64,000 bases of DNA. Origin: Bacteroidota bacterium. Lineage in GTDB: Bacteria; Bacteroidota; Bacteroidia; Bacteroidales; VadinHA17. Both the position numbers and the translations under genes were made by a program. The notes beneath the pieces are model-generated. The model was not told the DNA's origin, did no database searches, and saw only the letters and a list, made by a program, of their open reading frames with translations. Of this stretch, positions 1 through 64,000 are shown piece after piece; the first letter of the stretch is position 1; the number at the start of each line of letters is the position of its first letter. The stretch is from positions 16,312 through 80,311 of the forward strand of contig QKGI01000045.1 in the NCBI GenBank assembly GCA_003250475.1, given 5' to 3'.

Positions 1-236
1 GCAGTGAATACCTTCTTTCGCCCGAGGATGTCTCCCAGCCTGCCGGCAGGAAGCAACAGGATAGATGTGGCAAGCATATAGCTGCTTATCACCCAGTTAA
101 GGGTGACAGCATTCAGTGACAGCTCCTCTCCGATGGATGGCAGGGCCAGGTTCACCGATGACCCCATAAAGGGGGTAAGGAACGAGGCGAAGGCGGTAAC
201 GGTAAGTACTGATCTTTTTAACTCTTTCTCTGTCAT
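1..236 (-). CDS. MFS transporter, DHA2/EmrB-like, partial (N-terminal part, runs off the window edge)
   Basis: Reverse-strand translation MTEKELKRSVLTVTAFASFLTPFMGSSVNLALPSIGEELSLNAVTLNWVISSYMLATSILLLPAGRLGDILGRKKVFT has the MFS loop motif GRLGDILGRKKV; start overlaps the dtd stop. Confidence 0.85.
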   Translation of the reverse strand, partial: MTEKELKRSVLTVTAFASFLTPFMGSSVNLALPSIGEELSLNAVTLNWVISSYMLATSILLLPAGRLGDILGRKKVFT

Positions 237-685
237 TCCCTGTTCCTGCTGTCAATTATTATCGTCACCGGCCCGTCGTTTACCAGGTCTATCTCCATCA
301 TGGCTCCGAAAACACCGGTACCGGGAGCATCTCCCAGGAGCTCCCCGGTGGCAGAGATGAATTTTTCGTAAAGAGGTATTGCCTTTTCCGGCCTGGCAGC
401 CCTGATATAGGAAGGCCTGTTGCCCTTTTTTGTGCTGGCATGAAGGGTGAACTGGCTAACAATGATGATCCCACCCCCCGCTTCTTTCACAGCCATGTTC
501 ATCACCCCGTTTTCATCATCAAAAACCCTTAGGTTCACGATTTTTGATGCGAGCCACAGGGCATCCTCCGTTGTGTCCGCCTCCTCGATTCCCAGCAGTA
601 CCAGGAGCCCTTTTCCTATTGCAGAACAGATCTCTCCGCCTGTGGAAACGGAGGCCCTTTTTACTCGCTGGACAACTACTCTCAT
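233..685 (-). CDS. dtd: D-aminoacyl-tRNA deacylase
   Basis: MRVVVQRVKRASV start, SQFTLHA and GxxxNRPSY motifs, full length 150 aa. Confidence 0.95.
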   Translation of the reverse strand: MRVVVQRVKRASVSTGGEICSAIGKGLLVLLGIEEADTTEDALWLASKIVNLRVFDDENGVMNMAVKEAGGGIIIVSQFTLHASTKKGNRPSYIRAARPEKAIPLYEKFISATGELLGDAPGTGVFGAMMEIDLVNDGPVTIIIDSRNRE

Positions 686-746
686 TTTGTTTCTACGGGT
701 GGTAAAAGTAGCAATTATTAACTATTTTTACAGCCTTCCTGAAGCC

Positions 747-1313
747 ATGGATATAGTCACAATAACAGGTATCGCCCTTGGTCTCTCGTTTGACAGCTTT
801 GCGGTCTCCCTTTCATGTGGTGTCATCGAGTCGAGGATACGTTTCAGAAATGCAATGCGTATTGCATTTACGCTGGCGTTCTTTCAGGGCGGTCTGACGG
901 TGCTGGGTTTTTTCCTGGGCTCCACGGTCAGCAAGCAGATAGAAAGACTGGATCACTGGCTGGCGCTTCTCCTTTTGCTGATACTGGGAGCCAGGATGAT
1001 AATCAACGGTATACGGGATGATGATAAAAAGGATCCGGTTGACTACAGCCGCTGGACCGTCCTGCTCACCATGGCTGTCGGTACCAGCATCGATGCATTT
1101 GCCGTCGGCATAAGCTTTGCGTTTCTGAAGGTGCATATATGGAGCGCCGGAGTGATAATAGGCGCGGTGACTTTCCTGGCATCCATGACAGCAATACGAA
1201 TTGGTAAATCAGCGGGGAGTCATCTTGGGTCAAGAGTAGAGATAATAGGAGGCATCATACTCATAATCATTGGAATAAAGATACTGGTGGAGCATCTTGT
1301 TGCAGCCGCGTAA
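747..1313 (+). CDS. mntP: Manganese efflux pump MntP family
   Basis: MDIVTITGIALGLSFDSFAVSLSCG and SIDAFAVGISFAFL repeat; start taken at the internal Met rather than the long ORF start that overlaps dtd. Confidence 0.9.
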   Translation: MDIVTITGIALGLSFDSFAVSLSCGVIESRIRFRNAMRIAFTLAFFQGGLTVLGFFLGSTVSKQIERLDHWLALLLLLILGARMIINGIRDDDKKDPVDYSRWTVLLTMAVGTSIDAFAVGISFAFLKVHIWSAGVIIGAVTFLASMTAIRIGKSAGSHLGSRVEIIGGIILIIIGIKILVEHLVAAA

Positions 1314-1333
1314 TCTGCATCATGTTTATTGTC

Positions 1334-3331
1334 TCATTTATTTTCAGGGTCATCACTTATTGTCTGTCCTGACAGTACGGAGGCCGGATACCGGTTTGTC
1401 CATGCCTCTTCTGTAAACAGGTCCCAGAATATTGAGTATCTCACGTCATAAGTTTCATAGAAAGGCCTGAGCTGCACATCGCGGGGCCTGCCTGTGCTGT
1501 CAAACCGGAAGGTGTTGGCATGACCGGCAACCGGCACTGTCCATTCTTCCGGATTTCTCCTGGTGGTTATCACCACAGGTACATAAAGCAGGTCGGGAGC
1601 ACGACTGTCATTTACCGGCCCCAGCTCTCCGGCAAGGACAACGGGTCCGGAGAAAAGAGCCACCCTGAGCGAGTCGTCAGGCATCGACTCCAGCCTGAGC
1701 CTGAAAGGTATATGAACCTCAATCCGGTCCCCGGTCTTCCAGGTGCGCTTCAGCCTGATAAACGAACCCGGCTCCTGCCTGACATTCCGGTCCCTTCCGT
1801 TCAGGGTTACCTCTATTCCATCAGTTGACCATGACGGATATCTGATACATAATGTCAGCCTGACAGGTTTTTCTGTTATTATTTCCAGGGTTGTACCCTG
1901 TTCGGCCGGATACCCGGTTGTCTGGATCAGCTTCAGCCCCATATCCTGCCAGTCGAGTTCGGATGCGATAAACTGGGTAACATATAGTTCCCGCATATTA
2001 TGGTAATAAATTGATCCGCCGTACTTTGAGTGGTTCTCCATGCCTGTTCCGATGCAGCATGTAAACCATTCAGGGTCCTGAAAAGCTTTAAAGCCCCCCA
2101 TGTCAAGTGAGAGATTATAGACTACGCGCCCATCCACGGGATTCTGAGAGGCAAGGATATGATTGAAGAGTGCCCTTTCATAGAAGTCGGCTGCTTCAGG
2201 GGCGGCGGACCATTCAAAGAGATGCTCGGTAAGTTTGAGCATATTGTAGACGTTGCATGTTTCTGTGGTGCCTTCTCCCAGCCTGTTTCTCAGCTTGCCG
2301 GGCTCTCCGAAATATTCATCGTTTCCATTCCCGCCGGTAACATATGAGTGATGTTTCACCACTGTCTCCCAGAAAAATTCGGCGGTTTTTCTGTCAGTGG
2401 TATCGCCTGTCAACTCATATCTCCGGGCCAGTCCGGTCAGCTTGGGGATGTTTGTGTTTCCATGCTTCCCGGGCAGGATATCTTTTCCCGCTGAAAGGGA
2501 ATCAAGTATAAACCTGTCCTGGAACAGGTAACTCATGTCGAGATATCTCTTATTTCCCGTATCTGCATACAGGTCGGCAAGCACCTCCAGCATGCCTCCG
2601 TATTCACAGTGAAGCATCTGTTCCATCTGTTCCGGCGTCAGGTCATCAATTACAGTATAGATCCATCCGGCAAATTTTTCAGAGATACGGAGTGCGGTTG
2701 TATCACCGCATAAGCGGTAGGCATCGCGCAGACCGGCCATGATCTTGTGTTGTGTGTAAAACGGGGACCAGAGGCCATTGAGGTCGAATCCCCGTGAACG
2801 GATATCGCCGTTGCCGACCTCTTCTTCAAGGATTTTCTTTGCTCCGGGGGAAGCTCCTATATAACCAGATCCGTCAGCGTCCTGGCATTCTTTCAGTTCT
2901 CCGACGATATAGTTGACACGATCAGCAAACTCCCGGTCACCGGTTGTCCGGTACATCATTGACAGGGCACTCAGGTAGTGGCCCAGGCTGTGCCCGGCAA
3001 GTGACTCTCCCTCCCAGCCGCCGTAATGTTCTGCCACTGGTTTAAGGCCTGCTTCGCTTCGGAATCCTGCAAGCAGCCTGTCCGGCTCATAACCGAGTAA
3101 CACCCTCTTATTGAGGTCTGTGGCATGCCCGAAGGGTCCTTCAAGCAGTTTTACCCTGTCAAGTGAGAACGGTAGTACCCTGAATCCGATAACCTCTCTT
3201 CCCCCGGTACGGATCATCCCATATTTTTCCATACCCCTGAGAGTCGCTTCATCCTGGCCGGCACTGCCCTCATCACATGATGATGCCATAATTGCAGCCA
3301 GCAGGCTGAGGATAATAATCCTTTTTTCCAT
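1334..3331 (-). CDS. Glycoside hydrolase family 127 (DUF1680; beta-L-arabinofuranosidase-like), predicted lipoprotein
   Basis: GHSLGHYLSALSMMY, TETCNVYNMLKL and ECCIGTG-like (FTCCIGTGMENHSKYG) family motifs; N-terminal lipobox MASSC. Confidence 0.88.
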   Translation of the reverse strand: MEKRIIILSLLAAIMASSCDEGSAGQDEATLRGMEKYGMIRTGGREVIGFRVLPFSLDRVKLLEGPFGHATDLNKRVLLGYEPDRLLAGFRSEAGLKPVAEHYGGWEGESLAGHSLGHYLSALSMMYRTTGDREFADRVNYIVGELKECQDADGSGYIGASPGAKKILEEEVGNGDIRSRGFDLNGLWSPFYTQHKIMAGLRDAYRLCGDTTALRISEKFAGWIYTVIDDLTPEQMEQMLHCEYGGMLEVLADLYADTGNKRYLDMSYLFQDRFILDSLSAGKDILPGKHGNTNIPKLTGLARRYELTGDTTDRKTAEFFWETVVKHHSYVTGGNGNDEYFGEPGKLRNRLGEGTTETCNVYNMLKLTEHLFEWSAAPEAADFYERALFNHILASQNPVDGRVVYNLSLDMGGFKAFQDPEWFTCCIGTGMENHSKYGGSIYYHNMRELYVTQFIASELDWQDMGLKLIQTTGYPAEQGTTLEIITEKPVRLTLCIRYPSWSTDGIEVTLNGRDRNVRQEPGSFIRLKRTWKTGDRIEVHIPFRLRLESMPDDSLRVALFSGPVVLAGELGPVNDSRAPDLLYVPVVITTRRNPEEWTVPVAGHANTFRFDSTGRPRDVQLRPFYETYDVRYSIFWDLFTEEAWTNRYPASVLSGQTISDDPENK

Positions 3332-3339
3332 TTGAAGTT

Positions 3340-4125
3340 TTAAAACGGTATCATATATCTTTCCCGGTCCGCAAAAACTGCCATCTCTCTGTATCCGGAA
3401 CTTTTGAGAAGATCGTATGCTTCGTCAAAATACTGGCCTATACGTTCCGGGTAATGGGCGTCAGAACTGACACAAACCGGTACGCCGTGTTCGGCAAAAA
3501 CAGGAAGATACTTTTTATCCGGGTAGAAGTCATTAAGCGGTTTGTTACGCCCGTTGGTATTTAGTTCGAAAGCCACATCATGTATTTCAAGTGCAGATGC
3601 CACCATGTTGTAGAGATGTGAGATATCTTTTTCAGGCGTGAACCTGTGAATACGCACAAGGTCGGGATGTGCAATAATATCAAAGAGCCCTGTTGCGGCG
3701 GCTTCGCAAACGAGATTAAAATAATTTTCATAGATCAGGTCTATATTCTTCCCGATATAAAACTCAGGACCAAGATCAACGGTCTCTTCTCCAAGATAAT
3801 GGATGGACCCAATTATGTAATCAAACGGTGCTGAACAGATAAGCCGTTCCGTCTCCTTTTCCATATTGGGAAGGTAATCGAGCTCAATTCCCAGCCTTAC
3901 GGCTATCTCTTTATGTTCTTTCTTCAATTTCAGGATGTGTTCGATATATTCCGGAAGCCGCTCGTGATCCATACACCAGTCCAGGCTTTTACCGGCAGGA
4001 TTGAGATGGTCTGAGAAACCAACCTCCCTGAGCCCCTTTCTTATTGCAGCTTCGATACATGCCTCCGGCCCCTGCCTGCCATCGCTGTATGTTGTGTGTA
4101 CATGATAATCGGTCCTGTAAATCAT
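3340..4125 (-). CDS. PHP-domain histidinol-phosphatase-like protein
   Basis: DYHVHTTYSDGR, GFSDH, GSIHYL, IAHPDL, SSDAHYPERIG metal-binding motifs. Confidence 0.87.
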   Translation of the reverse strand: MIYRTDYHVHTTYSDGRQGPEACIEAAIRKGLREVGFSDHLNPAGKSLDWCMDHERLPEYIEHILKLKKEHKEIAVRLGIELDYLPNMEKETERLICSAPFDYIIGSIHYLGEETVDLGPEFYIGKNIDLIYENYFNLVCEAAATGLFDIIAHPDLVRIHRFTPEKDISHLYNMVASALEIHDVAFELNTNGRNKPLNDFYPDKKYLPVFAEHGVPVCVSSDAHYPERIGQYFDEAYDLLKSSGYREMAVFADRERYMIPF

Positions 4126-4211
4126 ACTTTTGTCAGCTATATGTTGCTATTTGTCAAAATTAGAAAAGGTGAACGAATTTATTTGCAGATTGTTCTAATT
4201 TTGCATAATCC

Positions 4212-4919
4212 ATGGCGCTTGTGATACAGACACCGAAGAAAAAATGCAATTGCATTTCATGTGAACTCAGGAATCTTGCCTTTTCAAGTCTAAGTGATGA
4301 GGATATAGGGTTGATATGCGAGGTCAGGGAGGAGATATCCTATTCCAAGGGTGAAGTAATTCATCTGGAAGGAGATCCTATACGCTATTTCAAGTATCTG
4401 AAGAACGGGCTTGTCAAACTGTACAAGGTGACGGAAAACGGTGAAGAGCAGATTGTTACAGTTACCAGGCCCTTTGAATTTGTAAGCAATACCAATGTCT
4501 TTCATGAGGAGGCTTACAGGTATTCTCTTTCGGCCCTTGAAGATTCTGTTGTATGCGCCATCAGGATAGACCTGATCAGGGAGATGATAATCAGGAACGG
4601 GAGGTTTGCATTGAATCTCATTACCGTCCTGTCGAGAACCGCGGAGAACATTATTTCGCTGGGTCTTGAGATCAGGAAGAGGAACCTTGCCGGCCGTATA
4701 GCCTACGTACTGCTTTACTTTTCAGGAGAGATATATCATTCGAGAATATTCGACCTCCCTGTTTCCAGGAAGGAGATTGCAGACCTGATCAGTATGAGCT
4801 CTGCCAACGTTATACGAACCTTTTCCGAGTTCAGGCGTGACGGGATAATTAAAACCAACGGCCGGACGATTGAGATAATGGATATGAATAAGCTGGAAAT
4901 CATATCCAGAAGAGGTTAG
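4212..4919 (+). CDS. Crp/Fnr family transcriptional regulator
   Basis: cNMP-binding fold (YFKYLKNGLVKLYKVTENGEEQIVTVTRP) plus HTH SRKEIADLISMSSANVIRTFSEFRRDGII; N-terminal CNCISC cysteines. Confidence 0.9.
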   Translation: MALVIQTPKKKCNCISCELRNLAFSSLSDEDIGLICEVREEISYSKGEVIHLEGDPIRYFKYLKNGLVKLYKVTENGEEQIVTVTRPFEFVSNTNVFHEEAYRYSLSALEDSVVCAIRIDLIREMIIRNGRFALNLITVLSRTAENIISLGLEIRKRNLAGRIAYVLLYFSGEIYHSRIFDLPVSRKEIADLISMSSANVIRTFSEFRRDGIIKTNGRTIEIMDMNKLEIISRRG

Positions 4920-4935
4920 ATTTTTACACCTGGAG

Positions 4936-7464
4936 ATGAATAATATACGCAAAATCATATTTTTAGTTACGCTCTCTTTATGTACGGGATTGCTTGTCTC
5001 TTCCCCGTTGCACTTCGAGCCGGCTTTACGGCAGCTTCCTGACGGCAGCCAGCTACAGCTATATATATCCGGAGATGAATTCTTCAACTACCTTCATGAT
5101 GAAAATGGTTTCCCGGTCAGGGAGGGGGCAGACGGCTACTACTATTACCTCGAACAAAAAGGTGATGAGTTTTTCTTTACAGACCTGAAGGCCGGGTACG
5201 ATAATCCTGCTTCTGATCCTGATATTAAGGAAGTAACGGTGCCTTCCACGGTGCCGGCAAAAAGGGCGGAATACCAGTCTAAAATGGAAGGCAGTTATCT
5301 TGACCGCAGCCAGGCGTCCGCCACAAAATCATTTGATAATCTCAATAACCTGGTGCTTTACATCAAATTCAGTGATGAAGCTTCGCTTTCAAAACCACTT
5401 AGTTATTTCACCGGGCTCTTCAATAATCAAACCGGCACATCTGTCATGGGCTATTACCGGGAGATATCCGGCGGGACCTTTGACGTTGTCAGCTACAATT
5501 TCCCCGGGGAGAGTGCAAGCACCTTCGTATACACAGATAATAACCCGCGATCATTCTACCAGCCCTACGACTTCAAAACCAATCCTGACGGGTATGCGGA
5601 TGACAATGACAGGACAGAGCGAGAGCACGGGCTTCTGGAAAGAGCAGTGTTATGGGCATCAGCTTCAGCTTCTCTGCCGGAAGGCGTTGACTTTGATGTT
5701 GACGATAACGGTGTCTTTGATAATGTATCATTCATCGTTAGCGGTTCTCCTGACGGATGGGCCGATCTGTTATGGCCCCACAGGTGGACGCTTTATACCC
5801 GGATAGTAAAGATCGGATCTCTCAGGGTGGGAGGATATACCTTTCAGATGGAGAATGTCTCCGTAACGACACTCTCGCACGAGATTTTCCATTCTCTTGG
5901 CGCTCCTGACCTTTACCACTACAATGATTCAAGGGTACCTGTCGGACCGTGGGACATAATGGCTTCCGGGAAGGGGCATCCCGGTGCCTGGATGAAATAT
6001 AAATACGGTGCCTGGATCAGTGAGATTCCCGAGATAGCAAAATCAGGAAGATACACCCTGAAGCCCGCCAGCCCGGATGGTGCCGGAGCCGTCATTATAC
6101 ACTCGCCCTATTCTGACGAACAGTTTTTTGTCGCCGAGTACAGGAAAAAAACCGGGTTGTATGAATCATACCTTCCTGCAACAGGCCTCACAATCTCACG
6201 CATAGACAGGAGATACAACGGTAATGCCGACGGTTCTCCGGACGAGATATATGTCTTCAGGTACAACGGCACCTATCACTTTGACGGCTATCCCAATCTT
6301 GCAGCATTGCCCGGGGAGACAGGAGCCACCTCTTTCAACGATACAAGCAACCCATACGGCTTCCTCCAGGACGGATCGGCATCAGGGATGGACATATATG
6401 ACATTGTGGACTATGGAGACAGTGTCTCTTTTTCAGTTAATGTAAACATGCTTTATGACCTGCAAACCCTGCCGGTCAGCTATAACCTTATCAAACTGTC
6501 ATGGAAGGCTGCCATGGCAGGAGATTTTATCGTAGCCGTATCCGATAGCCCCGACCCTCTCCGGCCCGTGGACGGGAAGCCATATTATGAAGGAGATACC
6601 ATAGGCAATGGAGGTACCATACTGCACCGGGGAGACCTGAAATATTATTCTCATACCGGGCTCGAAAGTGACAGGCAATACTACTACACTGTCTGGGGTG
6701 TTACCGATGACCAGCTGAACCAGTATTCAATGACGCTCACTGCCAGCGACCGGACAGGGATATACTATATTGCAGACCTGCCGCATACGGAGGACTTTGA
6801 TGATGTTGATGCCTCCCTTCCCCTCGGGTGGAAATCGTCACTCGGCGCCGAAGGCTGGAGTACGGATATCTCCGGCCCCGATCCTGCAATAATCATGGTT
6901 TCTTCTTCAGACGAGGATAACATTCTATATTCTCCCGGGTTTATGCTTTCAGCCGGACGAAAATATGCCGTCACCTTTAATTACAGGAATATAGTACCGG
7001 GCGTCATCGAGTCCTTCACGCTGAGAGAGGGTGCCGACAGACAAAGCCTTAGCCTTGGCGTGAATATCATCTTCTCGTCCGGGGATATCTCCCTTTCCGG
7101 GGAGATAATGTACAGGGCCCTGGTAAGACCGGACGCTGATGGAATCTATTACCTGGGATTTACCCCTGAAAAAAAGGGCACAGGAGTGGTGCTGAACAGA
7201 TTCAGGGTTGAGGCAGTCCCGGAAAATACGGTGGTCCTTACTGATCCTGTCAGTTTCTACCCAAATCCGTCGGACGGTGTTATTACTGTTCCGGCCAGTG
7301 GCACCACTGCCATTTCAGTCTACAGCAACACCGGGACAAAGTTATATGAAACCGTAATCGAGGGGATGAGCGTGATAGACCTGTCACATCTGAAAAAGGG
7401 CATATATATTATTAAATTCACTTCCGGAAATACCTCCTCCTCAAGGCGACTGATCATCGACTGA
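4936..7464 (+). CDS. M6 family metalloprotease domain protein with T9SS type A C-terminal sorting domain
   Basis: HEIFHSLGAPDLYHY zinc motif; C-terminus SFYPNPSDGVITV...KGIYIIKFTSGNTSSSRRLIID typical of T9SS CTD; signal peptide. Confidence 0.9.
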   Translation: MNNIRKIIFLVTLSLCTGLLVSSPLHFEPALRQLPDGSQLQLYISGDEFFNYLHDENGFPVREGADGYYYYLEQKGDEFFFTDLKAGYDNPASDPDIKEVTVPSTVPAKRAEYQSKMEGSYLDRSQASATKSFDNLNNLVLYIKFSDEASLSKPLSYFTGLFNNQTGTSVMGYYREISGGTFDVVSYNFPGESASTFVYTDNNPRSFYQPYDFKTNPDGYADDNDRTEREHGLLERAVLWASASASLPEGVDFDVDDNGVFDNVSFIVSGSPDGWADLLWPHRWTLYTRIVKIGSLRVGGYTFQMENVSVTTLSHEIFHSLGAPDLYHYNDSRVPVGPWDIMASGKGHPGAWMKYKYGAWISEIPEIAKSGRYTLKPASPDGAGAVIIHSPYSDEQFFVAEYRKKTGLYESYLPATGLTISRIDRRYNGNADGSPDEIYVFRYNGTYHFDGYPNLAALPGETGATSFNDTSNPYGFLQDGSASGMDIYDIVDYGDSVSFSVNVNMLYDLQTLPVSYNLIKLSWKAAMAGDFIVAVSDSPDPLRPVDGKPYYEGDTIGNGGTILHRGDLKYYSHTGLESDRQYYYTVWGVTDDQLNQYSMTLTASDRTGIYYIADLPHTEDFDDVDASLPLGWKSSLGAEGWSTDISGPDPAIIMVSSSDEDNILYSPGFMLSAGRKYAVTFNYRNIVPGVIESFTLREGADRQSLSLGVNIIFSSGDISLSGEIMYRALVRPDADGIYYLGFTPEKKGTGVVLNRFRVEAVPENTVVLTDPVSFYPNPSDGVITVPASGTTAISVYSNTGTKLYETVIEGMSVIDLSHLKKGIYIIKFTSGNTSSSRRLIID

Positions 7465-7569
7465 CATTTACCTCCACAAAGGGTTTTCCCTTGAATAAGG
7501 CATAATAACAAGAATATTTGCCGGATAATTTTTATATTCAGGGACTAAAATGAATTTGGAGGACAGATA

Positions 7570-9102
7570 ATGAAAGTACACCACTTTTCGGTTCATGACA
7601 TTCCAAGAAGAAGGTTTCTTGAACTGACCATGAAAGGCGGCCTGGCTGTTGCTGTTACGCCGGCGCTTCTTTCACAGCTGACGGCATGCGGCCCGGGAGC
7701 TGCCGCGATGACACCGCTAGATACGGACCGGGACCTGATCTCCCGTGTGCTTAAGAAAGCACTTGAAAAAGGAGGGAATTTCTCCGAGGTATATATTGAA
7801 AACAGGATCTCAAGGCAGATCGTTATGGAGGAGTCGGTCTTCAGAAGCGGGCTCTACGGCATCAGCCAGGGAGCCGGGGTCAGGGTTATCAGCGGCAACA
7901 AAACCGGGTATGCCTATACCGATGTAGTGGATGAGGCAAGCCTTATGCGGGCAGCAGAGGTGGCCGCATATGTTGCCGGCGGAGGATCTCCGGCAGCGGC
8001 GGTAAAATTATCAGATACCGACTACCGCTCTTTCGTGACAGTTGAAATGCCGCTGGGAGAGATAGCAGATGAAAAACGTATTGAGATAATCAAAAGGGCC
8101 GACCACGCGGCTCTTTCGTATGATCCCCGGATAAAGATGACCATGGTCGACTATTATGATGAGGTCAGGGGCAGGGTCATTGCCAACAGCGAGGGATTGT
8201 ATCTCCGTGATGAGCTGCCGCTGTTGTTCTTCATAGTCCAGGCGATGTCAGATGACGGCAAGGCAAGACACATGGCCAGGGAGAGGTTAAGTATGCACAG
8301 TGGTTTCGAAATGTTCTCACAGGTCACCCCGGAAGAGGTGGCAAAAAATGCAGCCCGTGAGGCCATCGCCATGCTTGATGCCGGGGAGGCTCCGGCAGGC
8401 ATGATGGATGTGGTGATGCAGAACGGCTGGGGCGGAGTGCTGGTGCACGAAGCAGTGGGTCATCCGCTCGAAGCAGATAACATTGCAAAAGGTATAGGCG
8501 CATTCACAGGTAAACTGGGACAGAAAGTAGCCAGCGAGTGCTTCACAATGGTGGACGACGGAACACTTCCGGACTTCAGGGGTACTATTAATTATGATGA
8601 TGAAGGAACGCCGGCACAGAGAAACGTACTTATCGAAAAAGGGGTGCTTAAGGGGTACATGACAGATATCCTCAGTGCAGGGCAGCTGGGGATGACACGT
8701 ACCGGCAACGGACGCAGGGAGAGCTTCAGGTACATTCCCATCCCCAGGATGACAAACACATTCATTGCACAGGGTAGCGATGATCCGGAGGAGATACTGT
8801 CATCCACGAAAAAGGGCATATATGTGCAGAGCCTGAGCGGCGGGAGCGTAAACCCGGTGACGGGAATGTTCAACTTCACATGCCGGGAGGCCTACCTGAT
8901 CGAAAACGGGAAAAAGACCAGGCCAATCAGGGGCGCAACGCTGATCGGGTCGTGCCTGGATGTAATATCAAATATCGATGCCGTCGGCAACGACCTGGCT
9001 TTTGGTCCCGGCATCTGTGGCAAGGGACAGAGCGCTGAAGTAACGGCAGGGCAACCTACTGTCAGGATTAGGGGCATCAACGTTGGCGGGAGCAAGGCCT
9101 AG
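7570..9102 (+). CDS. tldD: TldD-type metalloprotease with twin-arginine/lipobox-like N-terminus
   Basis: HEAVGHPLEAD (HExxxH) motif; N-terminus PRRRFLELTMKGGLAVAVTPALLSQLTAC. Confidence 0.9.
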   Translation: MKVHHFSVHDIPRRRFLELTMKGGLAVAVTPALLSQLTACGPGAAAMTPLDTDRDLISRVLKKALEKGGNFSEVYIENRISRQIVMEESVFRSGLYGISQGAGVRVISGNKTGYAYTDVVDEASLMRAAEVAAYVAGGGSPAAAVKLSDTDYRSFVTVEMPLGEIADEKRIEIIKRADHAALSYDPRIKMTMVDYYDEVRGRVIANSEGLYLRDELPLLFFIVQAMSDDGKARHMARERLSMHSGFEMFSQVTPEEVAKNAAREAIAMLDAGEAPAGMMDVVMQNGWGGVLVHEAVGHPLEADNIAKGIGAFTGKLGQKVASECFTMVDDGTLPDFRGTINYDDEGTPAQRNVLIEKGVLKGYMTDILSAGQLGMTRTGNGRRESFRYIPIPRMTNTFIAQGSDDPEEILSSTKKGIYVQSLSGGSVNPVTGMFNFTCREAYLIENGKKTRPIRGATLIGSCLDVISNIDAVGNDLAFGPGICGKGQSAEVTAGQPTVRIRGINVGGSKA

Positions 9103-9126
9103 CTTTAACAATTAATAATTAGCGAA

Positions 9127-10461
9127 ATGAATTATACATCTCTTGCAGAAAAACTTGTATCGAAAGCCCTTAAAGCAGGGGCTGATGCAGCTGAAATTTA
9201 TATATCCGCAGGCCGGAACCTGTCGGTCAATATCCTCAATAATGAGATCGAGACCATTGAAGAAGCCGATTCTGCCGGCGTAGGAATACGCGTTATTGCC
9301 GGGGGGTCAATAGGCTTCAGTTACAGCAACAGCCTGGATCTCAGGGCGCTGGAAGATACCATTGCAATGGCAGTGAAGTTTGCCCGGCTCACCACGCCGG
9401 ATGAAAATAATATTCTCCCGGAGCTGACAGGAGAGACAACCGTTGAGGATCTTTTTGATCCCGAGATTGGTGAAACCAGCCTTGAAAAAAAGATTGCCAT
9501 GGCCCTGGAGCTTGAGAAGATCGCCATGAGTGATGAAAGAATAACAAAAAGCTCAGGATCCTCATACGGCGAGAGTATTGCGGAAATAATCATCTCCAGC
9601 TCATCGGGATTCACGAAAAGCTACAGGGCTTCCGGATGCGCTCTCGGAGTGAGCGTGGTAGCCGAAAAGGGGGAACAGAAGAAGACAGGAGGAGACTACT
9701 GTTCACGCCGTTTCTTCAGCGATCTCCTACCACCGGACCAGATCGCTGTCAAGGCTTCGAGAAAGGCATGGGAGATGCTTGATCCCAGGATGGTAAAGAC
9801 ACAGAAAGCATCGGTTATATTTGATCCCGATGTGGCAGGATCCCTCCTTCGCGGTGTTATCTCCGCACTTAACGGCGAAAGGGTTCTTCAGGGAGCCAGC
9901 TTCCTTGCAAGCTCTATGGGCAGGCAGGTTGCCTCCTCTCTGCTGACCATCGTTGATGACGGTACCAGACCGAGGTCCCTGGGCTCTTCTCCTTTTGACG
10001 ACGAGGGTGTGCCTACAATGAAACGGTCTCTCATTGAAAATGGTGTTGTTGCAGGGTTTCTCTATAACACCATTGCAGCCAAGAGAGCCGGCACGGTAAG
10101 CACAGGCAACGCCTCAAGAAGAGGATACGATTCATTGCCGGGCATTGGAACACATCATCTTTCGCTTGCGCCGGGATCGTACAGCAGGAGCGAGATTATT
10201 GCCGCAACCGACAGGGGCCTGCTTCTTAACGGGGTCACCGGGTACGGCATCGATTCTGTCAGCGGGAACTTCAGCGGCGGAGCCTCCGGCTTCTGGATCG
10301 AGAAGGGAACCATCCTCTATCCCGTTGAGGGACTGACAATAGCCGGCAGTGCCGACGCTATTCTCAACGGCATCGATATGATGGGTAATGACATTGATAT
10401 GAACCGCTCTTTTGCCTCTCCCACATTCCGCATCAATGAGATGCAGATAGGCGGCAGATAA
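9127..10461 (+). CDS. pmbA: TldD/PmbA family protein, TldE (PmbA)-type, no HExxxH
   Basis: GADAAEIYISAGRNLSVNILNNEIETIEEADSAGVGIRVIAGGSIGFSYS; paired with upstream tldD; lacks zinc motif as expected for the TldE partner. Confidence 0.88.
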   Translation: MNYTSLAEKLVSKALKAGADAAEIYISAGRNLSVNILNNEIETIEEADSAGVGIRVIAGGSIGFSYSNSLDLRALEDTIAMAVKFARLTTPDENNILPELTGETTVEDLFDPEIGETSLEKKIAMALELEKIAMSDERITKSSGSSYGESIAEIIISSSSGFTKSYRASGCALGVSVVAEKGEQKKTGGDYCSRRFFSDLLPPDQIAVKASRKAWEMLDPRMVKTQKASVIFDPDVAGSLLRGVISALNGERVLQGASFLASSMGRQVASSLLTIVDDGTRPRSLGSSPFDDEGVPTMKRSLIENGVVAGFLYNTIAAKRAGTVSTGNASRRGYDSLPGIGTHHLSLAPGSYSRSEIIAATDRGLLLNGVTGYGIDSVSGNFSGGASGFWIEKGTILYPVEGLTIAGSADAILNGIDMMGNDIDMNRSFASPTFRINEMQIGGR

Positions 10462-10463
10462 CC

Positions 10464-11363
10464 TCAGCACGCTTTAAGCGCCGACGTAATATCAGGGTAG
10501 GCGAATATATAACCTTCCCTGGTAATATGCTCTGATGAGATACGGCTGCCGCTGGTAAGCACAACCGACATCTCACCCAGGATAAGCCTCAGCAGCCAGG
10601 CAGGTATGTGTGGAAGGAAGAGGGGCAGGCGTCGTTGACGTGCAATCTCCCTCATAAGCATATCATGGGTAACGTGACCGGGCGCAACTGCATTGTACGG
10701 CCCTGTCATGGTTTCGTCACTCACAGCCCTCATATAGATGCGGCACAGGTCATCGATATGTATCCATGGAAAATACTGGTTGCCTGGCCCCAGCCTTACT
10801 ATCAGGCCAGCCCCTGACAGGGCCGTCAGTTTTGCAAGAGCTGACCCGTGCGGAGACAGAACCACCGAAGTCCGGACCTTCACCACCCTGACCCCCGCCC
10901 CGGCAAAGCTGTCTGCAGCTTCTTCCCACAGACGGCAAGTCTCTCCCAGGAAGTCGCCTGCAGGAGGGTCGCTCTCACTGTAGATGCGTTCTGACGTCAC
11001 AGAGCCATATATGCCTGTTGCCGAAGCCGTAATGAACGCGGAGGGTATTATGCCTGCTGCGACTGTAGCCCTGAATATCATACGGGCTGTTGTTACCCTG
11101 CTTCCGGTTATCTCTCTTTTTCTTGCCCCGGTCCACCTCCCGGCGCCGATGTTTGCTCCGGCAAGGTGTATTATTGTGTCGCCCTGATGAAAAGCATCTC
11201 CGTCGCAATAACCTGTACGAGGATCCCACCGGAATGACCTGAAAGCACTGTTCTCCCGCGGTCTCCGGGACAGGTGCACAACCTCATTATTGTCCTGAAG
11301 AAGCAGTGAGCTCAGGTGCCTGCCGACAAGCCCGTTACCCCCGGTGACTACCACCCTTGGCAT
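10464..11363 (-). CDS. TIGR01777-type NAD-dependent epimerase (SDR superfamily)
   Basis: VTGGNGLVGRHLSSLL start, AGANIGAGRWTGARKREITGSRV, GPYNAVAP, C-terminal domain typical of the family. Confidence 0.9.
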   Translation of the reverse strand: MPRVVVTGGNGLVGRHLSSLLLQDNNEVVHLSRRPRENSAFRSFRWDPRTGYCDGDAFHQGDTIIHLAGANIGAGRWTGARKREITGSRVTTARMIFRATVAAGIIPSAFITASATGIYGSVTSERIYSESDPPAGDFLGETCRLWEEAADSFAGAGVRVVKVRTSVVLSPHGSALAKLTALSGAGLIVRLGPGNQYFPWIHIDDLCRIYMRAVSDETMTGPYNAVAPGHVTHDMLMREIARQRRLPLFLPHIPAWLLRLILGEMSVVLTSGSRISSEHITREGYIFAYPDITSALKAC

Positions 11364-11366
11364 CTG

Positions 11367-11789
11367 TCAGGAGATCGATTCTATTATCTCAACTGCATCG
11401 GCGATGCATTTCTCACATACTTTCCCTGTCAGGTTCCTGGCAGATATCTGCATCTTACCCTCCGGAGTGTTCAGGTCTTCGCCAAGCAGCTCCGAACACT
11501 GGTCGGTTCCGTTCCTTTCGATAAACAGCCTGTTGAATTCCCGCACCTTGCCGTACACCCTTGTTTTATATTCACCATCAGGTATGCCGGGCTTTCCGCC
11601 TGACATACCAAACCACAGGTATGCTCCCGTAACAGCTCCGCAGGTCTGCTGCAACCTGCCCATGCCCCCGCCAAAAGCTGCGGCGGTCCCTGCTGCAGAT
11701 TCACTCTCCCCTGCACATGCCATCAGCACAGCCTGTGCACAGTTGTAACCCTTATGAAACAGGCTGACAGCCTTTCTTGTTTTATTCAT
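11367..11789 (-). CDS. C-GCAxxG-C-C family protein
   Basis: GYNCAQAVLMACAG...AAAFGGGMGRLQQTCGAVTGAYL; start at Met of MNKTRKAVSLF. Confidence 0.85.
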   Translation of the reverse strand: MNKTRKAVSLFHKGYNCAQAVLMACAGESESAAGTAAAFGGGMGRLQQTCGAVTGAYLWFGMSGGKPGIPDGEYKTRVYGKVREFNRLFIERNGTDQCSELLGEDLNTPEGKMQISARNLTGKVCEKCIADAVEIIESIS

Positions 11790-11906
11790 TAGCTTTTTCT
11801 TCAAAAATATTAAAAAAAATAAGGAGGGCAGGATTACCTTTTTGATATGATTTTGAAATATTCTACTTTTACCGCCTGCATTTAAATATTTTAATAAAGC
11901 ATAAAA

Positions 11907-13112
11907 ATGGTAAACCAGAAGAAAATCAAAGGAGTGATTGGTATCCTTACCGGCGGTGGTGATGTCCCGGGGCTTAACCCTGCAATCAGGGCTGTGACTA
12001 TCAGGGCCAACAGGGAAGGGTACAAGGTGATAGGGCTTCGGAGAGGATGGGGCGGGATCATTGAGATCATCAGGGACCCCAAGGCAGACAACAGTAATTG
12101 TTTCCAGGTGCTTACCGACGACATCGTCAACAGGGCAGGAAGGACAGGCGGGACTTACCTGCACACCTCACGTACAAGGCCAAGTCATGTACCGAAGGCT
12201 TATGTCCCGGACCACCTTAAGGACACATATAAGGACGATATGAACGATCTCACCCCCGAGGTTATCAAAAACCTCGAATGGCTGGGGATCGATTATCTTA
12301 TACCTATCGGCGGTGACGACACTCTCAGCTACGGCGTGCATCTTTACAAACAGGGAGTGAAAGTGGTTGCCATTCCCAAGACAATGGACAACGATGTCCC
12401 GGGCACTGATTATTGCATAGGGTTCAGTACCTGTGTGACCCGCACCATACAGATGACCAATACCCTCCGTACCTCGGCCGGATCACACGAACGAATCATG
12501 GTGCTTGAGGTGTTTGGCCGTTATGCCGGGTTCACGGCGATGCTTCCCACGATGGCAGGAGCAGCCAACAGGTGTGTCATCCCCGAGTACAAGTTCGATA
12601 TCGAACAGCTGACAAAACTGCTGGTTGAAGACCGTAACACAAACCCGAGTCGTTATTCCATCGTTCTTGTCTCTGAAGGAGCTCTCTACAAAGGAGGTGA
12701 AATGGTCTTCCAGGATAGTGAGCGGGATGCTTATGGCCATGCCAAGCTGGGTGGCATCGGAGACCTTGTCTCTGCAGAGATGAAGGACCTTACCGCAAAA
12801 TTCAACGGAGGCAAGACCATCAATATCATAAACCAGAAACTTGGTTATATGGTCAGGGGAGGCGATCCTGACGCCGTTGACTCAATAGTACCCATGGCTT
12901 TTGGAAACCTGGCCCTGGACCTTATCATGAAGGGAGTGCATGGCAGGGTGGTAGTGCTCAAAAACGGACGCTATGACAATGTACCCATCGATGTGGTCAC
13001 CTCTTCAAAAAAGATCGTCAAAGTATCAGAATACTACAATACCGAAAGACTAAGGCCTTATTATTCAAACTTTGAAATGAAGCCTTTCTTCCTTATGGCG
13101 GCCGAGTATTGA
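11907..13112 (+). CDS. 6-phosphofructokinase family; residue pattern suggests pyrophosphate dependence
   Basis: GGGDVPGLNPAIRAV, GGDDTLSYG, PKTMDNDVPGTDYCIGFST. Confidence 0.9.
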   Translation: MVNQKKIKGVIGILTGGGDVPGLNPAIRAVTIRANREGYKVIGLRRGWGGIIEIIRDPKADNSNCFQVLTDDIVNRAGRTGGTYLHTSRTRPSHVPKAYVPDHLKDTYKDDMNDLTPEVIKNLEWLGIDYLIPIGGDDTLSYGVHLYKQGVKVVAIPKTMDNDVPGTDYCIGFSTCVTRTIQMTNTLRTSAGSHERIMVLEVFGRYAGFTAMLPTMAGAANRCVIPEYKFDIEQLTKLLVEDRNTNPSRYSIVLVSEGALYKGGEMVFQDSERDAYGHAKLGGIGDLVSAEMKDLTAKFNGGKTINIINQKLGYMVRGGDPDAVDSIVPMAFGNLALDLIMKGVHGRVVVLKNGRYDNVPIDVVTSSKKIVKVSEYYNTERLRPYYSNFEMKPFFLMAAEY

Positions 13113-13139
13113 AAAAGCATGCCGGGAATGATAAAACAG

Positions 13140-13175
13140 GTGATGCCGGGATATTCCAGGCATCACTTTTTTTAT
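13140..13175 (+). terminator. Intrinsic terminator after the phosphofructokinase gene
   Basis: GTGATGCC...GGCATCAC stem followed by TTTTTTTATTTTT. Confidence 0.8.
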
Positions 13176-13197
13176 TTTTACAGCAAATTTCCGGGGA

Positions 13198-14112
13198 GTG
13201 AAACAGGGAACAGTCATAAAATCAACGGGCAGCCGTTATAAGGTGCTTGATGACGAAGGCATAACCTTTGAATGTGTCCTCAAAGGCCGGTTCAGGGTGA
13301 GCGGGGTGCGTACCACAAACCCCGTTGCCGTAGGAGACAGGGTCACATTCGACACGGATGAACTTGTGATAGTCGAACTGTCGCCGAGAAAAAACTATAT
13401 CATACGTCGCTCTTCAAACCTCTCGAGAGAATCCCAGATCATTGCTGCGAACATAGACCAGGCATTCCTGGTCATCACCATAAGGATGCCTTCCACACCG
13501 GTAGAGTTTATTGACCGTTTTCTTGCCACTGCGGAGGCATACAGGATCCCTGCCTTCCTGGTCATAAACAAATCAGATCTTTATGATGATAAGGATAAAG
13601 ACCTGGTTGTCAGAATAAAAGAGGTATATGAAAAAATAGGCTATGGTGTCTATATTGTCTCCGTGACGAAGAACGAAGGGATATCAGTTATTGAGTCGGC
13701 CCTGATGAATAAAATCACCCTTTTATCAGGAAATTCCGGTGTCGGTAAAAGTACCCTTCTCAACAGGCTTAACCCTGCCCTGTCACTCAGGACGGGCTCA
13801 ATATCAGACTACCATGAGCAGGGAAAACATATAACCACCTTTCCTGAGATGCATCCTCTTCCCTCGGGCGGATTTGTCATTGACACACCCGGTATAAGGG
13901 GCTTCGGGGTGATTGACTTTGACAGGAACGAGATATACCACTTTTTCCCGGAGATCTTCAGGGTATCATCAGGATGCCGCTATCACAACTGCCTCCATCT
14001 GAATGAGCCTGACTGCGCAGTCCGCAGAGCCGTGGCCGAAGCTGAAATCGAACCCTGGCGTTACAAAAGCTACATAAGTATACTGCTGGAGGGCAATGAA
14101 AAGTACAGATAA
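13198..14112 (+). CDS. rsgA: Ribosome small subunit-dependent GTPase A (GTG start)
   Basis: Circularly permuted GTPase motifs NKSD, GNSGVGKSTLLN, DTPGIRGFG and C-terminal CRYHNCLHLNEPDC zinc motif. Confidence 0.95.
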   Translation: MKQGTVIKSTGSRYKVLDDEGITFECVLKGRFRVSGVRTTNPVAVGDRVTFDTDELVIVELSPRKNYIIRRSSNLSRESQIIAANIDQAFLVITIRMPSTPVEFIDRFLATAEAYRIPAFLVINKSDLYDDKDKDLVVRIKEVYEKIGYGVYIVSVTKNEGISVIESALMNKITLLSGNSGVGKSTLLNRLNPALSLRTGSISDYHEQGKHITTFPEMHPLPSGGFVIDTPGIRGFGVIDFDRNEIYHFFPEIFRVSSGCRYHNCLHLNEPDCAVRRAVAEAEIEPWRYKSYISILLEGNEKYR

Positions 14113-16960
14113 ACGTTATTTTTACGGCATGAAAGAGCCCGGCATAAAGAAAATAACTCTTGTAGCATATTCTGCTTTCCTCCTGCTGATAGTGGTCATG
14201 GCGCTTTTTTATTCAAGTCTCTACAGGAACCAGATAGAATATTCAAACAAGATTCTTGACAGGCAGGTCATGATCGCCGGTTCTGACATAGACAATACAA
14301 GCATGTACATCGTCAGTGATCTTACGGAAATAGATTTTTCTGATGATATCCCGGATTTCTTCACAAACCCGCTGGTCAATGAGCGCGCCAGGGAGAAGAT
14401 GAAGCTCTACTATTCAAGGTATGAGGATATTGTTGTAGGGCTGATGCTTTTCAATACCGAAGGTGATGTATATACGCTTTTCAAGGATGAAGAGAGAAAT
14501 TCCTGGCTCGACGGGTCATACCGTGCACAGACGGTGCCCCAGATATATACAACCGAGAAGCTCGAACCAGACAGGGATAAATATAAATTTTACCTGCCCG
14601 TCCTGAAGGATGGACAGATACTGGGAAATCTTGTGATCACCATTGACCTTAACCGGTTCTTCTCTAGGATTTTTACAAAATATGATCTCGAACAGTTTCA
14701 GTGGCAGTGGGTTGTAAATGATACGGGCGCTGTTGTCTTTGACAATAACGAGATGAGGGTAAGCTATAACAGGCTTGACAGGATAACCCTTGCGCTGGAA
14801 GATGGCAATTCCGGCAGGTTGACCCATATCATGAAGAATGACGCCAATACAAGTGAAATAATCTCTTCATTTTATCCCGTCAATCTTTTCGGAATTGATT
14901 ATGGAATTGTCTTCTCAGCTCCTACTGACTTTTTCCAGAAGTATATAGTAAGAAACTCCATTATCCTCGGTATCCTTACTGTCCTGGTCATTCTTTTCAT
15001 AATACTTAGTTTCAGATATTTTGCCAGGAAACAGGCCCGCCGGTTAAACACTACTTCTGAATCCGAGGAGAGTCTTCTGGCAGTTATTGACCAGATGCCT
15101 GTAGGTTTCATTATTTACAACGCCGGCAGGGAGATAATCAGGGCTAACAGTAAGGCTGCAGCCCTCTTCTCATATGGCAGTGAAGAAGAGATGGCTGGCA
15201 GGCTGATACCCGACCTCTCCCGGAATGACTACCTGGGTGATTTCCCTGAACGGTTCAGCCATGGGAGGGTTATTAAACTCCCGGGCAGGGACGGCGACAA
15301 GATCATTTTTCTTAACAGCGTTCCTGTAAGATACCTCGGGGAGGAAGTCACGATGGAGGTACTGATAGATGTCACCTCTCTTGAACTGGCCCGCCGGCAG
15401 GAAGCAGATGCAAACATAGCCAAGTCTGAGCTGCTGGCTCGCATGAGCTTTGAGATACGTACTCCTCTTAACGGTATCCTTGGGATGACCGAAATGCTTA
15501 CCAGGGCAGATCTCCCGGAAGAATCAAAAGAGATAGCCAGGCTTCTCAGGCGGTCGGCCGACCTTCTCCTTAACATCATCAACGATATCTTCGACGTCTC
15601 AAAGATGGAGACCGGTAAGATGATACTTGATGAGATTCCGTTCCGGCTCAGGGAAGAGGTGGCATATTGTCTCAACCTTGTCAGGCGGGAGAATCCGGAA
15701 GCGCTTGTCAATTTCGTTTCGCAGGTTGACCAGTCTGTCCCCGAAAACCTCATTGGCGATCCGTACAGGCTGAGACAGGTGATAACCAACCTGCTGAACA
15801 ACTCTCTTGCCGGGACACAGAGCGGTGACATTAAACTGGGATGCAGGGTCATGAGATCCGAGGGGAATCAGTTTACACTGGAGTTTACAATTTCAGATAC
15901 CGGTAATAACTACACCAGGGCAGAGATAAAGAAACTGTTTGGCGACTATATAGCAAACCTGACTGAGCGGTCCGAATGGTCTGAGGATCTGAAGCTTGGG
16001 CCTATCCTGGCAAGGCAGCTGACCGAGCTTATGGGAGGCAGCCTGACTGCGGAGAGCCCGGCGGGGGTGGATGCCTCCGGGCAGGAGAAGGGACTTAAGG
16101 TGATATTCACTATTAAGGTACACCTGAATGAAAAGATAACCAAGCATCTTGATCTTGACAATTACCACGATGCCATGGACATCCGTACTCTTGCAATAAC
16201 GGGTACGAATGGCCGCGATGATGACTTCCTGAGCATTATGCACCGTATCGGGCTGCCTGTTTCGGTTACCAGTTTCCAGAAGCATACTATCTCGCAGATA
16301 AAGACCAGCCTCGCCAGTGAACGGGGACGATATATCCTTCTTGTCATCTTTGACGAGCCTGACACTGACGGCTTCCAGGCTGCAAAGGCACTGATGGATG
16401 CAGGTCTGACAAGCGAGCATATCGTGCTTATGTTTACCTCAAGAGACCCGAAGGGACACTATGCCAGGTGTGTGGATCTGGGCATAGACCATCTCCTTGT
16501 GAAACCTTTTGCCGTGGAGGATCTGCTTAATGTTCTCAAGGACCATTTCCCTGCATTCAGGGGTCCGTCAGCAAGACTCAGCGGTAACAAGGCAGACCTG
16601 CCGGATATTCTTGTGGTTGACGACAATTATCTTAACAGAAAAGTGGTGGGCTCCCTTCTTAAGGTGTTGGGTGTGAAGGCGGAATTTGCATCAGGCGGTG
16701 CCGAAGCAATAGATATGGCAAGGGAAAAATCATATGACCTGATACTCATGGACCTCATCATGCCCGAGATAGACGGATTTGAAGCAGCACGCACCATAAT
16801 CGGATTTGACAGGAATACCCAGATAATAGCCCTTTCAGCGGATACGATGCCTGAGACACGCCAGAAGGCAGAAAAAACAGGCATGAAAGAGCTTCTCTCA
16901 AAACCTGTGACCGTGGAAGAGCTTAGAAGGGTGATAGACAGGTATCACAAGGAGAATTAA
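14096..16960 (+). CDS. Hybrid sensor histidine-kinase-like protein (Cache-like sensor, PAS, degenerate HisKA/HATPase, degenerate receiver, intact receiver)
   Basis: LLARMSFEIRTPLNGILGM aligns with the SHEIRTPLNG H-box; LRQVITNLLNNSL N-box; C-terminal ILVVDDN...LILMDLIMPEIDGFEA...SKP receiver. Confidence 0.9.
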   Translation: MKSTDKRYFYGMKEPGIKKITLVAYSAFLLLIVVMALFYSSLYRNQIEYSNKILDRQVMIAGSDIDNTSMYIVSDLTEIDFSDDIPDFFTNPLVNERAREKMKLYYSRYEDIVVGLMLFNTEGDVYTLFKDEERNSWLDGSYRAQTVPQIYTTEKLEPDRDKYKFYLPVLKDGQILGNLVITIDLNRFFSRIFTKYDLEQFQWQWVVNDTGAVVFDNNEMRVSYNRLDRITLALEDGNSGRLTHIMKNDANTSEIISSFYPVNLFGIDYGIVFSAPTDFFQKYIVRNSIILGILTVLVILFIILSFRYFARKQARRLNTTSESEESLLAVIDQMPVGFIIYNAGREIIRANSKAAALFSYGSEEEMAGRLIPDLSRNDYLGDFPERFSHGRVIKLPGRDGDKIIFLNSVPVRYLGEEVTMEVLIDVTSLELARRQEADANIAKSELLARMSFEIRTPLNGILGMTEMLTRADLPEESKEIARLLRRSADLLLNIINDIFDVSKMETGKMILDEIPFRLREEVAYCLNLVRRENPEALVNFVSQVDQSVPENLIGDPYRLRQVITNLLNNSLAGTQSGDIKLGCRVMRSEGNQFTLEFTISDTGNNYTRAEIKKLFGDYIANLTERSEWSEDLKLGPILARQLTELMGGSLTAESPAGVDASGQEKGLKVIFTIKVHLNEKITKHLDLDNYHDAMDIRTLAITGTNGRDDDFLSIMHRIGLPVSVTSFQKHTISQIKTSLASERGRYILLVIFDEPDTDGFQAAKALMDAGLTSEHIVLMFTSRDPKGHYARCVDLGIDHLLVKPFAVEDLLNVLKDHFPAFRGPSARLSGNKADLPDILVVDDNYLNRKVVGSLLKVLGVKAEFASGGAEAIDMAREKSYDLILMDLIMPEIDGFEAARTIIGFDRNTQIIALSADTMPETRQKAEKTGMKELLSKPVTVEELRRVIDRYHKEN

Positions 16961-16963
16961 CAG

Positions 16964-18001
16964 ATGGCCCTGACGTTAAACAGACTTCCTGCCAGCGAAT
17001 TCCTCGGGCTCAGGGATACTCTTCCCGTTGTGGATGCCAGATCACCGGGAGAGTACGAACATGGCCATATTCCGAAAGCAGTCAATATTCCTCTCTTTAC
17101 TGACAGCCAGAGGGCGGAGGTTGGCACCCTGTATAAAAAAGAGGGTAACACCAGGGCTGTTATCCGTGGTATCGACCTGGCAGCTCCTTTCATGTCGGAA
17201 AAACTCGTCAGGGCACTGGAACTGGCTGCCGGAAAGCAATTGCTTGTGTACTGCTGGCGGGGAGGCATGAGGTCTGAGACCATGGCATGGCTCTTTTCCA
17301 CGGGTGGAATTACCCCTTTCATTCTTAATGGCGGCTATAAGTCATACAGGAACCATATCCTTGAAGAGCTTGGCAGGAAGAGGAAATACATCATCCTGGG
17401 AGGGCTTACGGGCAGCGGCAAAACAGAGATATTAAATCACCTGATGCATGAGGGAAGACAGGTCACTGACCTCGAATCCCTGGCTTCACACAAGGGATCT
17501 GCCTTTGGGGCCCTTGGACAACCACCACAGCCCTCTTCGGAACACTTTGCCAACCTGCTTTATGATGACCTTACCTCCAGGGATGATGATGCCGTTACAT
17601 GGCTTGAAGATGAAAGCCGTAACATAGGAACGGTTTTTATGCCTGACAACTTTTATGAACAGATGCAGGCAGCTCCGGTAATAGCTCTTATGATGAGTAT
17701 AGAGACCCGGATGCCGAGATTGATCAAGGAATATACAGCCTTTCCTGTTGAAAAGATAATAGCCTCGGTGATGAGGATCTCAAAAAGGCTGGGGGGAGAC
17801 AGGACGCGTGAGGCTATTGAAGCACTGAAGAGAGGTGATTACGGGACTGCGATAAGGATCACCCTGGAATACTATGACAAGTCATATAATTACGGTCTTT
17901 CAAAACGGCCGCCAGGGCAGGTGATATTTATCAATACAGACACTGATGACGTGGCTGTCAATGCGGCCCTGGTTGCCGCGGCAGCAGACCCGGCAGGTTG
18001 A
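16964..18001 (+). CDS. mnmH: tRNA 2-selenouridine(34) synthase
   Basis: Rhodanese domain with YCWRGGMRS plus P-loop GLTGSGKTEIL and LESLASHKGSAFG. Confidence 0.93.
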   Translation: MALTLNRLPASEFLGLRDTLPVVDARSPGEYEHGHIPKAVNIPLFTDSQRAEVGTLYKKEGNTRAVIRGIDLAAPFMSEKLVRALELAAGKQLLVYCWRGGMRSETMAWLFSTGGITPFILNGGYKSYRNHILEELGRKRKYIILGGLTGSGKTEILNHLMHEGRQVTDLESLASHKGSAFGALGQPPQPSSEHFANLLYDDLTSRDDDAVTWLEDESRNIGTVFMPDNFYEQMQAAPVIALMMSIETRMPRLIKEYTAFPVEKIIASVMRISKRLGGDRTREAIEALKRGDYGTAIRITLEYYDKSYNYGLSKRPPGQVIFINTDTDDVAVNAALVAAAADPAG

Positions 18002-18003
18002 TG

Positions 18004-19263
18004 TCAGGGTTTGGCCTGCGTTGAGACCTCAATAAGCCTGAATACCTTGTCAGACCGTCGCACAGGTCCGGATATCTTTACAGAGCAGAGTTCTCCCTTT
18101 GCCACGCCCTCAGCCTCATTCTCTGCAGCGTCTCTCAGCCCGGCAACGGTAAATTCCACCGTTCCTGTTGTGGGGCCTGAAAAGATCAGCTGATCACCTG
18201 TTTTCAGGGCGCCCGTCTCAAGTTTTATCTCAGCCACCCCGATCCTGCTGAAATAGTTTGTCACCCTTCCCAGGTATATTTTTCTCTTTGTGGCAGCAGA
18301 GCCGTACGTGGTGGTCCACTCACCCAGCCTCTGGCCAAGATAGTATCCGTCCCAGAACCCCCTGTTGAATACGGTCCTGAGGCGATTCATCCATTCTTCC
18401 GTCTTTTCACTGCCGAATGTTCCGTCGGCCACGGCGGCAGCTGCTTCCCCGTAGCATTGAGTGACTGTCTTGACATACTCTGCAGACCGTGCCCTGCCCT
18501 CAATCTTCAAAACACGTGCGCCGGAGTCAATTATCTGGTCGAGAAACCTGATGGTGCACAGGTCCTTTGGCGACATAATGTACTGGTTGTCAATATCAAG
18601 TTCATAACCCGTCTCCCTGTCTGTCACAGTATAACCTCTCCTGCAGGTCTGGTAACAATTACCCCTGTTTGCCGAGGCATTGTACTCATGGAGACTAAGG
18701 TAGCATTTGCCGGATATGGCCATGCACAGGGCGCCATGAACAAACATCTCAAGCCTTATCAGCTCCCCGCCGGGACCGCGTATGTCATCCTTAATGATGG
18801 TGTCATAAATCTTTTTTACCTGCTTCAGATCAAGTTCCCTCGAGAGTACCGCCACATCGGCCCATTGCGAGTAAAACCTCAGAGATTCTGCATTTGAAAT
18901 ATTGAGCTGGGTGGAGAGGTGTATCTCTATTCCGGACTCTTTTGCTGCGGTGATGGCTGCCTGGTCAGTTGCTATGACTGCCGAGATCCCTGCCTTCGCT
19001 GCGGCAGATACTATCTCTCTCATCTCGCTTATCTCCTCGTCATAGACAACGATGTTCAATGTCAGGTAGCTTTTGAGCCCGTTCTCCATGCACAGTGATG
19101 CAATGGCAGGCAGGTCGGCGGTGGTGAAGTTGTCCGAAGAACGGGCCCGCATGTTCAGTTTTTCAACACCGAAATAGACAGAATCGGCACCGCCCTGTAT
19201 CGCGGCACGAAGCGACTCCCACGAGCCTGCCGGGGCCATTATCTCTATGTCGCTTCTTTTCAT
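18004..19263 (-). CDS. U32 family peptidase
   Basis: IMAPAGSWESLRAAIQGGADSVYFGVE; MFVHGALCMAISGKCYLS; GNCYQTCRR. Confidence 0.93.
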   Translation of the reverse strand: MKRSDIEIMAPAGSWESLRAAIQGGADSVYFGVEKLNMRARSSDNFTTADLPAIASLCMENGLKSYLTLNIVVYDEEISEMREIVSAAAKAGISAVIATDQAAITAAKESGIEIHLSTQLNISNAESLRFYSQWADVAVLSRELDLKQVKKIYDTIIKDDIRGPGGELIRLEMFVHGALCMAISGKCYLSLHEYNASANRGNCYQTCRRGYTVTDRETGYELDIDNQYIMSPKDLCTIRFLDQIIDSGARVLKIEGRARSAEYVKTVTQCYGEAAAAVADGTFGSEKTEEWMNRLRTVFNRGFWDGYYLGQRLGEWTTTYGSAATKRKIYLGRVTNYFSRIGVAEIKLETGALKTGDQLIFSGPTTGTVEFTVAGLRDAAENEAEGVAKGELCSVKISGPVRRSDKVFRLIEVSTQAKP

Positions 19264-19283
19264 TTCTTACTGTAAGTGGAATA

Positions 19284-20423
19284 TTACTTTTTCAGTATGA
19301 TGCGCATACAGCTTCCGTGTCCGGGCTCCGAGTGCATGACGAATATCTTCCCTTTATGGTATTCTTCAACTATTCTTTTCGAGAGAGACAAACCCAGCCC
19401 CCAGCCACGTTCCCTGGTAGTATAACCCGGCTTGAAGATTGTCTTAAAGTCTTTCCTCGGTATACCCTTCCCGTTATCTTCCACGTCTATAAATGCTTCG
19501 GCGGATGATTCTGAGAGTCTGACAGTTATCATTCCGCTTCCCTTCATTGCATCAGCTGAGTTTTTCACCAGGTTCTCGATGACCCATCCAAGAAGCACGG
19601 GGTTACATGAGACAGCCGAGCAGCCTGTTGTCTCATTGATTACCCTGAGCTCTATTGTAGATGCTATCCTCTTTCTCAGATACCCGGCTGTCGTTTCGGC
19701 CAGGGCCGGCAGATCGTCAGGCTGCAGCCTTGGCTTTGAGCCTATGAGAGAGAATCTCTCGGCAACCCGGCTCAGTCGTTCCACATCCGCCGGCAGTTCT
19801 TCTGCAATATCGGTACCAGGATACCTGCTGCTGATTATCTCGCTCCATGCTGAGAGTGATGATGTCGGTGTGCCCAGCTGGTGAGCCGTTTCCCTCGAGA
19901 GCCCCACCCATACCTGGTTCTGTTCTGCCATCCGGGAGGCACTGAAGGCCACATAGGCTACCACAATGAACAGAAGCATCACCGCCAGCTGTACATACGG
20001 ATATATCCTCAGCTGCCGGAGGATGGTGCTTTCCCTGTAGTAGAGGTAGTTGAATATCCCATTGGGTAGCTCCACCGTGATAGGGTCATTCCATTTCTCC
20101 ATGCGCTTGAGTTCACGTACCAGGGCCGTAGTGTCTGATGATATAGTGGGCGGCAGGTTCCGGTGAGAGATAATATTGTCTTCCTGGTCGATGAGTATGA
20201 CGGGAACGGTGGTATTGTCCTCAATGATGCTGAAGAGAAACTCAAAGTCATCTGAGGTGACAAGCCTCCTGGTGGCTTCAGCCCACTGCTCAGCCTTCTT
20301 GCGTTCCTCTTCCTTGAGCCTGTCAACAAGAGCATGAGTGTAAAACAGTGATCCGAGACCTATGAAAACTGCAAATATGAACAGCAGTATCTTCCAGAGC
20401 AGTCTTTTGCGGTAGATATTCAT
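19284..20423 (-). CDS. Membrane sensor histidine kinase (no adjacent response regulator)
   Basis: GLSRETAHQLGTPTSSL H-box, NLVKNSADAM, DNGKGIP, GWGLGLSLSKRIVE; two TM segments. Confidence 0.88.
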   Translation of the reverse strand: MNIYRKRLLWKILLFIFAVFIGLGSLFYTHALVDRLKEEERKKAEQWAEATRRLVTSDDFEFLFSIIEDNTTVPVILIDQEDNIISHRNLPPTISSDTTALVRELKRMEKWNDPITVELPNGIFNYLYYRESTILRQLRIYPYVQLAVMLLFIVVAYVAFSASRMAEQNQVWVGLSRETAHQLGTPTSSLSAWSEIISSRYPGTDIAEELPADVERLSRVAERFSLIGSKPRLQPDDLPALAETTAGYLRKRIASTIELRVINETTGCSAVSCNPVLLGWVIENLVKNSADAMKGSGMITVRLSESSAEAFIDVEDNGKGIPRKDFKTIFKPGYTTRERGWGLGLSLSKRIVEEYHKGKIFVMHSEPGHGSCMRIILKK

Positions 20424-20426
20424 GGG

Positions 20427-23036
20427 CTATTTTTTCTTTTTGAGGATGATACGGAAAGGACTCTCCTTCACCTCGTCCTGTTTGTTTTCCGGTAGAGGCA
20501 CCTGCTCCTTGCCCTCCTCCCAGGTGACTGTGAATTTAGGCTTGTTCTCTGCCGGCCTGACCCTTGTGGTATCTGCCCTGTACCACCCGTATTCCTCGTT
20601 CAGAATCCCCTTCAGGGTCTGCTTTTCAATAGCTATATCGGTTTTTATGTTGTCCTGGGCCTGCCCGAAATCATATTTAACATCCGTTTTTCCATTGGCA
20701 CATACTATTTTGAGCGGCACGGTGGCTTTCCCGGAGCCGTCTACCTCTACCTGCCCGAACTGGCTTACCCCCCTGTTTTTTTCTCTGGCCTTCCGGCTGA
20801 GAACCTCGGAGAGAAGAAGACGTACATGATATGAATAGTCGCCGCCTAGACCATGTGTTCCGTATACTGTGAAATTTACCGCAGACGAGTTGATCAGCAT
20901 TTTTGGGACAGAAACAGTTTCACCTTTGATAAACAGGTCGTTCTCCAACCTTGAGAAGCTGATGTTGTTAAGCTCGTCGAGGTCAAGATATGAAGAGAGG
21001 ATTTCAACCGGGGCAAAGCTTACCAGCTTGCCGTCATTAATTATCAGGTGTGCTTCGGCAACCATTGCTCTCCTGTCGATCTTTAAGCTGTCGTCAAGAG
21101 GGGAGAGAAGAGTCATGCTGCCTGTCATGCTGCCATGAAGGTTGTCACTATCGATGAAATCCTGGCCGAAATTATGGAAGTCTTTAAATGCCCTGTTAAT
21201 ATCTATGCCAGTGACATCAAGTGTTGCCCTTGTAATAAACCCCGTCTCCTTCTGTTTCCCAATCATAAACTCACCAGCCAGAAGGCCGTCAAGTCCTTTG
21301 GCAGCGATATTCCTGAAGGTGATAACATATGGCTTATAGTCGAGGGTGCTGCTGAAATCAGATGCCCTGAAATCGTTGAATATAAGACTGTCTATTGTCA
21401 CATTCACTTCTGCAGTGACATCAGAAGGGAAAAGGTTCAATATGTGATTGCCCTCCTTCAGGGTGTCATTCCTGTTGCCCGTGAAAGCCGATGTGACAAA
21501 CCTGTCAGCTTTTACATCTCCTGATATATCAAGTATCTCCGGCTTTCCTGCAGCCCATGGGGTAAAGTTCCTCATTACCGTGTTCAGCGTAAAATGCTGG
21601 CCACCGTAAGTGAATGAAAGACTGTCCGCTATAATGTCATTACTTATTTTCAGCGATCCGTTTACGTCTGACACCACAAAGCCATTTCCGGCTACCGAAA
21701 TGCCGAACTCCCTGAAAATAAATGAAATATCCGGTTTAAGCATTGGCAATGCCGATGCAAACTTCATATCCTCAGGCAGCGTGCCTGATAATCGGATACT
21801 GCCTGACACTGACCCGGTCTGATCATGAATATTACCGGGGGTCATGATCCTTCCAAGGTCATCAAAGTCGATATCACCGTCAAGGGCGAGGGTGATATGC
21901 GGCCTGACCAGGTTATTAAGCATGAATGAGCCTTTAATTGATGCAGAGCCATAGGTGGCATTAAGATTGTCGACGGTGCAGCTGAAGGTCTCGGCCGAGT
22001 TTAGTTCCCCGTTGGTAAGTCCGCCCCTGAACCCGAGATTGTTAACCCTGAACCCGCTGCCCTGATGACTCATCTTTCCACCGGAAAGATCATAGGAGAG
22101 ATCTATGTGCGGTTTACCTGCCCTGCCATATGCCCCGGTAATATCGCACCTGACATCTGTGATGCCGGTGGGAGTTAAGTTTCCTGTCACCGATCTCCAT
22201 CTTTCAGGGAGAAGGGAGATAACAGAAGCGATGTTTATCTTTTTCCCTTCAATTGCCAGGTTGAGGGATGATGATGAATAATTGATATTCCCGTCGACAT
22301 CAAATTTCAGATCTGCTATCTGCAGAGAACCCTTTGCCACAGAGAGCGAGCTGGCGGATTTCCGTAGCCTGACCTCTGCATTTACGGGTATTGCCCTGAA
22401 AGTCAAGTTGTTAATATTAACAGAGTCAATTGCGGCACTTACTGTGGTATTCAGGTATATACCGGTGCTGAATATCTCACCACCGAGGGATGCCTGGCTG
22501 ATATTCCCCGATATCCGTAATCCGGAGCTTCTGTCATGCCAGACGGTTTTAACATTAACAGCGCTGATGTTTCTGAGCCTGACATTCCGGCCACCGCCCC
22601 CGGTCTTCCTGAAGACCTCGTAGTTGATATCGCCTCTTCTGTCGGTCAGCAGTGTCACCTCTCCGTCTCTCGCTGTAATGGACCGCACGGCCACCGTTCC
22701 TGTCAGCAATGAGGGAAGCGATACGGCAAGGGAGAGTGAGGAGGCATACATCAGGGTGTCTGTGGTCTCTCTCCCGAATTGTGTTTTGTCATAAAAGGGA
22801 GACGGCTCAAGAAGAAGATTGCTGAACCTGACAGTGATATTGGGGAAGGATTCAAAAACGGACACTCTCATATTCCCGTAGGAAATACGGGTGTTGATGC
22901 TTTCATTTACCTTTTTTATAAGAGCGGTGGTGATCTTCTCCTGCCTGGCAGATGCATAAACCGTAAGCAAAATTATTGCTGCCAGCAGTATGCTGCCTGT
23001 GAACAGAATGATTTTCCCTGCCTGTCTCATAATCAT
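20427..23036 (-). CDS. AsmA family protein
   Basis: N-terminal TM then KVNESINTRISYGNMRVSVFESFPNITVRFSNL; C-terminal AsmA-like region; 869 aa. Confidence 0.85.
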   Translation of the reverse strand: MIMRQAGKIILFTGSILLAAIILLTVYASARQEKITTALIKKVNESINTRISYGNMRVSVFESFPNITVRFSNLLLEPSPFYDKTQFGRETTDTLMYASSLSLAVSLPSLLTGTVAVRSITARDGEVTLLTDRRGDINYEVFRKTGGGGRNVRLRNISAVNVKTVWHDRSSGLRISGNISQASLGGEIFSTGIYLNTTVSAAIDSVNINNLTFRAIPVNAEVRLRKSASSLSVAKGSLQIADLKFDVDGNINYSSSSLNLAIEGKKINIASVISLLPERWRSVTGNLTPTGITDVRCDITGAYGRAGKPHIDLSYDLSGGKMSHQGSGFRVNNLGFRGGLTNGELNSAETFSCTVDNLNATYGSASIKGSFMLNNLVRPHITLALDGDIDFDDLGRIMTPGNIHDQTGSVSGSIRLSGTLPEDMKFASALPMLKPDISFIFREFGISVAGNGFVVSDVNGSLKISNDIIADSLSFTYGGQHFTLNTVMRNFTPWAAGKPEILDISGDVKADRFVTSAFTGNRNDTLKEGNHILNLFPSDVTAEVNVTIDSLIFNDFRASDFSSTLDYKPYVITFRNIAAKGLDGLLAGEFMIGKQKETGFITRATLDVTGIDINRAFKDFHNFGQDFIDSDNLHGSMTGSMTLLSPLDDSLKIDRRAMVAEAHLIINDGKLVSFAPVEILSSYLDLDELNNISFSRLENDLFIKGETVSVPKMLINSSAVNFTVYGTHGLGGDYSYHVRLLLSEVLSRKAREKNRGVSQFGQVEVDGSGKATVPLKIVCANGKTDVKYDFGQAQDNIKTDIAIEKQTLKGILNEEYGWYRADTTRVRPAENKPKFTVTWEEGKEQVPLPENKQDEVKESPFRIILKKKK

Positions 23037-23051
23037 GGCCGGATAAGACCC

Positions 23052-23771
23052 TTACCTCTTCTTTTTGCCGAGCAGGAAAGAGAGATCACTTCCCGGAGCG
23101 ACCTCCAGAGGTTCGTTACCGTACCTGAAGATTCGGGCGTTTCTCGGTCCTGTCAGTGAAAGTTTCCCTCCTTCGAGATGGAACATTGTTCCCTCCCGGA
23201 GCCCTGCAACAAAGACATCCCTGTTTACCTCTATGAACTCCTCTATTCTCTGTTCACGGGTCTCTCCGGCATGGCCTGCCGGGTTGGCATCGAGATAATG
23301 AGGATTTATCTGGAAAGGGATGAGCCCGAAGGCCCTGAATGAGGAGGGAGCCGTAACGGGCATGTCATTGGTAGTCATTATTGTAGGAGAGGCAACATTA
23401 GAGCCTGCACTCCATCCGATATAAGGAGTACCACCCAGGACCTTTTTTCTGATGGGAGCAATCAGCTTTTTATCTCTGAGGCACTTGAGCAACATCCATG
23501 TGTTACCGCCACCGACAACAATTGCCGGAGCCTCCAGGATGGCCGCGACAGGATCGCCGAAGTGATGGATTGAAACAACATCATGCCCCACTTCGCTGAA
23601 CCGTGTCCTTACCTTTTCTTCATATTCATCATAGGAGAATGTCACAGCAGCATACGGGATAAAAAGAGCCCTGACCCTGTTGGTGCCGAGGAAATTACGG
23701 ATATTGTTCTTCGGGTAGTCAAGGTATGCCTCTCCGGCGTTGGTCGAATTACTGATAAGAAGAAGTCTCAT
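23052..23771 (-). CDS. pepE: Dipeptidase E (peptidase S51)
   Basis: VVGGGNTWMLL, YIGWSAGSNVASPTI (nucleophile Ser), FQINPHYLDA. Confidence 0.92.
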   Translation of the reverse strand: MRLLLISNSTNAGEAYLDYPKNNIRNFLGTNRVRALFIPYAAVTFSYDEYEEKVRTRFSEVGHDVVSIHHFGDPVAAILEAPAIVVGGGNTWMLLKCLRDKKLIAPIRKKVLGGTPYIGWSAGSNVASPTIMTTNDMPVTAPSSFRAFGLIPFQINPHYLDANPAGHAGETREQRIEEFIEVNRDVFVAGLREGTMFHLEGGKLSLTGPRNARIFRYGNEPLEVAPGSDLSFLLGKKKR

Positions 23772-23843
23772 TTTATTTCTGTTTCATGGTTTGTCATCTA
23801 ACACTCTGCCATCCTGATCTGTCGGCTCAAAGATAAATAAAAA

Positions 23844-23874
23844 AGAGAGGGTATTTATTTGAAATACCCTCTCT
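23844..23874 (-). terminator. Intrinsic terminator for the minus-strand OM protein gene
   Basis: 13-bp perfect stem AGAGAGGGTATTT/AAATACCCTCTCT; A-rich flank on + gives a T-tract on the minus strand. Confidence 0.8.
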
Positions 23875-23899
23875 GTTGGTGACCTGAACTCTGTACTTG

Positions 23900-24889
23900 T
23901 CAGTCGTTGAAGGTCAGAGCCACACCAACCTCAAACGGATAAAGTTCAGGACCTTTCCCTTTTTCGAACATCTGTGACAGATAACATGTTCCGTACACCT
24001 GCACCATCTCATATCCTGCCCTGGCCGTGACACCCCATCTCAGGACGTTAAGATTAAAATCACTACGGTTTTTATCTTTCTGTTTTCCGTCGTCATAATA
24101 TACAACCTTGGTATGTGACCCTAGTTTTACGGCTCCGATTACTCCGGCTCCCAGGTTTATTGTATTACTGTAGGAGACAGGTATCTGTGCTTCTAGTATC
24201 ACAGGAAGGACTCCGTAGACCGTTGCCAGCTTGCTTTTATCGTACTGGATGCCCTCCGGCGGATATACAGGAGTTACTATGCCTCCGCCATCCACGGCTA
24301 TTGAGTTGTTGCCTTCAAAACGGTAATTGTTAAAATTCAGGCCCAGGGCGGTCACCAGGCCGAAATGACGCGAAATCCCAAGATTCACTGCCGGCATGAT
24401 AAAATTGAAACTGGTTGATTTTGCCGTGTTAAGGTCAAGATAACCATCAACCGGGTAACTGTTCTGGCCCCACTTATCTGTCGAATAATTATTATAACCG
24501 AATTCAAAACCGCCGAGGTGTCCCTTGAAACGCCTTCCCGGGGACTTCGTTTTGTTCGTCTCCTCACAATTCTCAAACACGATTTTGGTATCAGGATCCT
24601 CGGATATGATCTTTACGGCTTTATTCCCGATTCTGATCACGGTTTCATCACCGGTATCTTCAAGATCAATGATCTCTTCGGCTTCTGACATCTCAGGGTC
24701 AGGATCTTCGATCTCAGTCATTATTGCAATCTCCTCCTCCAATACGGCAGTATCAGGAAGTGTGGCTGTTTCAGCCTGCTGTTCAAGTTTTTCAAGTTGA
24801 TTGAGTTTTTCTTCCTTTTCTTTTTCCTGGGCCTGTGCAGGAATTACTAGAGCAAGGATAACAGTAAGAGTCAGTAATATTCTTTTCAT
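23900..24889 (-). CDS. Outer membrane beta-barrel protein
   Basis: Signal peptide MKRILLTLTVILALVIPAQAQ, acidic linker, then barrel-like strands (GGFEFGYNNY..., VGVALTFND). Confidence 0.75.
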   Translation of the reverse strand: MKRILLTLTVILALVIPAQAQEKEKEEKLNQLEKLEQQAETATLPDTAVLEEEIAIMTEIEDPDPEMSEAEEIIDLEDTGDETVIRIGNKAVKIISEDPDTKIVFENCEETNKTKSPGRRFKGHLGGFEFGYNNYSTDKWGQNSYPVDGYLDLNTAKSTSFNFIMPAVNLGISRHFGLVTALGLNFNNYRFEGNNSIAVDGGGIVTPVYPPEGIQYDKSKLATVYGVLPVILEAQIPVSYSNTINLGAGVIGAVKLGSHTKVVYYDDGKQKDKNRSDFNLNVLRWGVTARAGYEMVQVYGTCYLSQMFEKGKGPELYPFEVGVALTFND

Positions 24890-24947
24890 GGCAAATACTT
24901 GTTTGTTGTTTATTACCCGGACGATCAGGGATGGCAAAAAGTTACAG

Positions 24948-25871
24948 TCAGCGTGAAGATTTATTCACAGGGGCTGAAAATGAAAGAAGGGAGGAATTGA
25001 AATTAACCGATAAGGGTTCACCTGCCGCATCGCTTACCTTCCGCAGCTCCATATCCCATCCGAGAACGGTATTGAGACCATTGACGCATGCATTAGCCAC
25101 GCTGTATCCGTTGACCTTCTTCTCATCTTTTGTCACGGCTTTTGCCAGGAAGACAATGCCCTTTGCTATCCAGTTTGTCTCATCTTCCTGAACAGCCTGG
25201 TTACGGATGTTGTTAAGCCTTGTCGCGGCAAGTTCCCGCGCAGGCAGTTCGGCAATCAGGCCCGGGCCTGCCGCCCTCTGTATGAGATCTATAGGGACGG
25301 CGCGCGGTGTTTCCGTCGCTGCAATGACCGGCTGGTGATCCGCTTTCCCAATATCCGGGTCCGGGTCTGTAATGACTTCTGATACGGCCATCCTGCGCTC
25401 CATGGTAATAGGTGAAGCAGCCGGGACAGTAAGTTCTGTCATCACAGCCACCTCATGCAAGCTGACAGGCAGCCTGCCTGCCGTATTGCGTATGGCAGCA
25501 GGTCCCGCAAGGATAAAGGCAACCAGTACAGCCGCAGCGGCAAGGACGGGGATTATACTGCGTCTCAGGGTCAAATTGACCGCCGAATGTCTCAGGGCTT
25601 TTTTGCTGCCATTCCATGTGTCGTTACAGGGGATGAGCCGTATGTTCCTGAAGCTTTCTGCCCGCGCCTTTCTTGACGGTGAAGAGGTAAATATCTGATC
25701 CAGTTCTTCAAGTGCATTGTTATCAAGAGCGTCTTCCACCCAGGCGGCAGCGAGAAGGTCAAACTGTTCATCGGAAAGATCTTCCGGCCTCCGCAGCAGT
25801 TTTTCCTGTAAAGGAAGCCTGTCACCCAACGGTGTCAGGCGGGGCGAATCATCTGTTTCTCTCATTGCCAT
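24948..25871 (-). CDS. Putative anti-sigma factor/single-TM protein in operon with ECF sigma factor
   Basis: Overlaps the sigma gene start-to-stop; N-terminal ~100 aa cytoplasmic region, one TM segment (SIIPVLAAAAVLVAFILAG), then a C-terminal extracytoplasmic region. Confidence 0.6.
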   Translation of the reverse strand: MAMRETDDSPRLTPLGDRLPLQEKLLRRPEDLSDEQFDLLAAAWVEDALDNNALEELDQIFTSSPSRKARAESFRNIRLIPCNDTWNGSKKALRHSAVNLTLRRSIIPVLAAAAVLVAFILAGPAAIRNTAGRLPVSLHEVAVMTELTVPAASPITMERRMAVSEVITDPDPDIGKADHQPVIAATETPRAVPIDLIQRAAGPGLIAELPARELAATRLNNIRNQAVQEDETNWIAKGIVFLAKAVTKDEKKVNGYSVANACVNGLNTVLGWDMELRKVSDAAGEPLSVNFNSSLLSFSAPVNKSSR

Positions 25872-26347
25872 ACCGATATCTTTTCGAGGTAATTTCTCAG
25901 AGACACCCTTCCCCTGAATATATACGTTTTGACCTGCGCTTCCGTCAGGCCGGCAATGTCAGCTATCTCGCGATAGCTGTATCCTTCATAATCACGTAGC
26001 AGAATAACAGACCTCTGAACCGGGGGAAGCATCGCCAGGGCCCTGTGCAACACCTCGTTCAGGTCATTGCTCCGCTCATCGGCAAAAAGAGAACTGTCAT
26101 CATAATACTCAACGTCAACAAGCCTCGAGTCCTTTCTGATCACATCAATCATCCTGTTGTAGGCAGATGTGAAAAGCCATGACCTTACCGCTGAATATTC
26201 GATCTCGGTGACGCACCGCCAGAGCTTCTCATAAGTATCCTGTACAATATCGTCAGCACGATGACTGTCCTTTATGCTCCGGTAAATAAACCGGTACACG
26301 TGGTCACCAAACTCTTTTACAGCGTTATTATACTCCTTTACGGTCAT
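25862..26347 (-). CDS. RNA polymerase ECF-type sigma factor
   Basis: ADDIVQDTYEKLW region 2 and LPPVQRSVILLRDYEGYSYREIADIAGLTEAQVKTYIFRGR region 4. Confidence 0.93.
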   Translation of the reverse strand: MTVKEYNNAVKEFGDHVYRFIYRSIKDSHRADDIVQDTYEKLWRCVTEIEYSAVRSWLFTSAYNRMIDVIRKDSRLVDVEYYDDSSLFADERSNDLNEVLHRALAMLPPVQRSVILLRDYEGYSYREIADIAGLTEAQVKTYIFRGRVSLRNYLEKISVWQ

Positions 26348-26404
26348 CCTGTCAATGCACTGACATTACAAAGACGATCATTACGGGCAATATGTTACAA
26401 GGGG

Positions 26405-26437
26405 AGAAAAAAAAGAGACATTTAATGCAATGTCTCT
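26405..26437 (-). terminator. Intrinsic terminator for the minus-strand GH16-like gene
   Basis: AGAGACATT/AATGTCTCT stem, T8 tract on the minus strand. Confidence 0.75.
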
Positions 26438-26457
26438 TCATTCCCGGAGCGGGGATA

Positions 26458-28044
26458 TTAATTTTTCTGGTATACTCTTACCCAGTCGATCTCCATCGAG
26501 GTAATGCCACCGACACTCTTGTCGACACCGCCGGCAAAACTGATATACATAGGTTCCTGCGGCACACCGGATGTCTGTCTCATCACCTCTGTGCCGTTTA
26601 TCTTCCAGATAAGGCTCTCCGGAGTCCATTCAAGGGTATAAATATAAAAATCGGAGAGGTACTTTGATCCTATGCTTTTCTTAATATGATTACCCTGGGA
26701 GGAGAAAAGGTCAAACCATACCTTGCCGTTTCCGGATCTGCAAATGTCAACATGCGGGGTCATACGGTCACCCGTAAGCCAGAATGCATTCCTTACACGC
26801 GGGTCTGTAAGCTTGACCTTGGCGGTGAAGATACCGTACTTCTGCCTGAAAGAGGCTCCTGTATTTATAATGCCGGAGGTGTAGGCAAATTCCCTGGTAT
26901 AAAACCCCTTTGTCGCATCCCATACCTTTCCGGTGATCTTCTGCGGCTTTGTGATTATACGGAGAACACTGTGACGCATCTCGAAATTTTCAGCGGGGGT
27001 ATAGCACTGCAGATCGGTGGCTATACTGTAACTGTCATGCAGCAGTTTGTCTCCCCAGTAATACCTGTTGAGCCATCTGGCATTGTCGGGAACAGTACCT
27101 TCGAATTCGTCGCTGAAAGTGAGCTTCCGCTCCTTCAGGATATCGAATTTGTTCGAATCCTTTACACTGAAATACCATTTGATGTCTGCAGAGTTCTTAA
27201 GCTCCTCGTATTCTTTCAGTTCCCTGAACATCTCCGTCTTCTCAAAGCGGTGCTTGTCAAGCAAATACTCTTTCTTTTCAGTAAATTCCTTTGTTTTCAG
27301 AAGCTCCTCAAGCTCGGCCAGCCTTTTGAGCCGGGCAGAATCTTTTACCTGAACGAAATTATTATACTCCTTTGACTGCCTGAATTTATAGTAGGAAACG
27401 ACATCGGCGGCCTTGCTTTTGGTTTTGTAGTCCAGCATCTTCCTGTATTCGGGAGTATCTTTGAATTTCACCGGCTTCATATTCTTCCTGAGGAGGAACG
27501 CCGATGAGGTAACCAGGGTCTTCAGTTCTTCAAACCTTTTAACTTTATCGGGATTAAGATTTTTCTTCACCTCCCTGTCGCCTTTCAACTTTTTGTATTC
27601 AAGCCACTGTCCATACTCTTCGGTATCCCGGAAGGTCTCCGGTTTCATTTTTTGTTTCTGAATGAATTCCGGCGATTGAATATAAAGCTTCAGATCTTCA
27701 ATCTCCTTTATCTTTTCAGATCCGTCAAGAGCAAGGAAATTCTTAAGCAATGTGCTGCCTTCGGTTTTGAAATACAGGACAATATCCCTGGCTTTCTTCA
27801 GACTAAGGCACTCTGTCTCCCTGGCATGTTCCTCGGAACCTTTATATGTGAGTGATTCAATCTCCTTTCTCTTCTGCCTGAAACTTGCTGAATTGACGCT
27901 TTCATTGAGCACATTGTATCTCGACAGCGTTTCGGACCCGGTGAAGGAGATCAGTTTTTCATATTCGGCAATCAAAGCCTTTTCTTCCTGTTCCAGTTTA
28001 GAGGTTGAGGGGATCATCCCCAGCATCAGCTTTAAGGTTGACAT
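26458..28044 (-). CDS. GH16-fold protein with an N-terminal charged helical repeat region; catalytic glutamates apparently missing
   Basis: Residues ~307-528 LTFSDEFEGTVPDNARWLNRYYWG...GIFTAKVKLTDPRVRNAFWLTGD...FYIYTLEWTPESLIWKINGTEV...MEIDWVRVYQKN resemble GH16; residues ~51-306 contain about four repeats. Confidence 0.8.
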   Translation of the reverse strand: MSTLKLMLGMIPSTSKLEQEEKALIAEYEKLISFTGSETLSRYNVLNESVNSASFRQKRKEIESLTYKGSEEHARETECLSLKKARDIVLYFKTEGSTLLKNFLALDGSEKIKEIEDLKLYIQSPEFIQKQKMKPETFRDTEEYGQWLEYKKLKGDREVKKNLNPDKVKRFEELKTLVTSSAFLLRKNMKPVKFKDTPEYRKMLDYKTKSKAADVVSYYKFRQSKEYNNFVQVKDSARLKRLAELEELLKTKEFTEKKEYLLDKHRFEKTEMFRELKEYEELKNSADIKWYFSVKDSNKFDILKERKLTFSDEFEGTVPDNARWLNRYYWGDKLLHDSYSIATDLQCYTPAENFEMRHSVLRIITKPQKITGKVWDATKGFYTREFAYTSGIINTGASFRQKYGIFTAKVKLTDPRVRNAFWLTGDRMTPHVDICRSGNGKVWFDLFSSQGNHIKKSIGSKYLSDFYIYTLEWTPESLIWKINGTEVMRQTSGVPQEPMYISFAGGVDKSVGGITSMEIDWVRVYQKN

Positions 28045-28191
28045 TGCAGATTACTTTTTTGTAAAGTCGGTTAAAGTTAAAAATCTTTCAAACATGTTTG
28101 TCAGGTTCAGCCAATTATTTGTTACTTAGGGGATAACAAACGAAATGAACCGATTTTGACAAAAGGTTTATTTTCAACAGAATAAAAACGG

Positions 28192-28980
28192 ATGAAAAAG
28201 CTCATTATTGTTACCTGCATGATTATACTGGCATCCTGCAGCACTGTAAAACAGAAGAGCCAGCAGCAGGAGGTGGAGAGCCAGGACAAATTATTGCTGG
28301 CTACCCTGTGGTACCAGAAGTCGGCCGAGATGAGGGCTATATATTACCAGTGCTTCAGGAATGCCGAGACAGCTCTTACCGCAAACCTTGCCCGGGAAGG
28401 AATAACAAAACCGGCAGCTGTTGTGCTTGATATTGATGAAACAGTACTTGATAACAGTCCGTTCCAGGGCTGGCAGGTGATTGAAAACAAAGCCTTTAAC
28501 TATACAGATTGGTCGCGCTGGGTTGAACTGGCAAGGGCTGAACCACTGCCTGGAGCCGTGGAATTTACCAGGTATGCCGATTCCCTTGGTGTGGAGGTAT
28601 TCTATGTTTCGAACCGCACCGTGGCAGAGATGGGCCCTACCATAAGAAACCTTGCCGGGATGGGATTCGCCGATGCCGACAGTACTCATATGCTTTTCAA
28701 AACAAACACTTCTTCAAAGATTGAAAGGCGGGCACTGATCGAAGAAAATTATGAGATAATGTTGCTGGTAGGGGATAATCTTGCCGACCATAGCGGCACT
28801 TGGGAGAAAAGGACGGATGATAATGGTATTCCGGCTGTTGATGCTGACAGGGATATGTTCGGCACAAGGTATATAGTTCTTCCCAATCCCATGTACGGCA
28901 ACTGGCTCAATGAGCTGCTTAAGCATTCAGAGGGCGGTTCCTCACGTGAGAAGCTGGTAAGGCTGCTTGAGACGTTTTAG
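28192..28980 (+). CDS. 5'-nucleotidase, lipoprotein e(P4) family (class C acid phosphatase)
   Basis: Lipobox ILASC; VVLDIDETVLDNSPFQGW, FYVSNRTV, LLVGDNLADHS. Confidence 0.93.
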   Translation: MKKLIIVTCMIILASCSTVKQKSQQQEVESQDKLLLATLWYQKSAEMRAIYYQCFRNAETALTANLAREGITKPAAVVLDIDETVLDNSPFQGWQVIENKAFNYTDWSRWVELARAEPLPGAVEFTRYADSLGVEVFYVSNRTVAEMGPTIRNLAGMGFADADSTHMLFKTNTSSKIERRALIEENYEIMLLVGDNLADHSGTWEKRTDDNGIPAVDADRDMFGTRYIVLPNPMYGNWLNELLKHSEGGSSREKLVRLLETF

Positions 28981-29252
28981 GATTTTGCACCCTGTCTGCA
29001 CACCGGTCAGGCATCTGACCCGTAAGATATAGTCCGGGAAAGCAGGGGTCAGGCTTCAGGCCACCCCTTCCCGTTCAGTATCCCGGCTGAATGCCTGTCC
29101 GTAATTTTTACACTGCCGTTCTCTTTTCCTCCGGCAGTGTACTTCCTCTTTATGCCTTATATCACACTTTCGGATTCCTTACCCTCGGTTGCCTGATGTA
29201 TGAAGAATTCCTCCTGTTTTTCACTGACCCGGACTGAACTCTCCCCGTAAAA

Positions 29253-29306
29253 ACTATAAATATAGTCGAACATATTAAAAAAAACTTGCACGTCTATAAA
29301 TATAGT
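29253..29306. promoter_or_regulatory. Putative BlaI/MecI operator pair upstream of the blaI-like gene
   Basis: ACTATAAATATAGT at 29253-29266 and TCTATAAATATAGT at 29293-29306; near-palindromes, 40 bp apart, about 80 bp before the start codon. Confidence 0.6.
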
Positions 29307-29387
29307 CATATATTTGTTGTGAAGGATTGAATAAGGTGTGATGTCCGGTGCCGGACATTGCCGTGATATTAATTAAAACCGAATAAG

Positions 29388-29765
29388 ATGCAACTGACAA
29401 AGGCAGAGGAGCAGGTGATGCAGATTTTGTGGGATCTTGGAGAAGGAGTGGTTAAGGATATCCGTGCCGGATTTGATGATCCGAAGCCTGCAAGAAATAC
29501 CATAGCAACGGTGTTGAAGGTTCTTGAAAAGAAGGGATATGTTGGTCATAAGGCTTACGCAAATGTCTTCTTATATTACCCGGTTATCACGAAAAATGAA
29601 TATTCAAAGCATCAGCTATTTGGCCTGCTTGAGGATTACTTCAATAACTCCTTTCCGGCGATGACGTCATTCTTTGCCAGGGAGAAGAAACTTTCAATCA
29701 AGGAACTTGATAAGATTCTTGAGGATGCCAGGCGGGAGCTGAAAGAAAAAAACAGTGAAAACTAA
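29388..29765 (+). CDS. BlaI/MecI/CopY family transcriptional repressor
   Basis: LTKAEEQVMQILWDLGEGVVKDIRAGFDDPKPARNTIATVLKVLEKKGYVGHKAYANVFLYYPVI. Confidence 0.93.
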   Translation: MQLTKAEEQVMQILWDLGEGVVKDIRAGFDDPKPARNTIATVLKVLEKKGYVGHKAYANVFLYYPVITKNEYSKHQLFGLLEDYFNNSFPAMTSFFAREKKLSIKELDKILEDARRELKEKNSEN

Positions 29766-31846
29766 TGGAACAGTTTGCATTTTATCTTCTGAAATCGGCT
29801 ATATGGCTCATAGGCTTTGGCCTGGTATATCTTGGTTTCCTCCGGAAAGAGAGATTTTTCAGGCTTAAAAGGTTGTACCTGGTGATGGGATTACTGCTTT
29901 CGCTGGCTCTTCCCCTGGTCACATTTCATTACAGGGCGGAGGTTCCGGCAACAGAGGCCGCGTTTGCTTCAGTTACTGCAATTCCGGCCGGCAGCGTTGT
30001 TACGGAGACTCCTCCGCCGGAGAACAGGCAGGTCGGATTCACCGGGATTGTTACATGGCTGTATATTGCCGGTATAGTATTTTTTATGTTGCGTTCAGCC
30101 AGGCACATCTGGTCTTATTTCAGGGAGATAAGAGGATCGGGTGTTGATAAACACGGCAAGGCACTGCTTGTAAGAACCGAAAAATATATCTCTTCCTTTT
30201 CTTTCTTCAATTACATATTTATCAATCCTTCACTGAGTGAGAAGGAGGAGAGAGAGATCCTGAACCATGAGTTGGTGCACCTTAAACAGAAACACTGGTT
30301 CGATCTCCTGCTTGTTGAACTGTTTAGCCTTATACAGTGGATGAACCCGTTTGTATGGATCTATTCCGGACTGGTCAGGCAGAATCACGAGAACCTGGCA
30401 GATGAGGAGGCATTGCTGGCCTCATCCGACCCGGCAAACTACAGGGCGGCACTTCTTAACCAGGTCTTCAGCGCCAGGTTGATATGCCTCTCAAATTCGT
30501 TCAACTTTTCGTTTAATCTAAACCGCTTTGAAATGATGAAAAAAATAGATGTTTCCCCATACAGGAAATTAAAAACACTACTGGTACTCCCGGTATTTGC
30601 AATTGTGTTCTATGCCTTTTCAACGCCGGAGTATACCTATTCAGAATCCGGTGCTCCGGAGGAAATAACCCTGCCCCGGCCTTCTGCCATAACCCAGAAC
30701 CTTGTCAAAGGTGTGGTTTACAGGGAAGACGGCACCCCTTTTCCCGGGGTCAGTGTCAATGTGTCAGGGTCATCCCTTACTGTTATCACTGATGCTTCGG
30801 GCCGGTTTGAGTTCAAAGGCATTGACGGGAGTGCAATACTTGTTTTTACTCACAAGGGCTATCGTTACCTGCCCTTGAATCCATTGACAGACAAAGAGAT
30901 GACTGTAAAAATGGTCCCTGAACCGGATTCCCCTGACCAGGCTATGGTCAGTAGAGACGTGTCAGGCAATCAACAACCGGCACCTATTGTTGTTGTCGAC
31001 GGTGTTATATCCGATCAGACAGCTACCGCGGCCATTGAAAAAATGGGAGACAGTTTTGCTCTCGTTAAATCTCTTCGCGGGAAAGAAGCCACAGATAAGT
31101 ACGGCGAGAAAGGTGCTGACGGTGCGATAGAACTATACTCCAGGAAGAAGGCTGCGGAGATGGGCCTCAGTGCTCCCCTTCGCAGGAGGAGTGCCGATGA
31201 TTTCCCGACTTTCGATGGAAAGGCTCCCGGTTCATTTGGTGACTGGGTAATCATCCGCACAAAATACCCTCCTGAAGCTGTCGCTGCCGGAATCGAGGGC
31301 CGGGCCAGTGTCAGGTATACCATTGAGACGGACGGGACAGTCAGTAATGTCAAACCTTTCCCGGGCTCCAACCCTCTCCTGGGAAACGCTATTGCCGAAG
31401 TGATCAAAACATCGCCACGATGGACACCTCCGAAAAATCCGGCAATGAATGAACCTTATACTTCCGAGATCAATGCTGAATTCTCATTGCCTGACAAGAT
31501 CCGGACCGAGGAAGTATTTGTGGTTGTTGAAACGATGCCTCAGTTTCCCGGAGGAGATAAGGCCCTGTTTGAAAATATTTATGAAAATGTGAAATATCCG
31601 CCTGAGGCCAAAGAGCAGGGCATCCAGGGCAAAGTAATACTGAGATTCATGGTTACAGCCCGGGGTGACATTGATGCCATCTCTGTTGTCAGGGGGGTTC
31701 ACCCGTTACTCGATGCTGAGGCAGTAAGAGTGATGGGCAGCCTGCCGCGCTGGATACCGGGGACGCAGGGAGGCCAGCCGGTCAACGTCTGGTATTCAGT
31801 CCCGATCGCTTTTACCCTCTCTTCAGGAGATAAAAAGCAGGAATAG
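29765..31846 (+). CDS. M56 (BlaR1-like) metallopeptidase with carboxypeptidase-regulatory-like, plug-like and two TonB C-terminal domains
   Basis: NHELVHLKQKHWFDLL; VKGVVYREDGTPFPGVSVNVSG; VVVDGVISD...YGEKGADGAIELYSRKK; two YPPEA..GI.G TonB-C modules. Confidence 0.9.
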   Translation: MEQFAFYLLKSAIWLIGFGLVYLGFLRKERFFRLKRLYLVMGLLLSLALPLVTFHYRAEVPATEAAFASVTAIPAGSVVTETPPPENRQVGFTGIVTWLYIAGIVFFMLRSARHIWSYFREIRGSGVDKHGKALLVRTEKYISSFSFFNYIFINPSLSEKEEREILNHELVHLKQKHWFDLLLVELFSLIQWMNPFVWIYSGLVRQNHENLADEEALLASSDPANYRAALLNQVFSARLICLSNSFNFSFNLNRFEMMKKIDVSPYRKLKTLLVLPVFAIVFYAFSTPEYTYSESGAPEEITLPRPSAITQNLVKGVVYREDGTPFPGVSVNVSGSSLTVITDASGRFEFKGIDGSAILVFTHKGYRYLPLNPLTDKEMTVKMVPEPDSPDQAMVSRDVSGNQQPAPIVVVDGVISDQTATAAIEKMGDSFALVKSLRGKEATDKYGEKGADGAIELYSRKKAAEMGLSAPLRRRSADDFPTFDGKAPGSFGDWVIIRTKYPPEAVAAGIEGRASVRYTIETDGTVSNVKPFPGSNPLLGNAIAEVIKTSPRWTPPKNPAMNEPYTSEINAEFSLPDKIRTEEVFVVVETMPQFPGGDKALFENIYENVKYPPEAKEQGIQGKVILRFMVTARGDIDAISVVRGVHPLLDAEAVRVMGSLPRWIPGTQGGQPVNVWYSVPIAFTLSSGDKKQE

Positions 31847-31873
31847 CCTGCCCGGAACCGAAAATCCATAATG

Positions 31874-31919
31874 CCGGCCTTGCCCTCCCCTTATTCCACT
31901 GAGAGGAGAGCAGGGCCGG
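31874..31919 (+). terminator. Possible hairpin terminator after the M56 gene
   Basis: CCGGCCTTGCCCTCC...GGAGAGCAGGGCCGG imperfect inverted repeat; only a weak T-tract. Confidence 0.45.
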
Positions 31920-32126
31920 TTTATCTGTTGCAGACGAAGGAACAACCGGCCTCTTGTTCCAGGCCTGGCTGTACCGGATCCATGGTCACACAACCTGTGT
32001 CAAAAAAATATGCCGTTAATACTTGCATTTTCAAAAATCACATTTTATCTTTGACCGACCGTTCAATCAAAACTCCTGTTTTAACAAATACCTTTTGACT
32101 GAGCTGTAATTCAAAGAAAAGAGAAT

Positions 32127-32759
32127 ATGTCGCCGAGAACACCAAGCCAGTTTGAGGAGATGAGGGAAGAAAAGAAGAATCTCATCATGGATGTGGCTCT
32201 TGAACATTTTTCGAACATAGGGTTCCATCCAACAACCATCACGCACATAGCAAGGCACGCCGGTATCTCCAAGGGCCTCATGTACAACTATTTCAAGAGC
32301 AAGGAGGACCTCCTGGCATCGATTATTAACAGGTCTATCGCTGATATCTACACATATTTCAACCCTGATCATGACAGTCATCTTACTCCTGATGAATTTG
32401 AGCTGTTCATAAGGAAGATCTTCCATGTTCTTCATGAAAAGAGACAATTCTGGAAGCTTCTGTACAGGATCATGTTGCAACCCGGTGTATATGAAAAGGT
32501 ATTCAGCGAGGAAAACATGAACATATCGGTATCGGGAGTTCCTCTCAGGGAGTTCTCCGAGAATATGGCTGTATTACTTACAGATTATTTTGAAAGAAAA
32601 AAGGAGAGGGCAGGTCCTGATTATGATCCCCGGGTTGAACTTCTGATGTTTTCCAACGCGGTTAAGGGCTTTGCTATGACATCGGTCTTTTCTGCCGAAC
32701 AATACCAGGGTGATTATTTTGAAAGGGTGATTGACGCATTGCTTAAAAGATACAAATGA
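32127..32759 (+). CDS. TetR/AcrR family transcriptional regulator
   Basis: EEKKNLIMDVALEHFSNIGFHPTTITHIARHAGISKGLMYNYFKSKEDLLASII. Confidence 0.93.
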   Translation: MSPRTPSQFEEMREEKKNLIMDVALEHFSNIGFHPTTITHIARHAGISKGLMYNYFKSKEDLLASIINRSIADIYTYFNPDHDSHLTPDEFELFIRKIFHVLHEKRQFWKLLYRIMLQPGVYEKVFSEENMNISVSGVPLREFSENMAVLLTDYFERKKERAGPDYDPRVELLMFSNAVKGFAMTSVFSAEQYQGDYFERVIDALLKRYK

Positions 32760-32872
32760 GACCGGTTTATTTATCAGACGCAGCAAAAGAGGAAGCAACG
32801 ATGCCACCAGCGTCTATTCCTTCTTTATTCCGGCGCAATATACATGAATGTCAATATTTAAATTAAGTAAAC

Positions 32873-33646
32873 ATGAAACGATTTGTTAAGCCTGTAATCA
32901 TTCTCACAGCCACGCTGTTCTTGGCGCCGGTCATCAGTACGGCCGGGGCACAGCAGCTAACGGCAAAGGAGATCGTAAAAAAGGCAGATGAGAAATTCAA
33001 CGGCGAGATGTCGGGCTACAGTGTAATGAGTATGACCATTGTGCGTCCTACCTGGCAGAGATCTGTCGAATTCAAATCATGGTCACTTGAAAATGACTAC
33101 AGTCTGACACTCATAACCGCCCCTGCGCGTGAGAAGGGGCAGACGTTCCTCAAACGTGGCAGCGAGATGTGGAGCTGGAATCCTGCCATCAACAGGCTGA
33201 TAAAGCTTCCTCCTTCAATGATGTCGCAGGGCTGGATGGGATCAGACTACACCAATGATGATATTCTCAGGGAATCGTCGGTTGTTGAGGATTACACCCA
33301 CACTATGGAAGGAGAGGAGGCTATTGACGGCCGTATGTGTTATAAAATTGAGCTTAAGGCAAAGGAAGATGCCGGAGTACTGTGGGGCCATCAGATCTGG
33401 TGGGTTGACAAAAATGAATTCATACTCCTGAAAGCGGAGCTTTATGATGAGGACGGTTACCTGGTGAGGACCGAGAGAGGGCTGGATCTGAAGACCATGG
33501 ACGGCAGGTTCATACCAACGACAATAGAACTGGTGCCGGCAGAAGAGGAGGGCCATAAAACCGTACTTAAGATCCTGGAGATAAAGTTCAATGTCAGGCT
33601 TGAAGAGAATTTCTTTTCGCAGCAGAACATGAAAACCATCAGATAA
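32873..33646 (+). CDS. Outer membrane lipoprotein-sorting protein, LolA-like
   Basis: Signal peptide; SVMSMTIVRPTWQRSVEFKSWSLENDYSLTLITAPAREKGQTFLKRGSEMWSWNPAINRLIKLPPSMMSQGWMGSDYTNDD. Confidence 0.87.
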   Translation: MKRFVKPVIILTATLFLAPVISTAGAQQLTAKEIVKKADEKFNGEMSGYSVMSMTIVRPTWQRSVEFKSWSLENDYSLTLITAPAREKGQTFLKRGSEMWSWNPAINRLIKLPPSMMSQGWMGSDYTNDDILRESSVVEDYTHTMEGEEAIDGRMCYKIELKAKEDAGVLWGHQIWWVDKNEFILLKAELYDEDGYLVRTERGLDLKTMDGRFIPTTIELVPAEEEGHKTVLKILEIKFNVRLEENFFSQQNMKTIR

Positions 33647-33673
33647 GACCTACAAACAGAAAGGACAATCATA

Positions 33674-35089
33674 ATGAAAGATTATCAGCTGGCCTGGAGA
33701 AACCTCTGGCGGAATAAAAGACGAACACTGATTACAGCGGCATCTGTATTCTTTGCTGTGTTTTTTGCTCTGGTAATGAGGTCGTTTCAGCTGGGCACAT
33801 ATAACAAAATGTACCGTGATGTCATCGAATCCTATTCCGGATACCTGCAGCTACAAAACACAGATTATCTTGATGAGCCCAATATCGACAACGGGTTTGT
33901 TGTTGATCAGGATATAACAGGCATGATTGAAAGCGATCCGAATGTGACCACTGTTATTCCCAGGCTGGAAGCTTTTGCCCTGGCTGCCGTCGGGAGCCGC
34001 ACCCAGGGGGTAATGGTCATAGGGATGGATCCGGACAAGGAGGATAAGGGATTCAACATCAGGAATCGTATGGTTAAATACAAGCTGACCCCTGATGCTG
34101 TCGAATCGCTGAAGGCGGAGAACCTGCCGGGCCGTACAGGCAAGTTACTGGATGTTTTTCTCAATGAATCATTTACTGATGAGGCGGGCCTTACCTCGAT
34201 TCTGGGTATCGACCGTTCTGACACCATGAAGGTACTCCCGCTTTTCAGAAAATATGCATCATTCAGAAATGCCTGCCTGGCGGCTTCTGACACCGGCTTT
34301 GCCGTGATAGGCAGCGGACTGTCCGAATACCTGCACGCCGGGGTCGGTGATACCATCGTACTGATGGGGCAGGGCTACCATGGAACGTCTGCCGCCGGGC
34401 TCTATGTTGTAAAGGGCGTTGTGATCATGCCACAGCCTGAGATAGACAACAGGTTCGTCTACCTAACACTCGATGATGCACGGTATCTTTATGATGCCCC
34501 CGGTATGGCGACCTCTGCCATAATAAGTATCACCGAGACCGGTGACAAAGAGCTTCATAACACACAGGAAAGGCTGACCCGGGTCTGTGGCGACGGGCTT
34601 GTAATACGAAACTGGAAAGAGATGAATGCTTTGCTTCTCAACCAGATGGAGGCAGACAATAAGAGTGGCGCCATCATGATAGGTATCCTGTACCTTGTCA
34701 TCGCCTTTGGAGTCTTTGGGACGGTACTGATGATGATGGCAGAGAGACGCAGGGAGTTTGGCATGCTGGTCTCGATAGGGATGCAGAAGAGCAAACTCGC
34801 CAAGGTGGTTTCCCTGGAGATGCTGCTGATCGGTTTGCTGGGTGTTGTTGCGGGAGTTGCAGCGTCCCTTCCTATAGTGTTTTACGGATACGCAAAACCC
34901 CTGAGATTCACCGGCGAGCTGGCCAGGATGTACGAAGACTATGGCTTTGAACCGGTGATGCCTATGCTATTACCCGACACCTATTACCTGTGGCAGGTGG
35001 TGATTGTGCTTCTGATACTTTCCATTGCGATAGCTTTTAGCATACGCAAAGTTTTCAAACTGAATATTATTAATGCTCTGAGAGCCTAA
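33674..35089 (+). CDS. ABC transporter permease, FtsX/LolC-E-like
   Basis: WRNLWRNKRRTLITAASVFFAVFFAL; C-terminal three TM FtsX domain. Confidence 0.87.
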   Translation: MKDYQLAWRNLWRNKRRTLITAASVFFAVFFALVMRSFQLGTYNKMYRDVIESYSGYLQLQNTDYLDEPNIDNGFVVDQDITGMIESDPNVTTVIPRLEAFALAAVGSRTQGVMVIGMDPDKEDKGFNIRNRMVKYKLTPDAVESLKAENLPGRTGKLLDVFLNESFTDEAGLTSILGIDRSDTMKVLPLFRKYASFRNACLAASDTGFAVIGSGLSEYLHAGVGDTIVLMGQGYHGTSAAGLYVVKGVVIMPQPEIDNRFVYLTLDDARYLYDAPGMATSAIISITETGDKELHNTQERLTRVCGDGLVIRNWKEMNALLLNQMEADNKSGAIMIGILYLVIAFGVFGTVLMMMAERRREFGMLVSIGMQKSKLAKVVSLEMLLIGLLGVVAGVAASLPIVFYGYAKPLRFTGELARMYEDYGFEPVMPMLLPDTYYLWQVVIVLLILSIAIAFSIRKVFKLNIINALRA

Positions 35090-35101
35090 CTGAAAAGAAC
35101 C

Positions 35102-36529
35102 ATGATAACATCTTTAGCGTGGAAAAACGTATGGAGGAATAAAACCAGGAGCTTCACCGTCATCGCGGCGGTTACGGTTGGCGTTTTTGCCGGTGTGTTC
35201 GCTATGGCTGCAATAAACAGTTCCATAGTACAGAGGATCGATGCTGCCGTTAATGAAGAGCTTTCACATATACAGGTGAACAACCGAGAATTCAGGAGCA
35301 GCAGTGATATTCAGAATATCATTGCCGACCCCGGAGAAGTGGTATCGGTGCTTGAAAAGACCCCTGGAGTGACCAATTTCACCGGCAGGATCATCGTAAG
35401 GGGCATCGCTTCTACTGCAGGCGGCAGTGCCGGGGTGGAGATAACCGGAATAAACGTTGACAGGGAGAAACAGATGTTTACTCTTTCGGAAAGACTGATA
35501 CCCGGCACCGGCAGTTATTTTGACTCCGACACCAGGCTCAACAGTGCTTTTATCGGGGAGAAGCTGGCAAAGGAGCTCTATATTATCAGGTATATCCTTA
35601 CACCTGAAGCTTTCCGGTCACTTGAAGAGGCCGGTATCCCGGCTGCTGTCACTGAAAAACTCAGGTCTATCGAGGGGGAGAGATTCCCGACGGAGAAAAA
35701 GCTTTCTGAAGCCTGTGCCGGACTGCTCACTTCCGGGGAGATGAAGAAATACAGTCTCAATATCAGGGAGGCGGCATGGTCATACAGGGAAGGCTCAAAG
35801 ATCATCCTTTCATTCCTTGATGTTAGCGGTAACCAGACAGGTGCTGCGTTCAGGATCTGCGGCATCTACAGGACTAACAACGACTTTTTTGAGGCTACCT
35901 CGCTCTTTGTTCCCGAGGATGAGCTTCGAAGGCTTACAGGACTGGAAGAGGGTCAGTATCACCGGTTTATTGCAAGACTGGAGAACGATGATCTTACCGG
36001 CAAGGCGACATCAGAAATAAGGGAGGCCCTCCCCGGCCTGGAGGTGCTCAACTGGAAAGAGATACAGACGGACCTGGCCATGATAACAGACTATGTGAAC
36101 CAGATATATGGCATATTCATGGTGTTGATACTTGCGGCCCTTTCATTCGGAATAGTAAACACCATGCTGATGTCAGTACTGGAAAGGACGCGGGAGCTCG
36201 GCATGCTCTCCGCCATAGGCATGAACCGTCGCCGTATCTTCTCAATGATAATGCTTGAATCGATATTCCTCTCCGTTGTCGGCGGTTTTGCCGGTATGGC
36301 TGTAAGCGGGATCGTCATCGGAATCACCGGACATACAGGCATCAACCTTGTTAAGTACTCGGAGGGGTTGGAGGCTTTTGGGTATTCGGCTCACCTGTAT
36401 CCGACAATCGGAGGTGATTTCTTTATCATGCTGACGGTACTGATCGTACTTACAGGCATAATATCAGCGATATATCCTGCCCGGAAGGCATTGCAGATGA
36501 ATCCGGTTGAAGCTTTAAGAGGTGAATAA
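35102..36529 (+). CDS. ABC transporter permease, FtsX/LolC-E-like
   Basis: AWKNVWRNKTRSFTVIAAVTVGVFAGV; ERTRELGMLSAIGMNRRRIFSMIMLESIFL; ARKALQMNPVEALRGE. Confidence 0.9.
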   Translation: MITSLAWKNVWRNKTRSFTVIAAVTVGVFAGVFAMAAINSSIVQRIDAAVNEELSHIQVNNREFRSSSDIQNIIADPGEVVSVLEKTPGVTNFTGRIIVRGIASTAGGSAGVEITGINVDREKQMFTLSERLIPGTGSYFDSDTRLNSAFIGEKLAKELYIIRYILTPEAFRSLEEAGIPAAVTEKLRSIEGERFPTEKKLSEACAGLLTSGEMKKYSLNIREAAWSYREGSKIILSFLDVSGNQTGAAFRICGIYRTNNDFFEATSLFVPEDELRRLTGLEEGQYHRFIARLENDDLTGKATSEIREALPGLEVLNWKEIQTDLAMITDYVNQIYGIFMVLILAALSFGIVNTMLMSVLERTRELGMLSAIGMNRRRIFSMIMLESIFLSVVGGFAGMAVSGIVIGITGHTGINLVKYSEGLEAFGYSAHLYPTIGGDFFIMLTVLIVLTGIISAIYPARKALQMNPVEALRGE

Positions 36530-36547
36530 TAATAAAACAAGATAACA

Positions 36548-37243
36548 ATGAAAGTAGTCGAAATCAATGACGTTTATAAGACCTACCGTGATACAGAGGT
36601 CGAAGTCAGGGCAATTAACGGAGTGACTCTCAGCTTTGAAAAGGGAGATTTTGCAGTGATCGTCGGTCCTTCGGGATCAGGGAAGACCACCTTGCTTAAC
36701 CTTATAGGAGGTCTTGACCAGCCCACCGGAGGAGAGATCATAGTCGCGGGGCACCACCTCTCGGAGCTCAGGCCATCGGAACTTATCGACTTCCGGATGG
36801 AACATGTGGGATTTGTATTCCAGTCATATAATCTTATCCCTGTTCTTACAGCAGCTGAGAATGTGGGGTTCATCATGAACCTCCAGAAGTGGCCCAAAGA
36901 GAAAAGAAAAGCCCGTACAGACGAACTGCTGGAGTCGGTGGGGCTGGCAGACCGTCACAACAGCCGTCCCTCTCAACTCTCCGGCGGACAGCAGCAAAGG
37001 GTTGCCGTTGCACGGGCCCTGGCACCGAGGCCGGAGTTCATTCTTGCCGATGAACCTACTGCGAACCTGGATTCAAAGTCGGCGGAAACCCTGCTTGATA
37101 TCATGGAAAAACTTAACCAGGAGGAAAATATGACGTTTATATTTTCCACGCATGATGCAAGGGTAATGAAGAGAGCCCGCAGGGTCATCACCCTGGAAGA
37201 CGGCAGGATTATCTCTGACGAAAGAACAAACCACAATTCATGA
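36548..37243 (+). CDS. ABC transporter ATP-binding protein, LolD/MacB-like
   Basis: Walker A GPSGSGKTT, signature LSGGQQQR, Walker B ILADEPTANLD. Confidence 0.95.
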   Translation: MKVVEINDVYKTYRDTEVEVRAINGVTLSFEKGDFAVIVGPSGSGKTTLLNLIGGLDQPTGGEIIVAGHHLSELRPSELIDFRMEHVGFVFQSYNLIPVLTAAENVGFIMNLQKWPKEKRKARTDELLESVGLADRHNSRPSQLSGGQQQRVAVARALAPRPEFILADEPTANLDSKSAETLLDIMEKLNQEENMTFIFSTHDARVMKRARRVITLEDGRIISDERTNHNS

Positions 37244-38391
37244 CGAGACTGTTGATCACGGCAGCGCTGCTGCTCTGCATTTCAGGCTCAGTGCATGCCC
37301 AGGAGGGAGAAGAGAGGTTCACCGTCGCCGGATATGCCTCATGGCTGCATATGGCAATGTTTGAGAAGCCGTCAGAGGCATGGATGAACAGCAGCATGCT
37401 ACATAACAGATTGAATTTCAGAGTTTATCCCGGGAGCCATACCACCATTGCACTTGAGGTAAGGAACAGGTTTGTTACCGGAGACATGATAAACCTGGAT
37501 CCATCCTATATCCAGGGTCTTGCCAAAGATGACGGGCTGCTCGACATGTCATTTAATCTTTCGGAAGGTAATTCCTATGTGCTTAACACAATGATTGACA
37601 GGCTCTATATAGACTTTACTGCTGGCCGGTTACAGGTCAGGGCGGGTCGTCAGCGCATCAACTGGAGCCAGGCAATGGTATGGAACCCCAACGACATATT
37701 TAATACCTACTCGTTTTTCGATTTCGACTATATTGAAAGACCGGGCAGCGATGCTTTGCGATTAACATATTCAACAGGCCCTGCTTCGGCAGCCGAACTG
37801 GTAGCAAAAATTGACGCGGCAGATAACATTACGGCTGCCGCCCTTTACAGATTCAGCCTTCTAAATACCGACATTCAATTCATCGCAGGAGAGACTGACG
37901 GCGACTATCTTACGGCAGGAATGGGTTGGTCCGGGGCTGTCGGCTCGGTGTCCGTGAGGGGAGAGGCTACCCTCTTTTCCCCGTTCACGCGTGCGGAAGG
38001 AGAGAAAAACACCCTTATTGCCACTGCCGGTCTTGACAAGGTTTTTTCAGACAAGGTGACAGCCCTCGCCCAGGTAATGTACTCAAATAATCCCGTTGAC
38101 CTGCAGAGCTTTACGCAACTTTATGGCGGCGGGCTGACAGCCATGCAGCTTGCATTCTCAAAGTTCAGTGCCGTGGGACAGGTCAGCTATGCCCCCGTAC
38201 CACTTCTCAACATTTCACTTTCAGGAATATGGTACCCTGACCTGAAAGGATTTTATGCCGGACCCTCCGTCGATTTTTCAATGGCCGAAAACATTGACTT
38301 CACCTTCCTCTGGCAGCACTTCAACAGCATCATTGCCGAAAATGAAGTACGTATCAACCTAGGGTTCATAAGGTTTAAATATAGTTTCTGA
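37240..38391 (+). CDS. Predicted outer membrane beta-barrel protein (DUF1302-like appearance)
   Basis: Signal peptide; RLQVRAGRQRINWSQAMVWNPNDIFNTYSFFDFDYIERPGSDALRLTY; terminal strand INLGFIRFKYSF; overlaps ABC ATPase stop. Confidence 0.7.
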   Translation: MTRLLITAALLLCISGSVHAQEGEERFTVAGYASWLHMAMFEKPSEAWMNSSMLHNRLNFRVYPGSHTTIALEVRNRFVTGDMINLDPSYIQGLAKDDGLLDMSFNLSEGNSYVLNTMIDRLYIDFTAGRLQVRAGRQRINWSQAMVWNPNDIFNTYSFFDFDYIERPGSDALRLTYSTGPASAAELVAKIDAADNITAAALYRFSLLNTDIQFIAGETDGDYLTAGMGWSGAVGSVSVRGEATLFSPFTRAEGEKNTLIATAGLDKVFSDKVTALAQVMYSNNPVDLQSFTQLYGGGLTAMQLAFSKFSAVGQVSYAPVPLLNISLSGIWYPDLKGFYAGPSVDFSMAENIDFTFLWQHFNSIIAENEVRINLGFIRFKYSF

Positions 38392-38426
38392 AATTTTCAT
38401 ACTTTTACGGGGTTAATTCCGTAAAC

Positions 38427-39161
38427 ATGTCACTTGTTCATGAGCTCGAGAAAACAGGTAACTGGCTGTTCAGAAGAAGAAGCTGGTTGCCTGTTGCAGT
38501 ACTTGTACTGGCAGTAGTTTATCTTTTCATTGCCAACCGCAGCGTAATATATTTCAATTATACATGGGAGATAATATGCATCCTGATCTCAGTCGCCGGA
38601 GAACTGTTAAGATCTTATACCGTGGGTCATGTCCCGCGTAATACCTCGGGACGTAATGTGACGGATCAGCTTGCCGACGAACTCAATACCACCGGGATAT
38701 ATTCTGTTGTCCGCCATCCCCTCTACGTGGGTAATTTCCTTATGTGGTTCGGACCGGTCCTCTTCCTCAGGTCTGTATGGTGCGTCATCATTTTTATTCT
38801 CGCTTACTGGATATATTATGAAAGGATAATATTTGCCGAAGAGCAGTATCTGCGGAGGAAGTTCGGAGAGGCCTATGATGCGTGGGCCTTGAGGGTGAAA
38901 GCCGTGATTCCCGGATTCAGACACTGCAGAAAACCCGACCTTCCCTTCTCCCTGAAAAATGCTCTCAAGCGGGAATACAACAGCATAGTCAACCTGTTTC
39001 TGGTATTTGCTCTTCTTGACCTGTTCCGCAACATAGCAGTTACCGGAAAGGTTTATATAGAACCCCTTTATGCAACATTGCTTGTGGCTGCCATTGTTTT
39101 CTGGTCAGTCATAAGGTACCTGGTCAAGAGAACGAAGTTCCTCCATGTTGCAGGGCGATAG
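38427..39161 (+). CDS. Integral membrane methyltransferase, isoprenylcysteine carboxyl methyltransferase-like
   Basis: TGIYSVVRHPLYVGNFLMWFG...YYERIIFAEEQYLRRKFGEAYDAWALRV. Confidence 0.8.
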   Translation: MSLVHELEKTGNWLFRRRSWLPVAVLVLAVVYLFIANRSVIYFNYTWEIICILISVAGELLRSYTVGHVPRNTSGRNVTDQLADELNTTGIYSVVRHPLYVGNFLMWFGPVLFLRSVWCVIIFILAYWIYYERIIFAEEQYLRRKFGEAYDAWALRVKAVIPGFRHCRKPDLPFSLKNALKREYNSIVNLFLVFALLDLFRNIAVTGKVYIEPLYATLLVAAIVFWSVIRYLVKRTKFLHVAGR

Positions 39162-39172
39162 ACAGGGTCTTG

Positions 39173-39877
39173 CTACCTGTCTCTTGCTCCCATGAATATC
39201 ATTATATAGTAGATGAGTGTTGCCAGCGATCCGAGTGCTGCAATTATGTATGTATAGGCAGCCCACTTAAGTGCATCGCGGGCCTTGCCATATGTGTCGG
39301 GATATGTTATGCCTGCACTTGCAAGCCAGACCAGGGCTCTTTTAGATGCATTGATCTCTACCGGAAGGGTGATGATACTGAAGAGGGTGGTGATGGCAAA
39401 GAGCACAATCCCGACAAGCAGTATTTCCGGCCTCGAATTAATGAGTACAAGTCCGGCTATCAGAACCCACTGGATCCAGTTAGATGAGAAACTTACTACC
39501 GGAGCCAGCTTTGACCTCATGTTAAGCCATGCATATGACTGGGCATGCTGCAGGGCGTGGCCGGTTTCATGAGCTGCCACGGCTGCAGCAGCCACACTGT
39601 TGCCGGAGTAGACGTCGCGGCTCAGGTTAATTGTCTTCTTCAGAGGATTGTAGTGGTCGGTGAGTTCACCCTGCACGCTCTGTACTATAACGCCGGTTAC
39701 CCCGTTGTCACGGAGCATCTTTTCAGCCACATCACGCCCTGTCATGCCACCCGCGACAGGTATTTTTGAGTAAGTTCTGAATTTTGATTTCAGCCTGGCG
39801 CTGACAAGCCAGCTGAGTAACATGAATACAATGAATATTATCCAGTATGTTCCGTTATGTAAAAACATTGTTTCCAT
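39173..39877 (-). CDS. Zinc metallopeptidase, YugP-like membrane family
   Basis: [31 protein letters not shown] (HExGH) with flanking TM segments. Confidence 0.87.
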
Positions 39878-39994
39878 CGTTCGGGAATATTTCTTTTTTA
39901 TAATACACTCAAAACGCAGACCAATTGTAATAAGTTCTTAAAAGAGGTCATTTTGTCATGCCGAATCATCTTATCTTTGAAGGCGATGCAAAGG

Positions 39995-40300
39995 ATGATT
40001 GCAAAGATATTGACTTTTCTGCTGTTGATACCTGTCTGGTTTTACCGGTGGTTCATCTCCCCTTTGACCCCGCCGTCATGCCGTCATGTGCCAACCTGTT
40101 CCAGTTATGCCATCGATGCTTTCAGGATGCATGGCCCCATAACAGGCCTGATACTCTCGACTGACAGAATATTGCGGTGCAGACCCGGGGGGACACACGG
40201 TTATGATCCTGTTCCCCGGTTCATTTTTAAAAGGTACCGGTCTGGCAGAACCGCTCTACGGAGGGCCCCCCGATGCAACCGGCTGAAGGAAAGGGATTAA
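39995..40300 (+). CDS. yidD: Membrane protein insertion efficiency factor YidD
   Basis: [32 protein letters not shown]...[14 protein letters not shown]. Confidence 0.88.
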
Positions 40301-41049
40301 AAACTAAGTTTTTCCCTGAGTATCTTATACCCGGCCCGGCTGACCGGTATCTTCTCACCGGACTTTAGGACGGCCACATAATTATCTTTGCTGTAGGGTT
40401 CAAGGCGTGATATATGCTCCACGTTGACCATATATGATCTGTGTACCCTGATGAAAAGTCCCGGTGGCAGGTGCTCCTCATAATATTTCATTGTCTTGGG
40501 CTTGAGAGCCTTTCCCTCGCTGTAATAAATCATTACATAGTCGTCCTCAGCAGCCAGGTAGGAGACCATGTTCAGGGGGATTATTTTTATTCCTGCCCCT
40601 TTTCTGAACACAATCCTTGTCAGATAGCCTTCTGCCTCCGAGGCTGAGGCAACAAGCCTGTCCATTTTTTCTGTCTCGGGAGTCTCCCTGGAGATTCTGT
40701 TGACAGCCTTGGCAAGGGCATCATCAAAGCGTTCCTTTGAAAACGGTTTAAGGAGGTAATCGACCGCATTCAGCTCGAATGCTCTTATAGCATACTGGTC
40801 AAAGGCTGTCGTGAATATTACCTCCGGCTTTTCATCGATCACCTCCAGCAGTTCGAAACCGGTCAGCTTGGGCATCTGGATATCCAGAAAGATAAGATCA
40901 GGGCGTTTCTCCTTTATCTCCCTGGCTCCGCAGAAGCCGTCGCCGCACTCTCCGGCAATCTCTATCTCCGGATGGTCTTTAAGCATAAACCTGATAAGCT
41001 CCCTGGCCGGGGCCTCATCCTCTATGATCAATGCTCTGATAGTCTTCAT
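40297..41049 (-). CDS. LytTR family response regulator
   Basis: [29 protein letters not shown] receiver plus LytTR domain [15 protein letters not shown]. Confidence 0.93.
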
Positions 41050-41062
41050 GCTGTTATGTTTA

Positions 41063-42121
41063 TTAATTCTTTCGGTATGGGAACCTGACCACAACTGTAA
41101 AGCTGTCATCGGTACGGTTTACTGTGAGATCAGCCTTGTTCCCGAAGAAGAGTTCAAGCCTGCTGCCCACGTTCTTCAGACCGATGCCGGCCCCCTTGCG
41201 TGTGACGACAGATTCCGTGTCGACGTTATTGGCAACGGTGATGATCACCATATCATTGTTTTTCCTGGCAGTGGTTTTGATGGTTACCTCTTCTGTTGAT
41301 TCATAGACTCCGTGTTTGACCGCATTCTCATACAATGGCTGGAGCAGCATCCCGGGCATGAGTGCGGAAAGGCATTCCGGGCTGATATCCTCTTCAATCG
41401 TCAGCCGGTCTCCAAACCTGACCTTCTCAATCTGCAGGTAAAGGCGGAGGCATTCCATCTCGTTTTGCAGTGTTACCGGTTGTTCGTTCCTCGATGACAG
41501 GGAATAGCGCATGAAGTCCGAAAGTTTCACTATCATCTCTCTTGCCCTGAGAGGATCAGTTAATGTCAGTGAACTCACTGAGTTGAGGCTGTTAAAGAGA
41601 AAATGGGGATTTATCTGTGATCTGAGCATCTTAAGCTCTCCCTCCCTCACCAGAGACTCCAGCTGCGCCTGACGCTGTACCTTTTCGGCCAGTCTTGCGG
41701 CGCTGAGAAAGAGGTAATATACCAGGATTATGAGAAAGAATACCAGGATGCCTGCCGTAGCCCTGAAAACAAGGACTGACTGCCAGAAGATGTCAAAATC
41801 TATCTTTTCCTGAACAATGAGCCTGACGATGAATTTTGTCCCCAGGAGCCATACCAGAATAGTCATGGAGCCGGTCAGCAGAACATTCAGGACAGAGGAG
41901 TATGTCTGGTTGTCGCCTTTCAGTATATACCGTAACGGATACCATACGGCCAGTCCCAGCAATCCATATAAAACCATGGAAACAAATCCGTCAGCGATAG
42001 CCGCTTCTACCCTGCTCCCATATACAAAATGAATGAGAAGTGCCTGGCCGGTTGCCAGTAACAACCATGCCAGACACCATATAATAAGCCTTGTTCTGCT
42101 TTCAAGCAGCGGATGCTTCAT
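41063..42121 (-). CDS. LytS/YpdA-like sensor histidine kinase
   Basis: LRSQINPHFLFNSLNSVSSLTLTDPLRAREMIVKLSDFMRYSL; GAGIGLKNVGSRLELFFG. Confidence 0.92.
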   Translation of the reverse strand: MKHPLLESRTRLIIWCLAWLLLATGQALLIHFVYGSRVEAAIADGFVSMVLYGLLGLAVWYPLRYILKGDNQTYSSVLNVLLTGSMTILVWLLGTKFIVRLIVQEKIDFDIFWQSVLVFRATAGILVFFLIILVYYLFLSAARLAEKVQRQAQLESLVREGELKMLRSQINPHFLFNSLNSVSSLTLTDPLRAREMIVKLSDFMRYSLSSRNEQPVTLQNEMECLRLYLQIEKVRFGDRLTIEEDISPECLSALMPGMLLQPLYENAVKHGVYESTEEVTIKTTARKNNDMVIITVANNVDTESVVTRKGAGIGLKNVGSRLELFFGNKADLTVNRTDDSFTVVVRFPYRKN

Positions 42122-42124
42122 CTT

Positions 42125-42865
42125 TTATTTATAGCTTTTGACCTCTCCCCCTCCAAAAATCACAGTGCCCTTTATTGTGAGCGACCGGGTGTTGTCCTTA
42201 ATAACATCTCCCCTTAACTTCCTGCTGTCGGAGAATCCTCCGAGGATAGGGGTCACATTTATTATTATATTCCAGCTATCCGGTACGATGATGGTTGTTC
42301 CACCAAAGATACAGGTAATTTCAATCGCATTATCGCCGGGGGCAAGAGATGATCTGGTCAGGTCAACCTCACCTCCACCGAATATGGAGGTTATCTTTCC
42401 TCCCTTGAAATTGTCGGTTATCAGCTGACGTTCCGCTCCGCTGAAGATATTGACATAATCAATATAATCAGCTTTGCTGGACTCTGAGAAATCCAGCCTC
42501 TTCACGAGCCTCTTGGAGTTCAGGAGTAATACTATTCCTATTACGATGAATAGGGCAGGCCAGAAGAAATTAAAGGATCTGAAGAAATCGGTGAACAGTT
42601 CCGGAATCATGAAGAACCCTCCCACGGCTATCATTATTATACCGGGGGTTTTATTATCTGATCCTGCGAGAACAATGATGCCGATCACCACCAGCAGCAT
42701 CTGCCAGCTGAATATTATGTCATCAATAAAGTGATCAAGCGGCTCGGGAAGTACCGTGGATTTTTTTACGATGAGGATCAGTCCTGCTATTATAAGCAGG
42801 ATTCCAATGATAAACCTGTTGGAAGTTTCCCCACGTCTTGACGGTTTGTTCATTTCGTTTTCCAT
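42125..42865 (-). CDS. LiaF-like membrane protein
   Basis: Four TM segments then IFGGGEVDLTRSSLAPGDNAIEITCIFGGTTIIVPDSWNIIINVTPILGGFSDSR. Confidence 0.83.
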   Translation of the reverse strand: MENEMNKPSRRGETSNRFIIGILLIIAGLILIVKKSTVLPEPLDHFIDDIIFSWQMLLVVIGIIVLAGSDNKTPGIIMIAVGGFFMIPELFTDFFRSFNFFWPALFIVIGIVLLLNSKRLVKRLDFSESSKADYIDYVNIFSGAERQLITDNFKGGKITSIFGGGEVDLTRSSLAPGDNAIEITCIFGGTTIIVPDSWNIIINVTPILGGFSDSRKLRGDVIKDNTRSLTIKGTVIFGGGEVKSYK

Positions 42866-42889
42866 TGTTTAAGAGATTATCGGTTTCTG

Positions 42890-43225
42890 TTATCTTAATT
42901 TCTTTGTCAGTGGCCTGAGAACAAATGCTATACCCACCAGGACCATGACTGCCGGCCAGTAAATCTGTTTGTACACAGGAGAAAGCTGAATGCTCATTTC
43001 CGGCATAAGGAACCAGAATCCCAGGGCAAAAAGCAGTACTGCCGACACCAGTTCAAGGCTTACCAGTGACAATATGCCAAAGAAGATGAGGATCATCTCC
43101 CACTGGAAATAGTCTGATATCTCTCCGAGGTTTAAAAGGTCCAGCTTGGCCACAATCATTATTAGCCCCAGGGAGATGAGGAACCTGGCGATGCCAACAA
43201 ACGGATTTTTATCTGCGTCTTTCAT
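42890..43225 (-). CDS. Small membrane protein upstream of the LiaF-like gene
   Basis: MKDADKNPFVGIARFLISLGLIMIVAKLDLLNLG... four hydrophobic segments; start chosen at internal Met. Confidence 0.65.
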   Translation of the reverse strand: MKDADKNPFVGIARFLISLGLIMIVAKLDLLNLGEISDYFQWEMILIFFGILSLVSLELVSAVLLFALGFWFLMPEMSIQLSPVYKQIYWPAVMVLVGIAFVLRPLTKKLR

Positions 43226-43407
43226 GTCTGGTAAGTTGATTTGACAAGTTAAAAATATTACGAACACATTAAACGGCACCATACATTTCCGGCGGGGCGC
43301 GGATAAATGTCGGTAAACAGCGAAGAAACCGGGCAGTGTTACTTTTTTGTTCATAATTTTTTTTATTGCAAGAGGATTTATAATTTTGCAGACCGAAAAA
43401 AAGGGAG

Positions 43408-43926
43408 ATGCCCGGATTGTATTCCATACCGCTCGCCGGATTAAAGGAAGCCAGATATACCTACGATTTCAAAATAGGAGATGACTTCTTTGAGGCGTTT
43501 GAGGAGTCAGAGGTTAAGAGAGGGGAGTTCACTTCTGTGGTTGTGCTCCAGAAAAGCACAACTCATCTTGAGCTTGACATTGTCATAAACGGCCGTGCCG
43601 AAGTGGTGTGTGACAGATGCCTGGAATCATTTTACATCCCTGTCTCATCAGCCAACAGGCTGTTTGTTAAGCAGGGAAGGGAGTGGGATGAGGCTGATCC
43701 GGATATGATCACAATGCCTCTGGATGAACATGAAATAGATCTGAGCCAGTTTTTCTATGAATATATCCACCTGGCATTACCTTTGAAACGTATTCATCCT
43801 GATGACAGCGATGGTCGCAGTACGTGCAACCCCGAAATGATCAGGAAGCTTAATGACCTTCAGGCCGGTGAGGAGCAATCCGATCCGCGGTGGGAAGGTT
43901 TAAAAAAACTGACTAGGAATAACTAA
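43408..43926 (+). CDS. yceD: YceD/DUF177 family protein
   Basis: VVCDRCLESFYIPV...DLSQFFYEYIHLALPLKRIHP; immediately upstream of rpmF. Confidence 0.9.
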   Translation: MPGLYSIPLAGLKEARYTYDFKIGDDFFEAFEESEVKRGEFTSVVVLQKSTTHLELDIVINGRAEVVCDRCLESFYIPVSSANRLFVKQGREWDEADPDMITMPLDEHEIDLSQFFYEYIHLALPLKRIHPDDSDGRSTCNPEMIRKLNDLQAGEEQSDPRWEGLKKLTRNN

Positions 43927-43943
43927 CACAATTCATTACTGCG

Positions 43944-44129
43944 ATGCCAAATCCAAAACACAGACACTCCAGTACCAGGAGGGACAAGAGGAGAACACAT
44001 TACAAGGCTGTTGCTCCCACAGTGGCTGCATGCACAAACTGCGGATCAGCTCATCTCTACCACAGGGTATGCCCTGAGTGCGGATACTACAGAGGCAAGC
44101 TTGCCGTTGAAAAAAAGACGACAGCCTGA
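43944..44129 (+). CDS. rpmF: 50S ribosomal protein L32
   Basis: MPNPKHRHSSTRRDKRRTHYKAVAPTVAACTNCGSAHLYHRVCPECGYYRGK. Confidence 0.97.
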   Translation: MPNPKHRHSSTRRDKRRTHYKAVAPTVAACTNCGSAHLYHRVCPECGYYRGKLAVEKKTTA

Positions 44130-44157
44130 CAAGGTTTCCGTTCAAAAACTCTGAACG

Positions 44158-45102
44158 ATGAAAATAGGTCTTGATGCTATGGGGGGGGATTTCGCCCCCA
44201 ATGCTGTCATTGAAGGTGCAGTTGATGCACTGGGGCAGATGCCGTCAGGAGACCGTCTCGTGCTTATCGGCGATAATGGTCTGATAAGGAATAAACTCGC
44301 AGAAATGAATGTCGAGCCTTCCTTATTTGATATCGTACCCACCACGCAGGTAATAGAGATGTCTGACCACCCTGCGAAGGCTTTTTCGCAGAAAAAGGAC
44401 TCGTCTATTGCAGTAGGGTTCGGGATGCTTAAAAGCTGCCTGATAGACGGATTTGCCAGTGCCGGAAACACCGGCGCCATGATGGTCGGAGCAAGCTATA
44501 CAGTCAATGTCATCCCCGGAGTATACAGACCGGCACTGCTGGCCAATCTGCCCAATGTAAACGGCGGCTCATCAATACTCCTCGACGTTGGGATAAATCC
44601 TGACAGCAAGCCTGACGTGCTGATGCAGTACGGTTTGCTCGGAACAGTGTATTCAAGGCATGTGCTGGGCATAGAAAACCCAACGGTGGGATTGCTGAAT
44701 ATCGGAACCGAAGAATCAAAAGGCTCTGCCGTGGTCAAAGCTACCTATGAACTTCTCAGTGAAAACACTGAGATAAATTTCAGGGGTAATATCGAAGGTC
44801 ATCATCTCTTTACCGAGGAGATGACCGATGTCATTATATGCGACGGTTTCGTAGGCAATGTGGTTCTCAAAATGGCCGAGAAATTCTTTGTGATAGCAAG
44901 ATCAAGAGGCATTAAAGACAGCTTTTTTGAAAGGCTTAATTTTGAGGTCGTCGGAGGCACTCCCGTTGTCGGAATAAATGAAAACGTGGTAGTTGGTCAC
45001 GGCATTTCAAACCGAACGGCAATCATGAATATGATACTGCAGACCCGTGATGTGGTTCATGCAGATCTTGCCGGAAAGATCAAGGAAGCATTCGGAGCAT
45101 GA
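44158..45102 (+). CDS. plsX: Phosphate acyltransferase PlsX
   Basis: [42 protein letters not shown]. Confidence 0.97.
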
Positions 45103-46100
45103 CGAAAATAAGAGCTGCAATTACCGGAATAAATGCCTGGGTGCCGGAGTACCGGCTGACCAACCAGGAACTCTCCGAGATGGTGGAGACCAGCGACGAA
45201 TGGATCATGCAGCGCGTTGGTATCAGGGAGAGAAGGATACTCAAGGGTGAGGGGAAGGGAACTTCCGACCTGGGGGAACCGGCTGTCAGAGGCCTGCTGG
45301 AGAAGACAGGGACATCACCTGACGAGGTCGATCTCCTTATTTGTGCCACGATAACGCCGGATATGATGTTCCCGGCTACTGCCAACATTATCTGTGACAA
45401 GGCCGGGATAAAAAACGCCTTCAGCTTTGATCTTGCAGCTGCCTGCTCCGGGTTCCTCTTTGCCCTGCAGACAGCAGCAGCATACGTTGAGACCGGACGG
45501 TACAAGAAGGTAATTGTTGTTGGCGCTGATAAGATGTCATCCATTACCGACTATACTGACCGGACCACCTGTACCCTCTTCGGAGACGCGGCAGGAGCAG
45601 TCCTCCTGGAGCCGACAGAGGAAGAATACGGAATAATGGACTATCTCTTCAAAAGCGACGGCTCGGGCCGGAAGTATCTGCACATGAAAGCCGGCGGGTC
45701 ACTGCGCCCCGCATCACACGACACAGTAGGCGGAAGGGAGCATTATGTATACCAGGAGGGACAGGCTGTCTTTAAGTTTGCCGTATCAAACATGGCAGAC
45801 ATCGCAGCCGAGATCATGGAGAGAAACAACCTCCGCCCGGAAGATATCTCATGGCTGGTACCACACCAGGCCAACCTGAGGATCATAGATGCGACCGGGC
45901 GCAGAATGGGACTGCCACCGGAGAAGGTCATGATAAACATACAGAACTACGGCAATACTACAGCCGCCACAATCCCCCTTGTGTTGTGGGAGTTTGAAAA
46001 GAAGCTCCATAAGGGAGATAATCTGGTACTTGCCGCCTTCGGCGGGGGATTCACATGGGGAAGCATCTGGCTTAAATGGGCATACGACCCGAAGCCTTAA
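45099..46100 (+). CDS. fabH: Beta-ketoacyl-ACP synthase III
   Basis: [14 protein letters not shown] catalytic Cys; [31 protein letters not shown]. Confidence 0.97.
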
Positions 46101-46114
46101 AGAGTATATCACCT

Positions 46115-46144
46115 GAGAGCGGTAATTCCGCTCTCTTTTTTTTT
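46115..46144 (+). terminator. Intrinsic terminator after fabH
   Basis: GAGAGCGG-TAATT-CCGCTCTC followed by T9. Confidence 0.9.
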
Positions 46145-46216
46145 ATCAGGCACAATACTTTTTATATTTGTGTGTTAAATAAATTCAGGGAAGTAAGGGA
46201 TAAAATAAATTTCATT

Positions 46217-46609
46217 ATGGCAAAAATCATGGAGACAGACAACGGAGCAGCAGTCAACCTAATAAGTCAGGGCACAGAGATAACCGGTGATATCAAATCA
46301 TCAGGAGATGTCCGGATAGACGGAGTTCTTAACGGTAACATGGTTACTAAGGGGAAGGTGGTTATCGGTCCGACAGGCCGGGTTAAGGGTGAGGTTGAAT
46401 GCAAAAATTCCGAGGTGTCAGGCGTGATAGACGGAAAAATTACCGTGTCACAGCTCCTGAACCTGAAGTCGTCATCGAAAATCAACGGTACAATCGTTAC
46501 GAATAAGCTCTCAATTGAACCGGGAGCAATCTTTACGGGTAACTGCGCCATGAAAGACGGTGAAAATGGAGGAGCAACAGCAGTCAGGCCCAAAGAAGGA
46601 GACAAATAG
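46217..46609 (+). CDS. Bactofilin (polymer-forming cytoskeletal protein)
   Basis: LISQGTEITGDIKSSGDVRIDGVLNGNMVTKGKVVIGPTGRVKGEVECKNSEVSGVIDGKITV. Confidence 0.93.
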   Translation: MAKIMETDNGAAVNLISQGTEITGDIKSSGDVRIDGVLNGNMVTKGKVVIGPTGRVKGEVECKNSEVSGVIDGKITVSQLLNLKSSSKINGTIVTNKLSIEPGAIFTGNCAMKDGENGGATAVRPKEGDK

Positions 46610-46802
46610 CGGCCTTTCCGGATATTCAAGGTACAGCACCATCGCCATACAGATGGTGGTTATTATTGTCATCACTACCCTCGGAGGCGTCAGACTCGAC
46701 AGATGGGCAGGCACCGAACCTGTCCTGACAGTGATTCTCTCACTGCTTGGAGTGGCAGCTGCCATGTGGCTGGTTATTAAAGAGGCCATCAGGAACAAGT
46801 GA
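46566..46802 (+). CDS. AtpZ/AtpI-like protein
   Basis: Two TM segments, LDRWAGTEPVLTVILSLLGVAAAMWLV; overlaps bactofilin end; precedes F0 genes. Confidence 0.8.
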   Translation: MEEQQQSGPKKETNSGLSGYSRYSTIAIQMVVIIVITTLGGVRLDRWAGTEPVLTVILSLLGVAAAMWLVIKEAIRNK

Positions 46803-46803
46803 G

Positions 46804-47196
46804 ATGTTTACTCCAAGAGCAATAAGATCCTACATGTCTCTCTTAATCCTGTCACTGGTTATTATACTGCTTATTTCGGTGCTTTACAGATTTTATCCCT
46901 CTCTTTACAATCATGCTTATGCTGTCGCACTTACCGGAGGGTTTACGCTTGCAGCCTTCATTTCACTTTTAATCTTTTTTAACGGTTTCAGTTCGGAAGC
47001 GGGCAGAAGTGTGTTTCTGACACTTATGGCGCTGGGGATGAAGTTGCTGCTTTCTCTCGTGCTTGCATTACTGTTCCTGGTGGTCTTTAAAAACGATCAG
47101 ATCGGTTCAGTGATATTATTTTTTATCCTATATTTGGCGTTCACTTTTTATGTAATACGTACATTCGTAAGTGTCCTGAAAAAGAAGACGGTTTAA
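46804..47196 (+). CDS. ATP synthase-associated small membrane protein (AtpI-like position)
   Basis: Four TM segments, located between AtpZ-like and atpB. Confidence 0.65.
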   Translation: MFTPRAIRSYMSLLILSLVIILLISVLYRFYPSLYNHAYAVALTGGFTLAAFISLLIFFNGFSSEAGRSVFLTLMALGMKLLLSLVLALLFLVVFKNDQIGSVILFFILYLAFTFYVIRTFVSVLKKKTV

Positions 47197-47207
47197 AGTT
47201 AATAAGC

Positions 47208-48287
47208 TTGAAAAACAGGTATCAATATTTTCTGCTCATACTGCTTGGAATAATTGCTGCAACAGTTCCGGCCCTCTCTGCCGGAATGAGCAAGGAAGAC
47301 AAAAAATCACACGACATTGAAGGGAAGTTTAATGCCAGCGAGTTCATCATGGAGCATGTTTCCGACTCACATGAATGGCACATACTGACAAAAAAAGACG
47401 GCACTTCAGTGGCTGTTTATCTCCCGGTTATTATCTATGACAGACAATCGGGGATTCATATTTTTTCCTCTGAAAAGATTGCTCACGGGCACAGTTACAT
47501 GGGTTATGCAATTGCCCATGAAGGTGATTATGCCGGAAAGATAATCAGGGTAGATCATGAGGGTCATTATGACGGTTCAAAACCACCTCTTGACTTCTCG
47601 ATCACCAAGGCCGTTTTCGGGATGCTCATAGCATCACTGATACTGCTCTGGCTCATGATATCCATGGCCCGTTCATACAGGAAAAGCGGTATCAGCGCCC
47701 CGAAGGGATTACTTCAGGGAATACTGGAGCCCGTCATTCTTTTTATCAGGGATGACATTGCGATTCCCAATATAGGTGATCATAAGTATTCAAAATTTAT
47801 GCCTTACCTGCTGACGGTCTTCTTTTTTGTACTGATAAATAATCTTCTGGGGCTGATCCCGATATTCCCGTTTGGCGCCAATGTGACAGGTAACGTTAAT
47901 GTGACCTTTGTCCTGGCATTATGTACTTTTCTTATTACGCAGTTCAGTGCCAACCGGTCTCACTGGAGACATGTCTTTGCCGCTCCCGGGGTGCCGCTCT
48001 GGCTGCTGCCCATTATGATACCTATTGAGCTTATCGGGCTTATCTCAAAACCCTTTGCCCTGATGATCCGTCTCTTTGCGAACATCACGGCGGGGCATAT
48101 TATCGTTCTGAGCCTGGTAGCCCTGATTTTCATATTTCAATCTGTGCTTGTTGCCCCCGTCTCCATCTTCTTTGTCCTTTTCATGGACTGCATAGAGCTC
48201 CTGGTGGCATTTCTGCAGGCATATGTCTTTACCCTTCTTTCTGCGCTGTTCATAGGAATGGCCACAGCAGAAGCGGAACATCATTAA
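47208..48287 (+). CDS. atpB: F0F1 ATP synthase subunit a (TTG start) with secretory N-terminal extension
   Basis: KPFALMIRLFANITAGHIIVLSLVAL (essential Arg); N-terminal signal peptide plus FNASEFIMEHVSDSHEWH region. Confidence 0.95.
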   Translation: MKNRYQYFLLILLGIIAATVPALSAGMSKEDKKSHDIEGKFNASEFIMEHVSDSHEWHILTKKDGTSVAVYLPVIIYDRQSGIHIFSSEKIAHGHSYMGYAIAHEGDYAGKIIRVDHEGHYDGSKPPLDFSITKAVFGMLIASLILLWLMISMARSYRKSGISAPKGLLQGILEPVILFIRDDIAIPNIGDHKYSKFMPYLLTVFFFVLINNLLGLIPIFPFGANVTGNVNVTFVLALCTFLITQFSANRSHWRHVFAAPGVPLWLLPIMIPIELIGLISKPFALMIRLFANITAGHIIVLSLVALIFIFQSVLVAPVSIFFVLFMDCIELLVAFLQAYVFTLLSALFIGMATAEAEHH

Positions 48288-48316
48288 TATCACTATAAAT
48301 TACCAATCAAATTTAA

Positions 48317-48529
<213 letters not shown>

Positions 48530-48537
48530 GAGAAAAG

Positions 48538-48566
48538 AAGCCTGCAACGGTTGGTTGCAGGCTTTT
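48538..48566 (+). terminator. Terminator-like hairpin between atpE and atpF
   Basis: AAGCCTGCAAC-GGTTG-GTTGCAGGCTT, 11-bp perfect stem, 5-nt loop, short T-tract. Confidence 0.65.
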
Positions 48567-48594
48567 ACAAATGAATTAAAAAAAAGATACAGAT

Positions 48595-49107
48595 ATGTTA
48601 TTAGCAAGCAGTCTCGCCAGTCCCGCTATCGGGACCGTTTTCTGGACAACACTTATCTTCCTCCTGTTGCTCTTACTGCTCTGGAAGTATGCATGGGGGC
48701 CTATCATGAAGGCTGTCAAAGCGCGTGAGGATATGATCCATAATGCTCTTGAATCGGCGGAAAAGGCACGAGAGGAGATGAAGGTGCTGCAGGCTGACAA
48801 TGAGATCATCCTGCGCAAGGCACGTGAAGAGAGGGACAAGATACTCCGTGATGCCAGGACGGCATATGAAAGGATGATGGCTGATGCCAAGGAAAAGAGC
48901 CAGTCGGAATCGGATGCCCTTGTAAGAAGGGCCAGGGAGATTATTGAACGTGAGAAAGTCACTGCTATCACCGAAGTAAAGCGCGAGGTTGCCAAACTGG
49001 CTATCGAAGTGGCCTCCAGGGTGGTCGGTGAGACCCTGCGCAGCGATGCCGAACAGCAGAAGCTGATAGAGAGATACATCAGGGAGATAGAAGCTAACCG
49101 GAACTGA
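48595..49107 (+). CDS. atpF: F0F1 ATP synthase subunit b
   Basis: N-terminal TM with FWTTLIFLLLLLLLWKYAWGPIMKAVKAREDMI then long coiled coil. Confidence 0.95.
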   Translation: MLLASSLASPAIGTVFWTTLIFLLLLLLLWKYAWGPIMKAVKAREDMIHNALESAEKAREEMKVLQADNEIILRKAREERDKILRDARTAYERMMADAKEKSQSESDALVRRAREIIEREKVTAITEVKREVAKLAIEVASRVVGETLRSDAEQQKLIERYIREIEANRN

Positions 49108-49111
49108 CCTC

Positions 49112-49663
49112 ATGAATTCGAGTAAGATAGCGGTACGGTATGCAAAGGCACTTTTTGATCTTGCTCTTGAGCATGATCAGATTGACGGAGTATATACGGA
49201 CATGAAATCTGTCAGCCGCCTCTGCGTCATGGAGGAGGTGAGGGAGGTTATCAACAATCCCGTGATACCGAAACAGAAAAGAAAGGAGATTGTCATCGCA
49301 CTGACAGGTGATAAAACCAGCAAACTCACAGTCGATTTTATCAGCCTGATGTTCTCCCATGACCGTGGCGAATACCTGGCAGACGCTGCAAGAAACTTTA
49401 TTGACCTGACCCGCCGTCACCGGGGTATAAGGGAGGTGACACTTACCACCGCAGTGCCTGCAGGCCCTGAACTGAAAAATGAAATGGCTGCACTGATTAC
49501 AGGCAGTGATGCCGGGAGCATCGAATTCAACGACAATGTTGACGAATCGATCATCGGCGGGTTCATACTCAGGGTTGACGATGCCTATATCGATGCAAGC
49601 GTCAGGAATAAACTGAACAGATTCAAAAAGGAATTTTCACTGGCAGGATATGCCGAAGAATAG
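49112..49663 (+). CDS. atpH: F0F1 ATP synthase subunit delta
   Basis: KIAVRYAKALFDLALEH; DESIIGGFILRVDDAYIDASVRNKLNRFKKEF. Confidence 0.95.
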   Translation: MNSSKIAVRYAKALFDLALEHDQIDGVYTDMKSVSRLCVMEEVREVINNPVIPKQKRKEIVIALTGDKTSKLTVDFISLMFSHDRGEYLADAARNFIDLTRRHRGIREVTLTTAVPAGPELKNEMAALITGSDAGSIEFNDNVDESIIGGFILRVDDAYIDASVRNKLNRFKKEFSLAGYAEE

Positions 49664-49681
49664 TATATAAGCTTTACAAAA

Positions 49682-51268
49682 ATGAATAATATTAAACCTT
49701 CAGAGGTATCACAGATTTTAAGGCAGCAGCTTGAAGGAGTAAAGACAGCCATCGATGTTGAGGAAGTAGGAACGGTACTGCAGGTCGGTGACGGCATAGC
49801 ACGTATCTACGGGCTTAAAAATGTCGGGTCCAATGAGTTGATAGAGTTTGTCAAATCCGATATCAAGGGTATAGTCCTGAACCTTGAGGAGGACAATGTC
49901 GGTGCTGTTATCCTGGGTTCCTCCGAGAGTATCAAGGAGGGCGATATAGTACGCCGTACCGGCAGGATCTCATCGATCATGGTGGGAGAGGGATTGCTCG
50001 GGAGGGTCATAACCACTACAGGTGTTCCTATTGACGGTCGCGGACCCGTTTCCGGAGAACTCTACGAGATGCCCTTTGAGAGAAAGGCACCGGGAGTGAT
50101 CTTCAGACAGCCGGTGAAGCAGCCTGTGCAGACAGGACTGAAGGCTATCGATGCCATGATACCCATCGGGCGCGGCCAGCGTGAACTGATCATTGGCGAC
50201 CGCCAGACAGGTAAGACCGCCATCGCCATCGACACCATCATTAACCAGAAGAGCGAGTATGATAAGGGAAAGCCCGTATACTGCATATACGTGGCGATAG
50301 GACAGAAGGGATCGACGGTTGCCAATATAGCAGCCACCCTTGAGAGCTACGGGGCTATGGATTATACTGTCATAGTGAGCGCCACCGCCTCTGACCCGGC
50401 AGCCTCCCAGTTCTATGCACCCTTTGCCGGTGCCGCCATCGGCGAATACTTCAGGGATACAGGTCGCGACGCCCTTATCATATATGACGATCTGTCAAAA
50501 CAGGCGGTCTCATACAGGGAGGTTTCGCTCCTGCTGCGCCGTCCTCCCGGCCGTGAAGCATACCCCGGAGATGTATTCTACCTCCACTCGCGTCTCCTTG
50601 AAAGAGCCGCCAAGATCATCGATTCGGATGAAGTGGCCCGGAAAATGAATGACCTGCCGGATTCGATCCGTCATATGGTAAAAGGAGGCGGGTCTCTCAC
50701 CGCGCTGCCAATCATTGAGACACAGGCCGGTGACGTTGCCGCATATATCCCGACGAACGTGATCTCTATTACCGACGGACAGATATTCCTTGAATCCAGC
50801 CTCTTCAATGCTGGTATAAGACCGGCCATAAATGTCGGAATCTCAGTATCAAGGGTCGGTGGCAATGCCCAGATAAAACCCATGAAAAAGATCGCAGGTA
50901 CCCTGAAGGTAGACCAGGCACAGTATCGTGAGCTGGAGGCGTTCTCAAAATTCGGTTCCGACCTTGACCCTGCAACAATGGCGGTGCTCGACAAGGGCTC
51001 GAAGAACGTGGAGATACTGAAACAAAATCAATACTCACCAATGAAAGTGGAAGAGCAGGTCGCGATTATCTATTGCGGCACCAGGGGTCTGCTGAAAAAC
51101 GTTCCCGTCCATAAGGTGAGATTATTTGAAAATGACTTCCTGGCATTCATGCGTGACAACCACAGCGACGTGCTGGAGACTATCAGGAGCGGCGCCATTA
51201 CCGACGAAGTTACAGGAGTACTTGAAAAGGCGGCAGCAGAGGTTTCCGGAAGCTATTCGGCCCGTTAG
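49682..51268 (+). CDS. atpA: F0F1 ATP synthase subunit alpha
   Basis: [40 protein letters not shown]. Confidence 0.98.
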
Positions 51269-51289
51269 GGTACTAATGACGAAAGAGAG

Positions 51290-52177
51290 ATGGCTAATTT
51301 AAAGGCTATAAGAGTAAGGCTCAGCTCGGTAAAATCAACGCGCCAGATCACCTCTGCGATGAAGATGGTGGCTGCCGCCAAGTTACGCAAGGCACAGGAC
51401 GCAATAGTACAGCTCAGGCCTTATGCCGATAAGCTGAACGAGATACAGGCCGGACTGAGTGCTGCTCTTCGCGATACCGAAATTGAAAATATTTACGCTG
51501 AGAGAAAGAACAGCCGTGGAAAGGTCCTGGTTGTGGCCGTTACATCCAACAAGGGACTGTGCGGAGCATTTAACGCCAATGTCATAAGGGATGTGAGACG
51601 GCTCATGACCGAGAAGTACAGCAGCCAGATGCGTGACGGAGACCTCTCCTTCATGACGGTGGGTAAAAAGGGCAACGACGCGCTGAAGAGGCTGAAGTGC
51701 CATATTGTCGAAGACCATAGCGACCTTTACTCTCACCTCAACTTTGAGAATGTAACCGCACTGGCTGACAGGCTTACACAGCTGTACCTCTCAAAAGAGT
51801 ATGACACCATTGAACTTGTTTATAACCAGTTCAGGAATGCAGCAATCCAGAGACTCACAGAGGAGACCTACCTTCCTGTCTCGGCAGCGGCTGAGGTGGA
51901 AAAGGGGACGATCCAGGCAGACTACATATATGAGCCTGACCAGGTTGCCATCGTAGGCGAACTTATTCCCAAGACGCTCAGGATACAACTCTACCGGGCG
52001 TTGCTGGATTCATTTGCTGCAGAACACGGGGCCAGGATGACAGCCATGCACCAGGCTACAGACAATGCCACAGATCTCATCAGGGATCTCACACTGCAAT
52101 ATAATAAGGCGCGCCAGGCCGCCATCACAAACCAGCTGCTTGAGGTTGTGAGCGGCGCCGAGGCGCTTAACGGATAA
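51290..52177 (+). CDS. atpG: F0F1 ATP synthase subunit gamma
   Basis: MANLKAIRVRLSSVKSTRQITSAMKMVAAAKLRKAQ; TNKGLCGAFNANV; C-terminal YNKARQAAITNQLLEVVSGAEAL. Confidence 0.97.
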   Translation: MANLKAIRVRLSSVKSTRQITSAMKMVAAAKLRKAQDAIVQLRPYADKLNEIQAGLSAALRDTEIENIYAERKNSRGKVLVVAVTSNKGLCGAFNANVIRDVRRLMTEKYSSQMRDGDLSFMTVGKKGNDALKRLKCHIVEDHSDLYSHLNFENVTALADRLTQLYLSKEYDTIELVYNQFRNAAIQRLTEETYLPVSAAAEVEKGTIQADYIYEPDQVAIVGELIPKTLRIQLYRALLDSFAAEHGARMTAMHQATDNATDLIRDLTLQYNKARQAAITNQLLEVVSGAEALNG

Positions 52178-52187
52178 GAGGAGAGAG

Positions 52188-53162
52188 ATGTTCACCAGCG
52201 ATTATCTGAGGGAATTGTCAGACAAGGTTATCACCGGACTGGCCTCATCATCTGAGGCAGACAGGCTCTTTGCTCCCGTGAGGTATATAATGTCGATCGG
52301 GGGAAAGAGGCTTAGACCGGTGATGTGCCTGATGGCCTGCAATCTCTTTAAGGATAAGATAGACGAGGCTGTCATGCCGGCGGTGGGCATCGAGGTCTTC
52401 CATAATTTTACCCTGATCCATGACGACATAATTGACGATGCCGGCATGCGCAGAGGCTCACCTACGGTGCACTCCAAATGGGGGTCGCGGCAGGCGATCC
52501 TTTCGGGGGATGCAATGGCTTTCATTGCGGTAGAATGTATCGGCCAGGCTCCGGAGAAAGCACTGGCGAAGACCCTCAGGCTGTTTTACCGGACCGCAAT
52601 AGAGGTATGTACAGGGCAGCAGCTCGACCTGGACTATGAGAAGAAGGGTGTGGTATCGGAAGAAGAATATCTGCGCATGATCGAGCTTAAGACGGCAGTG
52701 CTCATCGCCGCATCGCTAAAGACGGGTGCCATCGTCGGAGAGGCACCGGAAAAAGACCAGGAGCTTCTCTATGAGTTCGGCCGTTGCCTGGGAATAGCAT
52801 TCCAGGTTCAGGATGATGTTCTCGATACTTACGGTGACACCAGGATGTTCGGTAAGAAAACTGGAAGCGATATTGTCGCCAACAAAAAGACCTACCTGCT
52901 GGTCAAAGCTCTTGAGATGGCAGGAGGAGAGAGACTGCGCCAGCTGAGAAAATTGCTTGAAGCAGAAGTTCAGGATCCTGAGGAGAAGGTTACGGAAGTA
53001 AGGAAGATATATGATGAGCTTGAGATACGTCTGCAAGCCGAGAACCTTGCTTACGATTATTTCAACAGGGCTTTCCAGGCCCTTGACCAGGTGTCGGTTA
53101 AAGCCGAACGCAAGGGTGAACTGAAACAGCTGGCAGTGAATCTTATCGGGAGGGTTAAGTGA
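52188..53162 (+). CDS. Polyprenyl synthetase family protein
   Basis: GGKRLRPVM, LIHDDIIDDAGMRRGSPTVH (FARM), FQVQDDVLDTYGD (SARM). Confidence 0.95.
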   Translation: MFTSDYLRELSDKVITGLASSSEADRLFAPVRYIMSIGGKRLRPVMCLMACNLFKDKIDEAVMPAVGIEVFHNFTLIHDDIIDDAGMRRGSPTVHSKWGSRQAILSGDAMAFIAVECIGQAPEKALAKTLRLFYRTAIEVCTGQQLDLDYEKKGVVSEEEYLRMIELKTAVLIAASLKTGAIVGEAPEKDQELLYEFGRCLGIAFQVQDDVLDTYGDTRMFGKKTGSDIVANKKTYLLVKALEMAGGERLRQLRKLLEAEVQDPEEKVTEVRKIYDELEIRLQAENLAYDYFNRAFQALDQVSVKAERKGELKQLAVNLIGRVK

Positions 53163-53230
53163 AATGTGACGCTGCCGGCGGAGGAGAGAAGAGATTATTA
53201 ATAAAGGAAATACTTTGAAATACATTATAA

Positions 53231-55018
<1,788 letters not shown>

Positions 55019-55019
<1 letters not shown>

Positions 55020-56467
55020 TGCTGATGGACAGTGACGAGTTCCGTAAATACGGTCACGAGATTGTCGAGTGGATTGCCCGGTATTATGAGACCGTGGAGA
55101 ACATGCCCGTCAAGGCACGCACTGCCCCGGGAGAGGTAAAAGGTGCCCTTCCGGCGATACCACCCACGGGAAGCGAATCATTTGATCTCTTCCTGAAGGA
55201 CTTTGATGAGATCATCATGCCTGGAATAACCCACTGGCAGAGCCCCAGCTTCTTTGCCTATTTCCCTGCAAACAGCAGTCCGCCATCTGTTCTTGCCGAG
55301 ATGCTTACAGCAGCCCTGGGAGCCCAGTGCATGATATGGGAGACTTCGCCGGCTGCTACTGAGCTGGAAGAGAGGATGATGGAATGGCTACGGGGGATGA
55401 CCGGTCTTCCTTCATCGTTCGAGGGGGTCATTCAGGACAGCGCATCGTCGGCTACACTTGCAGCCCTTATCACCGCACGGGAGAGAGCGACACAATTCAT
55501 GTCGAACAGCAGGGGACTCTCTGAGGCCGGAAGGCTTCGGGTCTACGCATCGACACAGGCGCACTCCTCAGTGGAGAAAGGAGCCGGGGTGGCAGGTTTC
55601 GGGAGGGAGAACCTTGTGAGGATACCTGTTAACAGCGATTTCTCAATGGATCCCGGAGCACTGAAGCAGGCCATAGAAGAAGATATCTCTGCCGGGTATG
55701 TTCCCTGCTGTGTGGTTGCTACAATGGGCACAACAGGCGTAACGGCCGTTGACCCGCTGCGCCCTGTGGGCGAGATCTGCCGGGAGAAGAACATATGGCT
55801 TCATGTGGATGGTGCACTGGGAGGTACTGCCCTGCTGCTACCGGAGATGAGATGGATGGCTGACGGAATGGAATATGTCGATTCCATCGTCTTCAACCCC
55901 CATAAGTGGATGTTTACAAATTTTGACTGCTCGGCATATTTTGTGCGTGATGCTGCCGGGCTGATCCGTACTTTCGAAATTCTGCCTGAATACCTCAGGA
56001 CACGTACAAGAGGGTTGGTCAATGATTACCGCGACTGGGGAATACCGCTAGGCAGGAGGTTCAGGGCCCTCAAGCTGTGGGCTGTCATACGCACTTATGG
56101 CGTTGAGAGACTGCAGTCGATGATACGTGAACATATACGACTGGCAAAGATGCTGGCGCAACTGATAGAATCGGAAAGGAACTTTATTCTTATGGCTCCC
56201 GTTCATCTGAACACTGTCTGTTTCAGGTATCTGCCCGAGGGGATTAGTGCTGATGAGGCTGACGGGCTGAACGAGAGAATCAACCATGCACTCAATGACA
56301 CCGGTAAGATTTATCTGACGCACACCAGGGTTGACGGCAGGTATGTCATGCGCATGGTGACAGCACAGACAAACGTTGAAGAAAAGCATGTCCTGCGGGC
56401 GTGGGCTATGATAAAGGAATATGCGTCAGCGCTCTCTTCCAAGGACGGTGCCGTAGATGTTGACTGA
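55019..56467 (+). CDS. Pyridoxal-dependent decarboxylase, aromatic-L-amino-acid decarboxylase-like
   Basis: HWQSPSFFAYFPANSSPPSVLAEMLTAAL; HVDGALGG; VFNPHKWMFTNFDCSAYFV (PLP Lys). Confidence 0.92.
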
Positions 56468-59293
56468 AAACACTGCGTTGACAAAAAACCGCTGTTCTCC
56501 GGGAACATAGCCGGCCCCTGCCCCGGCGCTTATCTCAAACGGGAACCTGAGTACATAAAAATCGGCCAGCAGTTCCCCTCCTGCGGAGCTGAATACCGAG
56601 AGACCGTTTATGTAGGCATGGCTATCATAATCAAAGGTCCCGAGGCTTCTGCTGTGATCGTAAAAAAGTGATCCCCGGATTCTTTTCAGGTATAAAAGAC
56701 TGCCTGCCGCCAGATCAGGATAGAACAGGGGCATGGTATAATCGGCCGACAGTGACAGAAGCTTTTCTGAGATCATGTCTTTGTTGAATCCCCTTGGCCA
56801 GGCAATGTTGTTCCTGTAGATCAGGTTGCGGACGGGCGACTGGTTCTCGTAACCGGCTTTAAGCACAAGACTGTGATTGGCTGCCACCCCGGGGAAGAAG
56901 AAAATGCTCCTGGCATACCTCCTGGTGCCGTAAAGGTCACTGTCCCATGGTGCTGCGGTAAGCCTCACATCAATGACCTGTCCCCACCTGGGGTTTATGT
57001 CACGGTAGGCCGTACGAAAGGTATTTGAGAAGTACAGTCTGCCGGTAAGATTGAAAAGGTCCCTGTCATAACTGCTGATGTCAGATATATATGTGTATCT
57101 GTTATTGTAATTAATGTATAATGCCGGCATCAGCAGTTGCCTGAACTTACCGCGGGCAAACCACAACTGGTCATAGACACTGACATTCAGCTGCAGGTTT
57201 CTGCCGAGATCATCCGGCAAGGGCCTGGTGACAGTATCGGTTGATACAACCTGGTTTCCTCCCCAGGTTACCTCTGCTTCTATTACCGGGTGCCACCCGC
57301 TCCATTTGATGCCTGAATGAAGGTAATGGCTTCCACCGCTGTATTCATACCCGGCAGTGGCAATAAGGGTGCTCAGGTGGTTCTGCGACATCAGGGTCAC
57401 CCCCGGTCTGATGGCTGTCGGGTCGGTTTTGATCTCGTCTATATCGCCGTAAAAGGGAAACCAGCTGTGGAAATTAAACAGGTGTGCGATCTTCCTGTAA
57501 GGAGTCGGTTCAAAATTCATTGACCCGGCCTGAGCCTCATCCACTCCGTCATGAGGCAGTGGAGCAGGATCCGGTATAGTACCGTACATGCCTCCGCCTG
57601 CCGCCCCGGCTGAAGCTCCTTTGTCTGACGATGCTATGACAAAACCTTTAATACTGTAATCAGAAAAGAAAATTTTATTGCCGGTGACAGAAAATCCGGA
57701 GATGCCGAAACGCGACCCTGTAACCCTGGTGAGCAGTGTGTCGCCTGTCAGGCGGTAGATATTATCCGAACCGTCCCCCTGGGCAAGGTAAAAAAGGGTA
57801 TCATTGACAAGTTCGGCCTGTATGATATCCGTAACGCTTTCCGGCACGTAAATCTTCCACCGTTTTCCCGTAGGCCGGTAACTTCTTACTCCCTCACCCT
57901 TATCTGTGAGGGTGACAACCGTCACCTCCCTGCCGTCAGATGACCAGGAAGGACGCTGAAGTATCAGGTTGCCAGGGGGTGTCACATCCATCAGTACCTC
58001 TCCCGTGAATGCATCGAGAAACACCATCGAACAGCGGAGGTCGGGCGTTGTTGAGACGGCAACGACCGTTTTACCGTCAGGGGAGAGGTCGGGGGCGGCA
58101 TATCTTGTACGCCTTGTCAGCTGTGTCACTTTGCCGTCGGAGAGATCCAGCTTCTTTATAACCGAATAATCACGATTCTCCCAGCGGATATCAGGATGCA
58201 GTTCAGCCCAGACCAGGGTGCTGTCAGCGAAGGAAAAGATATAGGGATAAATATACCCGGTGGTGGTCAGTACCCGTTCTGTGCCTTTTACTGTATCCGT
58301 CAGAACAAACCGTGAGGGAGCTGCCATGGATGTCCTCAGGGATACAATGCCTCCTCCCCCTGTTGCATAAGGCAAGAAGTGGTTTACATAATCTCGGGAC
58401 CTGCTTACGTTAAGTGCCGGGTAATCAATGCAGCCCGGAGGGTCCTCCTCCTCCCACCTTTTTTCAAGAGAGGCAAAGGCCGAGTCGTACAATCTCTTTT
58501 TGGTAAGCCCTGTCTCATCCCTCAGGCTTTTGTTGACTGGATTGAACGGGTAACCTGAAGATACCCTGTTCATTACCCTCCCCCATGCTTCTTTGTCCAT
58601 GGTTCGGAGGTGGTTCATCATCAGGTATCCGAAGACATAATGATCAGGTGTAAAACTCCTGAATGAACCGGCTATCATTTTGTCATATTTGTATATACCC
58701 CTTGTGCTGACAGCCAGGGCCCTTGCACCCTGGGTAAAGGCATTGCTACGGCCTCTTCCCGACAACCCGGTGACTGTTTCTGCATATACGGCATCGCCCT
58801 CGAAGGCCCATAAAGGAATCTCAAGTGCGCTCAGGCCGACAGCCTGTTCTCCGACAAGATACCTGAGTATCCTGCCGGCTCCTTTCTGGTTGAGGGATGA
58901 TAGTTGAAGAAGGTGAGTTGTTTCATGAACGGTGAGTTGTACTTCGGGGAGCATTGGCAAATTATCCTGACCGGGAAGGGGAAAGAGCTCCATCCTGCGG
59001 GGTGCCCAGCTGACATACCCGTTTGACTGCATCGAGTGGCTGTGAATTATCACAGGGATACGGATTTGTGTACCGGGATACAGAACAGACAGGCTGTTGT
59101 ATGATTGCTCAAGCAACCGCGCATACTGCGTTGCACTGCTGCTGAAATCAACGGGGTAGATGATACGGAAATGGGGTGTGCGAATCTGTTCCCACCTGAG
59201 CGAAGCAGGATCCTGCCCTGTGTCATAATACTGTGCTCCGGCCCTGGTAAAAGCCAGCAGGCTCATTAAGAGCAAAATAGTGTATTTCTTCAT
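56426..59293 (-). CDS. Secreted protein with gluzincin-type metalloprotease motif, TolB-like beta-propeller and C-terminal beta-barrel-like region
   Basis: Signal peptide MKKYTILLLMSLLAFTRAGAQ; QLTVHETTHLLQ...IPLWAFEGDAVYAE; YAAPDLSPDGKTVVAVSTTPD repeats; amphipathic C-terminal strands. Confidence 0.75.
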   Translation of the reverse strand: MKKYTILLLMSLLAFTRAGAQYYDTGQDPASLRWEQIRTPHFRIIYPVDFSSSATQYARLLEQSYNSLSVLYPGTQIRIPVIIHSHSMQSNGYVSWAPRRMELFPLPGQDNLPMLPEVQLTVHETTHLLQLSSLNQKGAGRILRYLVGEQAVGLSALEIPLWAFEGDAVYAETVTGLSGRGRSNAFTQGARALAVSTRGIYKYDKMIAGSFRSFTPDHYVFGYLMMNHLRTMDKEAWGRVMNRVSSGYPFNPVNKSLRDETGLTKKRLYDSAFASLEKRWEEEDPPGCIDYPALNVSRSRDYVNHFLPYATGGGGIVSLRTSMAAPSRFVLTDTVKGTERVLTTTGYIYPYIFSFADSTLVWAELHPDIRWENRDYSVIKKLDLSDGKVTQLTRRTRYAAPDLSPDGKTVVAVSTTPDLRCSMVFLDAFTGEVLMDVTPPGNLILQRPSWSSDGREVTVVTLTDKGEGVRSYRPTGKRWKIYVPESVTDIIQAELVNDTLFYLAQGDGSDNIYRLTGDTLLTRVTGSRFGISGFSVTGNKIFFSDYSIKGFVIASSDKGASAGAAGGGMYGTIPDPAPLPHDGVDEAQAGSMNFEPTPYRKIAHLFNFHSWFPFYGDIDEIKTDPTAIRPGVTLMSQNHLSTLIATAGYEYSGGSHYLHSGIKWSGWHPVIEAEVTWGGNQVVSTDTVTRPLPDDLGRNLQLNVSVYDQLWFARGKFRQLLMPALYINYNNRYTYISDISSYDRDLFNLTGRLYFSNTFRTAYRDINPRWGQVIDVRLTAAPWDSDLYGTRRYARSIFFFPGVAANHSLVLKAGYENQSPVRNLIYRNNIAWPRGFNKDMISEKLLSLSADYTMPLFYPDLAAGSLLYLKRIRGSLFYDHSRSLGTFDYDSHAYINGLSVFSSAGGELLADFYVLRFPFEISAGAGAGYVPGEQRFFVNAVFSVNIYGTVLGRER

Positions 59294-59401
59294 TAAGGGC
59301 AGTTTGCCCAAAAATACCAAAATTGGCCGAGATCTTCCGCTTCAGTGTAAAATCTTATTATTTTCGTACGGAATATCAATGGAACGGTAATACGAAAGGT
59401 T

Positions 59402-62400
59402 ATGACTAAGAAATTCAGGCTTTGGGATAATATTCTCGGGTGGATGGTTTTTGCTGTTGCTGCAGTTACCTACCTGATGACTATTGAGCCAACGACAAGT
59501 CTGTGGGATTGCAGTGAATTTATCGCCTCTTCCTTTAAGCTTGAAGTAGGTCACCCACCGGGAGCTCCCCTGTTCATGATCCTTGGCAGGTTCTTTGCAA
59601 ACTTCGCCGGTGGCGATGTCTCAAAGGTTGCCATGATGATCAATGCGATGTCAGGGCTGGCAAGCGCACTCACTATCCTTTTTCTTTTCTGGACTGTCAC
59701 CCATCTTGCACGCAGGATCATCCTAAAACAGGAGTCTGATTACACCGCCGGAAAGATAATAGCTGTCCTTGGAGCCGGCCTCACCGGGTCCCTGGCATAT
59801 GCATTCTCTGACACCTTCTGGTTTTCTGCCGTGGAGGGAGAGGTATACGCTACATCATCGCTCTTCACTGCCGTGGTCTTCTGGGCCATTCTCAAGTGGG
59901 AGGATGTGGCTGACGAACCTCACGCCGATCGCTGGATCATGCTGATCGCCCTGATGATGGGCCTGTCCATCGGGGTTCACCTCCTGAACCTGCTGGCTAT
60001 ACCTGCAATAGTCTTTGTATGGTATTTCCGTAAACATGCCTTTTCCTGGAAAGGGTTCACTGCTTCACTGGTAGTATCTGTTGTACTGCTTGTACTTATA
60101 ATGTACGGCATTATCCCCGGCATCTTCAGGATAACATCAAAGTTTGAACTGTTCTTTGTCAACAGCCTCGGCATGCCGTTTAACAGTGGAATGTACATAC
60201 ACCTTATCCTCTTTGTTGCAGCTCTACTTCTTTCAGTCTGGTATACATTCGCACACCAGGACAAAAGGAGGGGATTCCTGCTTGCAGGCCTTGCCCTGCT
60301 TCTGTCCGGGATATGGCTTCTGACAGAATCACTGCTGATGAACCTGGTCATTCTTGCTGCCATATTATATGGTGCCTGGTATATGTCGACCCGCAGCACG
60401 ATGGTATTGAATACCATTATGACGGCAATGATGGTGATAATGATCGGTTACTCAAGCTTCGCGACCATCGTTATCCGTTCAACGGCAAATCCGCCGATGA
60501 ATGAGAACAATCCCTCCAACCCCTTCGCACTGCTCTATTATCTTAACCGTGAACAGTACGGGCAGCGTCCATTGTTCTATGGCCCTTATTACAATGCTCC
60601 CGTAACCGATTATGTAAAAGGGAAGCCTACATATAATCCAGTTGACGGTAAATATATTATCACCAACCGTGAGACGGTAAGGGAGTATGACGAACGGTTC
60701 ATGACACTTTTTCCACGAATGTGGAGCGATTCACCCGATCATGTAAGGGAATATGAGGCATATGCCGGGAACGGGGGCAGACCCGTCAGGATAACCGACC
60801 CACAGACAGGTGAAGCCAAAACCATACGAGTGCCCACCTTCGGCCAGAACCTGAAGTACATGTTCGGGTATCAGCTGGGGTTCATGTATTTCAGGTATTT
60901 CATGTGGAACTTCAGCGGCCGGCAGAATGACACCCAGAGTTATGGCGGGCCGTTGAATGGCAACTGGATTACCGGCATTGAATTTATTGATGCCCCGCGC
61001 ACCGGCTCCATCAAAGGGATGCCTGATGATATGAAAAACGCCCCGTCACGCAATACATATTTCCTGTTACCCCTGTTACTGGGACTCATCGGTTTTTTGT
61101 GGCATTTCAACCGTGACGTGCGCAACTGGTGGATAGTACTTCTTCTGTTCATAATGACAGGGATCGCTATTGTGATATACCTGAATCAGTATCCCAACCA
61201 GCCCAGGGAGCGTGACTATGCTTATGCGGCTTCGTTCTATGCCTTTACAATCTGGATAGGACTGGGAGTCCTGGCTCTCTTCGAACTGCTCAGGAAGCTT
61301 GCGGGAGAAACCCCGGCAGCCGTCATTGCCTCATTGCTTACGTTTGCTGCTGTGCCTGCGCTCATGGGCGCGGAAAACTGGGATGATCACGACAGGTCCG
61401 GCAGGTACCTGGCCCGTGATGTAGCCTTCAACTATCTTAATACCTGTGCACCCAATGCCATCCTCTTCACAGGAGGTGACAACGACACCTTCCCGTTGTG
61501 GTATGCACAGGAGGTTGAGGGTATGCGTACCGATGTCAGGGTCTGTAATATGATGTTAATGAACACTGACTGGTATATTGATCAGATGAAGTCAAAGACC
61601 TATCAGTCAGAACCACTGCCTATAAGTCTTCCGAAGGATCTCTATTATGACGGTGTCAATAACCAGGTTGCCGTATTTGAGCGCATAAAGGAGCCGGCAA
61701 CTGCCAGGGAGGTGATGAAGTTCATCAGCAGCGGCAACGAAGTATCCAAACTCTCACTATATGGTGAGGATATATGGTACATACCTACCCGGACCGTGCG
61801 AATACCTGTGGATGCAGCCAAAGTGGTTGCCAACGGTACTGTCAGGCCTGAGGATGCAGACAAAATTGTGCCCTATATAGATATTAACCTCAAAGGGTCA
61901 TGGATACTGAAGAACCAGTTGTTGTTGATAGACATTCTTGCCCATAACGACTGGGACAGGCCCATCTATTTTGTGTCAGGTCAGCAGGATGATGCCATGG
62001 GCCTGGAGGAGTACTTCCAGCTTGAGGGCCAGGCTTACAGGCTGGTGCCGGTAAAAGGAGTAAATAAGGGATGGTTTGAATATGGCCGCATTGATACCGA
62101 TATCCTGTATGAAAATATGATGAACCGGTTTGTCTGGCAGGGTGCAGCAGATAAGGATGTATATATCGATTACTACCATACCCGCACCCTGACCGTCATC
62201 AGGGCCCGTCTCAACTATGCAAAGCTTTCAAAGGCACTCTCAGCCGAGGGTGATACTGTCAGGGCCACTGCAGTCCTCGACAGGTGCCTGGAGCTCTTCC
62301 CCGTTTCAAAACTAGGATATGATTTCTATTTCGGAGACATAATATCAGCCTGTTTTGATGCAGGGGAGAGAGAGAAGGGGATATCCCTCTCACGTGATCT

Positions 62401-62608
62401 TACCGGCTATTACTTTGAGCATACTGCCTACCTTCTTGATCAGAAACCATATGTAGCATTAAACTCCGAACAGGAGATAGCCAACGGCCTGCAGATGATT
62501 GCCCAGGCTATGCGGATATGCTTTGACAGGGGAGAGACCGATGTTGCCGAGGAGATAAACGGTAAGTATAACGAACTGTATGCCAGGTATGTATCAATGA
62601 GGCAGTAA
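59402..62608 (+). CDS. DUF2723 family membrane protein (TMEM260-like, probable glycosyltransferase)
   Basis: MTIEPTTSLWDCSEFIASSFKLEVGHPPGAPLFMILGRFFA; QYPNQPRERDYAYAASFYAF; GDNDTFPLWYAQEVEG. Confidence 0.92.
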   Translation: MTKKFRLWDNILGWMVFAVAAVTYLMTIEPTTSLWDCSEFIASSFKLEVGHPPGAPLFMILGRFFANFAGGDVSKVAMMINAMSGLASALTILFLFWTVTHLARRIILKQESDYTAGKIIAVLGAGLTGSLAYAFSDTFWFSAVEGEVYATSSLFTAVVFWAILKWEDVADEPHADRWIMLIALMMGLSIGVHLLNLLAIPAIVFVWYFRKHAFSWKGFTASLVVSVVLLVLIMYGIIPGIFRITSKFELFFVNSLGMPFNSGMYIHLILFVAALLLSVWYTFAHQDKRRGFLLAGLALLLSGIWLLTESLLMNLVILAAILYGAWYMSTRSTMVLNTIMTAMMVIMIGYSSFATIVIRSTANPPMNENNPSNPFALLYYLNREQYGQRPLFYGPYYNAPVTDYVKGKPTYNPVDGKYIITNRETVREYDERFMTLFPRMWSDSPDHVREYEAYAGNGGRPVRITDPQTGEAKTIRVPTFGQNLKYMFGYQLGFMYFRYFMWNFSGRQNDTQSYGGPLNGNWITGIEFIDAPRTGSIKGMPDDMKNAPSRNTYFLLPLLLGLIGFLWHFNRDVRNWWIVLLLFIMTGIAIVIYLNQYPNQPRERDYAYAASFYAFTIWIGLGVLALFELLRKLAGETPAAVIASLLTFAAVPALMGAENWDDHDRSGRYLARDVAFNYLNTCAPNAILFTGGDNDTFPLWYAQEVEGMRTDVRVCNMMLMNTDWYIDQMKSKTYQSEPLPISLPKDLYYDGVNNQVAVFERIKEPATAREVMKFISSGNEVSKLSLYGEDIWYIPTRTVRIPVDAAKVVANGTVRPEDADKIVPYIDINLKGSWILKNQLLLIDILAHNDWDRPIYFVSGQQDDAMGLEEYFQLEGQAYRLVPVKGVNKGWFEYGRIDTDILYENMMNRFVWQGAADKDVYIDYYHTRTLTVIRARLNYAKLSKALSAEGDTVRATAVLDRCLELFPVSKLGYDFYFGDIISACFDAGEREKGISLSRDLTGYYFEHTAYLLDQKPYVALNSEQEIANGLQMIAQAMRICFDRGETDVAEEINGKYNELYARYVSMRQ

Positions 62609-62663
62609 AGGCCAGGAGACTGAAGCACAAATAAGAAGACTCCTGATGACTGGTGCCCATACG

Positions 62664-62880
62664 GACTGAATGACTGCAAGACTGCAAGACCGCATGACCG
62701 CACGACTGCAAGACAGACCTTCAGACCGGGCCGAGCGTTAAGAAATGATCCGCCAGCTGGCGGATGGGTCATTTTAGCAAAGGCGCCAGACTGCAGGGTT
62801 AGCAAACGGACTGCAAGACTGCAAGACCGCAAGACCGCAAGACAGACCTTCAGACCTCAGACCTTCAGACCTTCAGACCC
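62664..62880. repeat. Intergenic short-period repeat region with central palindrome
   Basis: Two blocks of GACTGCAA/GACCGCAA and CTTCAGAC units (62664-62727 and 62809-62880) flanking TCCGCCAGCTGGCGGA (62749-62764). Confidence 0.85.
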
Positions 62881-62890
62881 AAACACAGAG

Positions 62891-63298
62891 TCAGTCAAAC
62901 AACTGGTATGCCGGTCTCGGGGAGAGGTATTTTTCGAGGATCATGTGTATTTTGTCAGGAAAGACGGGCTTAAGGTTATACTCGGTACAGCCTGCGATAT
63001 AAGCCTCATTCTTGGTCTGTTCAGAGTAATAGGCGGTGATAAGTATCACCGGTGCCGAACGGTTTACCTGGCGGAATGCACGCGTACATTCAATACCATT
63101 GACCAGGGGAACAAGGAAATCCATAAAAACCAGGTCAAATTGTGCAAAGCCCGATCCGATAGCTTCAACAAATTCTTTCCCGTTACGGAAAACGGAGACT
63201 TCCGCCCCGGTCTCCCTAAGTAATGTCTCGTAGTATTTTAATGATGCAGCATCGTCCTCAACGATCGCAATCTTTTTGCCAGTAATGTTTAACATCAT
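62891..63298 (-). CDS. Single-domain response regulator (receiver only)
   Basis: KIAIVEDDAASLKYYETLL, LVFMDFLVPLVNGIE, ITAYYS, LKP. Confidence 0.9.
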   Translation of the reverse strand: MMLNITGKKIAIVEDDAASLKYYETLLRETGAEVSVFRNGKEFVEAIGSGFAQFDLVFMDFLVPLVNGIECTRAFRQVNRSAPVILITAYYSEQTKNEAYIAGCTEYNLKPVFPDKIHMILEKYLSPRPAYQLFD

Positions 63299-63475
63299 TT
63301 ATAAAGTGAACCCGGGGTTAATGATCCGAACTCAATGTAAAGATATCCGGCGGGAATAAGCAAGAATAAGCAATTTTACCCCAAATGTCAACTTTAGGAA
63401 CAACTTATTAACAACAACTTATAAACAAGATTGCGGGATGAAGATAACGCCCGGATAATGAGCGTCAGAGCATTT

Positions 63476-63703
63476 TCAGCGACACTCCCAGACTGTTGTC
63501 ACACCTCCGTTGGTCGAGGCTGGAAGAGCCTTTATCGCGAGCAGTTCCTGGTCACAATATTCGGCTTCTGTTCCCCAGGCAATAGGGTTGCCGTTTTCAT
63601 ATGAAACGGTCTGGCATATCTGGCATCCGTCACCCAGTATTTCGCATGAGTTGAATGAACAGACTATCAGTGCAAGGCAGGTAGCGTATAATAACTTTCT
63701 CAT
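63476..63703 (-). CDS. Small cysteine-containing predicted lipoprotein
   Basis: MRKLLYATCLALIVCSFNSCEILGDGCQICQTV; lipobox FNSC, CxxC motif; 75 aa. Confidence 0.6.
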   Translation of the reverse strand: MRKLLYATCLALIVCSFNSCEILGDGCQICQTVSYENGNPIAWGTEAEYCDQELLAIKALPASTNGGVTTVWECR

Positions 63704-63824
63704 GATATCTATTTACGGAATTAACGGCAAAATTAAACAAATAGTATCATAAACGGAGTGCAGCATTTTTTATAATTTAGAGTCATTAAATTAAACAGTT
63801 GATACACTCATAAACAAGCATACT

Positions 63825-64000
63825 ATGGAAGAAAACTCTACCTCACAGACACCAGTTACCGTTGAAGAAAACAGGATGAAGAAGCATGTCAATGTGGCGG
63901 CTATCCTTCAGATTGTCTTTGGGTCGATAATTGTTATCGGCGCAATGGCCTGTGCCCTGGCATTGGGATTTGTGGATCAGTATGTGGATGATCCGACAGC
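63825..64000 (+). CDS. Membrane protein, partial (runs off window)
   Basis: Open frame MEENSTSQTPVTVEENRMKKHVNVAAILQIVFGSIIVIGAMACALALGFVDQYVDDPT to the window end. Confidence 0.65.
   Translation, partial: MEENSTSQTPVTVEENRMKKHVNVAAILQIVFGSIIVIGAMACALALGFVDQYVDDPT

Follow-up and report, generated by a model that had tools for sequence, protein, structure and literature searches.

The gene at positions 26458 to 28044 on the reverse strand of the window (the whole stretch of 64,000 nucleotides of Bacteroidota DNA that was analysed) belongs to a probable functional pseudoenzyme lineage of the GH16 fold and is not a decaying gene. Its product is probably a cytoplasmic, possibly membrane-docked, non-catalytic protein with a binding or scaffold role that joins a helical arm of variable length to a remodelled GH16 head. 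We favour this reading because the catalytic pair is lost and new residues are fixed in the head, features of export are absent, repeat number varies, arm and head are constantly fused, dN/dS is low, and the family heads separate from active-type GH16s with strong branch support (SH-aLRT 98).

26458..28044, reverse strand: whole gene, 528 amino acids with tip, four helical repeats and GH16-fold head (open reading frame and translation)
26461..27132, reverse strand: GH16-fold head, residues 305-528 (PF00722, AlphaFold2, and Foldseek matches to laminarinases)

A first-pass annotation of this DNA had proposed a laminarinase-type GH16 fold for residues ~307-528, and profile, structure model and fold comparison agree with it. 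The window protein scores 30.8 bits against the Pfam profile PF00722 (Glyco_hydro_16), above its cut-off of 22, and all 75/75 family members scanned match this profile with E-values up to 0.01. An AlphaFold2 model of the 528-residue protein, built from an alignment of 75 sequences, has a mean pLDDT of 91.5 with helices to residue 304 and beta strands across residues 306-527, while its pTM of 0.64 gives little certainty on how arm and head are placed relative to each other. The top PDB fold matches found by Foldseek are laminarinases of Thermotoga and Pyrococcus (E 5e-16 to 2e-14), and the head is accordingly modelled, i.e., predicted, as a beta-jelly-roll of this type. A 229-residue open frame that runs antisense inside the gene (26686-27375, forward strand) is probably a shadow ORF of the coding strand.

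Three segments of the head carry the changes that set the family apart from active enzymes:

26737..26754, reverse strand: former catalytic strand, in which H431-V-D433-I-C-R436 replaces E-I-D-I-M-E (from alignments to active GH16s and to 99 relatives)
26902..26922, reverse strand: family-specific loop with the invariant W375, G380 and F381, for the most part absent from active GH16s
26842..26850, reverse strand: family-specific F399-R400-Q401, present in 97/99 members

According to PMC6827312, loss of catalytic residues is rare among GH16 proteins and affects 0.7% of GH16_3, roughly 9% of GH16_4 and 1% of all others. The window protein was aligned to 23 active-type GH16s of Bacteroidota that had been picked by their intact motif, so that their glutamate conservation is by construction and that of their other positions is not; two of the 23 come from the same genome as the window, where both of these other GH16 genes retain an intact EIDIME. 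The residues that the window protein aligns with the two catalytic glutamates are H431 and R436, just as the first-pass annotation had read them (H431 to R436 map to 26754-26737), and neither glutamate is present in this alignment. Across 99 distinct family members, the nucleophile glutamate is replaced by His, Gln or Met in 90 (position 431: H 80, Q 9, E 9, M 1) and the acid/base glutamate by Arg or Lys in 89 (position 436: R 62, K 27, other residues 10). Glutamate occurs at 436 only once, in the member L123 that has His at 431, and both catalytic glutamates together, as ExDxE or ExDxxE, are found in 0/99.

The changes extend beyond the catalytic pair. In place of R392, W418, H447 and N504, which are conserved among the active enzymes, the family has mostly I/L, R/K, F/Y and S/A, respectively, and the conserved W-P just before the catalytic strand of active GH16s is missing from the family. 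In turn, W375, G380, F381, P430 and N483 are invariant in 99/99 members, and N353, K409 and D520-W521 are likewise fixed or nearly so. With the catalytic pair and further GH16 positions lost and a new set of residues fixed, the site has been rebuilt and is more than merely disarmed. Judged from these residues, the head would no longer be capable of the double-displacement glycosidase reaction, and it may bind a ligand through a putative rebuilt face formed by W375, G380-F381, F399-R400-Q401, H431 and R436.

It is improbable that the head instead is an enzyme of altered chemistry, acting on a substrate inside the cell with H431, D433 and R436 or with other residues. Conservation of position 433 as Asp in 86/99 members (N 11, T 1, S 1) and of 436 as Arg or Lys in 89/99 indicates a site that is constrained rather than drifting, and the retained D433, N353 and aromatic residues may be compatible with an altered catalytic role as well as with sugar binding. 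However, variation of position 431 among H, Q, E and M and of 433 among D, N, T and S would be unusual for a catalytic set, and two divergent members, L159 and L161, have no recognisable motif. The first-pass annotation had described a GH16 derivative, glycan-binding or structural, borne on a stalk of helical repeats; the data fit a non-catalytic derivative of this build, whereas glycan binding is less certain than it implied because further positions conserved in GH16s, namely R392, W418, H447 and N504, are lost as well.

The loss of both catalytic glutamates could in principle mark a former glucanase gene that is decaying and without function, and we regard this as extremely improbable. For nine members of the genus, dN/dS has a median of 0.057 over the whole protein, with 0.049 in the head and 0.065 in tip and arm; these values are rough because synonymous sites approach saturation, and saturated pairs were excluded. 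By this rough measure, both halves of the protein are under strong purifying selection with dN/dS around 0.05, which for the head contradicts decay, as do the intact frames of complete relatives and the invariance of family-specific residues. In a tree of GH16 heads, the family occupies one side of the branch that divides it from active-type GH16s; the root of this tree is not fixed, and the two divergent members sit on long branches.

The preferred reading as a cytoplasmic protein draws on both ends of the chain, starting with the short segment that precedes the arm:

28006..28044, reverse strand: N-terminal tip, residues 1-13 (MSTLKLMLGMIPS), short, hydrophobic and net positive, a possible docking peptide

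This tip, a low-confidence region in the structure models, lacks any acidic residue in 95/99 relatives. That it is not a signal peptide had been proposed before and is borne out by hydropathy, on which, together with the upstream stop codon, the absence of a signal peptide was judged. The maximum 19-residue hydropathy of the window protein is 0.86, no transmembrane or signal peptide-like segment was detected in it by hydropathy scan, and no 19-residue segment with a mean hydropathy of at least 1.6 exists in any of the 99 members. An in-frame stop two codons upstream of the ATG excludes a longer start that could add a signal peptide. At the other end, the chain terminates 4-15 residues past the last GH16 strand motif in 98/99 members, which leaves too little sequence for an additional secretion domain of type IX or type I, and the earlier suggestion of export by an unusual route is therefore unsupported. 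The combined lack of a signal peptide, hydrophobic segment and C-terminal secretion domain supports a cytoplasmic protein, and we infer that its tip may dock it, perhaps to the cytoplasmic membrane on its inner side.

GH16 enzymes usually act outside the cell, and an export signal is usual for those of bacteria. Together with the existence of non-catalytic beta-glucan binders in animals (PMC6403176), this would speak for a lectin-like glycan-binding protein that leaves the cell by an uncharacterised signal-less route and works extracellularly like the beta-glucan recognition proteins of insects. Such a lectin is unlikely given that the protein has no N-terminal signal, transmembrane segment or C-terminal secretion domain, that several conserved residues of the GH16 cleft type are lost, and that no conserved genes for secretion or polysaccharide utilisation lie nearby.

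Between tip and head, the arm is composed of four diverged helical units, as had been supposed from the sequence:

27721..27936, reverse strand: helical repeat unit 1, residues 37-108 (unit HMM 77.9 bits)
27559..27720, reverse strand: helical repeat unit 2, residues 109-162, a shorter unit (59.0 bits)
27343..27549, reverse strand: helical repeat unit 3, residues 166-234 (75.2 bits)
27133..27339, reverse strand: helical repeat unit 4, residues 236-304, next to the head (75.2 bits)

The best of 990 shuffled sequences reached 12.4 bits with the same unit HMM, whose training set included the window protein's own units. An HMM built from only the last unit of each protein still found units 1-3 at 24.0, 27.5 and 21.2 bits with a best shuffle of 9.5 bits. 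Reversed sequences reach 38 bits with the unit HMM and are no clean negative control owing to a pseudo-symmetric S-[DE]-x-L-K-x-Y pattern within the unit; the significance of the periodicity, ca. 72 residues, therefore rests on the shuffles. Alignments between units give z-scores of 3.4-15.1, and the highest value, for units 2 and 3, suggests an internal duplication. Protein length in the family increases in steps with unit number, from two (393-411 residues) over three (468-492), four (527-557) and five (602-701) to seven (779) and eight (821), and forms with about one unit also exist (L154, L155 and L157). Modelled alone, the arm has a pLDDT of 92.9. Assignment to a known helical repeat family was rejected: no Pfam family was common to two or more of the 36 arms scanned, and PDB searches with the arm gave no sequence match and no fold match, with a best E of only 0.29. 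An extended arm of such units could set the reach of the protein or offer a surface for binding other proteins.

Arm and head travel together. Matches to the full protein were obtained in 51/100 relatives, some to the GH16 domain only, and a search for homologues with the same fusion found the arm in 44/100 relatives, each time in the same gene as the head. The arm was detected in 103/393 sampled genomes of the order Bacteroidales. In a sample of 395 genomes across the phylum, for which few candidates per genome were scored, only the window's own match covers the arm among the matches listed, and the others cover the GH16 part. The fusion was found in Bacteroidales only, with one copy per genome, and the arm is always fused to a GH16 head in the complete genes examined. 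Arms in headless proteins were considered and set aside, as in the apparent cases (L152 and L153) the gene seems truncated by the end of the contig. At least part of the gene is present in 20/21 sampled congeners, the one without it being a genome of 61% completeness, and the gene is carried by the cultured Alkalitalea saponilacus and Perlabentimonas gracilis. No relatives were found in viral contigs or phage records, and origin from a phage or plasmid was rejected because the listed matches on plasmids are confined to the GH16 domain of glucanases, rhizobial ones among them. A role as defence system was likewise discarded as there is no PADLOC match.

Downstream of the gene, three genes follow on the same strand:

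26412..26439, reverse strand: terminator-like hairpin with T run between the window gene and the sigma factor gene (consensus scan)
25862-26347, reverse strand: ECF sigma factor gene, supported by Pfam, the first of the three
24948-25871, reverse strand: gene without Pfam match that we read as anti-sigma-like
23900-24937, reverse strand: gene of a predicted outer-membrane beta-barrel protein, with a Pfam beta-barrel match just under the cut-off

An ECF sigma factor gene lies directly downstream on the same strand in 31/79 loci, followed by the other two families, and this order is kept in many closer relatives. The protein could on this basis be a component, e.g., sensor or regulator, of the neighbouring sigma factor, anti-sigma-like and outer-membrane protein system. 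Against this stand the distant family members, which have other neighbours and lack the cluster, and the hairpin that separates the genes in the window and suggests separate transcription, so that we give such a role little credence. An obligate partnership is rejected since synteny stops short of the distant members, and no neighbour that is conserved over the whole family and points to a pathway was found. In L116, L117 and L125, the same-strand gene immediately upstream encodes a protein of ca. 130 residues that by eye appears SiaC/DUF1987-like; in L116 and L125 it is preceded by a gene of family F1 and a response regulator gene. Within the window, a small regulator gene beside that of a 693-residue membrane protein with a HELVH stretch and a TonB-like tail (29388-31846, forward strand) resembles the BlaI/BlaR1 pair, as judged by eye from the translations.

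Beyond the preferred reading of a cytoplasmic binding or scaffold protein, we tentatively propose, as a possible but by no means the expected outcome, that the family forms a kind of bacterial scaffold inside the cell that has not been described before: a reach-setting arm of a new helical repeat fold would carry a GH16 head rebuilt for an intracellular, possibly anionic ligand at or near the inner membrane. Near-universal presence in the genus and strong constraint point to a real function in the cell, which the cultured carriers make accessible to experiments. Since all scanned members match the Pfam GH16 profile, annotation pipelines tend to call these proteins glucanases; such calls would enter surveys of polysaccharide degradation in Bacteroidales, even though the catalytic pair is present in no member.

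Among known systems, the best NCBIfam match of the head is the endo-1,3-1,4-beta-glycanase EglC (NF052454; 46.1 bits, residues 307-526), for which the window protein stays far below the cut-off of 700 bits and the arm is unmatched. The fungal SKN1/KRE6 proteins are membrane proteins of beta-glucan synthesis. Their profile SKN1/KRE6/Sbg1 (PF03935; GH16_2) weakly matches 25/75 members with a best E of 1.5e-6, and the window protein scores 12.9 bits against a cut-off of 30; GH16_2 members likewise have no signal peptide (PMC6827312). No description of a bacterial GH16 pseudoenzyme with this architecture of arm and head was found in a search of open-licence papers. The non-catalytic GH16 relatives of animals are proteins of beta-glucan binding or recognition, such as the beta-glucan recognition or Gram-negative binding proteins of insects that have a GH16 fold without catalytic glutamates and a binding role (PMC6403176). 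The window family resembles them in this loss, whereas they are animal immune proteins that bind beta-glucan and the window family is bacterial, separate and apparently intracellular. We know of no such helical arm in beta-glucan recognition proteins. The family would be a conserved lineage of bacterial GH16 pseudoenzymes, apparently cytoplasmic and fused to a helical repeat fold without PDB match. It shares the beta-jelly-roll of its predicted head with GH16 laminarinases such as those of Thermotoga maritima (3azx) and Zobellia (ZgLamC, 4crq; Foldseek E 5e-16 to 2e-14), but differs from them in lacking both catalytic glutamates, other conserved residues and a signal peptide, and in having a helical arm.
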